A stretch of 64,000 nucleotides of DNA, taken from NCBI RefSeq assembly GCF_030864355.1, contig NC_083393.1, positions 1,612,001 to 1,676,000 on the forward strand, given 5' to 3'. Position numbers and translations under genes: made by a program. Under the pieces are notes generated by a model. It searched no databases. It was not told the origin of the DNA and saw nothing but the letters and a program-made list of their open reading frames with translations. The stretch comes from Cutaneotrichosporon cavernicola (Eukaryota; Basidiomycota; Tremellomycetes; Trichosporonales; Trichosporonaceae). Shown here piece after piece: positions 1 through 64,000 of the stretch; position 1 is the first letter of the stretch; every line of letters starts with the position of its first letter.

Positions 1-369
1 TCGGTCAACGTCTCGTCCGTGTTGGCAGACGAAGTGTTTTTCGAGTGCCCTTTCATGGACATGAGCTCGACCGCCACCCCGTTCTCTCGGATTGCGCGCC
101 AGCCACCGTTGATTGGAGCCGCAGTGTCGGCCGTGCGAGCCACCATGCTTGCAACGGGATGCATCCGTGGCACGGGAATGATGTCGTCGGATTTGCCCCG
201 TAATCGCTTTCCCAGTGCGACCCAGGGCGCATCGGGTGCTGGCCGTGTGTCGGCGTTCTCGCGTGTACGCTCATGCCTCGCGTAGTAAAGGTATACCTCG
301 ACTGGCTGTGCGTTGATACTCGCTGCGGTCAGTTTTGGTCCCAATACGCCCGGTCCTCTTACAGTCTAT
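1..369 (-). CDS. open frame running off the left edge, unknown
   Basis: A minus-strand frame stays open from about position 369 to the window edge, roughly 120 codons, with no stop. Its upstream limit is an in-frame TAG that could also be read as an acceptor AG, so this may be an internal or terminal exon of a gene that continues to the left. The translation looks moderately protein-like (charged and hydrophobic residues alternate, with no low-complexity runs) but I recognise no domain. An open frame of this length can arise by chance in GC-rich DNA. The overlapping plus-strand frame at 19-285 is an equally weak alternative. Confidence 0.25.
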
Positions 370-1767
370 TGCGCCGTCACGGTATTGCTCGCGATACCGC
401 ATGAGCTCTGCTGCCGTTGCGTCCAGGTCGGCATTGTGTGTTCCTGCGCCATTGCGCATGGTGATGAATGCGAATGTGGGAACCTCGAACGCCCCTTCAA
501 TTCAAAGAACTGTACAGTATGTCCGTCGACCCCGGTTCTAGGCCTCCGTTTTCTCTGGCAACCAAAGCGGGGGTTAAGGGGCCACAAAGCAAGGAAGTCG
601 GTGCGAGGCGTCGTGGGGTGTCCTAGGTTCCTGTCCTGCCACCGCAGTCCTCGGAGAAGATCCGTTTCCGCAAATGAAGGAAATGAATCGAAGAAAATGA
701 CGGAAAGAACATGGATACAACCTCTCTATGCACCCGTCTGCGACTGTAGTGTCGATCACGGCCAACGCGGCATTGAGTTGCAACGCAACAGCTGTCGGCA
801 TGCAGGGCGACTCGACGCGGAGTCACCTCCAACAGGAACAAACCGCAGGGTGTCTCGCAGATTTACTCCAGGTCCTTGGGGTTGAGGAGGTACGAATCTT
901 GTTCTCCAAGCCCACATTCCAGGGTTCTAGCTCCTCGACTACAAACGGGGTGCAAGTGAGTCGCTTCTGTTGCGGACGACCGTTCATGAGAGAAGTATAA
1001 ACTAAGTGCATGTTAAAGAAGGTTTGCGCAGGGCTTTTTCGAAACGTCGGGCGAGGGTATTCCCAACATTTCGTGTTCCGCACTTTATCAACTCTATGTA
1101 GTGTTTCACCCAATTCAATCGCAATCGTGCCAGAGACCAAGACGTTGCCGCACTCATGCCATGTACATCCGCTAAAAATACGCCTTAGAGTGCGCCCCAG
1201 AACGCATACGAGCATGTGCACTACTACCCCAGATGCGGCTGCTGAGCTGTTAATTACGTTCACCCTGCATTTGCCACGATGACAACATCTGGCTCTACGC
1301 CCACGCAACCCGCCCTTCAGGCAATCGAACTTTTGGGCCGGCCGGGATTTGGTATAAGGTTTCGCAACAGAGGTTACCCTGGCGTGTTTATTTCGTGGCA
1401 GCTTGGAATCCACTCTCACATCAGCATCACTGCCGCAGCTTCGAATCCACTCTCACGTCAGCGTCACTGCCGCAGCTTCGAATCCACTCTCACGTCAGCG
1501 TCACTGAACCGCGCCGTAAATGGGGCCGGGTTGCTCCAATATATCACTGCCGAATGCTCGCTGGATTCGGATCCGCCCCAACGGATATAAGCCAGGGAGC
1601 CCACCGAGGGTTGCAGTCTCAATCCCGCCATGGATTGCGGAGCTTAACTGGAGTGGTACGATTGATGTGAGAACCGAGACTGGTCACCGCTACACGACCC
1701 TCAAAATGATTATCCACATGGCATGAACCGCCACAACATACCCTTCCGCCACCGTGCGGCAGCAAAA
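370..1767. other. gene-free stretch, left arm
   Basis: I see no convincing coding exon here. Several open frames of 60-200 codons exist on both strands (for example 313-885 plus and 823-1419 minus) but none has recognisable motifs or splice partners. The one structured element is the 37-bp triplication at 1398-1508, listed separately. Confidence 0.5.
1398..1508. repeat. 3 x 37-bp tandem repeat
   Basis: Three head-to-tail copies of a 37-bp unit begin at 1398, 1435 and 1472. Copies 2 and 3 differ only at their last bases, while copy 1 has three substitutions, all consistent with C/T or G/A changes plus one G/C. No gene overlaps it. Confidence 0.85.
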
Positions 1768-1867
1768 CGACAACTGCATGATTCGAACATGCGCTCCCGA
1801 AGGAAATTGATCGCACTCCAAGAGGAGACATTCGAGTCAATCGCGTTAACCACTCCGCCAAGTTGCC
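1768..1867 (-). tRNA. tRNA-Ser(CGA) with intron
   Basis: The minus strand folds as a class II tRNA. The acceptor stem GGCAACT pairs with AGTTGTC (one G-U). The D arm is normal, the anticodon stem ATTGA/TCAAT is perfect, there is an extra variable arm typical of Ser, and the T arm is GCATG-TTCGAAT-CATGC. Reading the loop places CGA at 34-36. An intron of about 19 nt follows position 37. Confidence 0.9.
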
Positions 1868-2722
1868 TTGGAGAAAGTGTCCGAGTTGGAGCTTTCAGAT
1901 CCGGCCGGAGGTGCGCTGGGCGTCGTAGCCTGGTCCCGGTTGTTGAGAGGTGATTGGGATGCATCGAGCGATGGATACGGGCTAGGTGGACGTAGTGCAA
2001 GTGCCAGTGCCGGCGCCGCATCGTGCGATGATATAGGAGTCATCCGGATGCAAACCCACGTGGTGAAGTGGAGGTTTGCAACCGTGACTGGTAGATGACT
2101 TTGGAGAGGGAGCTGGGTCAATATGTTGTGGGTTGGAAGTTCTGAGGGGCTGTGAAGCTGAGGATAGTGACGAGGACAGGTAAGTAGAGGACTGGATAGG
2201 TGCATTTCCGCACGGGCTTCCCGAAACACACAGACCGTAGCCCATGTATGAGCAGTATAATGCTTCCGACGGCATGTGGCGCAGTGATGACCAAGCGCTT
2301 CTTCATATGCGTCTCCCGCGTTCCTTCTGAGACCGATTCGCGTGACGTCGTTTTGTGTCAGTACCCTTAAAGACCTTGAATGAAGCTAGAAGTAGAAGTA
2401 AGCATCACAAGGCCAAGGCACCTTGTCGATGGGATGCACGGATGTCTGCTCAGCCAAGCTTAACATGAGCGATGGAAACTTGGTTGACAACAATGTATCC
2501 GGAAACATGCAACCGAACGGCTCAGATCGTCTTAACTGGAAGACAGGGGTCCCGACGCGTAGTTGCCCATTGGGTGCTCTACTTTCTCAAGGCTCGTGCG
2601 GGCCGAGGAAGCCTTGAAACCAGGTACCTTGACAGTCCCTGCAGCAGCGGCTTTGGTCATTGTTCAGAGAGACAGAGTTACATGGCAATAACAAGATATC
2701 CAGCCTGATTCAGGATATTCCC
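1868..2722. other. gene-free stretch between tRNA-Ser and the hydrolase-lactonase gene
   Basis: No coding exon, RNA gene or repeat that I can support. It presumably includes the 3' untranslated region of the minus-strand gene that ends at 2723. Confidence 0.4.
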
Positions 2723-4985
2723 TCATCCGTCAAAGGGCGACTTGGGCAGGCCGCGGACGCCAGCGTCATACTTGAACAGATGACCGCCCATGTCCGAGTC
2801 TCTACGCGTAGGCCGCAGGTCATAAGCGCTAGCGAGGTACAGGATATCGTTATTGGGACCTCCGAAAGTCGGGCACGCCATGTCCTTGGCCCCAAAGCGG
2901 ATGTCGGCGATGTGCGTGCCGTCCGACGCGTACTTCATGAGGCAGTACGTGCCCCACACTGTGATCCACAGGTTACCCTCGACGCTGCAAGTCAGTAAAG
3001 AAGGGGGAAGAGATACTCACTCGACGACCATGCCGTCCGGCTCACCGCCGAGGACGCTGCGGTCGATGAGGACGCGCTTGTTGGAGATCTTGCCCGAGGA
3101 GATATCAAAATTGTACGCGTATGTGAGGCCGCGCGGCGAGTCATTGACATACACTGGAGTTGTCAGCCCGGCGTCTCAACCAGAACCACTCACTCGTCTT
3201 GTTATCTGGGCTCCAAGCCACACCGTTACCACATGCAAAGTCCTCGTCCATGAGGTGCAGGCTTCCATCGGGGTCATACCGCCATAACCTTGCAAGGCAC
3301 TTTCTACCCGCAGGGATCTTTCCCGTACCGAGAGCGAGTGCCTCGATATCAATCTCGGTGATCCAGAATCGACCTGCTGGGTCGATACCACCATCGTTCA
3401 TGCGGAGAACTTGACGCTGAGCCTCAGGGATGATCTCCTTGAGCTTCTGCAGCGTGCCATCCTCGCTCAAGAACCCGACGCCCTGGTAGTACGCGCAGAT
3501 GTAGCCCGGCTTGTCCTTGCGGAAGCAGATGACAGACACTGAGTCACTGAGCTCGGTCGCGACTGGCTCGCCAACGGCGTCGCCAACGTCGTCGAGCTGC
3601 AGCACAAGGCGGAGCGGTGGCTCGGCCTCAAAGTCAACAAAGTGCAGCGTCTTGTCTGAAGCGCGGTACACCGGCGCCTCACCGAGTCTCATGGGCGGGG
3701 TCATGGTGATCCAGGGCTGCGCAGCACTACGATCCTCGCGAGGAACAGTGACCTCTGGTCCCTCGGGGTACATGGCCTCAAGCTCGCAGTCGGCAGCGTG
3801 CCGCCCAAACTGCTGCGCAATGTACACACACATGTCGCGGTTGTACCGCCGCGCAGCGTCCAGGACGCCGTCCATGTTCTGCACGGCGTGCGGGAGGCCT
3901 GGGTAGTGGCGGTGCACAACGTTCTTGCCCAGCGCGGCCAGGCGGTCGGCGTACGCGTCCCCCTCGCCGTGCAGGATGTCGAGCCCCGCAGTTGAGATGT
4001 AGTAGTCTGGTGCGGTGGCGCGCAAGACGCTGTCAGTGGCGAGGAGCGGCGAGTTGAGCGGGTTCGACCAGTTGGCCTTGTCAGGGAGGTACTGGTCGCG
4101 GTCTGGACGGTCAGTTCCCGATCTATGCAGCACAGCATGTAATGTACTCCTTTGCAGCACAGCAGGTAATGTACTCCTTTGCAGCACAGCATGTAATGTA
4201 CTCACACCACAGCATCTTGAGGGCCGGAAGCCCAGGTGCGTTCTCCAGCTTTTCCCATGAAGCAGACGTCTCCACGCTCAAAGTGTTATCACAAACAGGG
4301 ACACCGAGGGCGACGAACTGAAGTGGGATACCCTCCTGCCCCGCCCGTTGTGCCATGCACGCAGCGAGGTTTCCGCCCGAAGATGAGCCGCCAATAGCCA
4401 GGCGTTTAGTGTCCATACCGAGCTCGTCCGCATGGTCGTGGACATACTTGAGTGCTGTTGTTAACCTACCATTCCAAAACCAACTCACCATCCCAAGCGT
4501 CGTTGTGGCCCGCGGGAAAAGGATGCTCTGGCGCAAGCCGGTATCCAACAGCAACGACAGCGCAGCGTGAAGTCGTGGCCACGCGCGTGCAGAATGCGTT
4601 ATCGGCACCAAGCAGACCCATCACCATGCCGCCCCCATGGTACCAGATAAAAGCGGGGAGCGGGCTCTTGGCCGCGTGGGCTGGGGGATAAAAGATGCGA
4701 ATAGTGCAGGTGGTGAGATCGATGCTGACGAGTAAGCATGTCTGCATGCTGCTCGACTCACTCCCTCGACTTGCAGTCTGGCAAGAGGGTGTCGTTGCCA
4801 CCTGGCACGGTGGGCCGGTTCCTGATCGTGGGGTCCCATGGCACCTCGGTCGGATAGGGGAGGTTGGCGATGTGCTTGTCGTAGAATGCCTGTTATTGTT
4901 AGTCGCATTTTTGTGCACGACGCACGGCATACTGCGCGTCCGCGATGGGACGCAGCTTGGGGTCAAGTGGGTGCAGTATTGTCAT
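2723..4985 (-). CDS. alpha/beta-hydrolase fused to SMP-30/gluconolactonase-like domain
   Basis: Seven exons on the minus strand (4985-4926, 4889-4762, 4724-4489, 4454-4206, 4102-3194, 3153-3021, 2984-2723) join into 658 residues. The first half is a hormone-sensitive-lipase-type alpha/beta-hydrolase: oxyanion motif HGGG near residue 92, a nucleophile elbow GGSSSGG with Ser about 166 (GDSAGG is usual), and Asp about 266 and His about 296 as likely triad partners. From about residue 358 to the end is an SMP-30/gluconolactonase/LRE beta-propeller, with LGEAPVY carrying the usual metal-ligand Glu. One continuous frame spans the junction inside the 909-nt exon, so this is a true fusion, not two neighbours. 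Substrate is unknown; an esterase plus lactonase pair suggests cleavage of an ester followed by ring opening. Introns are 34-40 nt except one of 103 nt that contains a minisatellite. Confidence 0.88.
4129..4202. repeat. 27-bp minisatellite inside an intron
   Basis: About 2.7 copies of a 27-bp unit lie wholly inside the 103-nt intron 4103-4205 of the hydrolase-lactonase gene and start directly at its donor. The copies differ by one substitution. Because 27 is a multiple of three, each copy reads as nine codons without a stop if the intron is retained. Confidence 0.85.
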
Positions 4986-7091
4986 GATAGCAATGAGTTA
5001 GTGGAAAACAGTCAACTACATGCAGTTGTAGTGGGTGGGCAACACTCCAGGTTTGGATGGATGTCAGTCGGTTAATGACCTCCGGCCTTGATCCCCGATC
5101 CCCTTGGTTCAGGCAGATGATTACGTGATGCCGGCGGACGTGTGTGGCGTGTCAGGTTATAACATGTCCCGCCAACAACGGAGGAGGGGAGCGAGCGAGC
5201 GGACAGGTCGAGGGGTGGTGACTAGTTGAGTTGACCAACACCGGTGAGCATCTTGGACAGTGTCGACGAGTATGCATTGATTCTGATTTAGACGACAAGC
5301 TGCTCTTGAAGCGGCGAAAGCCACGATCCAGAAGCAAACCACGTGGATGAAATCAAACGCCGATAATCTGACGTCATATGTAATCTTTAATCTAAAGAGT
5401 TGTTCAGCAGCGCCTTCTCACCCTGCAAGGCGTGATCCCGCCCGCCTCCTTGCACCGCCTCACAGCCCGTCTTGCACAGCCCCATTGCTATGCCGTCGGA
5501 GTCTATCCTCGGCTATCAGAGCGATGATGATAATAGCCGCAGCCATCTACATATAAGGAACTTGGGAACACCGTTCTTAATGCCCCTGGCTGTCCATGAC
5601 GATTCGCCACCCTCTGGCCACTGCGCGAGATTTGCCACCCATCCTCCACATACCATCTGACACACCGATACTCATCAACTGACATTCGAGCCGTAAGCAG
5701 ATTACGATTCCTGTGGGCGCAGCAGAGGAGGGAGAGGTAGGTGTAGGGTAGGTACAGGTGGAGGGTAGGTACAGCTGGAGGGTAGGTACAGCTGGAGGGG
5801 GGAGGAACAGAAGAGAAAGAGAACGATGGGGATGAAAGTGCGCCCAGCTCCTCAGGCTCCTCAAATCGCATTCCTGACGGGCATTGTTGTTGCAGGGTAA
5901 CGTAACCGAACTATTCGAGCGCCAGTCATGTGCTGACGGATTCAAAGTACAAAGACGCCACATCTGTACGAACAGATACGATGCGAAAGCATTAGTGATA
6001 GGCAGGTGACTATCTAACATTCCTGTGTTTTTTGTCCGTGATTTATTGCCTCTTGGGAGCCGCGCCTGTGGGAGTCACCCAACTACCCATCCCCAGTTAC
6101 CCCATCCCCGACCTCAGCGTGCCTGTTCCTGACTTGTGTTGCATGAAGATAATAACCCTTCTCGCGTCAGTAACATTGGGCACACGTTCATCAACACGAC
6201 CCGCTTTGCTTGGCTTGGCCTCGCCTCAACCGTCCACGTCCATGTTATCCTTGCGCTTGAAGGGTGGTGGGTTCGATTGCGAGGCGGCGGATTCGATTGC
6301 GAGGTGCTGAATTCGACGAGTGAATACGCCCTCGGTGGCAAAAGCGCTGAGACGAGTGTACCACTTCGGAATTTCCGTAGACTCCCACGATCCCACAGCG
6401 ACTTATTCGCAACCTCTAAAAGGTTGTCACTGAACCCTCAATTCCCTCAGCGCCCATTTGCCTAGACTTTGACCTCGAGATCTGTGCCGCTTCTGGATTA
6501 TTGATTGGGTGGCAAATTTCACCTCCAGGGTGGGGATGGACGTAAACATGCTTAATGCCCCTTGGGCAACGCACTGTAGCTGCACCGAATCGACCCCGAC
6601 TGCTCTGTGACCCTGGCGTGCATCTGGCTGACATGAAGCGAATCTTGCGTCGTGTATCCACATTGTGCACATTTCGGTATTTCTCCGTATTTGGAGGGGA
6701 GAACCGTGGTTCCCAGCTCGGTCTCGGGCCGCGCGCCCTCACGCATTCTATCCAGCCAAGGACCAGAGTTGTGCGTCGAATTGTGCAAAGGGGTGACTTG
6801 CCTACAATCCTTAAAGCGCGGCGTCGGTCCAACTTGCCACCCATCTATCGACAAAGTGCGTTCACCTTTAGTCTGCACCACTTGCTCTCTGTATATGCCT
6901 GGCGGCATCGTTGTCGCTTCCTCCATTCGCCCAACTGTTCTGTCTTGGCCACCTCGGCCCATCTGTCGTTGTCGTGTATCTGCATATCCACCCAAGGTTA
7001 GCAACCCCAACGCCACCCTCAATACATTACTGGTCCGTCTCAGCACTCAACCCGAGACACACCACCCTTCCACCCAGGCTCCATCTCCGCC
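4986..7091. other. gene-free stretch with short tandem repeats
   Basis: No exon can be supported. It holds a 3 x 17-bp repeat (5751-5801) and a pair of near-identical 20-bp units around 6269-6308. A minus-strand frame at 6552-7046 contains a C-x2-C...H-x4-H pattern near its end but no other sign of being coding. The first few hundred bases are the likely promoter of the minus-strand hydrolase-lactonase gene, and the last few hundred that of the membrane-protein gene at 7092. Confidence 0.45.
5751..5801. repeat. 3 x 17-bp tandem repeat
   Basis: Three adjacent copies of a G-rich 17-bp unit start at 5751, 5768 and 5785, with one C/G difference in the first copy. Shorter GGTAGG-type relatives precede it. 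Confidence 0.8.
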
Positions 7092-9032
7092 ATGGACCTT
7101 CCTCCGTGCCCTTGCCCCATCTGTGTTCGGGCCAGGGATGCTGGAATCCCGCGTATGGAGTCCCTTGGCCACTTGAACGTGGCCGTATCACTGTACGTTC
7201 TGATCCTGCATGACGTCAGCATCGACAAAGCCTCAAGTTGCATGACGCAGCTCTGGCTTTTCGTTCTGACTTGACCAAGCCTAGTGACTAACCCAAGTTG
7301 CTCAGTTGCTATCCCGACTGACGATACTTGTCCGAGGACCTTCTCGGGTGTCAGTCACACCTCAACCGACACGGCGTACTCGCACCTGAGCTACTGCGTT
7401 GATGACCACCGCAACAGGTCGGAGACCCTGTTCATCCTCACCGACGTGCTCACCCTCTCGCCAGAGGACACGGACAGCGAGGAGGCTCACCTCATCAGCC
7501 CCGACAATGTCCCGTCGCTGGTCGATACCGAGACTCAGGAAGACCCCGACGACTTGGACGACGTGGATGACTCTGAGGGTGGTTTTGACGATTATGTAAC
7601 GGTCGACCTCCAGACCGTCTACACCCTGACCGACGAGGAGTGGGAGTACCTCCATCCTCAGGACGGTCTGGTCCCTCCTCCGCCTTCCCCCAGGCTCTTC
7701 CCCCGGAGGGCAAACACCATGCCCCTTCTGCAGCATCCCACCTCGTCTATCGCCATTATGGCACTGTTCACCTTCATGAAACCGGTGGATGCTGCGCCGG
7801 ATGCCAACGAAAACTTCGTTGAGCAACCGCTGATCTCCTGGGTTCCCCGCAAGTCGTGGCCCGTATGGACGGTGCTTCTCGCAGTTGGAACCGCGTCTTG
7901 GTTTCTGCTCACCCCGTACCTCAGCCATCGTCAGGCAGTGCCTCAGAAGGCCATCGCCAGTGACGCCGTCATCGTTCCGTCCGTTGCCCCTCCAATTGCC
8001 GTGCCTCTGGGCGGTGTTGCTATGGAGAGAACGCGACGCACCTACGGGTACCCCAGAAGTCGCCCCTTGGAACTTGGCGAGGCAGCCAACATACCCCACA
8101 TCAATCACCGTGTTGGTCCTCGTGCGGCTAGGGTGGCGACATCGATGGCACTCTTCACTCCAGCTGTGGCTGCGTCACCGGCGTCTTCCGTTCCCCGCCC
8201 CGCGCAGTCAATGCAATTGTCCGCCCTCGCTGTAGCTATCCCGGTTGCGCTCATAGCCATGACCTGGGCTATCCGTGCACGGCCGCGGGTTTCCACCGCG
8301 GCTTCTCAGCCAGCACGCCGTTCACACACGACTGGTGCCGTCTGGCCCGCGGCCTGTTTCTTCGCTCTCTTTCTTGTACCGACAGCAATGGCCGAGCCGA
8401 CGTTCACCTTGGCCGAGAACTTTGAGGGAAGCAGCCAGAGGATGTCTCCCGGCACAATCGCCGCGATCGCGCTCGGCACCGCTGCGATCCTCTTCGTCCT
8501 CCCCATTCTTGTCAAGGTCTTCGGCCTACTCGGCTTCCTTGTTCGCTGGCGCGCTTGCTTCCAGAAAACCCGGATCTACCAGTACGCTTGCATTGCGGCA
8601 GGCATGACGCTCGGCATCACCGTCGGGCTCGTCCTCATGCCGCTATTCGCGGTGTACATGTTCGCGGTCTTCGTCGCGGCTGTCACTGCCAGCTATGGCC
8701 GGTGGGCCGGCCTCGACACCAGTGGGTGGTGGCAGGGCCAGACCACCCAGTGGCCCTCTCGCCTTTTGCACGCCGCTCCGTCTGAGATCGCTCCGTCTGG
8801 GATTGATCCGTTTGAGACCGACTCGCGGCTCGTCACTCCCTTCGTCACGCCAATCAGCCCAGTTGACAAAGGCAAGAGCGACATTTTACGGCAGTATACC
8901 GATGCCGTACCTCTGCCCGTCTATCCTCCCCGTACGTATGCGCGCTCTATCGAGCTGGCAGTGCCGCGTTTCACCTCGACCCAGTATTCCCCCGCTACAC
9001 CCACTGGTGCAAGCGTATGGGATGTGGCATAG
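7092..9032 (+). CDS. orphan multi-span membrane protein
   Basis: The ATG at 7092 sits in a good context (CCGCC before ATGG). Splicing exon 7092-7192 to 7280-9032 (donor GTACGT, acceptor AAG, 87-nt intron) gives 617 residues; without the intron the long frame lacks an upstream ATG. The N-terminal 190 residues are hydrophilic and rich in Asp/Glu (about residues 85-145). Then come about five hydrophobic stretches, near residues 225-247, 348-370, 385-405, 427-455 and 465-500, and a Pro/Ser/Thr-rich tail. Two short segments beginning MALFT recur about 135 residues apart, hinting at an internal duplication. I do not recognise a family. The C-terminal exon has clear codon bias, so I am confident it is coding; the exon 1 model is less certain. 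Confidence 0.65.
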
Positions 9033-9490
9033 GTGGTATTGCCGCGCGCCCTTGGCGCTATGGGAACTGGGCACCCGTTTCAGCGGTGGATGTGCCTCGG
9101 GCATGAGGCGGGGGTTGGCAAGGGTGGCGAGCTCTGCCAGCACCTGAACCCGATGGTCGTCTACTCCTGGCTCTCTCATTCCGGTATAATACCGAGACTC
9201 CACAGAACCCGCTGGTCGGGTTACGAGTTCATCTTGAACGACGTTAATGGTGACGCCCGTGTTGTAACTCCGAAGCTTGTTGAATATACCGTTGTATTAA
9301 GGTCCTATGTACGAACAAGATAGACACAGCATGAGCGGTGGACACTTGGGAGGTAGTTGGTCATCTGGACTGGAAGGGGGGATTAGTGGTCACCTGGACT
9401 GGAAGCGGGGATTAACTTATTCGGGCATGGATACTCAAATGGACATGGATACTCAAACGGGCAGGAAATTTTAAAAATCAATTCACCCAA
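9033..9490. other. gene-free stretch with direct repeats before tRNA-Ile
   Basis: It contains a 2 x 29-bp direct repeat at about 9358-9415 and, just after it, two copies of a 17-bp unit near 9425-9460. No exon or RNA gene is apparent apart from the tRNA that starts at 9491. Confidence 0.5.
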
Positions 9491-9581
9491 GGCCGCTTAG
9501 CTCAGCTGGTTAGAGCATTGTACTAATATCCAGCGGATATCAGTAATGCAAAGGTCGGCAGTTCGATCCTGTCAGTGGTCA
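9491..9581 (+). tRNA. tRNA-Ile(AAT) with intron
   Basis: The acceptor stem GGCCGCT/AGTGGTC is fully paired with G-U allowed. The D arm is canonical, and the anticodon stem TTGTA/TGCAA encloses AAT at 34-36 with a 17-nt intron after position 37. The T arm is GGCAG-TTCGATC-CTGTC. A T-run shortly downstream can serve as Pol III terminator. Confidence 0.92.
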
Positions 9582-9596
9582 TTATCTTTTATGCTC

Positions 9597-9752
9597 CATG
9601 GTGTGCGTCGATGAACCTCGGACATGGTGTGCGTCGATGAACCTCGGACATGGTGTGCGTCGATGAACCTCGGACATGGTGTGCGTCGATGAACCTCGGA
9701 CATGGTGTGCGTCGATGAACCTCGGACATGGTGTGCGTCGATGAACCTCGGA
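9597..9752. repeat. 6 x 26-bp tandem repeat next to tRNA-Ile
   Basis: Six perfect head-to-tail copies of a 26-bp unit start at 9597, 9623, 9649, 9675, 9701 and 9727. The array begins only 15 bp after the tRNA-Ile gene. Perfect identity means recent expansion or active homogenisation. Confidence 0.95.
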
Positions 9753-10235
9753 CAAGTTTGGAGGTATTTTTGATCCGGGTACTAATGGGTATTGACCTAG
9801 TTCAAGAGAACCCAGTCTAATCGATCCATCACTGCGCCGGCAGCCACACCATCTCTCTTCTCGGTCCATGTGTCCTGGACGGACAGAGCGTGCAACCCCG
9901 CGTGCTCTCATTGGACCGTCGGACACACTTCACCTCCATGCGTAACCTGTAGTGCGAAAACCGTAGTGCGCACTGAGTCGACGAAGCTTTAAAGGAGGCA
10001 TAGCGCATCATGTTTCGTAGATAAAGATTGGGAACAATCTGCAGTATTGTTACACACTCTCGGATGACAAACTGCTTCACGTATGGCGCAAAACACGGAG
10101 TGAATACTTCGAGATACCATATCGCTAGATGATACATGTTTACCTACGTCTACACCGAGACCTCGCGCCTGCGCGAGACCGAACTATGAAGAGCACTCGT
10201 GAGACCTAATTATGAAGAGCACGCCCAACACCCAA
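9753..10235. other. gene-free stretch before lysozyme gene
   Basis: No exon seen. At 10176-10249 three imperfect copies of a roughly 24-bp unit sharing GAAGAGCAC run into the 3' end of the first lysozyme gene, and the last copy overlaps its stop codon. Confidence 0.5.
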
Positions 10236-10793
10236 CTACGAAGAGCACTGTGGGAATGCCTGTCGGCTTGACGCGGTTCGGAACAGGGCCAACTCGGCTG
10301 CTCGCCGTCTCCGCAACCCCGGCAGCTCTTTCGAGCTATCCTTCCCCGTCGTCCAATTGGGCAATTCGGCAGCGGCGACAACGTTGGGGTCTTCGCCGGC
10401 ATTGAGCCGCGCAATCAATGCGGAAGACGAGACGGCCTCACATCCCTCATTGAACGCCCAACTGGCCAGCGCGGCCCACTGGTTATCGCTTAATACGAGG
10501 TGTGAGCGCGCTGGCTCCAGCGCTTCACCAAGACACGAAGTCACGGCCGGCATATTGTTCTTGAGGAGCGTGCTGGCGGCGCGCTTGCTCAGTGGGAAGG
10601 CGAAGGGAACCTCGCGACACGACGGAGCCTCACAGGCGTGTCCGTACCCGACACTTGGGTGGCCGATGGGGTCTGTGGACGGGGCGGCGATAAAGCCCTC
10701 GTACTCTTTGATGAGGTCAAGACCCAGGATGTTGAGATGGGCACACGGCGCGGCTAGCGCGACCGAGATGAAGAAAAAGAGAGAAACCAGCAT
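10236..10793 (-). CDS. secreted GH24 lysozyme (muramidase)
   Basis: A single-exon gene encodes 185 residues. Residues 1-14 are a signal peptide ending ALAAP. The rest is a T4/lambdoid-type GH24 lysozyme: KEYEGF carries the likely catalytic Glu, followed by SVGYGHAC, the family's glycine-rich active-site turn, and the helix SDNQWAALASWAFNEGC. The family hydrolyses the beta-1,4 MurNAc-GlcNAc bond of peptidoglycan. Cysteines suggest disulfides in a secreted enzyme. It is a paralogue of the lysozyme at 11464-12353, on the same strand, but lacks that protein's SH3-like domain. Signal peptide and fungal context argue against a prophage remnant. Confidence 0.9.
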   Translation of the reverse strand: MLVSLFFFISVALAAPCAHLNILGLDLIKEYEGFIAAPSTDPIGHPSVGYGHACEAPSCREVPFAFPLSKRAASTLLKNNMPAVTSCLGEALEPARSHLVLSDNQWAALASWAFNEGCEAVSSSALIARLNAGEDPNVVAAAELPNWTTGKDSSKELPGLRRRRAAELALFRTASSRQAFPQCSS

Positions 10794-11463
10794 CTGGCGT
10801 CAGATGGACATATGTGTACTCACTGTAGAAGAATGAGAATGAGAGATAAAGTGATGGAGAGAGAAGGTTGACGCGCAGCGTCGAGTTGGAGAGAGTCGGA
10901 GAGAGTCGCCTGGACTCTGTCACGCCGAAAGGAACGGAGACGGGACTCGAACAGAGGATGATGAAGTGTTTGCAAGGTTAAAAGTCAAACCAACTGCTGT
11001 CCAGTCTGTCCAGCAGTGGTGTCTGTAACAGGGGTAATGGGGCCTGTCCTGTTTTGACAAGATGTGCACATTAAAGGTGGAACACGAGGGGGACAAGGGT
11101 AGAAGAGTGACATCAGTGTCGCAGGTACGAGTCTAGACTCGACTTTGTCAAACTATTGTGCCTCGAACAATTTGGAAGAGGTTGGATGATACGATTAAAA
11201 CTCGGCTTGGCAGAGCTTGTTTCGTTCCAGCTTCGGGAACCTGCCGTTAGCCCACCACGAGCAATCTTGCTTCAAGCTTTGGTGGATGTTGCCTGAGAGA
11301 CGGCTTTCTGCCCTTTCACAGATTGCTGACGGTACGTGTAGGACGTCGATAAGTAGCTTGATGGTATGGAATGATATTGGATCCATGGGGCAGTGTGAGG
11401 CACGGGGCTTGGCCAGGGTTGGATTCTTCAACGTAATGCATCTTTGCTTTGACATACAGAGCG
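10794..11463. other. promoter region of first lysozyme and gene-free spacer
   Basis: The 200 bp directly upstream of the lysozyme ATG are purine-rich (GAGA-type runs). A minus-strand open frame at 11195-11473 (92 codons) overlaps the end of the second lysozyme gene, but I see no motif and no splice link to it. Confidence 0.4.
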
Positions 11464-12353
11464 CTACGCGCATGTCGGGTAAGCCTCCTTACCACTGGGA
11501 GTGTTGAAGAGCGCGACCTCGGCGTCGCGCCGGCGCACTAGGCCCGGCAGGACTTCCCCACCGGCATGGACCCACTCCGGCAGCTCTTGACCCACAACAG
11601 TGGCCATATCCTCACCAGCGTTGATGCGGGAGATGAGCGTGCTATCGGCAGTCTGCCCGCAACCCATATTGTACACCCAGCTCGCGAGTGCCGCCCACTG
11701 GTTATCGTTGAGCGTCACGCTGCCCAGCATGTCACCGAGACATGATGTGTAGCGTGGCACATCGTCGTTCAAGAGCTGAGTCGCCGTCTCCTCAGTTAGG
11801 GGGAAGGGGTAGGGTACTTCGGAACAGCCCTCCGTCTGGCAGAGGTGGCCGTATCCGACGGTCGGAAGACCGATCGGGTCCGGCGCAGGGGCAGGAACGA
11901 AGCCTTCGAACTCTTTCAGGAGGGCGGTGCCCGCTTCGTTGAGGGTTGGGCAGGGTTCGGCGGTGGGGGTGGAAGGTGCGTCACATTTGGGTGCGACGTA
12001 TTCCGCCCGCCCAGTGGTTTGGACGTAGTAGTCGCTGGTGAAGCAGCCTGGTGTTAACGTAACGGGTATAAAAATCCAAGGACTCTGGGATTCAAGTACG
12101 TTGTTTGGAAGAGCACAAGTGGTCCATACTCACCATCGGTAGTCTTATCCCAGATTGTGTCGTCGTTGATGTTCTCCCCCTCGGTCTGGCACTCGAGCGT
12201 GACTTGATCGCCAGCGCTATACTGCTTGACAATGTCGTAGGATCTGCCCGGGCCCGTGCGGCAGTTGACGGCTTCCTTGATGTTGAACGGGCCAGCCGCC
12301 TGTGCGGGGGCAGCAGTGAGGGCGAGAGCGAGAGCGAGGAGGGGGGTGATCAT
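11464..12353 (-). CDS. secreted SH3-like domain plus GH24 lysozyme
   Basis: Two exons (12353-12134 and 12047-11464; 86-nt intron) give 267 residues. A signal peptide covers about residues 1-20. Residues 20-95 form a bacterial-type SH3 module (VNCRTGPGRSYD near the start, a typical SH3b turn), followed by a short Pro/Thr linker. The GH24 domain runs from about residue 115: KEFEGF with the catalytic Glu, TVGYGHLC, and the helix NDNQWAALASWVYNMGC. SH3-like modules bind cell wall, so this protein should target whole bacteria. It ends YPTCA, matching the YPTC/FPQC end of its neighbour. The gene is divergent from the UNC93-like transporter, sharing the 1.3-kb region 12354-13643. Confidence 0.92.
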
Positions 12354-13643
12354 GGCTGTGTAGTCTTTGTGAGTAAGAGTACGAGTGGGGATCAGTCACG
12401 AAGTAGCCCTATTTATCTTGTGCAGGATGACCCTGCATCACGACCGCAACGCGCCGGTCGTCTAGTCTCATTCCGAGGTTGAGCTTGAGCAATCACCGAC
12501 GCGTTGAAACGGTCAAGCTTAAAGCGATCACAGTTGAGCTTGATGAACGGGTGACAAGTTCAAACATGCTACAGGGGTGTATCAAGACGCGTAGAGGCAT
12601 TCCGACACAGTGGAGCGCCCGATTAGGGTTCGTCTAGAACCACATCCAAAGGGAAAGTGATTTAATAATGCCGGACGCGTCCAAAACAACATGCACGCCG
12701 TCCCTGAGGGCACGAACATGCCAGTGCATTCAACACCAATTTCGGACACATCACGTCGGACAGGAAGGCAACGCACAGTTACCCTTCCTCTGGGCGGTGT
12801 ATTTGCTCGAGGCCGGTTCCTGTCTAGGGCAGTGCACGCGGGTGACCGATGGCAAACAGCGTTTGGCCCTATGCAACTACTCTGCAGCTCTGTACATCGG
12901 CTACCCAACCCAGCCCTGGTTGCATGGCTGCAGAGGAGACTAGACTCTGGCAGCCCGACGGATGGGTTGTCTACCTCTCCACGTCGAGTATTACCACTGC
13001 AGGACGCGCTGTGTCCAGCTGGACGTAACGAGCTTGTCATAATTGTGCGGCTAGCAGCCACAACCTGCTCGTTGAGTGGCGAATCTGCCGAGGGAGATCG
13101 GTGGCATCCGCCTCCGCTGCTCCACAGGTGTGCGTAAGCATGGCCAGGTGTAGGTCGGATGTTGGCGCGGGCTCACCCAACGACGGCCAGCTTCTCCAGC
13201 ATACGCAAACACTAACACTGGTGACTAAAGATTCAGCTCGTTTTCAAAACTGTGACTCGTTCCATCTGCCCGCCGAGCCGAACAGCTGGCCACCTGTACC
13301 GAACTCGGAACTCGGACTACATCTCCTCCGCTATGCAAAACCCTGCCATCGTATATCTCTTGGCCCACTCGCCGATCTCGCCGTTGGATGAGGTACTGGG
13401 CTAGTTTTCCATTCCGGCCTGGTCGGGTGAGTCATCCAACCTTCGAAACAGGTTCGAGGTCCACGGAACATTGCGTTAGTCGGCCGCTTCGCCGAGCCCG
13501 CCGACGGCCCACCCATTCCTCGCCTCCATGTGCCTGGGCTCGGTCAACTTATGCGTCCCGCAACCAGCATAATGTCCATCGGACCATACAATACTTAAGC
13601 AGCGGTGCGGGGCACGACATCGACCCCGCAGCCAACAACCAAC
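12354..13643. promoter_or_regulatory. shared divergent promoter region, lysozyme 2 / transporter
   Basis: This spacer separates the minus-strand SH3-lysozyme from the plus-strand UNC93-like transporter and holds no supportable gene. At 12441-12460, about 90 bp upstream of the lysozyme ATG, a perfect 6-bp inverted repeat CGACCG-N8-CGGTCG resembles the paired CGG half-sites bound by Zn2Cys6 regulators. A GC-rich inverted stretch of CGG/CCG triplets lies at about 13479-13506. Regulatory use is inferred. Confidence 0.45.
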
Positions 13644-15137
13644 ATGACCACCACTCCCCCCACCCCCAACGAGGCCAAGCGCAGCATGTCTCTCGAGGCC
13701 CAGACCGACGACTTGGACAAGCCGCGCTGGTACCGCTTCGGCGTCAACAGCTGGAGCCAGATAACGCTCGTGAGCGTCATCTGCTTCTTCCTTCCAGGCA
13801 TGTACAATGCCATTTCGGGAATCGGTGGTTCGGGCCAACTCGACCCAACGATCGGGGCGAACGCGGCCGTCGCCCTCCTGTCCGTAGGAGCCGCCACGGG
13901 CCTTCTCGTCGGCCAGCCCATGTTCGATATTTTTGGCGTACGCTGCATCGCTATTGGCGGTTGGACTTATGCTCTCTATACCGGGTCGCTGCTTAACTAT
14001 AACCACAGGGCGAACGGCGCGTTCGTCATTGGTGCCGGAGCGATTCTTGGTCTCGGCGCGACGTTACTTTGGGTCACACAGGGCGCGATCATGCTCTCGT
14101 ACCCACTGCCTCACCAGAAAGGGCGGTCGATCGCATTCTTCTGGGTCATCTTCAACCTCGGCGGCGCGATCGGCTCGTTCATCTCCCTCGGGATCAACTT
14201 TAACCGCATCAAAGCTGGAACAGTTTCCGACTCGACATACATTGCCTTCATGGTCCTCATGCTGTTTGGTTGGGTACTGTGTTTCTTTCTTGTCCCACCA
14301 CACATGGTGCGGCGCACCGATGGCTCGCGAGCCGCGCCAGCCAAGGTCAAGTCGGACGGAAAGTGGTACCACAACTTTACGAAAAAGGCCAAGGACGAGA
14401 TGATCCATATCATCCAGCTCAAGGACGAGCCGCGCATCCTTTTCCTGATTCCCATGTGTTTTGCTGCCAATTGGTTCTACTCGTACCAGCAGAACATTGT
14501 CAATGGCGGCTCATTCACCCTTCGCGCGCGTTCCCTCAACTCGGCCCTGTACTGGGCAGCGCAGATGTTTGGCGGCATGGCAATTGGTCTCCTCCTCGAC
14601 ATGCCTTGGTTCACTCGCCCCAAGCGTGCTCTCTGCGGCTGGGTCTTTGTTTTTGTGACCGGAAACGTCATCATGGGCGGCGGCCTCGCCTACCAGAAGT
14701 GGTTCGACGCACAGGGCCGTAAGAACTTTATCGACTTTTCCGACGCAAAACTCTACGTCGGCCCATGCTGGCTGTATATTTGGTACGGTGCCCTCGACGC
14801 CTTCTGGCAGGGCTTCTCGTACTGGATGCTCGGCGCCCTCTGCAACACGCCAAAGGAGGCCGCTCGCTTCGTCGGTGTTTACAAGACAATGCAGTGCGTC
14901 GGAGGTGCCGTTGCTTTCCGCCTCACTGCCAACCACCTTGGCAGCATGAAGCAGTTCATCTCGAACTGGGCCATCATCGCTGGCGCCCTCATCGTCGCTC
15001 TTCCCGCTGTCCTGATGGTCACCGAGCCCACCGAGGCCGAGGCCAAGGGCCTCTTCCTTTCCGAAGACGACGACCGCCCGGGGGCCCGCAACAAGGAGGC
15101 CGCTGCGGTCCGCCGCCTCAGCACCGCCGCCGCTTAA
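13644..15137 (+). CDS. UNC93-like major facilitator transporter
   Basis: One exon of 497 residues from the first true ATG at 13644; the frame is open to 13605 but without an ATG. About eleven or twelve hydrophobic spans are visible. The stretch around residues 120-160, GAILGLGATLLWVTQGAIML, is characteristic of the fungal UNC93/DUF895 branch of the MFS. A hydrophilic central loop near residue 215-250 separates two six-span halves, and the tail is acidic then Ala-rich. Substrate is not known from the family. Its position, between secreted lysozymes and an amino-sugar kinase with a MurQ-type etherase, suggests uptake of a peptidoglycan-derived sugar or muropeptide. It is transcribed in the same direction as the kinase gene 640 bp downstream. 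Confidence 0.88.
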   Translation: MTTTPPTPNEAKRSMSLEAQTDDLDKPRWYRFGVNSWSQITLVSVICFFLPGMYNAISGIGGSGQLDPTIGANAAVALLSVGAATGLLVGQPMFDIFGVRCIAIGGWTYALYTGSLLNYNHRANGAFVIGAGAILGLGATLLWVTQGAIMLSYPLPHQKGRSIAFFWVIFNLGGAIGSFISLGINFNRIKAGTVSDSTYIAFMVLMLFGWVLCFFLVPPHMVRRTDGSRAAPAKVKSDGKWYHNFTKKAKDEMIHIIQLKDEPRILFLIPMCFAANWFYSYQQNIVNGGSFTLRARSLNSALYWAAQMFGGMAIGLLLDMPWFTRPKRALCGWVFVFVTGNVIMGGGLAYQKWFDAQGRKNFIDFSDAKLYVGPCWLYIWYGALDAFWQGFSYWMLGALCNTPKEAARFVGVYKTMQCVGGAVAFRLTANHLGSMKQFISNWAIIAGALIVALPAVLMVTEPTEAEAKGLFLSEDDDRPGARNKEAAAVRRLSTAAA

Positions 15138-15779
15138 CCGGGAAGAGAGATAGAGTAGGAAGAACGGGAGCTGGGACAGATAGTCAGCACGGAAGTAATG
15201 GAATGTATATCTTGGACTGGAACTGCCTCGTCGCAACCGGCTGTTGATAAGCAACAGCCGCCCAGGGAATTAGAGGTTGTGACCGGTTGTTTGCCGGTTG
15301 GAAGTGGCAAACGATGATGCCAGATCTATCCACTACACTGGCTGTGTTTCTCAATGTTGCAAGGAAGATACGGGTTAATATTTTGGTGTCAATGCGGGCT
15401 TGTGTCGTCTCACATCAGCCAACAGCCACATCAACAGCTGCCACATTCGTTGTCTGATGGTGTGTGGCGGTAGTGACCCACACAGTGTGATCGACGGATT
15501 TACACAACGAATGTGTCAGTCCTATCTGCCATTGTTGCATCAACCCCATAGCCCTACTCGAGGAAAGCCCTGATCGGCAGCTCAGACACCCGGCCTACCT
15601 CCATGTGTCCTTCGGCCTCTCCGTTGCACGCCAGACCGCGGGGAGTGCGGGTGGCGGAGAAGAACACCGGGCGGAATGTTCGGCGCTGCAGGCCATCCGG
15701 TCGGCCAGTCCACCGAACCCGGCCAAATTGCCGATCCCTGAGTCCAGCTTGGACAGACTATATCGCCGACGCCCGAGAT
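15138..15779. promoter_or_regulatory. transporter 3' region and kinase promoter
   Basis: No coding frame is supported. A perfect 12-bp inverted repeat has arms at 15442-15453 and 15504-15515, separated by 50 bp. CCGGTC occurs at 15697-15702, about 80 bp before the kinase ATG. The inverted repeat could be a regulator site or could form a transcript hairpin. Confidence 0.4.
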
Positions 15780-16826
15780 ATGACGCCCACCTCTAGCTCA
15801 ACCATGCCCTACCACCTCTGCATCGATGGCGGGGGCACCAAGACGAGCGCGTTCGTCGCGCACACTGGAACTGGACCGCGCACCGTTGTGGCGGTGGGCA
15901 ATGCCGGCCCGTCCAACTTGTGAGCCTCCCCATTCCAAGCTGACCACAGGACATTCGGGCTCGACGAATGCCTCGCCGCGACGCGGGAGGCCGTGCGCAA
16001 TGCCATAGAGGCGTTGCGTAAAGCCGACCCCAGTGCTCGGATCGCTTTCCCTTACGATGGCGTGCGTTTCGAAAGCGTCTGGGCAGCCTATGCGGGATGT
16101 ACGCGACAGAGCGACCGCGACGCGCTCCTTATCCCGCTCCAGGAGATGTTCGGGGACGTGCGGCTGACTGGCGACGGGGAACTCTTGACCGCTCCGGCAA
16201 TTGGCGGGCCGCCCCACCGTTTCGTCACTCTCATCTGTGGGACGGGGTCCCTAGCCTTGTTGTGGGACTACAACAAGAGGGCAGACCAGCTGGCACGCAG
16301 CGGTGGATGGGGTCCGCTACTAGATGACGCGGGGAGTGGATGGGCGTTGGGGAAGGAGGCCGTCAAGAGCGTGCTCACCTTCACGGCAAACAAGTGTGAC
16401 TTGAGAGAATGGCACCGCGACATCCTCGCGCATTTCGGTCTCCACCGCACTACTGGCGCAGACAGACTCATCGCCGCCAGCTCAACGTTGGATCCTGCGA
16501 AATCGCCATCCGAGGGAGATGCGCTGCGCAAGAAGCGTATTGCGGACTGTTCGCGGATCGTTGTCACGGCCGCAGAGGGGGGCGACGATGAGGCTCTCCG
16601 TCTCCTCGGCGTGGTTGCGGAGCAGGTTTGTTCAACCCTCGCACCATTGGTGGAGGTTGGGAGAGTGACAGAGAAGGAGACGATGATTGTCGTGGCGGGG
16701 GGACTGGGCCAGGTCCAAGTGTTTTGGAGACAGGTTGAGGACCGGTTCGCGAAGCGGGGTTGGCGGTTCCGGACGGTCAAGATGCCTGAGCCGGGGCGGA
16801 GCGGACTCGAGGCGCTGATTAAGTAG
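15780..16826 (+). CDS. BadF/BadG/BcrA-type amino-sugar kinase (GlcNAc/MurNAc kinase-like)
   Basis: Two exons, 15780-15919 and 15950-16826, separated by a 30-nt intron (GTGAGC...CACAG), give 338 residues; an in-frame ATG at 15804 is an alternative start. The fold is the ASKHA ATPase: phosphate-1 motif DGGGTKT near residue 17, the phosphate-2 motif GTGSLALLW, and GGWGPLLDDAGSGWALG, the signature shared by eukaryotic N-acetylglucosamine kinase and bacterial MurK. This family phosphorylates GlcNAc, and in bacteria MurNAc, at O6 with ATP. Next to a MurQ-type etherase the natural guess is MurNAc kinase producing MurNAc-6-phosphate. It has no signal peptide and should be cytosolic. It converges on the MurQ gene with a 319-bp gap. 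Confidence 0.88.
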
Positions 16827-17145
16827 TGTTGTACATGGAATTGGGATGAATTGTATTGTACATATTTGTTGCTGTGTGCGATCGCGTGCATTGGGTTTGA
16901 TAAAACTATCGTCTTGAGACCCTTGGGAGCGAGTGGGCGGGAGGTGGCAGTCCATAGGATACATATCATCCCAGAGTCTGTGGAGGGAGTAGAGTTGACA
17001 GGAACTTGATCGAGTCGCATTCTCGCATTCAGTAATCGGTACAGTGGCAGCCGCAGCCGGAACCATCCAGAAAAACACAGCCTGTCAATGTCCTAACCCG
17101 ATACAGTACATGTCCCTCTACAGATGTCTAGCATTTCCGAGTCAA
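16827..17145. other. convergent 3' region between kinase and MurQ
   Basis: A 319-bp spacer between two genes facing each other. It should hold both 3' untranslated regions; nothing else is evident. Confidence 0.5.
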
Positions 17146-18342
17146 CTAAGCTTCGGCCTCGAGGGCCTTCTTGAGCAGCCCATCTGCGGCCTCTAGTCGC
17201 GCCGTAGCCTCCTTGGGGGAGCAGCGCCACCGAGCCGCAACCATGCCCTTCTTGACGCTTCCGTCGCACGCGTCAATGAGCCTGTCGATGCCGTCGTCAT
17301 CTTCCAGGCCCACGGCAAGATGGACTTTCGCAGCGTATGGCTCGAGTACGGCTCTAAAGATCCCGCGGGCACGGTTGATGAGCTTGGCATTCGAGCGCTT
17401 AACGTCGACCATGAGGTTACCGTACGTTTTGCCCACGCGCAACTGGACCCCCGTGCTGATCATATTGAGTATCATCTTTTGCGCTGTGCCGCTCTTCATC
17501 CGCGTGCTTCCCGTAACGACCTCGGGGCCGACGGGACATTCGATCGCATCGACACAGTGAGCAGCCATGGCGGAGGGGGCAACACAACAGATACCAGCCG
17601 TGTAGACACCACGCGTGCGAGCCCACTCGAGCGCACCGAGGACATAAGGTGTGCGACCCGAAGCGGCGAGGCCGATGACCGAGTCGAGGTCCGGGGAAAG
17701 AGGGGGGGAAATTGCTTCGAGGTCTGACGCGCCGAGCTCGGGACTGTCTTCGGCGCCCTCGACCGCCTTCTGAATCGCGCGGTTACCGCCCGCGATCAAG
17801 CCGATCCACTGGCCGTATGGAGCCGAGAAAGTTGGCGGGATCTCGCTCGCATCGAGAATCCCCAGCCGCCCACTCGTCCCTGCGCCGACGTATACGACGC
17901 GGCCGCCGGAGCGGACCTTTGGTGCGAGGGCGTCGATAACCCGTGCAATTGTTGGGATACACCGCTGAACACTGAGCGCAACAGTCTGGTCCTGCTCATT
18001 GATCATTCCTGTCCATCAGCTATATTCTTGAGTAAACCCACCGCACATCTCCTCGGTATTCGCAATGTCGATGTCGCGGGTTTTGGCATTACGCCCCTCG
18101 GTCTGAAGTGCCGACAGGTCGATGAATGGCACGGGAGTGGTGTCGCCGCTCGGGGTTGGAGACGCGTATGAGTTGGCAAAGATGCCGTTGGGGCCATGCT
18201 TGATCGTTGCGAGAGACGCGTTCAACTTGGCGATGAGCTCGGGACGCGGAGGTGAGCCAGGGATGTGTGGCGCGTCAGTGTGCCCGTTGACGGACTTGAG
18301 CGGGAGAGTGGTGGCCGTGGGCATGGTGGCTGTGGGGCTCAT
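17146..18342 (-). CDS. murQ: N-acetylmuramic acid 6-phosphate etherase (MurQ family)
   Basis: Two exons (18342-18042 and 18008-17146; 33-nt intron) give 387 residues; an in-frame ATG at 18390 would add 16. The protein is the SIS-fold MurQ/GCKR family. GAGTSGRLGILDASE near residue 140 contains the phosphosugar-binding serine loop and the first conserved Glu. Then come GLIAGG and VEGAEDS with the second conserved Glu, and GSTRMKSGTAQKM. Full-length bacterial MurQ is about 300 residues; here about 85 extra, Pro/Thr-rich residues lie in front. The reaction is removal of the D-lactyl ether from MurNAc-6-phosphate to give GlcNAc-6-phosphate and D-lactate. Vertebrate GCKR is a double-SIS relative, but the single SIS unit and intact Glu residues fit an enzyme. 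MurNAc is a bacterial sugar, so this gene points to bacterial food or cargo. Confidence 0.92.
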
Positions 18343-18749
18343 GATGGGATGGGGAGAGACGATACGATCCGCTGGACAATTAAAGTACATTCGATGTTGG
18401 CGTCGGTGAGCCTGCCGACCTTGCTATCACCGGTCAGATTACGACAGGCACGATGTGGGAGTGGGGATTGTTGATCGGGGAAAGGGCCGAGTGCCGATGT
18501 CAACCATCTCCCATTTGTGTGTGGCGCAATGTATTTGTGGCTATACTCATAGAGTGAGAGTGTGGGGGAGACGATGACGCTGCAACTGGACAGCTGAAGC
18601 TTCAGAATGAGGGAGCGACTGTTGGTCAAGAGGTTCCTCGCCGTGATCACCACATTCCTCACCTGTGGCTTCTGCCCTGGGCAGCAGATGCGAGCACGAA
18701 ATTACACATATACATCACACGACTATACAACCTAACCTAACGCGTTGGT
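18343..18749. promoter_or_regulatory. MurQ promoter and regulator 3' region
   Basis: The spacer between two minus-strand genes. CCGGTC at 18430-18435 lies about 90 bp upstream of the preferred MurQ ATG. No coding frame is supported. Confidence 0.35.
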
Positions 18750-20578
18750 CTACTGCTGCACCCCCCATTGCTGCGCCCACTGCCCCTCGACATGCATGGG
18801 CGTGGAGAGATCACCGTGGGGCAGGCCCAGCACACCGCTCAGGTCGGCCCAGAAACTGTCGCTCCCCGTGTACGCCATGACAGTTGGCAAGTCCAGGTCG
18901 GGGATAGGCGTGAACACCACCTCTATGGGTGCCAGGACGCCATTCTCCTCATGCATCCGTTCCATGAGGCGGTGGAGGAGCTTGCCGCCAGACGTGAGGA
19001 GCATGTGGGCGAGCGAGACAAATTTGTCGTGGGCCCGGCGCACGAGGGGGTCTGGATCAGTTTCAAGTTTTACACAATTTAAGGGAGCTCACCGTCCTTG
19101 GGGAGGGCGAGTGTGGCGATGAGTGCGGAGTGAAGAAACAATTTGGGCCACAGGTGCAGCGAAGTGCTCCACTTGCCCACAACGAGGTTGAGCAGCTCGC
19201 GGCAACTCGTCATGTACTGCGCGGTATCGGGCTGCGCCGCCTGGTCGAGGTATCCATCCACGACGACCGATGCGACGCGGTAATACAGCGTCACGAGGTC
19301 AAGGAGAAACTCGCGCCCACTGCCTGTGGGCAGCTTGGCCGCCTCTGCATCTGGGGTAAGCGGGGTCCAACTAGAGCTCACTCTGAATCTCGTATAACCA
19401 TTTGGGGCGCCAGCGCTCCAAGTCGTCGCGGCAGCGCCGGAGTACCATGACTTCAGCATAAGTCAAAGGACTGCCGGCTTGGCCCATGAGGGCCGTCATG
19501 ACTAGGGAGCGTGCGCTGGTGATTGCGCGGTTGAGGTGGCCGAGCGAGTCGAACAGCTCGTTCAGTGCAGAGAGAAGGACGTGGCTCGCACTCCGGGCTG
19601 GAACACCGGGCGGCGGCGTCTCGGGAACGATTGGGACGGAGAGGTGAAGGATGCCATGCGACACGGTCGTCATCTCGATAAAGTCCCATACGCGTCGATC
19701 GCGGAAATCACCCCGGTCCGGTGTGGATGTCTCGACGAACGCGCCATACACTAGCCCGCTGGTGATCTCGTCGGCCTTCCAGAACCATGTACGTGCAATT
19801 CCAAGCCCGACAACGTCGTCCCACGTCTTCGGGACAGTCACGTAGAGGAGACGTACGAGGGCGCGCTGGAACAGCTCCTCCCATAGCTCGACGGGGGTTC
19901 GCAGTCGCCGGCCCGTCAACCGTTTGGCGGACGCAGTGACGACCGCCGTAAACAGGAGTGGGGAAGGGGTTGCGAGCTCTGTCGACGCCGTAAAACCATG
20001 GAAGATGGCCATGGAGTCGTAGAAACTGAACCCGCGTCAGCCACTTCGAGTAGATCCTCACTATTCCCACAACACCGCCGCGTCATCTATGCTCACGTCC
20101 AGTCGAGTTGGGCGTTCCAGCTCGGTCAGTGCGAGCTGGAGAATATCCCGCAACGTGGTGAGGTGTGCCGGAAGAGTCGCCGTGACTGTCGGCGCAGTGC
20201 TCGGCGGAGAGGGAGGGGAGGGAACGGCCGTGACCTTGGGCTCCTTCACACTTCCACTGCTCCTTGGCTCGAGCCGGCGGTGCAGCTCGTCGTTCTGTGC
20301 TTTGACGGCCTCAATCTCGGTACTCAGACTCTGTAGGCGCGCCTCGACGCTCTGCTGCCACCGCAGATCGTCTGTTAGGATGGCGGCATTTGCGCGCGGC
20401 CGGACGATACACTCCACCCCGTCGTCGCGACACCGGCTACACGGTGAGTCTGGCGTCCCGTCGCACTGGAATCAGCCATGCTGCCCATACGGCCCACCTT
20501 GAGCTTCTGGCGGCGACAGTGGAGACATGCGCTCGTGCGTTTCGTCTTTGGCGGTGGTGAACTGGACGCTCGGGGCAT
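18750..20578 (-). CDS. Zn2Cys6 fungal transcription factor
   Basis: Five exons (20578-20498, 20465-20062, 20025-19382, 19350-19093, 19051-18750) with introns of 31-41 nt give 562 residues. The N-terminus holds a binuclear zinc cluster: ACLHCRRQKLKC then CSRC and C, with spacing C-x2-C-x6-C-x7-C-x2-C-x6-C, rebuilt only when the 32-nt first intron is removed from between the third and earlier cysteines. A heptad-like segment after it (about residues 65-95) may dimerise. The rest resembles the fungal-specific regulatory region, including FYDSMAIFHGF and a Leu-rich C-terminal half. Nuclear DNA-binding regulator. It sits at the far side of the lysozyme-transporter-kinase-MurQ group and in the same direction as MurQ, which makes it the obvious pathway-specific regulator. 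Confidence 0.9.
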
Positions 20579-21012
20579 GGTGGCGCGAATGCAGTGTCAG
20601 AGATCAGCGGGGGGGATCGGGCAAATGGCCGGTCTTTATCTCTTGTGAGCGGTTACAAGTCACCCAAACCACTGGCCCGCACATTTATCACATTCCATCC
20701 CGCTCAGTGCGGGGTAGAGTTGTTCAGCCCTTGCCCCCACTTGAACACAACAAGGCGTGAGGGTCAGCCACCAGCTAATGTGATGAGATGAGATTAGATG
20801 CAGGAGCAAAAGCAATCGTCAGAATCCAGCTGGTTTAAGCCTGCGAGCCCTAGCCGGTATTCATGCATGTGGGACAGCAGTCGTGGCAGAAACAACTGCT
20901 CGCCAACATCTTCCATCGTGAAAGCGCATAGATCCACAAACTCTAGTGCATACCGCTACACAGGCCAGACTATTCTCACTCGCCCATCTCGCTGTCCACA
21001 TCCCTGGTCCCA
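20579..21012. promoter_or_regulatory. regulator promoter and SDR 3' region
   Basis: CCGGTC at 20629-20634 lies about 50 bp upstream of the regulator ATG, the same element seen before MurQ, the kinase and the SDR gene; autoregulation is possible. Nothing else stands out. Confidence 0.35.
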
Positions 21013-21741
21013 CTACACCGGCGCGACGCCCAGCGTCGTCCCGCCACACACATACATGACCTGGCCAGTGACGAACCCATTAGCCTCGTCGAGGAAGAAT
21101 GCCGCTGCGCGCGCCACGTCCTCTGGCGTCCCGAGGCGCTTACACACTGTCGAGTTGATGATGGCCTGCGTGGTGGGCGCACCTGGTGGATTCGAGCTCA
21201 TGAACAGTTCGGTGGCAATCGGCCCCGGAGCAACAGAGTTGACCGTGATGCCATGCACGCCGAGTTCCATAGCCAGCGTTCGCGCCATGCCAATCATACC
21301 GGCCTTGGTGGCCGAGTAGACGACGCGGTTCGGTTTACCGAGAGCAGCGCGCGAGGCGAGCATGACGATACGCCCGAATCCGGCTTCCTTCATTGCGGGA
21401 AGGGCGGCTTGGATGAAGATCAGGCTCGCTTTGAGGTGGAGGTTGCAGACAAAGTCGAGCGAGTCGAGAGTCGCACTCTCGGCTGTTCCAGGTCGCGTCG
21501 CGCCGGCGTTGTTGACTAGCCCAATGATGGCGTATTCGGACGCAAGACGGGCAGCAATTTCCTTGGTCTGCTGCTCGTCCGAGAGCTCGGCTTGGAAACA
21601 GACCATCCCGGAAGGGGGGAGGGAGGGCGGCTTCAGGTCTACATTGAGGACTGTGTGTCCTTGAGCGAGGAGGAGGGCCGCGATGGCCGCACCGATGCCG
21701 TTGCTCGCTCCCGTTACGAGGTAGGCGCGGGGCTTGGTCAT
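21013..21741 (-). CDS. short-chain dehydrogenase/reductase
   Basis: A single exon of 242 residues from the ATG at 21741; in-frame ATGs further out, up to 21840, would add a stretch without family similarity. It is a classical SDR: cofactor loop TGASNGIG near residue 9, NNAG near residue 80, catalytic Ser in MLASRA, and YSATK carrying the Tyr and Lys. The acidic residue after beta-2 (NVDLK) favours NAD(H). The closest family type is FabG-like 3-oxoacyl reductase or sugar/polyol dehydrogenase; substrate cannot be set from sequence. It borders the peptidoglycan-related genes and shares the CCGGTC element in its promoter, so it may belong to that group or simply flank it. Confidence 0.88.
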   Translation of the reverse strand: MTKPRAYLVTGASNGIGAAIAALLLAQGHTVLNVDLKPPSLPPSGMVCFQAELSDEQQTKEIAARLASEYAIIGLVNNAGATRPGTAESATLDSLDFVCNLHLKASLIFIQAALPAMKEAGFGRIVMLASRAALGKPNRVVYSATKAGMIGMARTLAMELGVHGITVNSVAPGPIATELFMSSNPPGAPTTQAIINSTVCKRLGTPEDVARAAAFFLDEANGFVTGQVMYVCGGTTLGVAPV

Positions 21742-22168
21742 GTTGAGCGATGAGGTGTGGTGAGAATGTCTGAAATGTTGTGAGCTGCCCATGCGCCGGT
21801 GTGTGCCGGTTATCTCGTCGGGTTTGAGCGAGCCGGTCATCTCCGGTCGTTTATCCGGAAGCGGAAGCGACGTCGTAACGCCGCGTCGCGTCCAACAATC
21901 TGAGCGACGACCGAATGCTCACATCGACAATACCGACTGCCAAAACAGCGGTGGACATGTTATCGCTGACCTTCGCAGCCGCTCATCGATAGGTGACATA
22001 CCGCGCATAGCCGGTGGTCATTTCACTTCACTTCGGTCACCAGCACACCCCGTGGGGTCTCAATCTCAGGAACTGTGTGGGAGAGTGGCCACGCCGCGCT
22101 CTCCATGCAGAGTGCTACTGTACAAATGGGGCCACAGGTGTGTGGGCCCGTCTCCGAAGAGTCTAGAT
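21742..22168. promoter_or_regulatory. SDR promoter and CDK5RAP1 3' region
   Basis: Two CCGGTC copies, at 21833-21838 and 21843-21848, form a 10-bp spaced direct repeat about 95-105 bp upstream of the SDR ATG. Short inverted CGG/CCG runs are common nearby. Confidence 0.35.
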
Positions 22169-23920
22169 CTATGAGATGGCAAGCGGCGCACCAATGGGTT
22201 GCGGGTTCTCCTGGTAGAAGCGCTGGAGGGTTGTGATCTCGAGCGCGGTGCCAGTGAGGCTAGTTGCCGACGAGCTATTGATGCGGACAGCGACGTAGTC
22301 GCCCGGCTTGAGGTCGTCGACGCACTCACCGTCCGCCATGAACACGCGGCGGCCGCCGTCGTCGGTGCCAGCGTGCCTGCCCTTGCTGATCCCAGAGTAC
22401 AGTACGAGCTGGAGGCTGCCGATAGCCGCGGCGTTGCGCTCGGCCGCGCGCTCAAAAAACGCGCGCATGATCTCTTGCAAGCGGCGATCCTTGTCGGGCT
22501 GGGACACGTCGTCGGCATACTTGCGGTGGGCGTGTGTTTTCTCGCGCATGCTGTATGCGAACATGAAGGCAGTCTCAAAGCCGACCTCGCGCATGACTTC
22601 AACGGTTTCGACGTGCTCAGCCTCAGTCTCCCCGCAGAAGCCGGCGATCACGTCTGTCGACAGCGCGACGTCGGGGATCGTTTCGCGGATATGCTTGGCC
22701 AAGCGAGTAAATGCCTCGCGGCTGTATCCGCGGCGCATGCGCTCAAGCGTGGTCGTGCTTCCGCTTTGTAATGGGAGGTGCACACGCCGACACACGTTTG
22801 GGTAGTCACGAATCACGGCGAGCAGTTCATCTGGGAAGTCCTTTGGGTGCGGAGACGTGAAGCGGACGCGGAGCTCGGGGTCGACCTCGGCGACGGCTGC
22901 GACGAGGTCGGCAAAGCGTCGTCCGCCCTCCTTGCCACGGTAGATGGTCTGGAAGCCCTCAGAGAGTGCCCCACTCTCTTCTGGAAGAGAATACGCCGCA
23001 CTGTCCGACGTGTCGCGGTACGAATTGACGTTCTGCCCCAGCAGCGTCACCTCCTTGACACCGGCAGCAGCGAGGCGACGCACCTCAGCCACGACACTGT
23101 CAATGTCGCGGGATCGTTCTGTCCCACGCGTAAATGGCACGATGCAGAACGAGCACATATTATTGCACCCGCGCATGATGCTCACATATGCGCTGTGGGG
23201 GTTCTTGTCGTTCATGCGCACCGGGGTGATATCGGCATACGTCTCGTCTGCCGAAAGCATGACGTTGGCGACGCCGTCAGCGCCCAGGGCGCGAAGGGAG
23301 AGAAGGCGGGGCAGAGAGCGGTAAGCGTCTGGGCCGCAGACGACATCTGCACCACGGTCGAGAAGCTCCTCCTTGAGGCGTTCGGCCATGCATCCAAGCA
23401 CACCGACTGTTGGCGCCCGGGCATTATCCATCTTTGTCCGGCGACCTTTGAGGTCGCCGAGGCGGCCCCACACGCGCTGCTCTGCATTGTCACGCACGGC
23501 GCACGTCATCAGGAAGATGATGTCTGCGTCGGCCAGCTCTTTCGTCTGCCTGTACCCGCTCTTGTTAAGGACGGACATGAGCACCTCAGTGTCGTTCACG
23601 TTCATCTGGCACCCATATACCTCGATGTAGTAGCTGCGGCCCTCTCCCCAGTCGTTGACGGAGAGGTACGGGACCTCGTCGGGAGTAGCATTAAGGGCTA
23701 GGGGGTCGGGAACGAGCGAGTCGGAGAGAAAGTGCGCTAGGCCAGGCCCGTGGCGGTTGTTGAAGACAAGACGGCGGCCTTTAGCCTTTGCCTTTGACGG
23801 TGCGGATGATGAGGTGGAAGCAGAGGAGGAGGCTTGCGCGGTAACTGCTGCAGTTGCGTAAGCGCGAGCCGCAACGACTGGACGCGGTATCCTCCCGATG
23901 GAGGCTAGGAGGCGGGGCAT
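22169..23920 (-). CDS. CDK5RAP1: mitochondrial tRNA 2-methylthio-N6-isopentenyladenosine methylthiotransferase
   Basis: A single exon of 583 residues from the ATG at 23920. The N-terminus is Arg/Ala/Ser-rich without acidic residues, a likely mitochondrial presequence. The MTTase N-terminal domain shows its three cluster cysteines in YGCQMN, TCAV and GCMAE. The radical-SAM domain has CNNMCSFC (C-x3-C-x2-C), and a C-terminal TRAM-like segment follows. The enzyme inserts a methylthio group at C2 of i6A37 in tRNAs, using two 4Fe-4S clusters and SAM. MiaB is the bacterial form; the presequence and eukaryote context favour CDK5RAP1. Length matches the family once the leader is included. The frame continues upstream to 24142, but codon use there is not coding-like. 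Confidence 0.93.
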   Translation of the reverse strand: MPRLLASIGRIPRPVVAARAYATAAVTAQASSSASTSSSAPSKAKAKGRRLVFNNRHGPGLAHFLSDSLVPDPLALNATPDEVPYLSVNDWGEGRSYYIEVYGCQMNVNDTEVLMSVLNKSGYRQTKELADADIIFLMTCAVRDNAEQRVWGRLGDLKGRRTKMDNARAPTVGVLGCMAERLKEELLDRGADVVCGPDAYRSLPRLLSLRALGADGVANVMLSADETYADITPVRMNDKNPHSAYVSIMRGCNNMCSFCIVPFTRGTERSRDIDSVVAEVRRLAAAGVKEVTLLGQNVNSYRDTSDSAAYSLPEESGALSEGFQTIYRGKEGGRRFADLVAAVAEVDPELRVRFTSPHPKDFPDELLAVIRDYPNVCRRVHLPLQSGSTTTLERMRRGYSREAFTRLAKHIRETIPDVALSTDVIAGFCGETEAEHVETVEVMREVGFETAFMFAYSMREKTHAHRKYADDVSQPDKDRRLQEIMRAFFERAAERNAAAIGSLQLVLYSGISKGRHAGTDDGGRRVFMADGECVDDLKPGDYVAVRINSSSATSLTGTALEITTLQRFYQENPQPIGAPLAIS

Positions 23921-24396
23921 GGTGTGAGATGTGATCTGTTTCAAGCGCGTCTCGAAAACATTGAAATCTCGAGCTTGTCGTTGGCCCGAAGTCCCGATCT
24001 TATTTGAGCCGCCGATATTATGTGGGAGCCCCGGATTCTGGGTGGCAAGGATGACGCTCTCTGCACAGTGACGACAAGTCGAGGACATGATGCGATGCAG
24101 AAGAACACGGCCAACTCTCTTGATATGCTTCAGATTAATCAATGCCAGTCTACCGAGGACTGGCCAAGTGTGGACAAACTACAATGTCAAAACAACGGTG
24201 TGACCCGTTTCAAAGACATGTATCATGTGCTCTTGTGACCAGCCCCCCTCCCCTTCCCTCTTGTGTGAAATGCACATGATACCATGTTGGGTGGCGATTA
24301 TCAGTCGAGACACCTTCCTTTGATCTACTCAACAACAAGAATCACTCCATCAACCTCATCACATCACAACAATACCTAAAGCCATACCTAGCCACA
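23921..24396. promoter_or_regulatory. divergent promoter region, CDK5RAP1 / F-box gene
   Basis: A 476-bp spacer between divergent genes. The last 150 bp are C/A-rich, as expected of a 5' leader. No RNA gene or repeat. Confidence 0.4.
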
Positions 24397-25375
24397 ATGG
24401 TCAACTCCACTCCAACAACGCCTCCAAGTACAACCTGCGTCACCAGACACAAGCCGAAATCGATCAACGATGCTCCATCCGCTGGGATAGACTCCACCAT
24501 ACCTTCACGCACCGCGGTCAACATAGGCAACATCCCGCACCTCTCACCCTTCGCGCTATCCTTCCTCGCCCTCCCGCCTGAGCTCCTCACTCACATCCTG
24601 CTCTACCTCGCGCCAGACGACCTAGGCATCCTCTCCCGCGTCGTCGGACCACTTGAAGGTGTCGAGCGCGACTCGTACCTCTGGGCTGTTTGGGTGCATT
24701 CAGTGAGTCTGTGCCTCCCACAGCCATCAAATGCTTCTGAGGCACCGCCCCACACAAACCTACTCGTCCGCAGTCACGCAGCAGTCGACTTCGCAGAAGA
24801 GCTGACAGCAGACGGCACCCTCGCGTGTGGGTCACGCCCTCTTCTCTCCTATCCGGCCGGACGCCCTCGAGCTGGTGCGCCGCGGCACGCTACGTGGCAT
24901 GGCGATCATCAACGGCGTCCGCGCTGGCACGTACTGGGGCAGCCCCGCTGTGAGTGCTTCCCGGGCTAAACTCGGCCCGAGTAGCCCAATCCTCTCCCCT
25001 GTTAACCCCGCCTCGAACTACTAACACAAGGCGGTTCGCCTCAGCGCGATACACGACACTCTCACGCGCCGCAGTCTACGCCGTCACCTCTCCCACGCCC
25101 TGTGCATGCGCCCCTCGCGCCCGGCGCTTGTCAGAGCGGGCATCCTGCCCGGCGTCCCGCGCGGAGCAAGCTCCAACATCTCGGCTCGTGCATATAACCT
25201 CGAGCGCGCGCGTGCCCGCGACGCGGCGCGGCAGGCGCTCCGCGCCGGAGGTCTCAAGAGCTTCGTCGAGAAGGTGGGGCTGGGTATCTGGAAGGACTCG
25301 CAGCGCGTACTCCTCGCGCTCTGCCCCAGTATCCGGGAGCGGCAGCGGTTCTTCGAGGGTCTCGCGAGGGTGTGA
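24397..25375 (+). CDS. F-box protein
   Basis: Three exons (24397-24702, 24809-24949, 25031-25375), all joined in phase 0, give 263 residues. An F-box lies at about residues 55-100, seen as LALPPELLTHILLYLAPDDL followed by a hydrophobic W-x2-WV pattern. F-box proteins bind Skp1 and recruit substrates to SCF ubiquitin ligases. The remaining C-terminal part is Arg/Ala-rich with no recognised repeat (no WD40 or LRR), so the target is unknown. The first intron's acceptor is chosen because it alone restores the frame of exon 2; its branch site is not obvious. The second intron uses an AAG acceptor after a clear ACTAAC branch site. Confidence 0.75.
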
Positions 25376-26926
25376 GATATGGCAGGGAATGAGGGTCGAC
25401 TGGGTCGTGTGAGGTGTTGTCCGGTCTGTTCGGGACTGCGTGTTAAGAGTCGGAGGGTCGGGCGATGTGTATTACGACGTGCAGCTGTGTTGTCCATGTC
25501 ATCCTGTGTATTACCCAACTCGCAGCTTGAGCGGGCGTCTGGGGATGGGACCGTGACACCGAGAGCCGAAAACGGCTCAGAATCGGGATAGACAGATAAC
25601 CTCGTTCCTTGGCCTGTTTCCCATTCCAGTACCAGCCACTTCCAAGCGCGATCCTCGGAAGCGTCAGATATCGACGACGTTTCCTGACGCAAGTTGAACA
25701 ACCTCGCTTCTTTGACTGATCTTCCATTCCTGGAACAGGGCGCGTCGACCAACCCAATTGTCTCATGGTACAAACCCCGGTTCGGTTCTAGCTACACTCT
25801 GCATCACCCACTCAGCATCTATTTAAGACGGCTGTCGAATGTTTGGTTCGACGTATACACCCGGGTAAACCTGAGCGTCTCGTCCTGAATCCCAAGTCAT
25901 TATCATCGGAGGAACGAGTGGGGAAGCGGCAGAGTGGCCAGCGGGGGAATGCAGGAGCGAATACGCCTCTCTCGAGTTGAGCCAGGCTCTGGCGTTTATC
26001 CGCCTCTGACCACTTGATCCAGTGCCCAATACAGTGCCTCTCCCCACGGGCAAGGCACATATCCCGTGACTGACCTTTTCGTCATCTGACTCGTACTAAC
26101 CCTCTGCTTGTCGACTGCGATGCAAGCGATCAATGTCTGGAGCGTTTCAATAGTGGAGCCATTGGGCGGGCCGAGTGTAACCGCCTTTGAATGCACGAAT
26201 CCACGAACGTGGGCCTCGGAAAGTGTGCTAATTTGGTGGACGGATTCCCACTCCGCCTCACCGTCCACCTTGTGCATGAACCCTGCAGAATACATACAGC
26301 CGAGACTAACATGAAAGCTGAGGCGGAAGTACGAGCCACCAAATATCCCACGCCGAACCCCGAGAAACAATTGCCCAGCGCTTGCGGTCACGCGGACGTC
26401 AGATCTGCATAATCCGGTAGTCTGGAAGGACGTTGGTTTCGCCGCAAAGTCAAGGTGGGCTCCCACTCCAGTGGACATGTCCGTCCACTGTGCAGCAGCA
26501 GGGGATCCTATCAGCTGACTGGACGGACGGATGTACGGAAAGTCGTGTCGCATGTTGGTGCATTCCGCCGTAGGGTGCCAACCGTGAGCCGTCAACAAGT
26601 CAGAGCGATTAAGCTATTTCCATTCCTCAGCGCGGGTGCAAGCGATCACAAGCGCTCCACAAAGTTGAGGCTGGAGAGCAGAGAACGCAGCGTGTTTTCC
26701 CCACTCGACGTCGTATCAGGCAAGATCTGTCGGGTAAAACACTGGCCACGCTCCATGCTGTTGGCCTCCACCTCCGCGCAGCTTAACCGTCCGCGCAGCC
26801 CAACCGTCCACCCACCCAAGTGGCCCCGCGATCTCGGTTCTGAGGGCTCCGCGGGCTCCGCAAACTGTTCTTATATCTCTTCTATCGAGCCCCAAGTCGT
26901 CTTCAGTCCATCGCCACCGCACAGAA
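25376..26926. other. gene-free stretch of 1.55 kb
   Basis: Several 60-230 codon frames overlap on both strands but none has motifs or splice continuity. The last 100 bp, pyrimidine/CA-rich and ending CACAGAA, look like the leader of the MFS gene at 26927. No RNA gene found. Confidence 0.45.
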
Positions 26927-28611
26927 ATGTCGCACCCAGCCGAAGAGAAGGGCCCCATCGTCCTCGAGCACGACAACCATGATGTCGAACACATCACGGG
27001 CCGCCGCCACTCCCACATCGACAAGGGCCCGGGACACATTGACGTCCACGAAGTCGATGAGAACGAACTCGACAAAGCAGAGGACGCCATTGTCGCCGAA
27101 CATGAGTTTACGTGAGTTGTTTCTCAATCAACAACACTAATCCCAGACCTCAGGAATACAAGCGCGTGCGCTGGAAGATCGACTTGATCCTCATGCCCGT
27201 GCTCATGATCATTTACGGACTGCAGTTTGCCGACAAGACGTCTCTTGCTGCTGGCGTCGTGTTTGGTTTGCGCGAGGATACGGGCCTGGTCGGGAACCAC
27301 TACGCCGACCTTACGACGTACTTTTACATTGGATACCTCGTCGCACAGGTACCGATGGGCTTTGTGCTGCAGCGCTTCCCGCTCGGAAAGGCACTCTCGG
27401 TCTGTGTGATTATCTGGGGCGCAATGGTCATGGTCCTCGGCGCGTGTAACAATTACTGGCAGCTGTCGCTCGTACGTGTCCTCCTCGGATGGTTCGAGTC
27501 GGTTGTCACCCCCGGATTCGCCGTCCTCACCGCATCGTGGTACCTCCGCCGCGAACAGACTCTGCGCCAGAGCATGTACTACACCATGAACACTCTTTTC
27601 GGTAAGTTTTAACATACACACGTACACGTCCCGCTGACCAAAGGCATGATTTTCGGTATCGGAAACTACAAGATTGCCGAGAGGCAGCTGGCCAAGGGTG
27701 GCCTCGCACCTTGGCGTGTGATCAACCTCTTCCTCGGTGGCGTGACTGTTGGAATGGGCCTCATCTGCTTCGCCATCATCGGCACACCCAAGGAAGTCTG
27801 GTGGCTCAGCAAGCGTGAGAAGCGTATGGCCCACGCCCGCATCATCAGCAACGGTACCGGTGGTGGCGAGCACCACCCGTGGCGCTGGAGCCAGGTCCTC
27901 GAATGTTTCAAGGACCCTCAATTCTACATGGGTTTCCTCGGAAACTTGCTCTGCACCATCCCCAACGGCGCCATCACCACCTTCAACACTCTCCTGCTCA
28001 AGTCGTTCGGCTACTCCAACCTCGAAGCAATCATCTGGCTTTTCCCCGGCTACGCTGTCCAGTCTGGTCTCGTCCTCATCGCCGGTATTCTCGTCTTCTA
28101 CAAGCCCAAACTCCGTTTCCCTATCATCTTCGTATGCCAAATCGTCTCCATTTTCGTCTTCCTTTTCGTCGGATTGGGCGGCCAACACCCCGACACAATC
28201 TCCAACAAACAACGCTTCATCGTCTTCTGCTTCGTCTCTCTCTTCGCCATCCCTCTATTCATGATGTGGCCTCTCATGTCCATCAACGTCGCTGGCCGCA
28301 CAAAAAAGACCTTCAACGCCGCCATGCTTCTCGTCGCCTACTGCGTTGGCAACATCATTGGATCGCAGGTCATGCGTCCCAATGACGCCCCACTTTACCT
28401 CAAGGGTCTGACTGTTATTGCGATTATGATCGGCGTCAACACGGTTAACTTTGGCGTTTGGTGGTGGTACTACTGGAGCACGAACCGGAAGCGCGAGCGC
28501 GCATTTATTGCTTCCGGCGTGTCGATGGAGCAGCGCGAACTCGAGAACCGTATTGCGGGAGAGACGGACCTCACAGACCGCGAGAACCCCCACTTCCGCT
28601 ACCTGTGCTAA
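26927..28611 (+). CDS. MFS permease, Dal5/allantoate (anion:cation symporter) family
   Basis: Three exons (26927-27111, 27147-27601, 27644-28611; introns 35 and 42 nt) give 535 residues. A His/Asp/Glu-rich cytosolic N-terminus of about 60 residues precedes twelve predicted spans. The second span region reads YGLQFADKTSL, the typical Dal5/Tna1 pattern (usually LQYLDK), and the loop after it and the motif RVLLGWFESVVTPGF match the family. The C-terminus RENPHFRY resembles the conserved D/ENxxFRY end. Members import allantoate, nicotinate, pantothenate, biotin-like acids or dipeptides; substrate cannot be set here. Plasma membrane. Confidence 0.93.
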
Positions 28612-28985
28612 GAGTTGGAACGAGGATGAAAGAGTAGAGTGGAGAGGGATTTTCCAGTCGGGTCTTGCAGTAGCCCAGGGAGTTGTAGAATATGCCCAGC
28701 ATTGTAATGAGCAATGGATGGTTGCCACGAATTGTTTCCACTCACTAGTCGCGGATTGCCAGACCTTGGTTGCTCACTGATGCCAGACCTTGGTTGCTCA
28801 CTGCTGCCACCCGCGTTTCCATGGCATCACGGTTTGGCAGGCCAACAGTACATTCTGGATCATGGGCGAGGTTCATCCCTCCTATAACAGGTTTAGCCGC
28901 AATCTGGTCCCGCCCTCCACCCAGTGACGCAGTACATAGAATGTTACCGCATTCTCGCTCCCCCTTCCCCCACATCACCATCAGA
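28612..28985. other. spacer with a 2 x 24-bp repeat
   Basis: Between the MFS gene and TIP41, both on the plus strand. A 24-bp unit is repeated exactly at 28757-28780 and 28781-28804. The last 60 bp are C/T-rich and probably the TIP41 leader. Confidence 0.5.
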
Positions 28986-30276
28986 ATGAGCAACATACCC
29001 CCCGCCGCCGCTGTGCCAGGCCCCTTGTTATCGCCATCCTACAAACTGGAACAGGGCAAGTTGGGCTCCGAGATGCGTATTGGCAACTGGACGATCCGGA
29101 GTGTCAAGACGGCCATCCTGAACGGCAAGGAGATTGACGCGTGAGTGGAGTGCGAGTTGGAGGATAAACACACCATGGAAGCCCGATGGAGAAAGCTGAC
29201 CCCAGAGTGGAGAAGGAACTATGTCTCCCTCTTCCTGAGATGACGTTTGGGAACAACGGTCTCGACCTGATGCACCAAGGTGTGAGGATCAAGTTTGATG
29301 GCATTTCGGCACTGCGCCAAGTCGCCGTCGGCGAGGGATGGGAGGAGAGGGTGGGAGGAGGCGTCCTCGTGTCGATGGCAGATAGTTGGAGCCAGCGGTA
29401 CGTTATATTTCCGAAACTTCTGATACAAGGTCGGCATCCTCGGCCCTCTCAGACGTTCCACTCAGCACTAAGCCCGTAAGGCCACACGACTGGACTTTCA
29501 GCACAACCTACGCCGGCACCGTCACTGGCTCAACTGTATTTTCCCCATTCAATAGCTCTGACACCAGTTTGAACCGTCGGAAACGGCTCGGATTCCAATG
29601 CAACTCCTGGCACGGCAGGATCCGGTGCTTGACCGGATTTTGTTTTATGAGGATGTGGGCTTGTTCCATGACGAGCTGCACGACCACGGCGAGTCTATCA
29701 TGAATGTCCGCCTCGTAAGTTGGACTTGTGTTTGCTGCTCACATTCAGCGCGTCATGCCTCATTCATTGTTCCTCCTCTCGAGGCTGTTTGTGCGCGTCG
29801 ATAATGTCCTCTTCAGGATATTCGATGTGCGCATGTACCATGCCTTTGAGTCGGACGAGGTCGTGCGCGAATGTACGGGACTAGAGGGCGACTATGACGA
29901 GGTCAAGAAGTACCTTGAGAAACCGAGTGAACTTGCGCCCCTCACGGACCCGAATTGGGTTTATGGCGTGTTGCAGAAGATTGCTGCCAAGCGGGACGAC
30001 AATCAAGCGGACCAAGCGGTACAAACACAGCCAGCCACACAGCGCACACAAGCACCGTGGACACAGACCACAGCGGCGCCGCGGGCAAGCAGTGCCGCAC
30101 CACGCGAGACGTCTGCACCCATTGCGAGCAGACCCAGCTTATCCAACTCGCCGAGCAGTAGCAAGAAGCCGTGGCCGGGGCTCGGGCGGCGCGTGCACGT
30201 CCTCCGCCTCCCTGGCACCGACACCGGGCTCGCATCCGCACAGGCCGGTTTGCGCGACCTCAACCTCGAGCCTTGA
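28986..30276 (+). CDS. TIP41: TIP41-like TOR-pathway protein
   Basis: Five exons (28986-29140, 29206-29397, 29466-29535, 29568-29714, 29749-30276) give 363 residues. The TIP41 domain fills about residues 25-270: WTIRSVKTAIL, LPEMTFGNNGLDL, HDWTFSTTYAGTV, DPVLDRILFYEDVGLFHDEL and RVDNVLFRIFD are all family blocks and appear only after splicing. Introns range from 32 to 68 nt. TIP41 binds Tap42/alpha4 or PP2A-type catalytic subunits and works in TORC1 signalling. The last 90 residues are low-complexity Ala/Gln/Thr/Ser, ending in a short basic segment, and are longer than in the core family. The 70-nt third exon is small but keeps the family sequence intact. Confidence 0.93.
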
Positions 30277-30469
30277 TAGGATAGATGTATACGCGATAGA
30301 TAGACTGTATGCATACACTGTAAACGCGGCTGGTTGTTTGTCAGTCGTCAGTTGCAGGTCAATCCCAGCTACCTCTTACCAACCCGCCTCCCAAACATGC
30401 ACGCCACCACCCCGCAGCTTCTAATATTTGCATTTATACGCCTTCACACCCCAAGATCCCTCTCTCCAC

Positions 30470-31914
30470 CTAAGCCGCAAGAGCCTTGTTGATGACCGCC
30501 TTGGTGAAGTCGGTCGTCGACGAGGTGCCGCCGACGTCGTAGGTGCGGTGGTAGCCGCCCTTGATGACGTTGTAGACCGACGAGGCGATGGTGTTTGCCT
30601 GGTCCTCGAGGCCGAGGTGACGGAGGAGCATGGTGGCGGAGAGGAGGAAGGCGGTGGGGTTGGCACGGTTCTTGCCAGCAATGTCCTTGCCGACGTGACG
30701 GCATCCAGGCTCGAAGAGAGCGTACTCGCGGCCAAAGTTGCAGCCGGGGACGACACCAGGGCCACCGACAAGGGCGGCGCCGATGTTGGAGATGATAGAG
30801 CCGTAAAGGTTGGGGAGGACGACGACGTCAAACTGCTGGGGCTTGGCGACAAGCTGCATCGATGCGTTGTCGACAATCATCTGGTCAAACTCAATGCCGG
30901 TGTGGCCGTACTCGTTCTCGGCAACCGCCTTGCACGTGTTGAGGAAGAGACCGTCACCGAGCTTCATAATGTTGGCCTTGTGGACGCAGGTAACCTTCTT
31001 GCGGTTGTTCTTGATGGCAAAGTCAAAGGCGAAGCGGGCAATGCGCTCGGCCTTGGCCTTGGTCGTCACCTTGAGCGACTCGACGACACCGGGGTACGAC
31101 TGGTGCTCGAGACCAGAGTACTCGCCCTCAGTGTTCTCACGGATGATGGCAAAGTCGACGTTCTCGTGGCGGGTCGGGAGACCGGGGAGCGACTTGCAAA
31201 CGACGACCGACGAGTAGATGTCGAGCGACTGGCGCATAGCGACGTTCCACGAGTTGTGGCCAGCAACACCCATGGGCGTGAAGAGGATACCCTTGAGACC
31301 GACCTTGTTGCGCTTCAAGCTGTCCATGGCCTCCTGGAACAGGCCGGCGTTGCCAGTCGTCTCACCCGAAACGTTGTACTCCTCCCACTCGACAGGGACG
31401 TTGAGCGTCTCAAACACCTCCTTGACAGAGTCGGTGACCTCGGTACCGATACCGTCACCAGGGATGAGGGTGACAGTGTACTTGCCTTGCCGTCAGCCAG
31501 CTTTGGAAGAGGGAAGCCAGCACGCGCGCTGTCTAAACGCCCACACGCCGCCCTTACCACCTCGGGCTGTTCCGCGCGCATCGACACTCACCGCCGTACT
31601 TTGCAGGAAGCTGCAAGTCAGCTGGGGTGCAGATTGTAGATGGGTAAACACTCGACTTACCTTGTTCTCCATCGCGACCGACGCCATTCCCCGGGCGACA
31701 GGGGCACGCTGTGCATGGCGGAGGATAGTAGACGAGTAGGCGAGAGCATGTAAGATAGGTCGCAGTGAGTAAGAGACGCGCGTCAGCATGTGGACAAATT
31801 TGTTTGCGTTGCACCGATGACTGGCGTGGACGTCATTGAGCGACTTACCTGGGCAGCGGCGGCGGCGGTGCGGAGAGCGCCAGAGGCGGATGCACGAATG
31901 GATGGGGTGATCAT
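30470..31914 (-). CDS. IDH1: NAD+-dependent isocitrate dehydrogenase, regulatory subunit 1 (mitochondrial)
   Basis: Four exons (31914-31849, 31708-31661, 31610-31592, 31485-30470; introns 140, 50 and 106 nt) give 382 residues. Exons 1-2 encode an Arg/Ala/Ser presequence for mitochondria. The 19-nt exon 3 supplies LPAKYGG, and exon 4 starts KYTVTLIPGDGIG, the dehydrogenase signature. IRENTEGEYSGLEH, VHKANIMKLGDGLF and GGTSSTTDF follow. In the position where catalytic Idh2 has the Ser-Leu-Asn-Leu-x-Leu-Arg substrate loop, this protein reads SWNVAMRQ, closer to the Idh1 (AMP/citrate-binding) type. It forms the octameric TCA-cycle enzyme with Idh2. A 403-codon frame on the opposite strand is only its shadow. 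Confidence 0.95.
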
Positions 31915-32838
31915 GATGAGGAAGGGAAGAGGGTTGTGGTGGTGAATGTGGTGTTTTTGATGAAGAAGAGAGAGAGAGGGATGAAGAATGAGTTGTGTTG
32001 AGTAACAGTAGGTGAGATGTGTGTGAGAGGGTTGAAGAGGAGGACCAGGAAGGAGCAATGACGGGGGGGAAGGTAGGTCGGGAGGGGTGGGTGGTGGCTG
32101 CTCTACGTTGCTCAATTCAGGGTGTCGTGCCTAGAAAGTTGGATCCTTTGATTCTCTGCTCCTATGCCTACTCTACCATGCGGCAACTTGGTCTTGTTCA
32201 GGGTACATTTAGTGACTGTTGATTCGGCCGTCCAAGCCGCCTAGCACCGAGTTCGAAATAACAGTTAAAAGATAACCAAATAGTCACAAATGGATACCCT
32301 GGCAGGCCAGCAACCTCTGTCACGAGTCTGTGTCTGTCGAATCGTCAGTGCGTTCCCAAATGAATCACAATCAAACGCGCCAAGAGAAGCGGCGCGCAAG
32401 GTTATGCACAAGCACAAGCACACAAGGAATTAGTCCGACACATTCCACTCGGCCTCGGCGCCACTTTCAACAACGTGATTCACTTGCGACGCCGAGTCAC
32501 TTGAAGAGTTTGAGATTGACAGAGGTGTCGCGTGCCTCAACAGAGAGGTGGAGGAGGAGCACGCATCCCCTCCTCTCTCCTTTTGTAGGCCGATCAACGC
32601 CGCCAGTACCGCCGGCAGTTGATTCAGGGTATTCACTGCCAATCCGACAATCCCTATCCGACCCCTCCACTTTCCCTCCACCCACCTTGCATCGCCGAAC
32701 AGGCCGACGTCCTAATCAATTCCAGTTTATTACAACCGCTTCTAATCTGCATTTTCCTAATCCCTCTAGGATCCAGGCACGCTTCGCAAAAGTTGGAAGT
32801 GAGCATGGACGCCAGTTTGTCTCTCTGTTGACAACTAC
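31915..32838. promoter_or_regulatory. divergent promoter region, IDH1 / Trm140-type gene
   Basis: The 924 bp between two divergent genes. The IDH1 side is strongly purine-biased on the plus strand (GA runs near 31920-32080), that is, a CT-rich leader on the coding strand. No gene or RNA can be supported. Confidence 0.45.
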
Positions 32839-34180
32839 ATGCTCATACGCAGGCTTGCATTCGCCGCACGCTCCATCCGCCACTCATCCACCATGTCTGA
32901 CCCCGTTCCCGCCGCCGTAGCCGTGGCCCCTCAGACTGCCACGCCCACCCCAACCCTGTCCACCACCTCGTCGCCGCACGACACGCCGGGATGCACGACC
33001 CCAATCCCACCGAGCGCCGAGGCCGGTCCGTCGACGCTGCGCGTAAGCGTCATCGATAAGTGGCTCAAACCAAACGGGCCGCCCAAGGGCGTGTCCTTTG
33101 GCGCCCGCAAGTTGCAGGAACAGGACGACGTGTGGAGCAACAATGCCTGGTGCGTAAACCCAAGGTATCCACAAAGCCGTGCTGATGATTAGGGACCACG
33201 CCGAGCTGCCGGACGACTTTGAGGAACGAGCTGCTGAGATTATGGAGGCGCATGCTGCGTCACCCGTTCCCGATAATAAGGTGACAGAGTACAATGCCCG
33301 TCCGGCAAAGTACTGGGACAAGTTTTACAGCCACCACGCGGACCAGTTCTTCAAGAACCGGCGCTGGCTGCCGCTCGAGTTCCCGGAACTCGTGTTGTGC
33401 TGCGAGCCCGATGCCGGACCCAAGGTGGTCCTCGAGGTCGGCTGCGGGGCCGGCAACACCGTCTTCCCGCTGCTGATGCACAACGAGAATCCGGATCTAC
33501 GCATCTTCGCAACAGACTACTCGAAGACGGCCGTAAAGGTCGTCCAGTCGAGCGAAATGTATCCGCGCGCAGAGCATGGACTGGGTCAACTCTCGGCGTC
33601 GGTTTGGGATATCTCGAGCCGGCCGAGCGACGAGGCCGCAGCGCAGGGCATGACATACAGCCTCCCAGAGGGTGTTGAGGCTGGATCGGTTGACGTCCTC
33701 ACCGTCGTCTATGTCCTCAGCGCACTGCATCCTGACGAGTGGGCGCAGGCGGTTCACAACCTCTACTCGTGCCTCAAGCCGGGTGGTCTACTGCTCGTCC
33801 GCGACTATGGGCGGCACGACCTCGCCCAGCTTCGGATCAAGAAAGAGCGTCTGCTCGACGTGCCCAACTTTTATATCCGCGGCGACGGGACCCGTGTTTA
33901 CTTTTTCGAGAAGGACCAGCTTGGCGACATGCTCACGGCACCACCACGGGGTGCTGAGACGGGAAACATGTTCCAGATCAACCAGCTGGCAGAGGACCGG
34001 CGTTTGGTGAGTAGGGCAAGCGAAGCGAGTCTGGCGAGAGTGGGGGAGGTTGCCATGTCGCTCGCTCGCCGAGCAGATCACTTGGGCTCTCGGTACATCT
34101 GCTAACACCAGCTCGTCAACCGCAAGGAGCAGAAGAAGATGTACCGCATCTGGCTACAGGCCAAAGCAACCAAGCTGTAA
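32839..34180 (+). CDS. TRM140: tRNA N3-methylcytidine methyltransferase (Trm140/METTL2-6-8 family)
   Basis: Three exons (32839-33149, 33193-34006, 34112-34180) give 397 residues. The SAM-binding core shows VLEVGCGAGNTVFPLL (motif I), and FATDYSKTAV and VYVLSALHPDEW follow in order. NARPAKYWDKFYSHHADQFF upstream, with KNRRWL after it, is the block typical of m3C32 methyltransferases. The last 23-residue exon (LLVNRKEQKKMYRIWLQA) matches the conserved C-terminus, supporting the 105-nt final intron. Two in-frame starts exist. ATG 32839 gives a leader MLIRRLAFAARSIRHSS that looks mitochondrial; ATG 32893 starts MSDPVP in a good context. The enzyme methylates C32 of tRNA-Thr/Ser. Confidence 0.92.
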
Positions 34181-34339
34181 TATTATGTACCGGGTATTGG
34201 CATTAGGCCGCGTCGCTGGCGCTCTCCTCTCTAAAGGCACCTTGCCCAACACGTCCACAAAGTTGATCAGTGCCACATCTCAACCCACCACCCACAAAAC
34301 CATGACTTCCGATGCATACACGCATCAGGCCAAAAGCTA
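34181..34339. other. short spacer before tRNA-Val
   Basis: It should contain the 3' untranslated region of the methyltransferase gene; nothing else visible. Confidence 0.3.
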
Positions 34340-34428
34340 TGACCTCTGGCGGGATCGAACCGCCGACCTCATGCGTAACTCGTATTCACGTGTTAAGCAT
34401 GCGCTCTAACCAGCTGAGCTAAGTGGCC
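34340..34428 (-). tRNA. tRNA-Val(AAC) with 15-nt intron
   Basis: The anticodon stem CATGC/GCATG is perfect around AAC at 34-36, with a 15-nt intron after position 37. D and T arms are normal (GGCGG-TTCGATC-CCGCC). The acceptor stem GGCCACT/AGAGGTC has an A-A opposition at 5-68. It is identical in its mature part and intron to the copy at 35644-35732. Confidence 0.9.
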
Positions 34429-35643
34429 GTGCTGATGGTCGTCTTTTCGCCCTGGGAGTGTTCCACGACGCCTCTCGCCCCGCGATTCTGCTCCCCTTCC
34501 AGAGTCGCTGAGGCTGATATTGGAGTAGTGCGATTGGGTTATCGGGTCGTGGGCAAAGCCTTGGGTGAGGCAGTGGGGCAGCACGGCCGGTAGCCCAGAC
34601 AACGCAGAAGCCTGAGAACAATAACACTCCCGTACAACCGTTGGACATTGCAGGCTCACTCCGCCGCGAGCATGACTTGCTCACTTTCTAAATACCTTGT
34701 GCGTTTCAATGACGGCCATGCACAGCCATGTCGAGCAGTTGAATATCCTTTTACTGTCATAGAACGGGATATCCCTGGTGATGCAGCTGAAACCTAAGTT
34801 GAACGTTGGCGTCACCCAACTTTGTGTGGTTTCAATTCCCCGCGAGCCCAGATGAGCGCCAGTCAGAGGTGTGGGGTTGTTCTGGCTGGACTATCTTCGG
34901 GCGTTTGGCAACAACTACAATCAAGGAATCTCGATTTCGCCCCAGTCTGAAGTTGCAACCTTGGATGGTCTGAGTCTTGGGGTGTTGACCCGATACTTGG
35001 CCCCTTGCAATGCAGACTGCAACGGGTCCCAGAACCTCTAGGTCATGCCTGGCGGTTGACGATTTGGAGAACCAACTCCCTGTCGGGGCTGGCTTACGCG
35101 TGCCCACTTAGACCCTCCAGTTGTCGACCTTGACATACGGAGAGGACACAGAAGACACAGAAGACACAGAAGACACAGAAGACACAGAGGACATGGCCAC
35201 TGAAGCGCTGCAGAAAGCTCGCCCAGTGATATGTGCGCCTATAAAAGGTTCTCAAGTCCTCACGGACAAAGCGGTCTGTGACACTACGTAACATCGAGAC
35301 CTCTCTCGCTGACAAGTCGTCGCGGTCTACGCCGGGTGTCCCTGTTCTCTACTGCCAGATGGCCGCCGTCAAGACCGGCCGATCACGGGCCCTGCTTGGC
35401 CCGCCGCGCATGCCCTCGCAAAAGCAATCCACCGTCGCACAGCCTGAGGCGGGAGTAAGGTGGAGGAAGCGGGAGTGGCCGCGGTATTGTCTGTCTCGCA
35501 ACACTGTGGCACGTGACGCGCCAACGACGCCACACTCTCACCGTGCCTGACGATCGTTGACGTCACATTCACACTCGATCTCCTCCGTCTCAAGCAAAAG
35601 CAACAACCCCATGCATCCGCATGGGCACTCTAAGCAAAAGCTG
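34429..35643. other. gene-free stretch between two identical tRNA-Val genes
   Basis: No exon supported. A 9-bp repeat array lies at about 35141-35192. The bases just before both tRNA-Val 3' ends (CAAAAGCT-TGACC) are nearly the same, so the duplication included a little flank. Confidence 0.5.
35141..35192. repeat. 9-bp tandem repeat, about 5 copies
   Basis: A run of the 9-bp unit ACACAGAAG with small edge variation. It overlaps no gene. Confidence 0.8.
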
Positions 35644-35732
35644 TGACCTCTGGCGGGATCGAACCGCCGACCTCATGCGTAACTCGTATTCACGTGTTAA
35701 GCATGCGCTCTAACCAGCTGAGCTAAGTGGCC
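35644..35732 (-). tRNA. tRNA-Val(AAC) with 15-nt intron, second copy
   Basis: Same 89-nt sequence as at 34340-34428, including intron and the A-A opposition in the acceptor stem, on the same strand 1.3 kb away: a recent tandem duplication or gene conversion. Confidence 0.9.
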
Positions 35733-36379
35733 TGAGCTGAGAGACAGATTTTGTCGTTTCGTACGAGCGAAGGATCCGCAGAGAGGGCAACAAGCATCAG
35801 GGCGCTGATGCGTCTTGGCAGTGGAGGCGGGATGTCTGGACTATTGGGGATAGCGGATTACGGATTACAGATTAGGGGTTCAGCCTTGAGAGCAGAGGGA
35901 TAGAGTGACTGGGTGGACCTGGTAATTTTGGTCACATCGCGGTTGATCGGGTGACTGACCGATCCCTGTGATCCGGTGAGTTAACAATGAGTACCTTTTG
36001 GTTACCCTCTCCTATTTGAACATGCCCACTTTGCGATGGACCCGCATCACACCTTACTGAGCCCACTGCTCATTTGGTCACTCCTCCGCGTCAGTTCCGA
36101 CCATTACGGTACTCTGTGCAGCAATGCAACCTGGCCAGCCTGAGCAATGCATGCATCGGTCATCCTGGACCAGGACTGACCCCAGACCTCATTCAGACCG
36201 AGTTGAGTTGAGCGGGTTGCCAGGCTGTACTGTATCTGTACTGTAACTGTCACAGCTGCCCTAACTCTATTCATGCAACCTCGTTTGTCCCGCGTCTCGG
36301 TAACTCGGCGTCCCAGCGTTTCTTTTCTTCGTTGTCCCTATCCACCACTCCATCGTTCCTGCCGACCTTGTTCGCCAGA
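35733..36379. other. gene-free stretch, promoter of CRAL-TRIO gene
   Basis: No gene or repeat of note; short near-palindromic GGATTACGGATTACAGATTA runs at about 35853. The last 150 bp should contain the promoter and leader of the gene starting at 36380. Confidence 0.4.
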
Positions 36380-37761
36380 ATGCCGTTCCCCATATGGCTG
36401 CTCGACCCGTACCTGTTCACGCAGGTGTCGCCTTCGCCGCCGGATCCCAAGTCCAAGGCGCTGAGTTCGGAGCCGTCCAAGATTGCGTTCTTGCCACCAC
36501 TCAACGACAAGCAGGGCGCCCAGCTCGGCGCGATCATCAAGCACTTTAGCGCGGAAGGATATTCCCTCCCCATCGCCGAGGGCAAAACGGAGCGCGCGCC
36601 GCTCAGCGTGCGCGAGATGATGTGGCTCGTACGTTGCAGAACATGAATAAGCTTACAGGCAGAGTAGAGACCAGATGCTCAAGTGAGTAAAACATAGACC
36701 TGCACGCTGACGACCAGGTACCTGACTGGTAAGTGACGCGTCGAGTGGTGACGAATCAGCTAACCCCAGTGACGGGGAACGCCAAGGAGGCGATCGCGCG
36801 AATGGAGCGTACAGTCGTGTGGCGCCGCAGCACTGGTATCGACGACATGGACACACACATGGAAGGGGTCGAGGAAGAGTGTCGCACTGGCAAGGCAATT
36901 GTACAGGGCTTTGGACCGTCGGGCATGCCCGTCCTTTACCTCTTCCCCAACCGTAACCACCTTCCCCCAGACCAACGCAAGGCGATCCACCTTGTGCGTA
37001 GCCCATGTCCATGTCCACTGTTTTAACTGACGTTAGATCTGGATGCTCGAGCGCGCGATCGACTTGATGGCGGGCGGCGTAACGTTTGTGTCCCCATGGC
37101 TGGGCTGATGGCAGCAAAGTCGTCGCAATCTTCGTGTTCAACGAGAAACGCACTGGCGCACCGACATCCCTCGCTATTGGCAGGGAGACGATCCACTATC
37201 TCATGCAGCACTACCCCGAGATTGCAGGTACAACCGTGCTCTACCGCATGTCGTGGGCCGCGCGCGCTTTCTTTGGCATCATGTGGCCCTTCATCGACTC
37301 GGAAGTCAGGGCCAGGTTCCGCATCGTCAACCGCTCTGGCCGCATCAGCGAAAAGGATGTGCAGCGGCACGCGCTGGTGCGCGAGTGTGGTGGTGACCTC
37401 GAGGTGAGTTGCTGGAAGAATCGACGGTGTTTGGAGAAGAAAGACGAGGAAGGCCGCTGCTGACGCTTAGTGGTTCCACGAACACGAGTCGTACTGGCCC
37501 GCACTCATCACGGTGTGCAGGAAACGGCGGGCAGAGTACGAGCGTCGGTTCGTGGAGCTCGGCCCAGCCGTCGGGATCGAAGAGCGCAAGTTCAGGTTTG
37601 TCAATCTGGAAGAGCAGCACCTGTACAACATGCCGGACATGAATGGGTCGGTTGTGCGCACGGCCGCGGACATCTACAACATTCCAGACGCGCACAGGAC
37701 CAAGTCGTCGATGGAAAGCGGGGCACCGAGCGCCGTTGTCGAGCCGGGAAGAAGTGGATGA
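36380..37761 (+). CDS. CRAL-TRIO (Sec14-like) lipid-binding protein
   Basis: Seven exons (36380-36628, 36663-36682, 36718-36728, 36770-36993, 37037-37083, 37115-37403, 37471-37761) give 376 residues. Exons 2 and 3 are only 20 and 11 nt, yet restore SRDQMLKYL, the helix that leads into the CRAL-TRIO N-terminal segment, and the frame on both sides. The CRAL-TRIO core follows: GKAIVQGFGPSGMPVLYLFP, then LMQHYPEIAGTTVLYRMSW and FIDSEVRARFRIV, the lipid-pocket gate region. Sec14-type proteins exchange or present phosphoinositide and other lipids between membranes. The start ATG 36380 (MPFPIWLLDPYLF) is the first in frame. Intron 5 uses an unusual GTTTGT donor, and its 31 nt are the weakest join. 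Confidence 0.8.
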
Positions 37762-38031
37762 GTATCTGGGCAAGAGGTGTTTTGGTAATATTCACGTCGT
37801 GGCTTCTATAACATTGTATGCACACGTAGGGTGTTGCAAACAGCGGACATGGGGCTGTGGAGGCAAGACGCCCCTCAGCTGAGGAGAACGATCCACACAG
37901 CACGCCCTCCCTCGCCTTGCCTCCTCGAACGGAATCCCTCAGCGCATCCTCGAGAACCAGGTGAGCACAATGTACTCCACGCAACAGGCCGAACACCAGA
38001 GGCTGGACATATACTTTCGACAAGCAAAAGA
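37762..38031. other. spacer after CRAL-TRIO gene
   Basis: 3' region of the CRAL-TRIO gene; no other feature seen. Confidence 0.3.
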
Positions 38032-38130
38032 TGACTACTGGCGGGCTCGAACCGCCGGCCTCACGCGTACACGGATAAGCTCCTGAAGCTCTTGTGAAGC
38101 GTGCGCTCTAACCAACTGAGCTAAGTTGCC
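38032..38130 (-). tRNA. tRNA-Val(CAC) with intron
   Basis: The anticodon stem CACGC/GCGTG encloses CAC at 34-36; an intron of about 25 nt follows position 37. The T arm is GGCGG-TTCGAGC-CCGCC. The acceptor stem GGCAACT/AGTAGTC has an A-A opposition at 4-69, one step away from the mismatch in the Val(AAC) genes. Confidence 0.9.
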
Positions 38131-38435
38131 GATGCTATCACGTTTTACGCTCGTTCAGGCGCCATAAAGACGTCCATAGACAGTTGTCGGAGTCGCGGAG
38201 ATCGCGGAGATCGCGGAGATCGCGGAGGTCGCGGACGCGTTTCGCAAAGCCAGATGCCCGGGATGGGTCAGAACGCCTTGGTGGGTTAGAGACGTCAGCT
38301 TGGGTCGTGTGTGAGACGGGTATCCATACCGGGTATGTATCGCAGTGTGTGCAGGCTAGATCAATCGCAGGCTCAAGCCTTGGCTTTCTGTCGTCAGCTT
38401 GCCAAACTCCCAACAGCTGAATCCATCTCAAGGAT
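38131..38435. other. spacer with 9-bp repeat
   Basis: Contains the array at 38192-38236; otherwise empty. Confidence 0.4.
38192..38236. repeat. 5 x 9-bp tandem repeat
   Basis: Five copies of a 9-bp unit (GTCGCGGAG / ATCGCGGAG), the last varying at its end. Confidence 0.85.
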
Positions 38436-38654
38436 TCACTGACACCCAACACCTTCCTCCCTCTCTGCCCAACCCACCTTATCAGCCTTGGCGCGCATCA
38501 TCTTCCTCTTCTTGGCCTTGTCCGCTGCCGCCTTGTCGCTCGGCTCCTCGGCCTTGGGAGGGGGCGTCACAGGCCTCGTAGCCGCTTTGGTCCTCTTGCG
38601 CGTCTCGCGTTCCTTGATCGTAGGGCGCTTCTTAAACTTGGCAGAGCGACCCAT
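38436..38654 (-). CDS. small Lys/Arg-rich conserved-type protein
   Basis: 72 residues from the ATG at 38654, starting MGRSAKFKKRPTIKERETRK. More than a third of residues are Lys/Arg, with Ala and Pro in the middle, which suggests a nucleolar or RNA-associated protein. Short fungal proteins with this MG(R/K)SAKF start are common, and I recall no assigned function. A GTGGGT donor after codon ADK and a CAG just before a TGA would give an alternative 59-residue end; no branch site is seen there, so I keep the unspliced end. It is divergent from the FYVE gene, 188 bp away. Confidence 0.65.
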   Translation of the reverse strand: MGRSAKFKKRPTIKERETRKRTKAATRPVTPPPKAEEPSDKAAADKAKKRKMMRAKADKVGWAEREEGVGCQ

Positions 38655-38842
38655 GTTATGTTGAATGTTGAATCGTAAGTCGATAAGCAATATTGACAGG
38701 AACAATTGAACAATTGCAATCCTCCAAATGCGGGGCCATCTCACATCAAGCGGGACCAAAAGGGCCTCCACCAGCTACCTACCAACTGCCAGCTACCAGA
38801 CACGCGGCCAACTCGCCACCTACCTTCTTCCATACCATCACC
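38655..38842. promoter_or_regulatory. short bidirectional promoter
   Basis: Only 188 bp separate the ATGs of the small basic protein (minus) and the FYVE protein (plus), so both must be driven from this interval. A CAATTGAACAATTGCAAT run at about 38701 is the only AT-rich palindromic spot. Confidence 0.5.
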
Positions 38843-41180
38843 ATGGCTCAGCCAGGCGGAGCCAACCCGCCCAGACGCGCGTTTGGCAACCAACCCCGGC
38901 CAAGCAGTACTGCAAGTGCGTCGGCGCTGCTTGCGTCCGTCCCTCCAGAACCACAGAGAGCGCGGGCGTCGTCGGCAGCAGCGCAGAGCGGTGCCGCTGT
39001 TGCTGCTGCTCACCAGTGGTTGAGTGCGCTTGCACCAAGGGGCGAGGGGAGGGGACGAGAGTTTATCTCAAACACCCTAAGTGGGGTGGCTAATGTCGCT
39101 TCGACAGTGGGACAAGAGTTGAATGGCGTAATCGCGCGCGGAGCGCATAGCCGGAATGGAAGCCAGGTGGGGCCGGGGGTGAACGGTACATCGAGCCCAC
39201 CGCCTGGCGAATTGCCATTCGCGCCGCGCGTGAATAAGCGGGACTCGCACGCATCACGTCGCGACTCGTCCGTCTCCCAACCACCCACCGCTCTCGCTCC
39301 CGCTCCATCACCCCTCCCCGTCCCCGGTCCACCCTCCGCTCCCACACTAGCCCCTCCAGCTCCGCCAGCAAATGCGCGGCGACTCGGCCCGCCTGCACCA
39401 GCGAACGCACGTCGCCTAGTCCGCGAATCTGCTCCTCCCACCCCACTTCCTCTGAGCGACTCGAGTCCAGATGCCCGCACCCTCTCGCCGTCACCTACGG
39501 CCGCGGCGTTCCAGCGCGCCAACTCGTTCGACGGGCGATCCAGCCATACCCGAGCCAGTAGCTTTCCCTTTCCCCTATCAACCTCACCCGCGCCCTCGGC
39601 CGCAAGTACAAGTAGCCGGCGGGCGCGCGGCACACCGTACAAGATTGGGTTCCAGCCGAGCGGAGTCCGGCGGGACCGGAGTATCGATTTCGTAGCTGCG
39701 CGCAAGGCCAATGCCTCGGAGCGCGACAAGGAGGAAGGGAGGCTGAATCGACGATGGGCCAAGGTACGTTTCTCTACAGTCCGGAGCGTACCGTACTAAC
39801 TCCAGCTCGTGGACTTGCATTTCAACCCCTCGACCCAGACTTCGCCGATGGCACGATCGGGAAGCAGCTCGTTCTCGTTGAGCTCGATCGTCAATGCGCG
39901 TCCACAGGTTAACATGGACGATGTGGTTGACAGCCTCAAGCCTCGGCAAGTGTGGAAGGGACTCAAGGCTGCCGCAGGGCCGGGACCAGAGGAGGCGCGC
40001 AAACGCGCAGAAGAACAGCGCATCGTCAAGTGGGAACCAGATAGCGAAGTGCGCAAGTGCCGTATCTGTGCGGCGGCATTCAGCCTCAGCACACGCAAAC
40101 ACCACTGTCGACTGTGTGGGCGCATTGTGTGCTCCCTCGCCCCCACTCCGCCAGCGCTCTTGGCTGTACAGATGCAGCTGTTCGCTGATGGCGGCGAGCT
40201 GCCACCTGGAACGAGGCGGCACAAGTGCTCTCTCCTTCTCGTGGCAGACTGGCGCACAGGTCGCGGCGAGGAGGTCGACGAAGGATTCGTCGGCTGGATG
40301 AGTCTCGACCAGGAGAAGGAACCAGTCGCCATTCGGCCCTCACGGCACCACCGCCACCGCTCGGGCAGCATACTGAGCGACACATCCTCCACGACAACCA
40401 ACGACGAACCACAACGCACCATCCCCCTCCCGCAGCAGCCGCAGGAGGTGCAAGTCAAGGGTGTGCGCGTGTGTCGCGAATGCTGGGCGACTGTCTCGTG
40501 GGTATCCATAACCTCCAAGCTGACCGCAGGCGCAAGCAGAAGATTGTGGACCGGACAAGCATCACCCCTTTTGCGCGACTGTACGCCGCCCTCCGCTCTC
40601 TGCAGGCCGAGGTCACAGGCCTCCTCCCCTCATTCGAGGCGGGCGTGGCGGACCTCCAGCGCGCCTCGGAGGATACGGACCCATCCACCACCCTCCTGAA
40701 CACGCACAAGAACCTCCTCGCCCTGCTGGGACAGTACGACACCCTCGCAAAGCGCGTGAGCGCGGCTCCATGCGAACCGGGGGGCTCGCAGGCGGCAGTC
40801 CAGCGGGCGCTGGCACGCAGCGCGGCCGAGTTCCTCGCGCGTGCGGCGGTGACTGCGCAAGAACTCCCACGGCTACAGCGGCGCGCGGCGGCCGCAAAGG
40901 CGCGAACCATGGTCGTCGTGGAGCAGCGCTTGCCCGACGTATTGCGGGCTGAGGGGATTGCCGAGGACGCGGCCGAGGATGTTGCGCGCGCTCTGCAACC
41001 GTTGCTCGAACAGCAGGCACAGCTTGAGTGCGTCGATTACAGGGATAGGCTGATATTAGATCGTTTATTGCGGAAGCGAATGCGCAGCGCAAGTATGACG
41101 ATTCCCGGTCGCTCGCGGTAGCGCTGGGCGAGATCGAGAACGAGATTGCGCGGTTGACCGCTAGCGCACTCGACGCATAG
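38843..41180 (+). CDS. PEP7: FYVE-domain endosomal tether (Pep7/Vac1, rabenosyn-like)
   Basis: Four exons (38843-39763, 39806-40497, 40530-41027, 41060-41180) give 743 residues. The first 300 are disordered and Pro/Ala/Ser-rich. Then comes an acidic/basic linker and a FYVE finger from about residue 395: KCRICAAAFSLSTRKHHCRLCG contains the first two Cys pairs and the R-x-HHC-x-CG phosphoinositide motif (quoted in two parts: KCRICAAAFSLST and RKHHCRLCG). The last pair CREC is more than 100 residues later, so the finger carries a large insertion. The C-terminal third is helical and ends in the FIAEANAQRKYDD region that matches the Rab-binding end of Pep7. It binds PI3P and Rab5-type GTPase to promote fusion at endosomes. 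Confidence 0.85.
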
Positions 41181-41630
41181 TACAGGCTGCCCCAGGGTGG
41201 GCAGGTCAGTGGCGCGGGAGGTGGGGGAGACCCGTGAGGTTGCGATGAGAGATTGGGAATGTGTTGAGGGTACGCATGTGTAGGTGCAGGGTAGGGCATG
41301 GGAGACACTTCCATCATGCAGGATCACAGGGCATGGGCCGCGAAGCGAGACGCGAGTGAGAGAGAAGCTGCTCTACAATGCTTCGACGCCAAGCGTGAGC
41401 GTTACAATCTAGACGGGACTCGAGCATTTGACAGAAAAAAGGTTGTATTTGTCATGACAAGACGCTGTGCGGCAGCTACAATACATAGGAATGATTGGAT
41501 AAATGTGACGTGGGTCGTTACGCTGCGTGCGATGATGTGTGTGTGTGCAGGGTGGTACAGATGACGGGGAACGAGCACAGATGGAATGCGATGATGACGG
41601 AATCGGAATGAGAAAGACGGCGAGTGTCCA
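41181..41630. other. convergent 3' region
   Basis: A spacer between the FYVE gene (plus) and the disordered-protein gene (minus); untranslated ends only as far as I can see. Confidence 0.4.
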
Positions 41631-43589
41631 TTACAGGTAGCCATGGGCCGCAAAGGCTGGTGGAACTGGCGCTTCGTCACGCGCCGAGTCTTGGGGACTG
41701 TACGCGTCGTGCCAAGAGGGAAACGGTGACGAGCCAGAGAGACCCGAAGTGGGGAGCAGAGACGTGGCAGGCTCGACCTGCGCCTGGGGACTGTACCCGT
41801 ACGTGTACGGTGCAGGGTGGTGAGTCTGAGGCGACATGTCCCAGTTGGACGCGTCTGGAAAGCCTGGCCACTTGAGGCCAAAGTCGTAGTCGTTGGGACG
41901 AAGCGTATAGGCAAAGTCGACTGGCGGTTTGGCAGGTTGCTGCTGGAGCGGAGCAAGAGTGCCGCTGCCGATTGGAACCGGGTCGCTGGACCCTGTAAAG
42001 AGATCCCGGAACCCCGCCTGAGCAAAGGATGGCGTGGGCAACCGTCCATGAGCCGCTTCGTTGGATGGCGTTTGAGCAAGTTTGGATGGCGGAGCTGAAC
42101 CCGGCCGGCCCCAGTCAAAAGCGTCTGGGGACGAGTCCCAGCGAGGAGGATCTGCTGAGACCGCCCTCTGCTCGCTTGCCTGAGGCACATTCGAGTTCAT
42201 GGTCTCAAACGTGTCAAGCGGTGACGACGTAGGTTCGATTGGCGAGACTAGATTCGAGAGATCGGTGGGAAGGAAACTCGCCAGCGCAGATGGAGGAGTC
42301 GGCAGCCGTTGGTATTGTGTTCCGCTCCGGTCGCGCGAGGGGTAGAACGGAAGCATCGCGTCGAGGAGCGACGGATCCTCGAGTGGGAGCGAAGACGTTG
42401 CAGGGGGAGTCCGCTGTTGAGTTTGATAGGGGCGCGAGAGCGGCCATGGTGTGGACGAGCCCATGCGCAAGTTTCCCAATGTTGTGTGTGAATGAGGCGT
42501 TTGCTGAATGCTTGGTAAAGGGGGTGGCGCCTGCTCCTGTGCCCTGTTCGACATCAGGCCAAGCAGAAGCCTTTCGTCCATCTGGTAGGACGGCACACCT
42601 GTAGAGGCTGTGAAAAGGTCAGCACGACTTTCCCTTGCAACAAGTCCCGAATTTCACTCACGTTGTTGTTGACTTCCCGCGACCTTGATCGGCTGAGAAG
42701 TGACGCCACGCGCAAAGATCCCCGGGCGCGCAATCTGTCGTTAGCCGGGGCGCCGGATCCGCAAATGACACTTACACACTGTCTGGAGAGCGCTGCGTTG
42801 ACTACGTCTTGGCACATCAGGCTGCGGCTCACATCCAGCGGCGATACGCGCTTTGGTGATGTTCGAGATACACCAGATGACCGAACATTGCCTTCCCGCG
42901 GAGATAGGGCATGTGAGTGGGCTGCGGCGTATTCGATGCCCAATGGAGCCACCGGTGCTGCCGAGGCTGCGCGTCAGTTGGGCTCCAGGAGCGTTGAAAC
43001 GAAGCTGCAACATACCATCAGGGAGGAAAGCACGGTTGTGCAAGCCCAAGTCAGGGCTGTACCGTTGTGGTTGTGGTGGTTGTGGTGGTTGTGGCTGATG
43101 GTGGAGGCCCAAGCCAGCGTAGTGATCGCCCCCAGTTGCCACATCTCCAGTCTTGACACTATTGCGCATTGGGTAGGGCGAGATGCGCAGTGCAGAGGCC
43201 CCACGGCCAAAGGGACGCTTCCCACGCTCGTGGTCGACCATCTTGGTATTGTCACGCACACGCGGGCGCATATAGTCCACTAGGACGCTTCCTTTGGCCG
43301 CAAAGTCGGACAACTGGGAAGTCGACGCACCTGGCGTGGATAATGACTGGAGGAAAGCGGAGAGAGTTGCGCGCTCAGAGGCAAGAGGATCGGTGGGAGG
43401 GAGGTAGGCTGGGTTCCAGTCTTCCTCGGACAGGTGGTCGCCACCTCTTCGCGAGCGAAGAAAGTATCTAGTTCCGCGATTCGCATGTTCGCGGGCGTAC
43501 GGTCGAACAGAGTCGAGGTAGCGGGCGATGTGGACCTTGGGCTGCGCTAGGGAGAAGGGAACCGCTGTGATGGGAGGGTTGCTGCCCAT
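41631..43589 (-). CDS. intrinsically disordered protein, unknown
   Basis: Four exons (43589-43016, 42966-42776, 42734-42662, 42607-41631; introns 49, 41 and 54 nt) give 604 residues. All joins keep frame and the introns have normal ends. Most of the chain is disordered: Pro/Ser/Thr/Gln-rich, with a PQPPQPPQPQ run near residue 175. An N-terminal 100 residues (LAQPKVHIARYLDSVRPYA) and a short block around residue 280 (RGVTSQPIKV) look more ordered. The second half repeats Pro-Ser motifs with scattered Trp and Phe such as PDAFDWGRP and WPGFPDASNWD, as in activation domains. I recognise no DNA-binding domain. A 2.7-kb upstream region suggests a regulated gene; a role in transcription is only a guess. 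Confidence 0.7.
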
Positions 43590-46289
43590 CGCGCGGGCTG
43601 GGAGTGGGGTGCGCTGCAGTCGAGGCTTGTCCCGGTGCTCCTGTCAAGAGGGGGTCGGGAGGGGGAGGGTGAGGAGGGTGAGAGTCCAGACAAGAAGAGA
43701 GGCGAGATCGCTCTTCAAGAGTGTTGGGATGGGAGTGGGAGAGAATGAGAGAGAATGAGAGAGAAGCCGAGTAATGAGAAAGGAAGGTTTCTCGGGTGCG
43801 TCTTGGCGAGGGTTGGGGAGGGCGAGGAAGGTATCACGGGTGAGAGTGGAGAGCGGTGAGTGTGTGTGTGTGTGTGTTGTTGTATGGGGTTGGAGGCTGT
43901 TCAATTGCGTTCAAATGAGGGGCCGTGCTGCGAGTGTGCTACTAGTCGTTGTCTTAGCCTTCATGACTCGAGACTAGTTTGCCCGTTGATGGTTGGGCAC
44001 CTCCAGATCCTGGACCGTGTGTGTATGTACCCAGACGGCTCCGTTGGGTCATTGATCGCTAGCCACTCGAGTGGGCTAGTTGGGGCGTAACAACTAAAAC
44101 GAGAATTAGCCGTTGCGGGAACCGGGAGAGGAAGGTGATTAATGGTCGATGGACAATGGAGAGGAGAGTAATGTGTCGATGCAAGAAGAAATGAGCGCTA
44201 GTGTAGATGCAATGCCTTGTATGTGAGAGTGGTGTGTTGATTATGGTGGCGCCGAAGAGGGGAGAGAGGGGGGAGGAGAAGGGAAGCTGTATTAAGGTGG
44301 TGGTGGTGGGTGGGGCTTAGGATTGAATGACTTTGTAACTTGGTAGACGTATCCGCTTAAACAAGCAAGGTTGTCTCGTGCGATTAGCCTTGTCGCCTGT
44401 TGATGGTCTCCTTGAATGATACACCCAGGGTCTGCTGTACGATCCTTGGACCAATGCACAACCCAGATCAACAGGGTTATTCAACAGCCCCAACACAACA
44501 CTAGGTTCGATGAGCGCCTTGATATAGGATAATTGGATAACAAATGCCGACGTTCCAAGGATCCAAGGATTCAAGGTGTGGAGCTGGACCCGGACCCCGC
44601 AACCGAGCCTTTGAGCGTCCCTCGGCCTCGGAAATCCGGTGTGGTCGTAGATTGGGCCTAATGCCGCAATAGGGTCCACAGCGAAACGAGGTGACTGCGT
44701 CGGAGCCGGAGGAATGTCAAGTGAGCGATGCGGATATGCTATGCTAGCGGATGTGCGTGTGCAATGCGATGCGAATAAAGTGCGATGATAAAGTGCGATG
44801 ATGTTGGATGCAAGGATGCAAGAATGCAAGAATGCAAGGATGAAAGGGGTGGTGCGATGATGTTTGCCGGTGGGGTCGGTCGGTGGGTTGGTGGAGTTTT
44901 GGTGGGGTTTTGGTGTAATCTGGGCACCGGAGGGCAGACGTGGGTTGTGGGATGTGCTGCAAGATCGGACAACTGAATGAGCGGACGAGTTTAAACAAAG
45001 GTTTAGGCCGTCTAGGATTACATCTACTTTACGACAATTTTAAAAAGTGACTAGGGCTAGGCTATGCCATACAATACCATACCATGGAACTGATGCTGTA
45101 AATGTAAATTGTCAAGCTTTTAGATGTAGGTTGCGGACCAGACATAGTCTTACTGTACTACTACGTAATCCCTCCATTACTCCTGATATCCTGATGCTCC
45201 TTGACCATCGGGACTCGATGAGATCCAGGTGCCAGGTGCCATAAAGGTAGGTAGGTGTCCAGGATCATCACCGAATCAAACGGGGTGCGGGCCTGTTAAG
45301 TCCTACTCACCGAGGCCTGGCGGCTTCTGGATTCTCGCTTCTGAATTCTGAATTCTCCATCTCTCCCTCAAACAATGTCCATCTGACCAAAGCCCGACCA
45401 CATTATACAGGCTGCAGATCTTGTATCTCTCTTGTCTATCTTTTGTCTCTCTTGTCTCTCTTGTCTCACTTGTCATTAGAGCTGGAATCTAATCCACTCG
45501 ATCCACCCACTACGTTACACCAATCCCCCTTACGACGCCCCCCCTCCCTTTCCTCCTAGATAACCCTGAGATTGTAGACGCCAGTTGTTCCAGGGTCACA
45601 ATTCCTCTCATGTATAGCTGTATAGTAGTGGTGCCCCGCTTCAATCGTGGGCCGACGGTCCGACGCGTTCACCGCGTTCATACTCCAGAATACCCTGCCT
45701 ACTCGGTGGCGCGTGAGAACAAACTGGCAAACGTGGCAATCAGGTTGCAAGCAACGTATTCAGCGCCTTGCCGTGACAGACGGCCTCTGCATATAACACA
45801 GACCGCAGTCCACCAGTCGTCATCGCAACGTCGCGTGGAGAGATTTACCGAACCGAAGCCGGGGAGCGCGGAGGCAATTGTCGGGGCCAGCCCATGCGCC
45901 CGTGCGCCCCGTCAGGCCGCCAAGTCAACGCCGCATTCATCGGTGGACCCGACCCGCCAACCTTTGGCCGCGAAAGCGAACCGTGCCGTACCCGTGTCTG
46001 CGTTGGGCGCTTTGCTTGAATCATTGGCGCTTGGTCTCGGCAAAGCACGCGCCAGCGGATGGGTCGATTGCGACGGAGAGATGCGGTGAAACATGGCGGA
46101 ATGGCAGCGGGCTTAAACAGGCACCGAGAAACCCACGTTACTGGAACGGGTACCGGTTACCCTATCCCTCAACTCACCCACGGTCGCCACGGCCGTCACT
46201 GGCCACCGGTCACCGATTTCACAACCACATCCTCCGTCATCCCGTCATCCGGACCGCATCCCGAACCCGACCCAATCTCTTATATTCCC
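43590..46289. promoter_or_regulatory. 2.7-kb divergent intergenic region
   Basis: It separates the disordered-protein gene (minus) from the sirtuin gene (plus). It holds GAGAGAAT repeats at about 43738-43770, a GT dinucleotide run at 43858-43877, several CT-rich runs (45420-45475) and a stretch of direct TGCAAGAA-type repeats near 44815. No exon, tRNA or snoRNA is supportable. Long, simple-repeat-rich leaders are typical of regulator genes in these yeasts. Confidence 0.5.
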
Positions 46290-48288
46290 ATGACCCCATC
46301 GCCTGGCGCAGGGCGACCTGTAGCGCCTGTGGCGCGCGCTAATGAGGCGGCCACACGCGAGCCTGTGCATCAGCATGAGCATGAACAACACGGACACAAA
46401 CACGTGACTCCAGGCGACACGTATAATGTCGACAGTGACGAGTTTTCAGATTCTGACGAGTCGCTCGCAGAGGAAGAATACGAGGCCCTTGTGCAGGAAG
46501 GTTTGTCTATTCACTACTGGACTGACATAAGCCGAGGGTGGATATACAGATGACCAAGTTGCCGAGCTGGTGACACAGTTGAAGGAAGATGGATTGGTCA
46601 ACTTCCTTCGCGGGTATCTGTCCGAAGGCCAGAGTCTGCGCAAGTTGCTCATCGGGCTTGGTATTGTTCCTGTAAGTCGTAACCAAATACCGCCATTGAC
46701 GCCAAGCCACGTCACCTCCGCGAAGCCTCTACACCCGACCTCCTCCTCCTCCCCTTTGTCAAGATGGCTTTGTCGCGGGTATTGCGCCGGCGCTCAAAGT
46801 TGGAACAATACAACACCGTCTCGGACGCCGTCGACCTCCTTCGCAATGCGAAACGGATAATGGTCCTCTCCGGCGCCGGCATCTCTACATCCTGCGGTAT
46901 CCCAGACTTTCGTTCCTCTACAGGCCTCTACGCAAATCTCCAAGCCGAGGGCAAGTACGACCTCGACGACCCACAGCAGATGTTTGACATCTCCTACTTC
47001 CGCGAAAATCCAATGGTATTCTACTCGTTCGCCAAACAGATCTATCCCAGCAACTTTGTCCCGTCGCCTTGTCATCGATGGATCAAACTTCTCGAAGATC
47101 GGGGAACGCTACTGCGGAATTACACTCAGAATATCGATACACTCGAGAGCCAGGCTGGGGTTACGCGGGTACTCCAATGTCATGGATCGTTTAAGACAGC
47201 GTCATGTCTCCGCTGCAAAGCCAAGTTACCAGGCCAAGCTATCGAGGAGTATATTATGGAACAGCGGATCCCATATTGTCCCACCTGCAGTGCTGAGCGC
47301 GACACCCAGATTGCCGCTGCCAAGGCCAACCGCGCCAGGAAGCCGAAGAAGAATACGGAATGGGACGATGACAGCGATTCGGACTTTGATCCGTGGGATA
47401 AAGGCGAGCCGGGCATCATCAAGCCCGACATTGTCTTTTTCGGGCAGGCCCTCGAGTCGGAGTTTGACGAATGCCTGTTCCGCGATAGGGAGGTGGTCGA
47501 TCTCCTCGTCATCATTGGGACCAGTCTCAAGGTCGCACCTGTGAGCGAGGTGTTGTGTGAGTGAGGCGAGGCTGCATTCAGGCTGCCTGTATCGCTGCTG
47601 CTACGTTCAGGTTGCCTGGGACGCATTCGTGGCGGCGCTGACACCAGCACACATCCCACACTCCGTCCCTCAGATCTTCATCAACCTCACTCCTGTCACG
47701 CATATGCGTCCCGACATCATGCTTCTCGGCGACGCAGACAGTATCGTGACCTATCTGAGCCGCGAGTTGGGATGGGCAATCCCGCCGGCCGCGGGGGAAA
47801 AACCGCTGGCTGTGACACCCGACGACGCGACGTGGGTCAATGGCGAGGGCGAGTGGGCGCACGTCCACATGCTGCGGTCCAAGACGGAGGCTGAAGCGTT
47901 GGCGCTGAGCGGGCAGACGATCCGCTTGACTGTGGGTGGTGATTCCGATTATTCGGATTCCGAGGATGGGAGCCAGAACCAAGGGGGACACGGGGAAGGG
48001 GAAGGGAAGGTGCAAGAGGAAGGGGGAGATGGAGGGGACATGGACGAGGGCGCAGATGACGAGGGAGATGGGGGGTTGCGCCCGCCCAATATGCGTGGGT
48101 CATCGTCGCATTCCGACCGCCCGGCTAAGCGGTCGCGCATGGGTAGCCCTGCATCTGGGGAGAGTGAAGAAATGGAGCAGGCCAAGCGCTCGCGTGTGGC
48201 AACCCCGGCTCCCCACGGGTCCGCGCCCGAGGTTGTGGGTCCTTCCGCCGCCGAGGCCATGGGTCCCTCCGCGTCCAGCGATGCGTGA
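46290..48288 (+). CDS. class I sirtuin, NAD+-dependent histone deacetylase (Sir2/Hst1-like)
   Basis: Four exons (46290-46500, 46550-46671, 46707-47556, 47648-48288) give 607 residues. After an acidic N-terminus and a helical segment (QVAELVTQLKEDGLVNFL) the catalytic core shows GAGISTSCGIPDFRS, TQNIDTLE, the catalytic His in CHGSF, zinc ligands C-x2-C and C-x2-C (CLRC, CPTC), and GTSLKVAPVSEVL. SHIPHSVPQIFINL continues only after the 91-nt last intron. It removes acetyl groups from lysines using NAD+. A 150-residue acidic tail ends with KRSRM and KRSRV nuclear-type basic patches. The frame is open upstream to 46059, but that part is not coding-like, so I start at 46290. Intron 2's acceptor is chosen to keep PDLLLLPFVKMALSRVL. 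Confidence 0.92.
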
Positions 48289-48604
48289 GAGCAGTGTATG
48301 TGTCTCTGTGTAGCATAATTCCTTCCGCAGATCAGCGTTTAGTGTCCGCCGCGGAATTGCCGCGAGCTCATGTAGATGCATTTAGCAACCGAAGCCGAGT
48401 GTAATACGAGCCGGGGGCATGCCTGAGGACTGGAGAGTTCGTAACTGGGGAGACGTACAGACGACAACAAGAGGGGTACAAGACGGATCGGGCGGCCGCG
48501 CGGGAGCTGTAGTGCGCGGTTGGGGGTGTTTGGTATAACGAAGGGCGATGCGAAACGAGGTAATGCGAAACGAGATACGAGAGGGGCGAGCGCGAGCGCG
48601 AGGG
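48289..48604. other. convergent 3' region
   Basis: 316 bp between the sirtuin and UBL3 genes, which face each other. Untranslated ends; nothing else seen. Confidence 0.4.
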
Positions 48605-49458
48605 TTACTGAATGACGCACTTGCAGCCACCGACCTCCTCCTCTGCGTGTGCTGGGCGGTTGGACGAGCGCGTGGTCGTGCGCTTGATGGCGCCGTGCTT
48701 CTTGTCGTCTGACGTTAGCTCGCTCCTGGCTGGGTCAACGCACCTTCTGTCTCGTCTACGCTGAACGAGCGTACACTGAGATGAACGACAGTGGGGTTGT
48801 TATTGGAGCTCGAGATGGGGATGTTGTTGGCTGCGGTTAGCACGGGAGCGGCGGGTAGGGCAAGGACGGAGCAGACGTAGTCATCTGGAGCCAAACACAA
48901 GTGAAGGCGAGGCGATCTGTTTACCTCGACGCTCAGTCATACGTCTCCTCCTTGATCCACTCGTGCACTGCGCCTGCGACGGCCCCGTCTGTGTCGTCCT
49001 TCCTAGCGTCCAATGCTGTGCTCGCACTCACAAAGTAGCGTGGAGTCATCGGCCAACACACGACCAGAGTAGAGGACTTTCATCCACGACGGGGCTGGGG
49101 GCTGGGCGGGTTCGGTCCACTCTGTGGGTTAGCCAGTTTGCACAGCTCGTTAGATGCGGACGCACCAGAAGGCCACATGCTCCAGATGAGCTCTTTCTGT
49201 TGGTCAGCAGAGTCCAGAGGGCGAAGAGAAAGCACATTCATGCACCCCTCTCGACGTTGAGACTTACGGCGCGGCCAACAGTCGTCTCCGGGTCGAACGA
49301 AAAGATGTGGTATTTCCCAGAGATGATGAGGACGCGGAGATGGATCTAATGTGAGTAAACATCGGAGAAGGCCTTGGTTGTTAAGAGCATACCTTTGGAG
49401 TTGTCGACTCGGGCACGGTAGCTGGTGGAGTCGCTGTCTGCGACATTTGAGTGGTCAT
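48605..49458 (-). CDS. UBL3: membrane-anchored ubiquitin-fold protein (UBL3/MUB-like)
   Basis: Six exons (49458-49393, 49345-49268, 49196-49166, 49121-49032, 48830-48744, 48708-48605) give 151 residues. After a 22-residue Thr/Ser lead, the ubiquitin-like fold begins with IHLRVLIISGKYHIFSFDP and continues WMKVLYSGRVLADDSTLL, corresponding to the I44-side strand and loop of ubiquitin; there is no terminal Gly-Gly. The chain ends GGCKCVIQ, a CaaX box whose last residue Gln predicts farnesylation, with a second Cys two places upstream for palmitoylation. UBL3/MUB proteins sit at the plasma membrane and recruit E2 enzymes or sort cargo. The small 31-nt exon and the 201-nt fourth intron are both needed for this reading. 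Confidence 0.9.
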
Positions 49459-51577
49459 GTTGTGAGTTGGCGGTGATTGTCAAAGAGCTGAGCAGATAAA
49501 GGGGGGTTGGACGGCAAGGAAAGAGTGGGTCTCGGTGTTGTAGTTGATGATGAAGGCGATGATTGAGTGATTAGATGAAATAGATGAATTAACGGGATTG
49601 GATGTGGCGCACTGTGGGGTTGTCCGGGGCCCTGACGTTGGAAGGGAAGAAGATCGAGGAAGGCTTGGCGAGCACCAAGTACTTGACAGGTGGGCTGCAA
49701 GGGAAATGAAAGCGTGAGAGGACGCTGGCTGAACGGGGGTTCCTGGCAAAGGCGGGGTCAACGCAGGAGAGGCGTACGGCCGTATGGATGAGGGAGGCCA
49801 CGGTAGATGGGCGTAGAGGGGGTTAAGAGTCGATGGCCAGCGTACTGCACTTGATCTGGCCAGTTACACAAACGAGTAATGCCTTGGTGTTCGGTGACAA
49901 TTAGGGGCCTGCGGTTGCGTAGTAGGGTGCTGAGGGTTGGGGTGACGACAAGAACAAGAAGGCCGGGGTAGCTCGGTTGCTGGGGGAAAGATTCGGCCTT
50001 GTTCTGGTGTCCAGGTCCGGACAGTGGTGGGCGGCTAGGAGGATAAACGGGGGAAGCGAGGTAGGGTGGTAGGTGGTGGGTTGGTGCTAGTTGAAGAATA
50101 TTTAGGAAGAGGAGAGATGTTGAGGAATTGAGAAAGGAGGAGGATGTGATTGCGTTCTAGGTCGAGGACGGGCTGATTGGGATTGTGTTGGTAGCCAGCT
50201 TTTGATAGATTGTTGGTTTTGGTTCTGATGACCTTGTTTCTGAATCGATGGATAGCACGGTGGATCAGTGGATCAGTGATCAGTGACACCTTGTTCTCAC
50301 TTCTCACACCCTCATTGAGCTAAAGTTTCAAACCAACACCGAGGAGGTCAAGGGGGATTCAGCTAGATTTCCCCTTGTGACCCTGCAATAACCCTGATCC
50401 TCTCATCACAAATATCACCCAGGCACAACCATCTCATTCTCTTCTTACCCTCTTGCTTAAACCTCCAACAGTCTATTCTCCGTCACCCTTTGCCCTTCTC
50501 CGCCCTCGTTTGCTTGCAAACGCCTGATCATAATCACATGCAGCTTATTGCAACAGATGACAAGTTAACCTCCGCCATGGCGCATCATCATAATGGAGTG
50601 GCTTGTCTAAGTTCACGCGCAGCAGCTCCACCCGCCCGTCTCTGACGTCGCCGCCGTCACTTCCGCCACCGTTACTCGGCTTGCGGAATGTAGTCAGAAC
50701 ACAACCCAAGACAGCCAAGGAGAGAAGAGAGCTGAGGGCATGGCTACTTGCCCACGTCATCTGCCCTCAGACCCGCTACCATTCGATGCTCGAATCACAT
50801 GCATTGTGTCAGCTGGGAGCATGCCAACAGCAACAGTGTCAAAGGCCCAGACAAATTTCACGGTGTTGCATTGTTGCACAAGTAGACCCAAATAGGAATT
50901 GAAATGTGCCTCAGCCGCGTCATCCATTGTCTGTAGACGTCGTTGGTTCAGATGAGCGACGGACGACCAAGTGGCACATTGTTCGATGGTCAGGAGCTGC
51001 TTCTACTGATGCAGGATGGGTCGGGGCCTAGAGGCGAATGGCAGCTAGGCAAGAATGCAAGCGGGGACTGAGTTGCGGTCTTGGCTGCGCCGTGGCTGCT
51101 GTTCATCACGTGTCGATGTGCACTGCCACCCAGATCCAGAGGCGCTGGGCATGATGCGCAGAGGAATGCAAGTTTGTTCGTTGTGCGTAGAGGTCACGCC
51201 TAGGCTGATGGTTTCCAAGAGTCGTATACGGGCTTCCACCCTATCTTGCCTTTATTGACAAGTTGTTGGGCAGTTGGGCAGGAGATCATTCAGCCTGCTT
51301 ACGTCATCAGATATGACAATGATATGAGCCAGGCGTTCAGTGTAATAATGCGACTCCTTTTGTACCTGACGTCACAAACGTCTCCCTTCGGGATCATTGA
51401 CAGGCACCAAAGTCGTGAAATCATTGTCGGCGTTAAGTTTTGGAATTGATTCCGTCCCAACCAGAGCGGACCCTTCGCGAAGCACGTGGCAAGAGGGATT
51501 GGCGGTGTCCCAAGCAAGGACGACTGCCATCCGGGTTGTATCAACCATCAAGCACAAAAGCTGATAGAGTGGACGCC
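49459..51577. other. 2.1-kb gene-free stretch
   Basis: No exon or RNA gene I can support. Sequence is GT-rich on the plus strand up to 50250, then more mixed. The final 300 bp should be the promoter of eL14; the first 300 that of UBL3. Confidence 0.45.
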
Positions 51578-52505
51578 ATGGTGAGTCCCAACGACAACAG
51601 CGACGACAGCATCGGAACGCGCGTACTCGATTCGGACGGACGACTCGCGATCGACGGGCGCGCAAAGACTGGGAGAAACGGGCGCGATGTTGTTGCGAGT
51701 TTGGAGTTTGGAGGATTGGGGCAAGGTGGCGAAGAGGGAGGAGATGGTGACAAGGAGGAGAAGAGAGCGAGCGCGCCCGTCCCGTCGAGTCACAGTCGAG
51801 TCCGAGCCCGAGTCCGAGACCCAGTCTGCGTGCCGAAATCGCTTGCGCTGTCGCGTCGTGTCAACAACCACAAGGAAGAACAAGAGGTCTAACCCCAGTC
51901 TTCGCAGCCCTCTACCTTCAAGCGTTTCGTCGAGGTCGGCCGTGTCGTTCTTGTCAACGACGGCCCGTCCGCCGGCAAGCTCGCCGTGATCGCCGAGATC
52001 ATTGACCACAACCGCGCTCTCATCGACGGCCCCTCGACCTCGGTCCCCCGCCAGGCCTTCCCCTACCGCAAGCTCATCCTCACCCCCTACACCATTGCCA
52101 AGCTCCCCCGCGGTGCCGGCACCGGTGCCGTCAAGAAGGCTTTCGACAAGTCGGGTGTCGCTGAGAAGTGGGCCGCCTCGGCCTGGGCCAAGAAGCTCGC
52201 CGCTCGCGAGGTTCGCAAGGTGAGCCGACAGTCGACATTGCTGCGGCAATGTGGGAGGAGCGGCGCAGGACCTATCACGAGACCAGAGTGATAGATGTTG
52301 TCTGACGTCGCGAGCGGTGTTGGTCTAGGCGGTTAAAACATCGCCTGGACGACAACACTCCTCCCTTTTTTCCCCATCCCAGAGAAACCCGCTGACAGTA
52401 CAGGAGGCGACCGACTTTGACCGCTTCAACATCATGCTTGCCAAGAAGCAGCGCCGGGACGCCGTCCGCAAGGCGCACTTCAAGGAGCGCAAGGCCGCTG
52501 CCTAA
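51578..52505 (+). CDS. RPL14: 60S ribosomal protein eL14
   Basis: Three exons: 51578-51580, 51908-52219 and 52404-52505, giving 138 residues. Exon 1 is just the ATG; the 327-nt intron then brings in [19 protein letters not shown], the eL14 KOW-type start, and the following [16 protein letters not shown] confirms the family. Exon 3 encodes [15 protein letters not shown], the basic tail. Usual fungal length is about 135-140 residues. Codon use is strongly biased toward C-ending codons, as expected for a highly expressed gene. Both introns are far longer than the 30-50 nt typical in this window, so they may hold regulatory or small-RNA sequence. Confidence 0.96.
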
Positions 52506-53589
52506 GCTTCTGGCGTCGATGGGTAGATGGGGACACGCCCTTGGGCGTTTGTAGAGCGCAGTCTGATGACATGCTCATTGCATCACGGCAGTGCAGGGCA
52601 GAGGGAGAGGCAGTAGCAGTGCAAGTGTGGAGGAAGTTGGTTGCAAGTCGACGTGGGGAGGGCCCCGTGTTCTGACAGAGAGAGAGAGGGGTCTGCCGTC
52701 GCCTTGAGGAAGTTGATGGTTCAGGTGATCGGGCTAGGTGTGGGAGCATCCAACTGGTCCACTTACTGTTGCTGGAGGATCGAAGAAGCGGGAAAGCGGA
52801 AAGGAGTGAGTTTGGGTTGGCGTGCCAAGAACAGGACCTTGTGTCGATCTGCAGATCAGAAGGAGCCACGTCCCATTTCTCAATGTCCTTCTCTACTGTG
52901 CTATTAGCAGAGTTCAGGCGTCAGCTCACTCAGGATGGGGGGACAGGCGCCCCGCGACCCTCTCTGGCGCGGAGCTCCGGTTTCCTGCCTGCAACCATTG
53001 AATGACCGACCCTGCATCCGCGCCGTGTCCGTCACCACCCAAGTGGCTGTCAGCATCAGCTCTGAGGATCTCAGGTTTGGTTGGTTTAGTTTGTTTCGTT
53101 TCGTCTCGGTCTCGTGGCAGTGGCGAATCTAGTCTGCGTTAGCTGCGTTGGGGGCGTTGATCGGACCAACAAGTCCACCGCTTAGCCAGCACCGTCCTTG
53201 ACACTCGTCGGGTTACCCTCCTTCAAAGTAACTGCGGTATGTATTACAGCGCTCTTGGTTGTTCGTTGTTGGTTGCTCTCAGCCTACGTACGCATGTAGT
53301 TACATGCGAGCATCGCACTGCCCGTAGTCGAGCCACGTGGTCGATGCACCGCTTCAAAGATGAGGCGCAGCTTTGTACCTGAGGGACCTTTTACCCCTTA
53401 CTTTACTGAGGGTGACCTGGGTGCTGGGCGGGTGGCTTGACTTTGAGTGAGGCATCGTTTAGTCCTGCATTTCACCCTTCGTTCTGAACGCGTCTCGCCG
53501 TTGTACCTCAGCAACCTCCGTCCCCGCCTACAAAGCCTTTCCTACATCCACCAACCAACCCCAAAGCATCCCTTCCAACCCCGATCCCG
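52506..53589. other. 1.1-kb gene-free stretch
   Basis: 3' end of eL14, then no supportable gene. The last 150 bp are C/A-rich and are likely the leader of the membrane-protein gene at 53590. Confidence 0.45.
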
Positions 53590-54993
53590 ATGACAACACC
53601 AGATCCAACTCACTCTCACAACTACAACAACCACGTCTATCCCACAACCACTACACCCCCACTCGCTCAGCAACCCAGAATCTCAGCCGACCGACCCACC
53701 ACATTGCACACACCCGCCCACACCTTCCAGGTCCCTTCTCTTACCGTCACGTCCCCGGGCGACACAAAGACCCCGCACACCTCAAATCAGCCGCCCTCGA
53801 TCGACGACGACGACGACATGGCAAAAGGCTCGACGTCGCTCATTGACCCACGGTACTGCTGTTGTGGTATGTGCTTTTCTTGATATTGGGGTCAAAGCGC
53901 AATGAGATGCAATCAAGAACGCAAGCTAACAGGCAGCGGTACCGATGGTCAATTCGGGCATCTACGCGATTATCGCAGAGCAAGCGGTGCGGATACAAGA
54001 CAAGAATAAGCTGACCCCAGGCCGTCGCCATCGCAACTGCCGTGCTATGCTTTGTCGCACCGAGTGGTGAGTGTGTGCGCGAGGCCCAAGCTCGTCTTCC
54101 GGGTTTGACCCGGCTTGCTGCGTTGGCCACCTCGATCGGACGAGTTAACCCTCAGTGCCGGGCGTCGCAACACCGCCATTCGTGACGTACATTCTCGCCA
54201 TCGTGTGTCTCGTCGGATTAGCTGTACAGCCCGTAGGCTTTGTGGGCGCTTTCCGCGTGCGTCATGCTTTTGATATTCCGCATCGCATCGCTTCGCTGAC
54301 AGGCAGGAGAAGACCAAGACGTTCCGCATCTACAGTGCGATAAATGGCATCATCACGCTAGTCGCGTTCATTGTTGCGGCAGCCATCATCATCATCTCGG
54401 CGGTCCGGCATGATGCTGCCATGGCAAAATGCATCAAGGATTATTTCACGCCATCGGCTACGGCGAGCCAGCAAGCCCAACAGACGTTGACCGAGGAGAG
54501 CGGGCTGCTGTGCAACGCATTCACGTGGGCCGACGTCGGGCTCATGGGCGGCCTGTGGGTCATCTTAGCCCTCACGCAGTCGTACTTCGTCTACTGCACG
54601 CGCAAGTACGGCGTGAGCCAGGTCAAGGACCACAAGCTCTACCACTCGGTGTACAGCGAGAACCCCGAGGCGTTCACCATGAGCATTCTCCAGAGCAAGC
54701 GCTACAACGGAACCGACAGTGTCATGTGGACAAACTCGATGGCGGCACCTAGCGGACCACGCGGAGATGACTGGGACGCGCGCCCGAGCTACGAGAGCGG
54801 TCGGCACGAGCCGGGCCCAGACGCTGGCGGCGCGTACTACAACCACGCGCGCGGGTACACGGACGGCCGCGAGGAGTACAGCTACGGCGACACCCCCGCA
54901 GGCCCGTCTAACCCGTACGCGTTCAATGCGCCGGGCGGCGGTTACGTCGACCCCGTTAACCCGGCTACCATGCCCGGCGCAAACAAGGTCTAG
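53590..54993 (+). CDS. four-span membrane protein, unknown
   Basis: Five exons (53590-53866, 53937-53986, 54021-54066, 54156-54256, 54307-54993) give 386 residues. A disordered, Thr/Pro/His-rich N-terminus of about 85 residues ends in RYCCCA, a cysteine cluster just before membrane span 1, possibly palmitoylated. Four spans follow: about residues 95-125, 130-155, 175-200 and 250-272. Between spans 3 and 4 lies a loop of about 45 residues with two Cys (KCIKDYF and LLCNAF) like the large loop of tetraspanin-type proteins, but no CCG motif. The cytosolic tail of about 110 residues is Gly/Tyr/Asp-rich. I recognise no characterised family. The 50- and 46-nt exons keep frame and hydrophobicity. Confidence 0.8.
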
Positions 54994-55370
54994 ACCAGTA
55001 TTCCCTATCCAAAGTACGATACCACGGAGGCGCAGAGGTCGGTAGCAAGTCTGCCGTGGCAATAAGCGAGCCCGGTAGCAGAGGACACTGGATACATGTT
55101 TGTGGTTAACGGCCAGATTTGTCATGCATGTGTGAGCATTGGTGGCGGGTGTGGGCTGGTGGAGCAGTGGTTGGAAAGGAGGGCGCAGGCAAAGCAAAAA
55201 TACCAAGCTGGTCGTGCGATGTGCACAGTAGTGCTTCCCCAGTTGACCCGTCCACCATCACTAGCTGACCGCGCCCAGTAGGCGCTTGGGCTCTTCCTTA
55301 TCTTGGGGCCCGTTCAAGCTGAACAATGCATCACCTGCTCCCCTTCACATACCTACATCCCCTCGCCGAC
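54994..55370. other. convergent 3' region
   Basis: 377 bp between two genes that face each other; no feature seen. Confidence 0.4.
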
Positions 55371-57735
55371 CTACATCGCCTCGCCGAGCAACAGATCGAA
55401 CCTCCCACCTCCCCCTCCTCCTCCTCCTGTACCCTTCGTCTCCACCTTCTTCTCCTTCTTCTTCTTCTTCGGGGACACAGCGACGGCCAGCGCGTCCTTG
55501 GTCCCATCAAGCACAGCCGCGATTGTACGATGCAACTCATGTTCCCAAGTCGGGCTCCATCGCCACCCACTCCCGCGGGCCGGCTCAACCCCGCCCAGCA
55601 AAGAGTGTAAAGCAGACCCCGAGACGAACACGTATGGCGTGAGGTGTGTCAGGTCCTCCCCCTCATCAGGGGTGAGGAGGAGCGCCTGCGCCAACGCCAG
55701 CGTGTCGAGCAATGCCGCTGAGAATTGTGAAACTAGCTCTGCATTCCGGTTCGTCAGGAGGGGATAGTTGTCGTCCCCTACACTCGATTTGACGGACACA
55801 GCGTCGTCGTCTTCCTCGTCCTCGTCCTCGTCCCAACCGTGCATGCATCCAATGGCGGCGCGGGCCACGGATTCGAGCTCGGCACGACGCCAGCGGCGAC
55901 CGGCAAGGCCGTTTGGATCCGACTCAGCCGAGGAGAGGACACATATCCGCAGCGCGCAAGCTAGTGGTTGTAATTTTGTAGGGAGGGAGGCAATGGCGGG
56001 ATTGGCGCCCAGAGCGTCGAGATACGCTTCTAGTCGTTTCTCAAGGGGCTCGAGGCATAGTGGACCCTTGTCATCTTCGGGTGGGGGGAGCTCGAGCTCG
56101 CGCCCGCCGACACGCGTGCTGCTCCCCTGCCGCAGGTACTCGGTCACGACACGGCGCGGCGAAACCTCCTCCTCCGGCACTTTGGCCGCGGGTTTCGGGC
56201 CCGGGTTCGCCTCGGCCTCGACTTCCAGTTGTTCCTCCCCTTCCTCTTGGACCTCGGACGACTGGATCGACAGTCCACCAAGTAGCTCGGCGGCTTCGGG
56301 GTCCTGCCTCGCCACGTCGAGTTCCTGGTCGCTTGGACCTGACCAACGCAATCCCAATGCCGCATCGACGATGGCGTATGTCACCCGTCGCGCTGCGGTC
56401 GGTATCCTCCCTGCCCGCGCCGAGGGACCGGATGGATTCTCGAGGACGCCCCACAAATACACCCTGTCGGGGTGTAACCACGCAGACGTAACGAGGTTGA
56501 GGTGTCCCCTCCTCTGGGCGGCCGCGTACGCCTCCGGCGCTCCGGTCTTTGGTAACTCGCCCTCGACAGGGGTAGCGACGCGCGACGTGCGCGCTGCGCA
56601 CCCGCCATCGAGCTCGCCGCAGAACGGATACACCTCACAGCACACGGGCGTAGGAAGAACGTACTGAATCGTAGAGTTGACAACGGCCTCTACTGTCTCG
56701 GCGAGCTCGCGCTCATCGACATAAGGCCGGATATGGAGTTTACGCACGACCCGCGCGACGAGCTCATATGCCGTATCCGCCGTATGGGAGCCTGGTCGGG
56801 CCTGTGTTTCGCGCAAAATACGCGCGATGCGGTCGATACGGTCACTGAACTTGCCGGTACCCATGCCCGCGCCGCCCGAGTAGTCGTTCCCCGCCAAACT
56901 CGCCAGCAGAGGAAGCATGGTAGTCGGCAGGCGAAGGCGACGCGCTAAGGCGACACTCGTGAAGGCGGGAAGGATTAGCGTTGCCCCAGATGTGCGGGGA
57001 AGGAGGCGGGACGCGGACCGCGCGCGCCCCTTCTTACGTCCAGAAACAGTCGTGAAGCCCCCTCCATTATTCTCGGCGTCGGCGTCGGGGGCGGCCTCGA
57101 CCCATTCCATCAGGTCGAGGGGGATGTATCCCTTCATCTCGGCCGCCGATCCGAGGATAACAAAGTCCGTGTCCTTTCCCAGGACGTATCCCCCAATCGA
57201 GGCCGCGAGAACGACGCATTCGCCATCAGCCTCACCTCGGGGAACAAAGTGCGTCTCGACCTTGAGGCTGGCAAGTGCGGCAGCAAAGGTGTGGCTGGTA
57301 AATGGCGGCAATAGAGAATATCCCTTCTGTCCCACCGGTGAAGAACGGCTCTCCGGTCGAGTAGTGTAGAACAGTCTGGCGGTTTCGACGCCCTGCTGCA
57401 TCCGCCCCAGTAGGGTATTGTGTTTCTCGGGAGGCGACGCGCCATCAAACACGAAGATAGGCTCGATCCCGACCGTTCGCCAAGCACGTACGAGGCGCCG
57501 GACTAGCCTATAGAACTGGAAATACTCACCGCCGCTCGCACACGGCAGCGCGTCAAGGTACAGGTGGTAGATGATGCTGCGTGAGCTCGGTTGTGAATGA
57601 ATGGACTCACCCCCACGCATCGACAACGAGCGGGAGCGGCGGGCGGGTGCTCGCCCCGTCTGGGTCCAGTACGATCGAGCGGCATAGGCTCTGCCGGTTC
57701 TCCTTGAGGAAGGTCTGGAGGCCGTGAACGCCCAT
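55371..57735 (-). CDS. Asteroid-type XPG N-terminal domain protein
   Basis: Two exons (57735-57611 and 57576-55371; 34-nt intron) give 776 residues. The start MGVHGLQTFLKENRQSL and PLVVDAWG, then FYRLVRRLVRAWRTVGIEPIFVFDGASP, is the XPG/FEN1 N-terminal layout. ETHFVPRGEADGECVVLAA and GYVLGKDTDFVIL give the XPG-I part with acidic metal ligands, fewer than in active FEN1. The helix-hairpin-helix region is replaced by the Asteroid region (LASLAGNDYSGG). Asteroid-family proteins are FEN1 relatives of poorly known function, linked to DNA damage signalling in some eukaryotes. The C-terminus has a Lys-rich run (KKKKKEKK) then a glycine run, from microsatellite-like DNA. Confidence 0.88.
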
Positions 57736-58134
57736 GGCTAGTTGGTGATGCTGGTGATTGTCGAGTTGAAGAGATTTCGTCAGCGTTTTAGTCCGGTGGA
57801 GGTCAAGGTGGAGGTCGGGGTGGAGGTGGCGCTGTGCGTGATAATTGCTGCCAAGGCCAACGACCACCCAAAGTTTGGTAGTGAACGGGTCAGTCTGCAA
57901 GCATGCATGGGAATAACGGCCTTGACATGGCTTGAGCGTGTATGCAGATCCTAGATATGCTAATATCGGATGTTCCGGCTGCTCTCATCAGTTGTGCATT
58001 ACGGTGACTGCCTTCTCTCCACGACGCTGCCTGAAATACCGCGAAACAAAGCCGCGGTTTCTTCGCACCTCCCTTCCCTTCACCCTTCCAACAATCAAAA
58101 AGCAATTCTCGGAGACACGCTCCAAGCTTTCGTA
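57736..58134. other. Asteroid promoter region
   Basis: 399 bp upstream of the Asteroid gene up to tRNA-Gly; no other feature. Confidence 0.4.
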
Positions 58135-58205
58135 TACATCAGGAGGGAGTCGAACCCCCGCCGAACGCATGGCAAGCGTCCATGATACCGTTTCACCACT
58201 GATGT
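58135..58205 (-). tRNA. tRNA-Gly(GCC), no intron
   Basis: 71 nt. The acceptor stem ACATCAG/CTGATGT is perfectly paired, the anticodon stem GACGC/GCGTT surrounds TTGCCAT, giving GCC, and the T arm is normal. The 5' base is A rather than the usual G. It is the only intronless tRNA gene here. Confidence 0.92.
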
Positions 58206-59035
58206 AGGCGATGCTGTTGTGAGTTTTTCCATGGACTGATATCGCGAGTGCGGAGTGCTAGGCCGCCCATGTCACTTATCTACTCCTCTTCCATTCAAAA
58301 CACTGAGGGATAACGGTAACTTGACATGTGGAAGTTGCAAGTTGCAATTTGTGAGTGCCACAGTCTGGACACGGTAGCCCACGCACTACAGCCGAGCCCC
58401 AACTTGTTAACAGTACTCGTACGGCACAGAGTGGGTGTATGTTTTCCAATCGACATTCTGGTCTAGTGCACAAATACGGCTCTAACTAGGCCCTAAACGG
58501 GTGTACGGGGAGTGGCGCCAATGAGTATTGGCGTGCAGGCATTGTCAGCGCGTTTACTGCTAACAAAGCTTGAAACTGGGATGGTTCTCCCGTCGCTGCG
58601 TTACCAATACATGGCTCTGGTGATAACCAGAGCAGGTCAGCTTCATAATTTCGTACATACAAGCGCTGTACCCGTATCCATCCGGTCGCAACAAGTCAAG
58701 CTTGGCGAATACAATACACCAACGTGGCAATGCATTATTATGTATTCTTGTGACCAAGCCGTTCCTTCCGAGTATGGGTATATACCCTGCTGTTTATAAC
58801 CTATCGGCCGAGCCGGCATGAAACTCCAACCTCCAACCTTCGGATGACACTGCCACATTGACATCTCTGCTCCGCAACGCCAGACCCAAATCGTCCCACT
58901 CTCCCCCTCCCACGTACCTCGGACATTCCGCACGACCGCACTTGGCTTAGACAACCACCAAACCACGTAGAATCGCCCCAGGGAAAAGAGGGGTGTCTCA
59001 GAACTCGTTCAAGGTAAGAATACGAAATTCAGCTC
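58206..59035. other. gene-free stretch between tRNA genes
   Basis: No exon or RNA gene supported in these 830 bp. Confidence 0.45.
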
Positions 59036-59142
59036 GGCCACTTAGCTCAGCTGGTTAGAGCGCATGCTTAACACGAGCACCAGTCTTCAACGACTGCGTC
59101 GAGTTACGCATGAGGTCGGCGGTTCGATTCCGCCAGAGGTCA
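59036..59142 (+). tRNA. tRNA-Val(AAC) with 33-nt intron
   Basis: The mature sequence matches the two Val(AAC) genes at 34-36 kb except one T-loop-side base, and has the same A-A opposition in the acceptor stem. The intron is 33 nt instead of 15; only its ends (CG... and ...GAGTTA) resemble the short form, with about 18 nt inserted. Confidence 0.9.
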
Positions 59143-59499
59143 TCGCTTTTGCACTGGGTCGCCTGGATATGTATGCATGCGGTTATTGTTTTGGCCTAAC
59201 GGAGGGGGATGGCGTGGGGGAGGTTGGAGAACGGCCTGGTTTGGCTGTTTGGCGGAGGTGTGGCACTGGAGTGTGACGATTTCGGCACTGCGATCGTCAT
59301 CTGCCCCCTTCACGTAGGCATATGTGCTCACGCGGAGAACCCTGTCCCGCATGGAGCACACACTGGATGTCTTTAGGTGATCGTCTGATGTTGTCCACCA
59401 GACGCAACACCATCACGCACTCAAACCCCGCTCCAGCCCATCATCACCTGGTCCCGAAAAAAGAGAGCCTGAGCTCGAGCAGCTGATAGACGCGCTCAT
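59143..59499. other. gene-free spacer
   Basis: 357 bp between tRNA-Val and tRNA-Trp; nothing identified. Confidence 0.4.
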
Positions 59500-59599
59500 C
59501 GACCCCTGTGCGACTTGAACACACGACCGTCAGGAAACTTCATCGAAGGATGCTATTCCACATTGGAATCTGACACTCTACCAACTGAGTTAAGGAGTC
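59500..59599 (-). tRNA. tRNA-Trp(CCA) with intron
   Basis: The acceptor stem GACTCCT/AGGGGTC pairs (one G-U). The D arm ACTC/GAGT fixes numbering so that CCA falls at 34-36. The anticodon stem has one A-C opposition next to the loop. An intron of about 28 nt follows. T arm GTGTG-TTCAAGT-CGCAC; discriminator G. It is nearly identical to the copy at 61347-61446 on the other strand. Confidence 0.85.
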
Positions 59600-60381
59600 G
59601 TTGGTGATTGTTGATTCTGGAACCTCGTTTTCTGCAAAGCGGTAGGTTTTTGCCATCACCGTTTACTCTCCAGATCGACTCTTGCTGTCAAGGGGTTGGA
59701 AGTCTGTCTTTAATGTTTTAACGGAGGTCAGTTCTCGTTCAATTCTCTGGTTTTCGGATGTTCAAGTTTTGACCGCATCATCCATCGACTCTGCCAAGGG
59801 AAGGCACCGTCGTTTGCGGTACCGAATGCGATACCGAACGCGATACCAGGAGCAGGAGAACGACGATCCTTAAGGGGGTATCAGCGCCAGAGCCCTTGGT
59901 AACGGGCAGGCGAGGATGCCGAGGAGGATGGCGTAACTACCGGATAACGGCGGCCTTCGTCTCCTTCTCGTTTCCGGCTCCCCTGCTCAGTTCCTCTCAT
60001 TGAAGCGCGGGGGGTGTTTGGAGGTTCTGACTAATAATCCATGCTGTTGTGAGGGAGAACGCATTAGCTGGTGAACGTTCCATGTTCCCAAGGCGGTCGT
60101 CATCACACTTTGTGGCAGCACCTTTACATCGCCCACCAACTACAGGCCTTCGTATGCTCCATACTGGCGCAATTGGCTTACACGTCGACCTCTGTACACT
60201 CAGTCCGGCAAGCTCTAGACTTGGATCCAGTTAACCTCCTCGTCCGTGTCGAAATCACGATACGCCAGATCGCCCGCCCAAACCACCCTCCTGTCATCGT
60301 TAGGACCGCCAGACATCCGTTCCTGGCCTCCTGTGCACGGACTTGCCAACACACAGATCAAAAGATGGAGCTGCGCTGTGC
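59600..60381. other. gene-free stretch
   Basis: 782 bp with no supportable gene. Confidence 0.45.
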
Positions 60382-60480
60382 TTCCCCCTAGCCGACTTGA
60401 ACGACTGACCTCGTCATCGATTCTCTCTCGCTTGACAAGCTGAATACTAGTGACGCGCTCTACCACTGAGCTAAGAGGGA
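60382..60480 (-). tRNA. tRNA-Thr(AGT) with intron
   Basis: The acceptor stem TCCCTCT/AGGGGGA pairs with one U-G, the D arm is GCTC/GAGC, and the anticodon stem CGTCA/TGACG surrounds AGT with an intron of about 27 nt. T arm AGTCG-TTCAAGT-CGGCT. Confidence 0.88.
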
Positions 60481-61346
60481 GACGCTGGTAAAGTGATGTT
60501 GGCTGACCATTTGAGGCGCGGTTTGCAGACGTAGCTGGGCGATTTGGACTTGTATGGACTGCGCGGTCTTCCTGTCGCGATTGCCAGAGAAGCCTAGAAG
60601 ACCTCCCAAGACAAGAGGAGAACCGTGACGAGGTATTTTCCACAGCTTTCGCTTCATCGTCATCGCGACTTGCCGTCGCCACTGATATGAAAGCTTACTG
60701 CGTTTATTGTCATGGGGATTTGCTCTGTCCTCCCTGGGCTACACACCACATGGAAGCTAGAAGGTTACAAGATCTAGATTCAGTGATCCTACGGCAATTA
60801 CCACGAAGTGGCGCCAAGTTACTGTGTGACGGACCGTCCGAGAAGATACAGTCCCCAGCACGTCATGTGACTCTGCCACACTCGCGCAGGGAGGCCGGCC
60901 CCCGTTTCCTTTGTGCTCAGGAGTCCAAGTGGGCCTTATACTGGCTCAGCTGAGGATTGGGGCATAGTTACCTTACTTGCGTAGGAGACTGCATCTGTCT
61001 TGACGAGCAGTCGAACCTCGCGAAGCAGACGACCAACCTCAAGACAAACTGGACCAAACTAGCCCCTGAACAAAGGAAGAAGCGGCCAGATGCTCAAGAA
61101 CAGTGCCGTCAACAGTGTCAACACGGCCAAGACCCGGTGGAAGACCTCCAGATTTCCGCGCTGACGCACCACTACTCCAATAGATTGCAGCAAGATAGTC
61201 GACGCCTGCAGACCACTCTACTATTGTAAGCCGTTGCACCCGTCACCTTCAGTCCTCTCCAAAGGCTCGACAGATCACACCCACACTGGGACAGTGTAAC
61301 ACCCTCCTGCAACTTACCCAGGACAAAAAGTACGAATGCCGTGCTA
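60481..61346. other. gene-free stretch
   Basis: 866 bp between tRNA-Thr and tRNA-Trp. No exon or RNA gene supported. Confidence 0.45.
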
Positions 61347-61446
61347 GACTCCTTAACTCAGTTGGTAGAGTGTCAGATTCCAATGCGGAATAGCATCCTT
61401 CGATGAAGTTTCCTGACGGTCGTGTGTTCAAGTCGCACAGGGGTCG
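61347..61446 (+). tRNA. tRNA-Trp(CCA) with intron, second copy
   Basis: The same 100-nt gene as 59500-59599 but inverted; it differs by one base in the intron. Same anticodon, T arm and discriminator G. Confidence 0.85.
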
Positions 61447-61850
61447 AAACAGAGCATCCGCTAGTTCAGAGGGCTACAGGATATCTTTTGCTGGGCTCCA
61501 GGAGCAGCGAGAATGTTTTGGGAGAGAGTGCGCTGTGATGGGATGAAGTGGATGCGGACCGTGCGGGGTGGTTTTGGCGTGCGGTAAGAGAATTACGCAT
61601 CAGGCCATGATGCTGAAGCACATGTAAGGTCAATATTGCCTACGCATGTACACAGGTATCCCGGAAATATGAAAGCAGCGCGCCAAAGCGACAGGATGAG
61701 TATGCGTGGCAGGTTGACATTACAGCTGTGGCATTACCACTCCGACACAACGGTATTGAGGTGCCTGGTTGCGAGCGGAATCAAATCCTGACCTCCACCC
61801 GACTGATGTCCATTTCGCCCGACGAACTCACTTGTTGACAACCCACCGCC
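61447..61850. other. MED27 promoter region
   Basis: 404 bp between tRNA-Trp and the MED27 ATG; no distinct element recognised. Confidence 0.4.
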
Positions 61851-62991
61851 ATGGCCACAACACAACAGCCGCCCGCAGAGGGTGCGGCGAACGGCGCGCC
61901 CAGTGGTCCGCCGACGCTGTCGACTATTACTAGTCTCCCGCCTCTCCCGCATCCGCTGCATCCGCGCGGCCAGAGCAACACCGAGGCCTTCCGGGTCATG
62001 CGCATGCTTGGCGAGAATGCGAGCAACGGTGTCGTCGGTGAGTCGGGTTTCATTCAGGACTCTTCATTGTGCCGACTTCCGGAGCGCAGCTGTCGTTTCC
62101 GTTCAGCTAATGCGTCAATGAGCTAAGCTGATCTCAGACTACCCCTACCCCTCGAACACCGAGTACCCGCTTCCGCCGCTGCCCCCAATCCCCGTCCCGA
62201 CCGGCACCTCTCGACGCCGTCGTGCCGAGCCAGTATCACACGCAGCCGTGCCCATTCCCGTCCCCCCGATCCCCGAGACATCCTACCTCTTCGGCCCGCA
62301 CTCCCTCGAGTCGGCAGTCAAGGCGCACAACGAGGTCCATCCCCAGATTGGCATATCTATACATTACGACCGCAGCGCACTGCTCGTCCACCTCGGCGGA
62401 TTGGGATACATGTGGTGTCTTATACGCACGCTTGGTGCAAAAGACGCGGGCGATACCGGCGTGCTTGGGGCGAGATCGTTCCATAGCCGCGAGGCTAGAG
62501 TGAGCTCTCCACTGACAAACATAGTTGGCTGACTGAAGCCACCACCCATCCACGCCGTTGCGCCGCCGGGTCCGTCGCTCGTCTTCGGAGAACACCTGAA
62601 GAAGCTCCACCTTTCCGTGATTACGCTACTCCACCGCCTCCCGTACGAGGTTACACTCTTAGAGTCGCCGTGTTATCGGTGTGGCAAGTTCCTATCTGAT
62701 ATTGATGGCTTGCCTCTCAATGCGTCTGGGTGGATTCCGCCATCGCCCAAGTCAAGCGATGGCGTGAAGTTTAATGAGAAGGCTGATGAGGAGATGGACG
62801 TTGATGGGGACGAAAAGAAGGAGGACAGGATGGGCGAGAAGAAGGAGGATAAGAAGGAGGACAAGAAGGACGGGGAGAAGAAGGAGGACAAGGAGGGAGA
62901 CAAGAACGGAGAGGCGAAGAAGCCCGAGACAGAGGAGGATGACAAGGAGGGTCGATGGGTCAAGTGGCATGCGTCATGTCGAGCACCATAA
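61851..62991 (+). CDS. MED27: Mediator complex subunit 27
   Basis: Three exons (61851-62037, 62138-62499, 62539-62991) give 333 residues. A Pro-rich N-terminal third and a segment rich in aliphatic residues (ALLVHLGGLGYMWCLIRTLG) precede the C-terminal zinc-ribbon-like end of Med27. The first knuckle is CYRCGKFLS around residue 220, followed by DGLPLN; the second half is WVKWHASCRAP at the very end. Between them lies an unusual run of about 65 residues that is almost all Lys, Glu and Asp. Med27 sits in the Mediator tail and links activators to RNA polymerase II. The call rests on the C-terminal pattern; the first half is diverged, so confidence is moderate. Confidence 0.7.
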
Positions 62992-63104
62992 GGGGCGCCT
63001 GGCGACATATACGAATACAGTCACTGTTGTAATAGGTTACATATGGAGACAACAAGGACATGTAATAGGGGTTGCAGGGGCAATGCAGTTAGCGGAAGAT
63101 GTGG

Positions 63105-64000
63105 TCATGCGACGGGCTTGAAGCCGGGCGGGAAGACCTGACGCGCATTGACGTTGATTCTGGCGGTCGAGATCCACCGCTTTACGGCAGCGAGAGTGGG
63201 AGAGTCGTCTTCTCGAGGACGCAAATGCGCAGGGAGCGAATCCTCCAATATCCTCGGAACGCCGTGATACGCCTGCCGTCCGCGACCAGACATGATGAGC
63301 ACGTCACCAGAACGGAGTATGAGCGGGCGTGGCGGGTCGGCGCGGTCACCAGAGCCCAGGAGGAAGAGAGCCGCGTGGCCGAGTCTGCTGTCAGCTGCCG
63401 TTCCAACTTTAAGCTGACGAAATGGAGACGAGTGGCCTGCTGTTGTCCAGCTCGGAGCGGTCAACGTGCGCCATGAGCGTGTCGTTCAGCTGGTAGAAGT
63501 TGACGATGCCGGTGTCTGGCTCTGTCGTTAGCTCTCTACATCCCGGCAGCTACACACCGTAGTCCTCCGACCAGGCTGCAAAGTTAGGCGTGTTCTCGGC
63601 CTCGGTGCCGGCATACACCTGGTCCCAGGGGACGATGTTGACAACCTCGCGGCACTGCTTGGCCAGATCGGGCGGGAACGGGATCGGTGTGTCTGTCGAG
63701 AAGTCGTACGACTTGGTCGACCACTGCTGTAAGCTTGGCCAGTATCGTAGCTCACTTGGTACACCCATCCGAGGTTGGCCCAGCGTATCTCCTTCATGAG
63801 CGCCCCGACGCTCTTGGTCCCAGCCTTGAGACTCATCGCGTCGCCCGTCCACGTCGCGTTGCGGCGCTTGACCTCGTCAAAACCCATCGTGAACGCCGGC
63901 GCAGTTTCGATGAGTGGCCGCGTGCCAGCTGTCCGCTGCGCTTCCTCCGTGCGTGAGGCGCGCTCATCCTCATCGAGCTCGAGGTGGCGCGGCAGAACGG
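63105..64000 (-). CDS. ALKBH1: AlkB-family 2-oxoglutarate/Fe(II) dioxygenase (ALKBH1-like), 5' part beyond window
   Basis: Visible exons are 64000-63756 (continuing to the right), 63723-63558, 63521-63419 and 63384-63105. The first reads in frame from the edge: GFDEVKRRNATWTGDAMSLK, then LGWVYQWSTKSYDF. NFYQLNDTLMAHVDRSELD contains the His-x-Asp iron pair. SLGHAALFLLGS, RSGDVLIMSG and YHGVPRIL follow, with the second His in YHG and the 2-oxoglutarate Arg in ARINVNARQVF. ALKBH1-type enzymes demethylate tRNA or DNA (m1A, m6A or m5C oxidation), depending on lineage. The acceptor of the first visible intron is a tandem CAGCAG; I used the second CAG, which matches family length. One donor is GTCAGC, less usual. 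The start codon is not in the window. Confidence 0.88.

Follow-up and report, generated by a model that had tools for sequence, protein, structure and literature searches.

A putative MurNAc-salvage kinase and etherase, found together in many fungi, lie beside two muramidase genes in Cutaneotrichosporon cavernicola

Introduction

We know of no fungus that makes MurNAc, the sugar that marks bacteria. In bacteria a kinase and the etherase MurQ convert MurNAc to GlcNAc-6-phosphate and D-lactate. Related enzymes have been reported in eukaryotes. The activity of the SH3-GH24 muramidase of Trichophaea saccata has been published (PMC10394673), and excerpts of two other papers place a MurNAc-6-phosphate etherase together with lysozymes in the transcriptome of Entodinium caudatum (PMC6925433) and murQ together with lysozymes in ants (PMC13320244). 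The excerpts of PMC6448482 and PMC12612818 gave nothing further on eukaryotic MurQ. The GlcNAc catabolic cluster of Trichoderma reesei likewise concerns fungal amino-sugar catabolism by clustered genes, as excerpts of its description indicate (PMC4950302). Among the titles and abstract openings of open-licence PMC articles we found neither a paper on a fungal MurQ or MurQ-kinase fusion nor a functional test of relatives of a fungal kinase-MurQ pair, and the phrase “glucokinase regulator family protein” did not occur among the open-licence PMC matches listed. Here we describe a locus of the yeast Cutaneotrichosporon cavernicola in which such genes lie side by side.

Results and Discussion

The window, by which we mean the whole stretch of 64,000 nucleotides that was analysed, carries seven intact genes within 11.5 kb at positions 10236-21741 (contig C1). 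The first-pass annotation had named seven families in this interval and all of them are indeed there as complete models, each with a profile score for its family. Every model has a single terminal stop once short predicted GT-AG introns are spliced out, and introns occur in four of the seven. The genes and promoter elements are as follows.

10236..10793, minus strand: GH24A, GH24 muramidase without SH3 domain (PF00959, 92.7 bits; alignment)
11464..12353, minus strand: GH24B, SH3-GH24 muramidase, identical to CcaverHIS002_0106040 (PF00959, 127.5 bits; PDB 8b2s, 305.7 bits)
13158..13167, plus strand: 10-mer GATGTTGGCG in the transporter promoter (also at 18393-18402, plus, and 20901-20910, minus)
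13644..15137, plus strand: MFS/UNC-93-like membrane transporter (PF07690, MFS_1, 37.8 bits; PF05978, UNC-93, 33.5 bits)
15443..15514, no strand: inverted repeat ACATTCGTTGT / ACAACGAATGT in the kinase promoter (no second copy within the window)
15804..16826, plus strand: BadF/MurK-type amino-sugar kinase, intron 15920-15949 (PF01869, 36.2 bits; 8zo3 match; tree; model of a relative)
17146..18342, minus strand: MurQ-type MurNAc-6-phosphate etherase, intron 18009-18041 (TIGR00274, 312.5 bits; bacterial etherase 4s12, 259.5 bits; trees)
18750..20578, minus strand: Zn2Cys6 regulator of 562 residues, interrupted by four short introns (PF00172, Zn_clus, 34.1 bits; exon model)
21013..21741, minus strand: SDR oxidoreductase (PF13561, 151.3 bits)

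GC3 ranges from 0.71 to 0.76 across the seven genes, against 0.72 and 0.73 in two adjacent frames. This likeness to the neighbours, the introns and the presence of GH24B, kinase and MurQ homologues in other Cutaneotrichosporon species all argue against recent transfer or contamination. Genome scans were run exon by exon and the gene counts given below are lower bounds, since the PF01869 scan missed the window's own kinase and the SIS_2 scan, which gave no match at all, missed MurQ.

The MurQ protein is 387 residues long and contains a single MurQ-like stretch, with about 75 residues N-terminal to the domain. When spliced it scores above the etherase equivalog cut-off of TIGR00274 (312.5 against 302 bits), whereas its score in the exon-wise genome scan, 296.6 bits, falls below that value; PF22645 matches at 76.7 bits. 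Both putative catalytic glutamates are present, in LDASEIPPT and VEGAED, the catalytic pair of E. coli MurQ being Glu83 and Glu114. The Glu of the LD(A/S)SE-PPT-type and E-x-x-E-D-type motifs is kept in all 33 fungal rows of our alignment, and the bacterial rows match the first pattern in 71 of 88 cases and the second, which is slightly looser, in 87 of 88. Scanning the genome for etherases returned this one gene, the second row being a 22-bit partial match.

Among the matches listed, many fungal proteins with MurQ and kinase domains are annotated as “glucokinase regulator family protein” or similarly, and MurQ is homologous to the vertebrate regulator GKRP. The MurQ-like protein could thus be a sugar-phosphate-binding regulator of the GKRP kind acting beside a plain GlcNAc kinase, a reading to which the kinase fold, which does not tell GlcNAc from MurNAc kinases, raises no objection. 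We consider it very improbable. Apart from the equivalog score and the two glutamates conserved throughout the fungal rows, a fungal-led profile gives 392.8 bits to a bacterial etherase but at most 137.1 bits to GKRP. Vertebrate GKRP moreover has two SIS domains and lacks the etherase motif in the first of them (in two alignments), whereas the yeast protein has a single stretch with the full motif, so that score, architecture and motif all disfavour a GKRP identity.

The origin of the fungal etherases was addressed with two trees. A quick tree held 121 rows (32 fungal and 8 bacterial ones hand-picked from 120 matches, the window's own and 80 loci), of which a careful tree retained 89; neighbours and domains served to assign P0004, P0026 and P0068 as fungal and P0064, P0090, P0111, P0112, P0118 and P0119 as bacterial. 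Fungal MurQ forms a single clade of 33 rows against 56 bacterial rows, with a support of 100/100 and recovery in 200 of 200 bootstrap trees. The quick tree placed 18 rows next to the fungi at 99, mostly Chloroflexota/Planctomycetota with two Acidobacteriota and one Armatimonadota. In the careful tree, however, support for the node nearest the fungi was no more than 63/51 and both Acidobacteriota rows were placed elsewhere; we claim no donor phylum.

The kinase passes the BadF Pfam cut-off (PF01869, 36.2 against 31.5 bits). It carries GGGTKT, an Asp in RLTGDGE, and CGTGS, which correspond to the glycine-rich loop, the Asp and the GTG(S) motif of BadF kinases; the Asp and GTG are invariant in 36 aligned kinase rows. 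The nearest PDB sequence is that of MurK, 8zo3 (53 bits), which is also the joint best fold match, at about 23% identity, for the predicted structure of a C. spelunceum relative, P0123. The fold comparison of this model does not separate GlcNAc from MurNAc kinases; MurNAc is the putative substrate. All 41 homologues matched were listed. In a tree of 55 rows the fungal kinases, fused and free, form a single clade of 28 (support 100/99); nine rows are long-branched, among them the paralogue on contig C6 that was the one BadF row of the exon-wise genome scan. Cutaneotrichosporon kinases read DDAGSG at a site occupied in many others by GDEGSG or a close variant. The idea that this change makes room for the lactyl group was dropped because the Glu position varies among E, D, G, A, K and R across fungal kinases.

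The association of the two enzymes is not peculiar to C. cavernicola, for many fungal proteins have it. Among the best 120 of 8000 MurQ matches, 75 are fused to a BadF kinase domain (PF01869) and 45 lack it. The two genes are convergent here with 319 bp between them, and in C. spelunceum they bear the consecutive tags 0112550 (kinase) and 0112560 (MurQ), gene order being read from locus tags that we assume to follow the chromosome in steps of ten. A BadF kinase reading frame (E<1e-20) also flanks murQ in 15 of 80 bacterial loci, each time on the murQ strand; the loci surveyed were the 80 best-scoring among at least 591, their flanks reached 4 kb at most and were shorter in some, and a sixteenth locus, L046, in which a kinase-profile match of 6e-5 lay in a frame spanning murQ itself, was excluded. 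Because of the fusions in 75 of the 120 listed matches and the single fungal clades of both enzymes, we regard kinase and MurQ as linked to each other. Genes resembling nagA and nagB are adjacent on contig C5, another contig than that of the seven genes, the nagA pieces remaining below the family cut-off when scored exon by exon. The first-pass annotation had proposed a single catabolic route for all seven genes; its kinase-then-MurQ part is supported by the fusions, the consecutive C. spelunceum tags and the nagA- and nagB-like genes, and its extension to the seven genes as a conserved cluster is not.

The Glu motif of GH24, known from T4 lysozyme, is kept in GH24A as KEYEGF; this protein has a signal-like N-terminus as judged by eye and, in a Pfam profile search, a GH24 domain only. 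GH24B has the Glu motif and the GH24 domain together with an N-terminal SH3-like wall-binding domain that, like the N-terminal extension of MurQ and the convergence of kinase and MurQ, was absent from the first-pass annotation, and its residues 25-265 align to the T. saccata muramidase 8b2s over nearly the whole length. Its intron was picked from six candidates and confirmed by P0162, which is 100% identical over the full length. An exon-wise profile scan found at least three GH24 genes in the genome, two of them in this window. The third, on contig C4, reads KTHAPF in place of the Glu motif, which among the three is intact only in GH24A and GH24B. The genome scan found no GH25 gene.

The lysozymes may nonetheless be antibacterial or otherwise stand-alone enzymes that lie beside the kinase-MurQ pair by chance, a serious alternative that in our judgement falls a little short of being probable and is compatible with our preferred reading of the pair. 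GH24B homologues occur in many fungi (best 120 of 437 matches), and the synteny of lysozyme and MurQ genes in relatives, on which the first-pass annotation had staked its cluster, is not seen in C. spelunceum: the GH24B-type matches listed there among the best 120 of 437, 0100950 and 0108540 (69 and 72% identity), lie hundreds of tags away from MurQ, GH24A-type matches ranking below these 120. Against a chance neighbourhood stands the fact that, of the three GH24 genes that the scan detected in this 20 Mb genome, two sit less than 7 kb from the only MurQ found.

A wider form of our explanation would have all seven genes act as one co-regulated peptidoglycan-eating cluster under the Zn2Cys6 regulator. 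It draws on seven fitting families inside 11.5 kb, on the location here of the two GH24 genes, among the three found, whose Glu motif is intact, and on the 10-mer GATGTTGGCG, whose three sites in the window are all in promoters, those of the transporter, MurQ and the regulator. We nevertheless think it unlikely, and weaker than the kinase-MurQ link. The kinase, the GH24 genes and the SDR lack the 10-mer in their promoters, and it is weak evidence, since a 10-mer common to at least three promoters also arose in 3 of 100 sets after Markov shuffling; the distant C. spelunceum GH24 matches count against the cluster as well. The regulator (Zn_clus, cut-off 21 bits) and the SDR belong to generic families, and three further loci in the genome carry UNC-93-like genes. 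The transporter exceeds the UNC-93 cut-off of 22.9 bits and had no match in a PDB sequence search. For the SDR no NCBIfam cut-off was reached among the best 25 of 223 rows. These three genes are tied to the pathway by position only, and the SDR is probably a bystander.

From the gene families and their arrangement we consider it likely that a BadF kinase and a MurQ etherase make up a MurNAc-salvage module common to many fungi, which here adjoins two GH24 genes whose active sites are intact. In this pathway the two muramidases, one with its SH3-like wall-binding domain, would cleave peptidoglycan outside the cell, and glucosaminidases, for which GH20 genes are present elsewhere in the genome, would release MurNAc together with a putative amidase (genome scans for three amidase families found none). 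A transporter, for which the nearby MFS protein is no more than a candidate, would then import MurNAc. As the families and the fungal fusions suggest, the BadF kinase may phosphorylate it and MurQ may strip the lactyl ether to yield GlcNAc-6-phosphate and D-lactate, after which the NagA- and NagB-type enzymes encoded on the other contig could lead to fructose-6-phosphate. Kinase and etherase would form one functional unit and the lysozymes would be its neighbours in C. cavernicola. One may speculate further that many fungi owe the bacterial two-step MurNAc pathway to a single ancient acquisition, that it became a bifunctional fusion in many Ascomycota and is used to eat bacterial walls, and that muramidases, transporter and regulator joined it in C. 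cavernicola as a peptidoglycan-eating cluster; this full scenario is possible but rather doubtful.

If the enzymes act as their families suggest, many fungi can degrade a sugar that marks bacteria. This would provide an enzymatic basis for soil fungi feeding on dead bacteria, and the name “glucokinase regulator” on many such proteins would need correction. C. oleaginosum, whose MurQ is 86% identical across 90% of the query and which an excerpt of the literature describes as genetically accessible (PMC5657120), is a possible deletion host.

What is new with respect to the described systems is the kinase fusion, which 75 of the 120 MurQ matches listed show, and the single fungal clades of MurQ and of the kinases. 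E. caudatum and the ants are a ciliate and insects, not fungi, and the excerpts of both papers (PMC6925433, PMC13320244) mention no kinase-etherase pair or fusion. The excerpted text on the T. reesei cluster (PMC4950302) is without muram, peptidoglycan, BadF, etherase, lysozyme or UNC93, and in contrast to that GlcNAc cluster the yeast has its nagA- and nagB-like genes on a contig apart from kinase and MurQ. The T. saccata muramidase (8b2s) shares both domains with GH24B at about 55% identity, whereas here GH24B adjoins a kinase-MurQ pair and is accompanied by GH24A, which has no SH3 domain. The yeast kinase belongs to the same BadF family as MurK, the MurNAc/GlcNAc kinase of Clostridium acetobutylicum (8zo3). 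Finally, bacterial MurQ (TIGR00274; PDB 4s12, 4lzj/1nri) shares both glutamates and the whole etherase domain with the fungal proteins, which differ from it by an intron and an N-terminal extension (both in this gene), a clade of their own and, in many fungi, the fusion to the kinase.

Results

The first-pass annotation had proposed seven genes as one candidate peptidoglycan-eating catabolic cluster under a neighbouring regulator. Their presence was confirmed, each translated model running to one stop; those of GH24B, kinase, MurQ and regulator require short predicted GT-AG introns.

10236-21741: seven-gene group (gene models), comprising GH24 muramidases GH24A (minus) and GH24B (minus), MFS transporter (plus), BadF/MurK-type kinase (plus), MurNAc-6-phosphate etherase-type MurQ (minus), Zn2Cys6 regulator (minus) and SDR (minus)

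A perfect tandem repeat of period 26 (6.1 copies, 9597-9754) marks the left edge of the group and a weaker 26-base array (10174-10249) extends into the end of GH24A.

The spliced MurQ of 387 residues scored 312.5 bits against the etherase family model TIGR00274, above the cut-off of 302, and its match to 4s12, an etherase structure, reached 259.5 bits. Taking the two Glu of E. coli MurQ to be catalytic, we found both putative catalytic Glu in the window MurQ and in 33/33 fungal rows examined, one of which (Talaromyces) reads LDSSE in place of LDASE; among 88 bacterial rows a strict pattern for the first Glu occurred in 71 and a slightly looser one for the second in 87. By sequence the window MurQ is a predicted etherase. 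In an unrooted tree of 33 fungal and 56 bacterial rows the fungi formed a single clade (100/100), recovered in 200/200 bootstrap trees.

The window kinase (15804-16826) agrees with CcaverHIS641_0106050 of C. cavernicola except for a stretch absent from the latter's gene model, and a predicted 30-base intron (15920-15949) gives a frame resembling the C. spelunceum model P0123. Together with the identity of GH24B described below, this agreement assigns the window to C. cavernicola. The public models P0121 (C. cavernicola) and P0122 (strain HIS471) have the stretch following the glycine-rich loop dropped or garbled. A paralogue lies on another contig.

L098:4997-6025 (genome G000, contig C6:460001-470000): additional BadF kinase on a long branch, paralogous to the window kinase and a candidate GlcNAc kinase

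Among the MurQ matches listed (best 120 of 8000 scored), 75 carry a MurQ-type domain and BadF (PF01869) in one protein of 600-700 residues, in Aspergillus, Penicillium, Talaromyces, Xylaria, Cladophialophora, Pseudogymnoascus, Cordyceps and others, and also in the mushroom Leucocoprinus; MurQ without a same-protein kinase was listed for Cutaneotrichosporon, Naematelia, Kockovaella, several Fusarium species, Trichomonascus, Marasmius and Moniliophthora. Fused and free fungal kinases and the C6 paralogue form a single clade (28 rows, 100/99). The locus tags of kinase and MurQ are consecutive in C. spelunceum, and a MurQ match (P0005) and a kinase match (P0125) presumably share one metagenome contig of 7344 bases. 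The best 80 of at least 591 bacterial murQ loci include 15 whose flanking sequence, as far as covered, contains a BadF kinase ORF, always on the murQ strand, and 65 with none. That the two occur fused argues strongly for a joint action of kinase and etherase. A further kinase-etherase fusion is P0118, a metagenome protein of 509 aa in which MurQ-type domains are joined to an AnmK domain (PF03702); its MurQ part is placed among bacterial rows.

We found at least three GH24 genes in the genome, two of them in the window. The motif Glu, which we assume to be catalytic by T4 lysozyme, is present in GH24B (KEFEGF) and GH24A (KEYEGF).

L099:4659-5746 (contig C4:402001-412000): third GH24 gene, SH3 exon present, KTHAPF replacing KEFEGF

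The third gene has lost this putative catalytic Glu, so that of the three found both Glu-keeping genes are those of the window. GH24B, identical to CcaverHIS002_0106040 of C. cavernicola across its full length, is built like the T. saccata muramidase (alignment over GH24B residues 25-265), whose activity, according to the available part of the source, is clearly reduced after removal of the SH3-like domain (PMC10394673). Lysozyme-MurQ synteny was not borne out in C. spelunceum: both listed GH24 matches of that species (tags 0100950 and 0108540; one, P0180, reads KEFVGF) are distant from MurQ (tag 0112560), so the linkage does not hold throughout the genus. A gene of GH24A type may still adjoin the C. 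spelunceum MurQ.

Co-regulation of the seven genes is unproven. GATGTTGGCG is the only 10-mer common to three of the seven promoter stretches (transporter, MurQ and regulator); the kinase, GH24 and SDR promoters lack it, and the window holds no further copy. Three of 100 shuffled promoter sets equalled such a three-promoter 10-mer.

Two candidate genes for later steps face each other head to head on contig C5 (L097, C5:1586001-1596000) and are the probable GlcNAc-6-phosphate catabolic pair of C. cavernicola.

C5:1591307-1592515: nagA-like gene, two pieces (165 + 37 bits), below the cut-off of 225.65
C5:1593856-1594212: nagB-like gene, 32.7 bits

PF01182, which includes other sugar-phosphate enzymes too, has better matches than the nagB-like gene at C5:1239026 and C1:3024763. 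GH20 matched at two places on C1. Amidase_2, NlpC/P60, Amidase_3 and GH25 were not found in profile scans of the genome (20.2 Mb, 8 contigs, the window being on C1), scans that can overlook genes, the window's MurQ (SIS_2 scan) and kinase each having been missed once. The gap in the route remains peptide removal.

Discussion

Of the proposed seven-gene catabolic cluster, the kinase-etherase module is supported, through the fusion and the consecutive C. spelunceum tags, and the lysozyme linkage is not general among Cutaneotrichosporon, both listed C. spelunceum GH24 genes being distant. We would restrict the reading to this module instead of all seven genes and widen its scope from a single yeast to many fungi, the fusion ranging far beyond C. 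cavernicola.

Searches of the open-licence full-text literature listed no paper on a fungal MurQ or MurQ-kinase fusion; none of six related terms occurs in the available part of PMC4950302. As far as the available parts of the sources go, acquired muramidases are described in Trichomonas, with no use of the word 'etherase' (PMC12612818), murQ is reported in ants, its transfer being stated as previously unreported (PMC13320244), and a rumen ciliate has GlcNAc kinase and MurNAc-6-phosphate etherase transcripts, with MurNAc use suggested (PMC6925433). Vertebrate glucokinase regulatory protein, whose first SIS domain lacks the etherase motif in two alignments examined, is a more distant relative of MurQ, the MurQ profile giving it 137.1 bits at best against 392.8 to 4s12.
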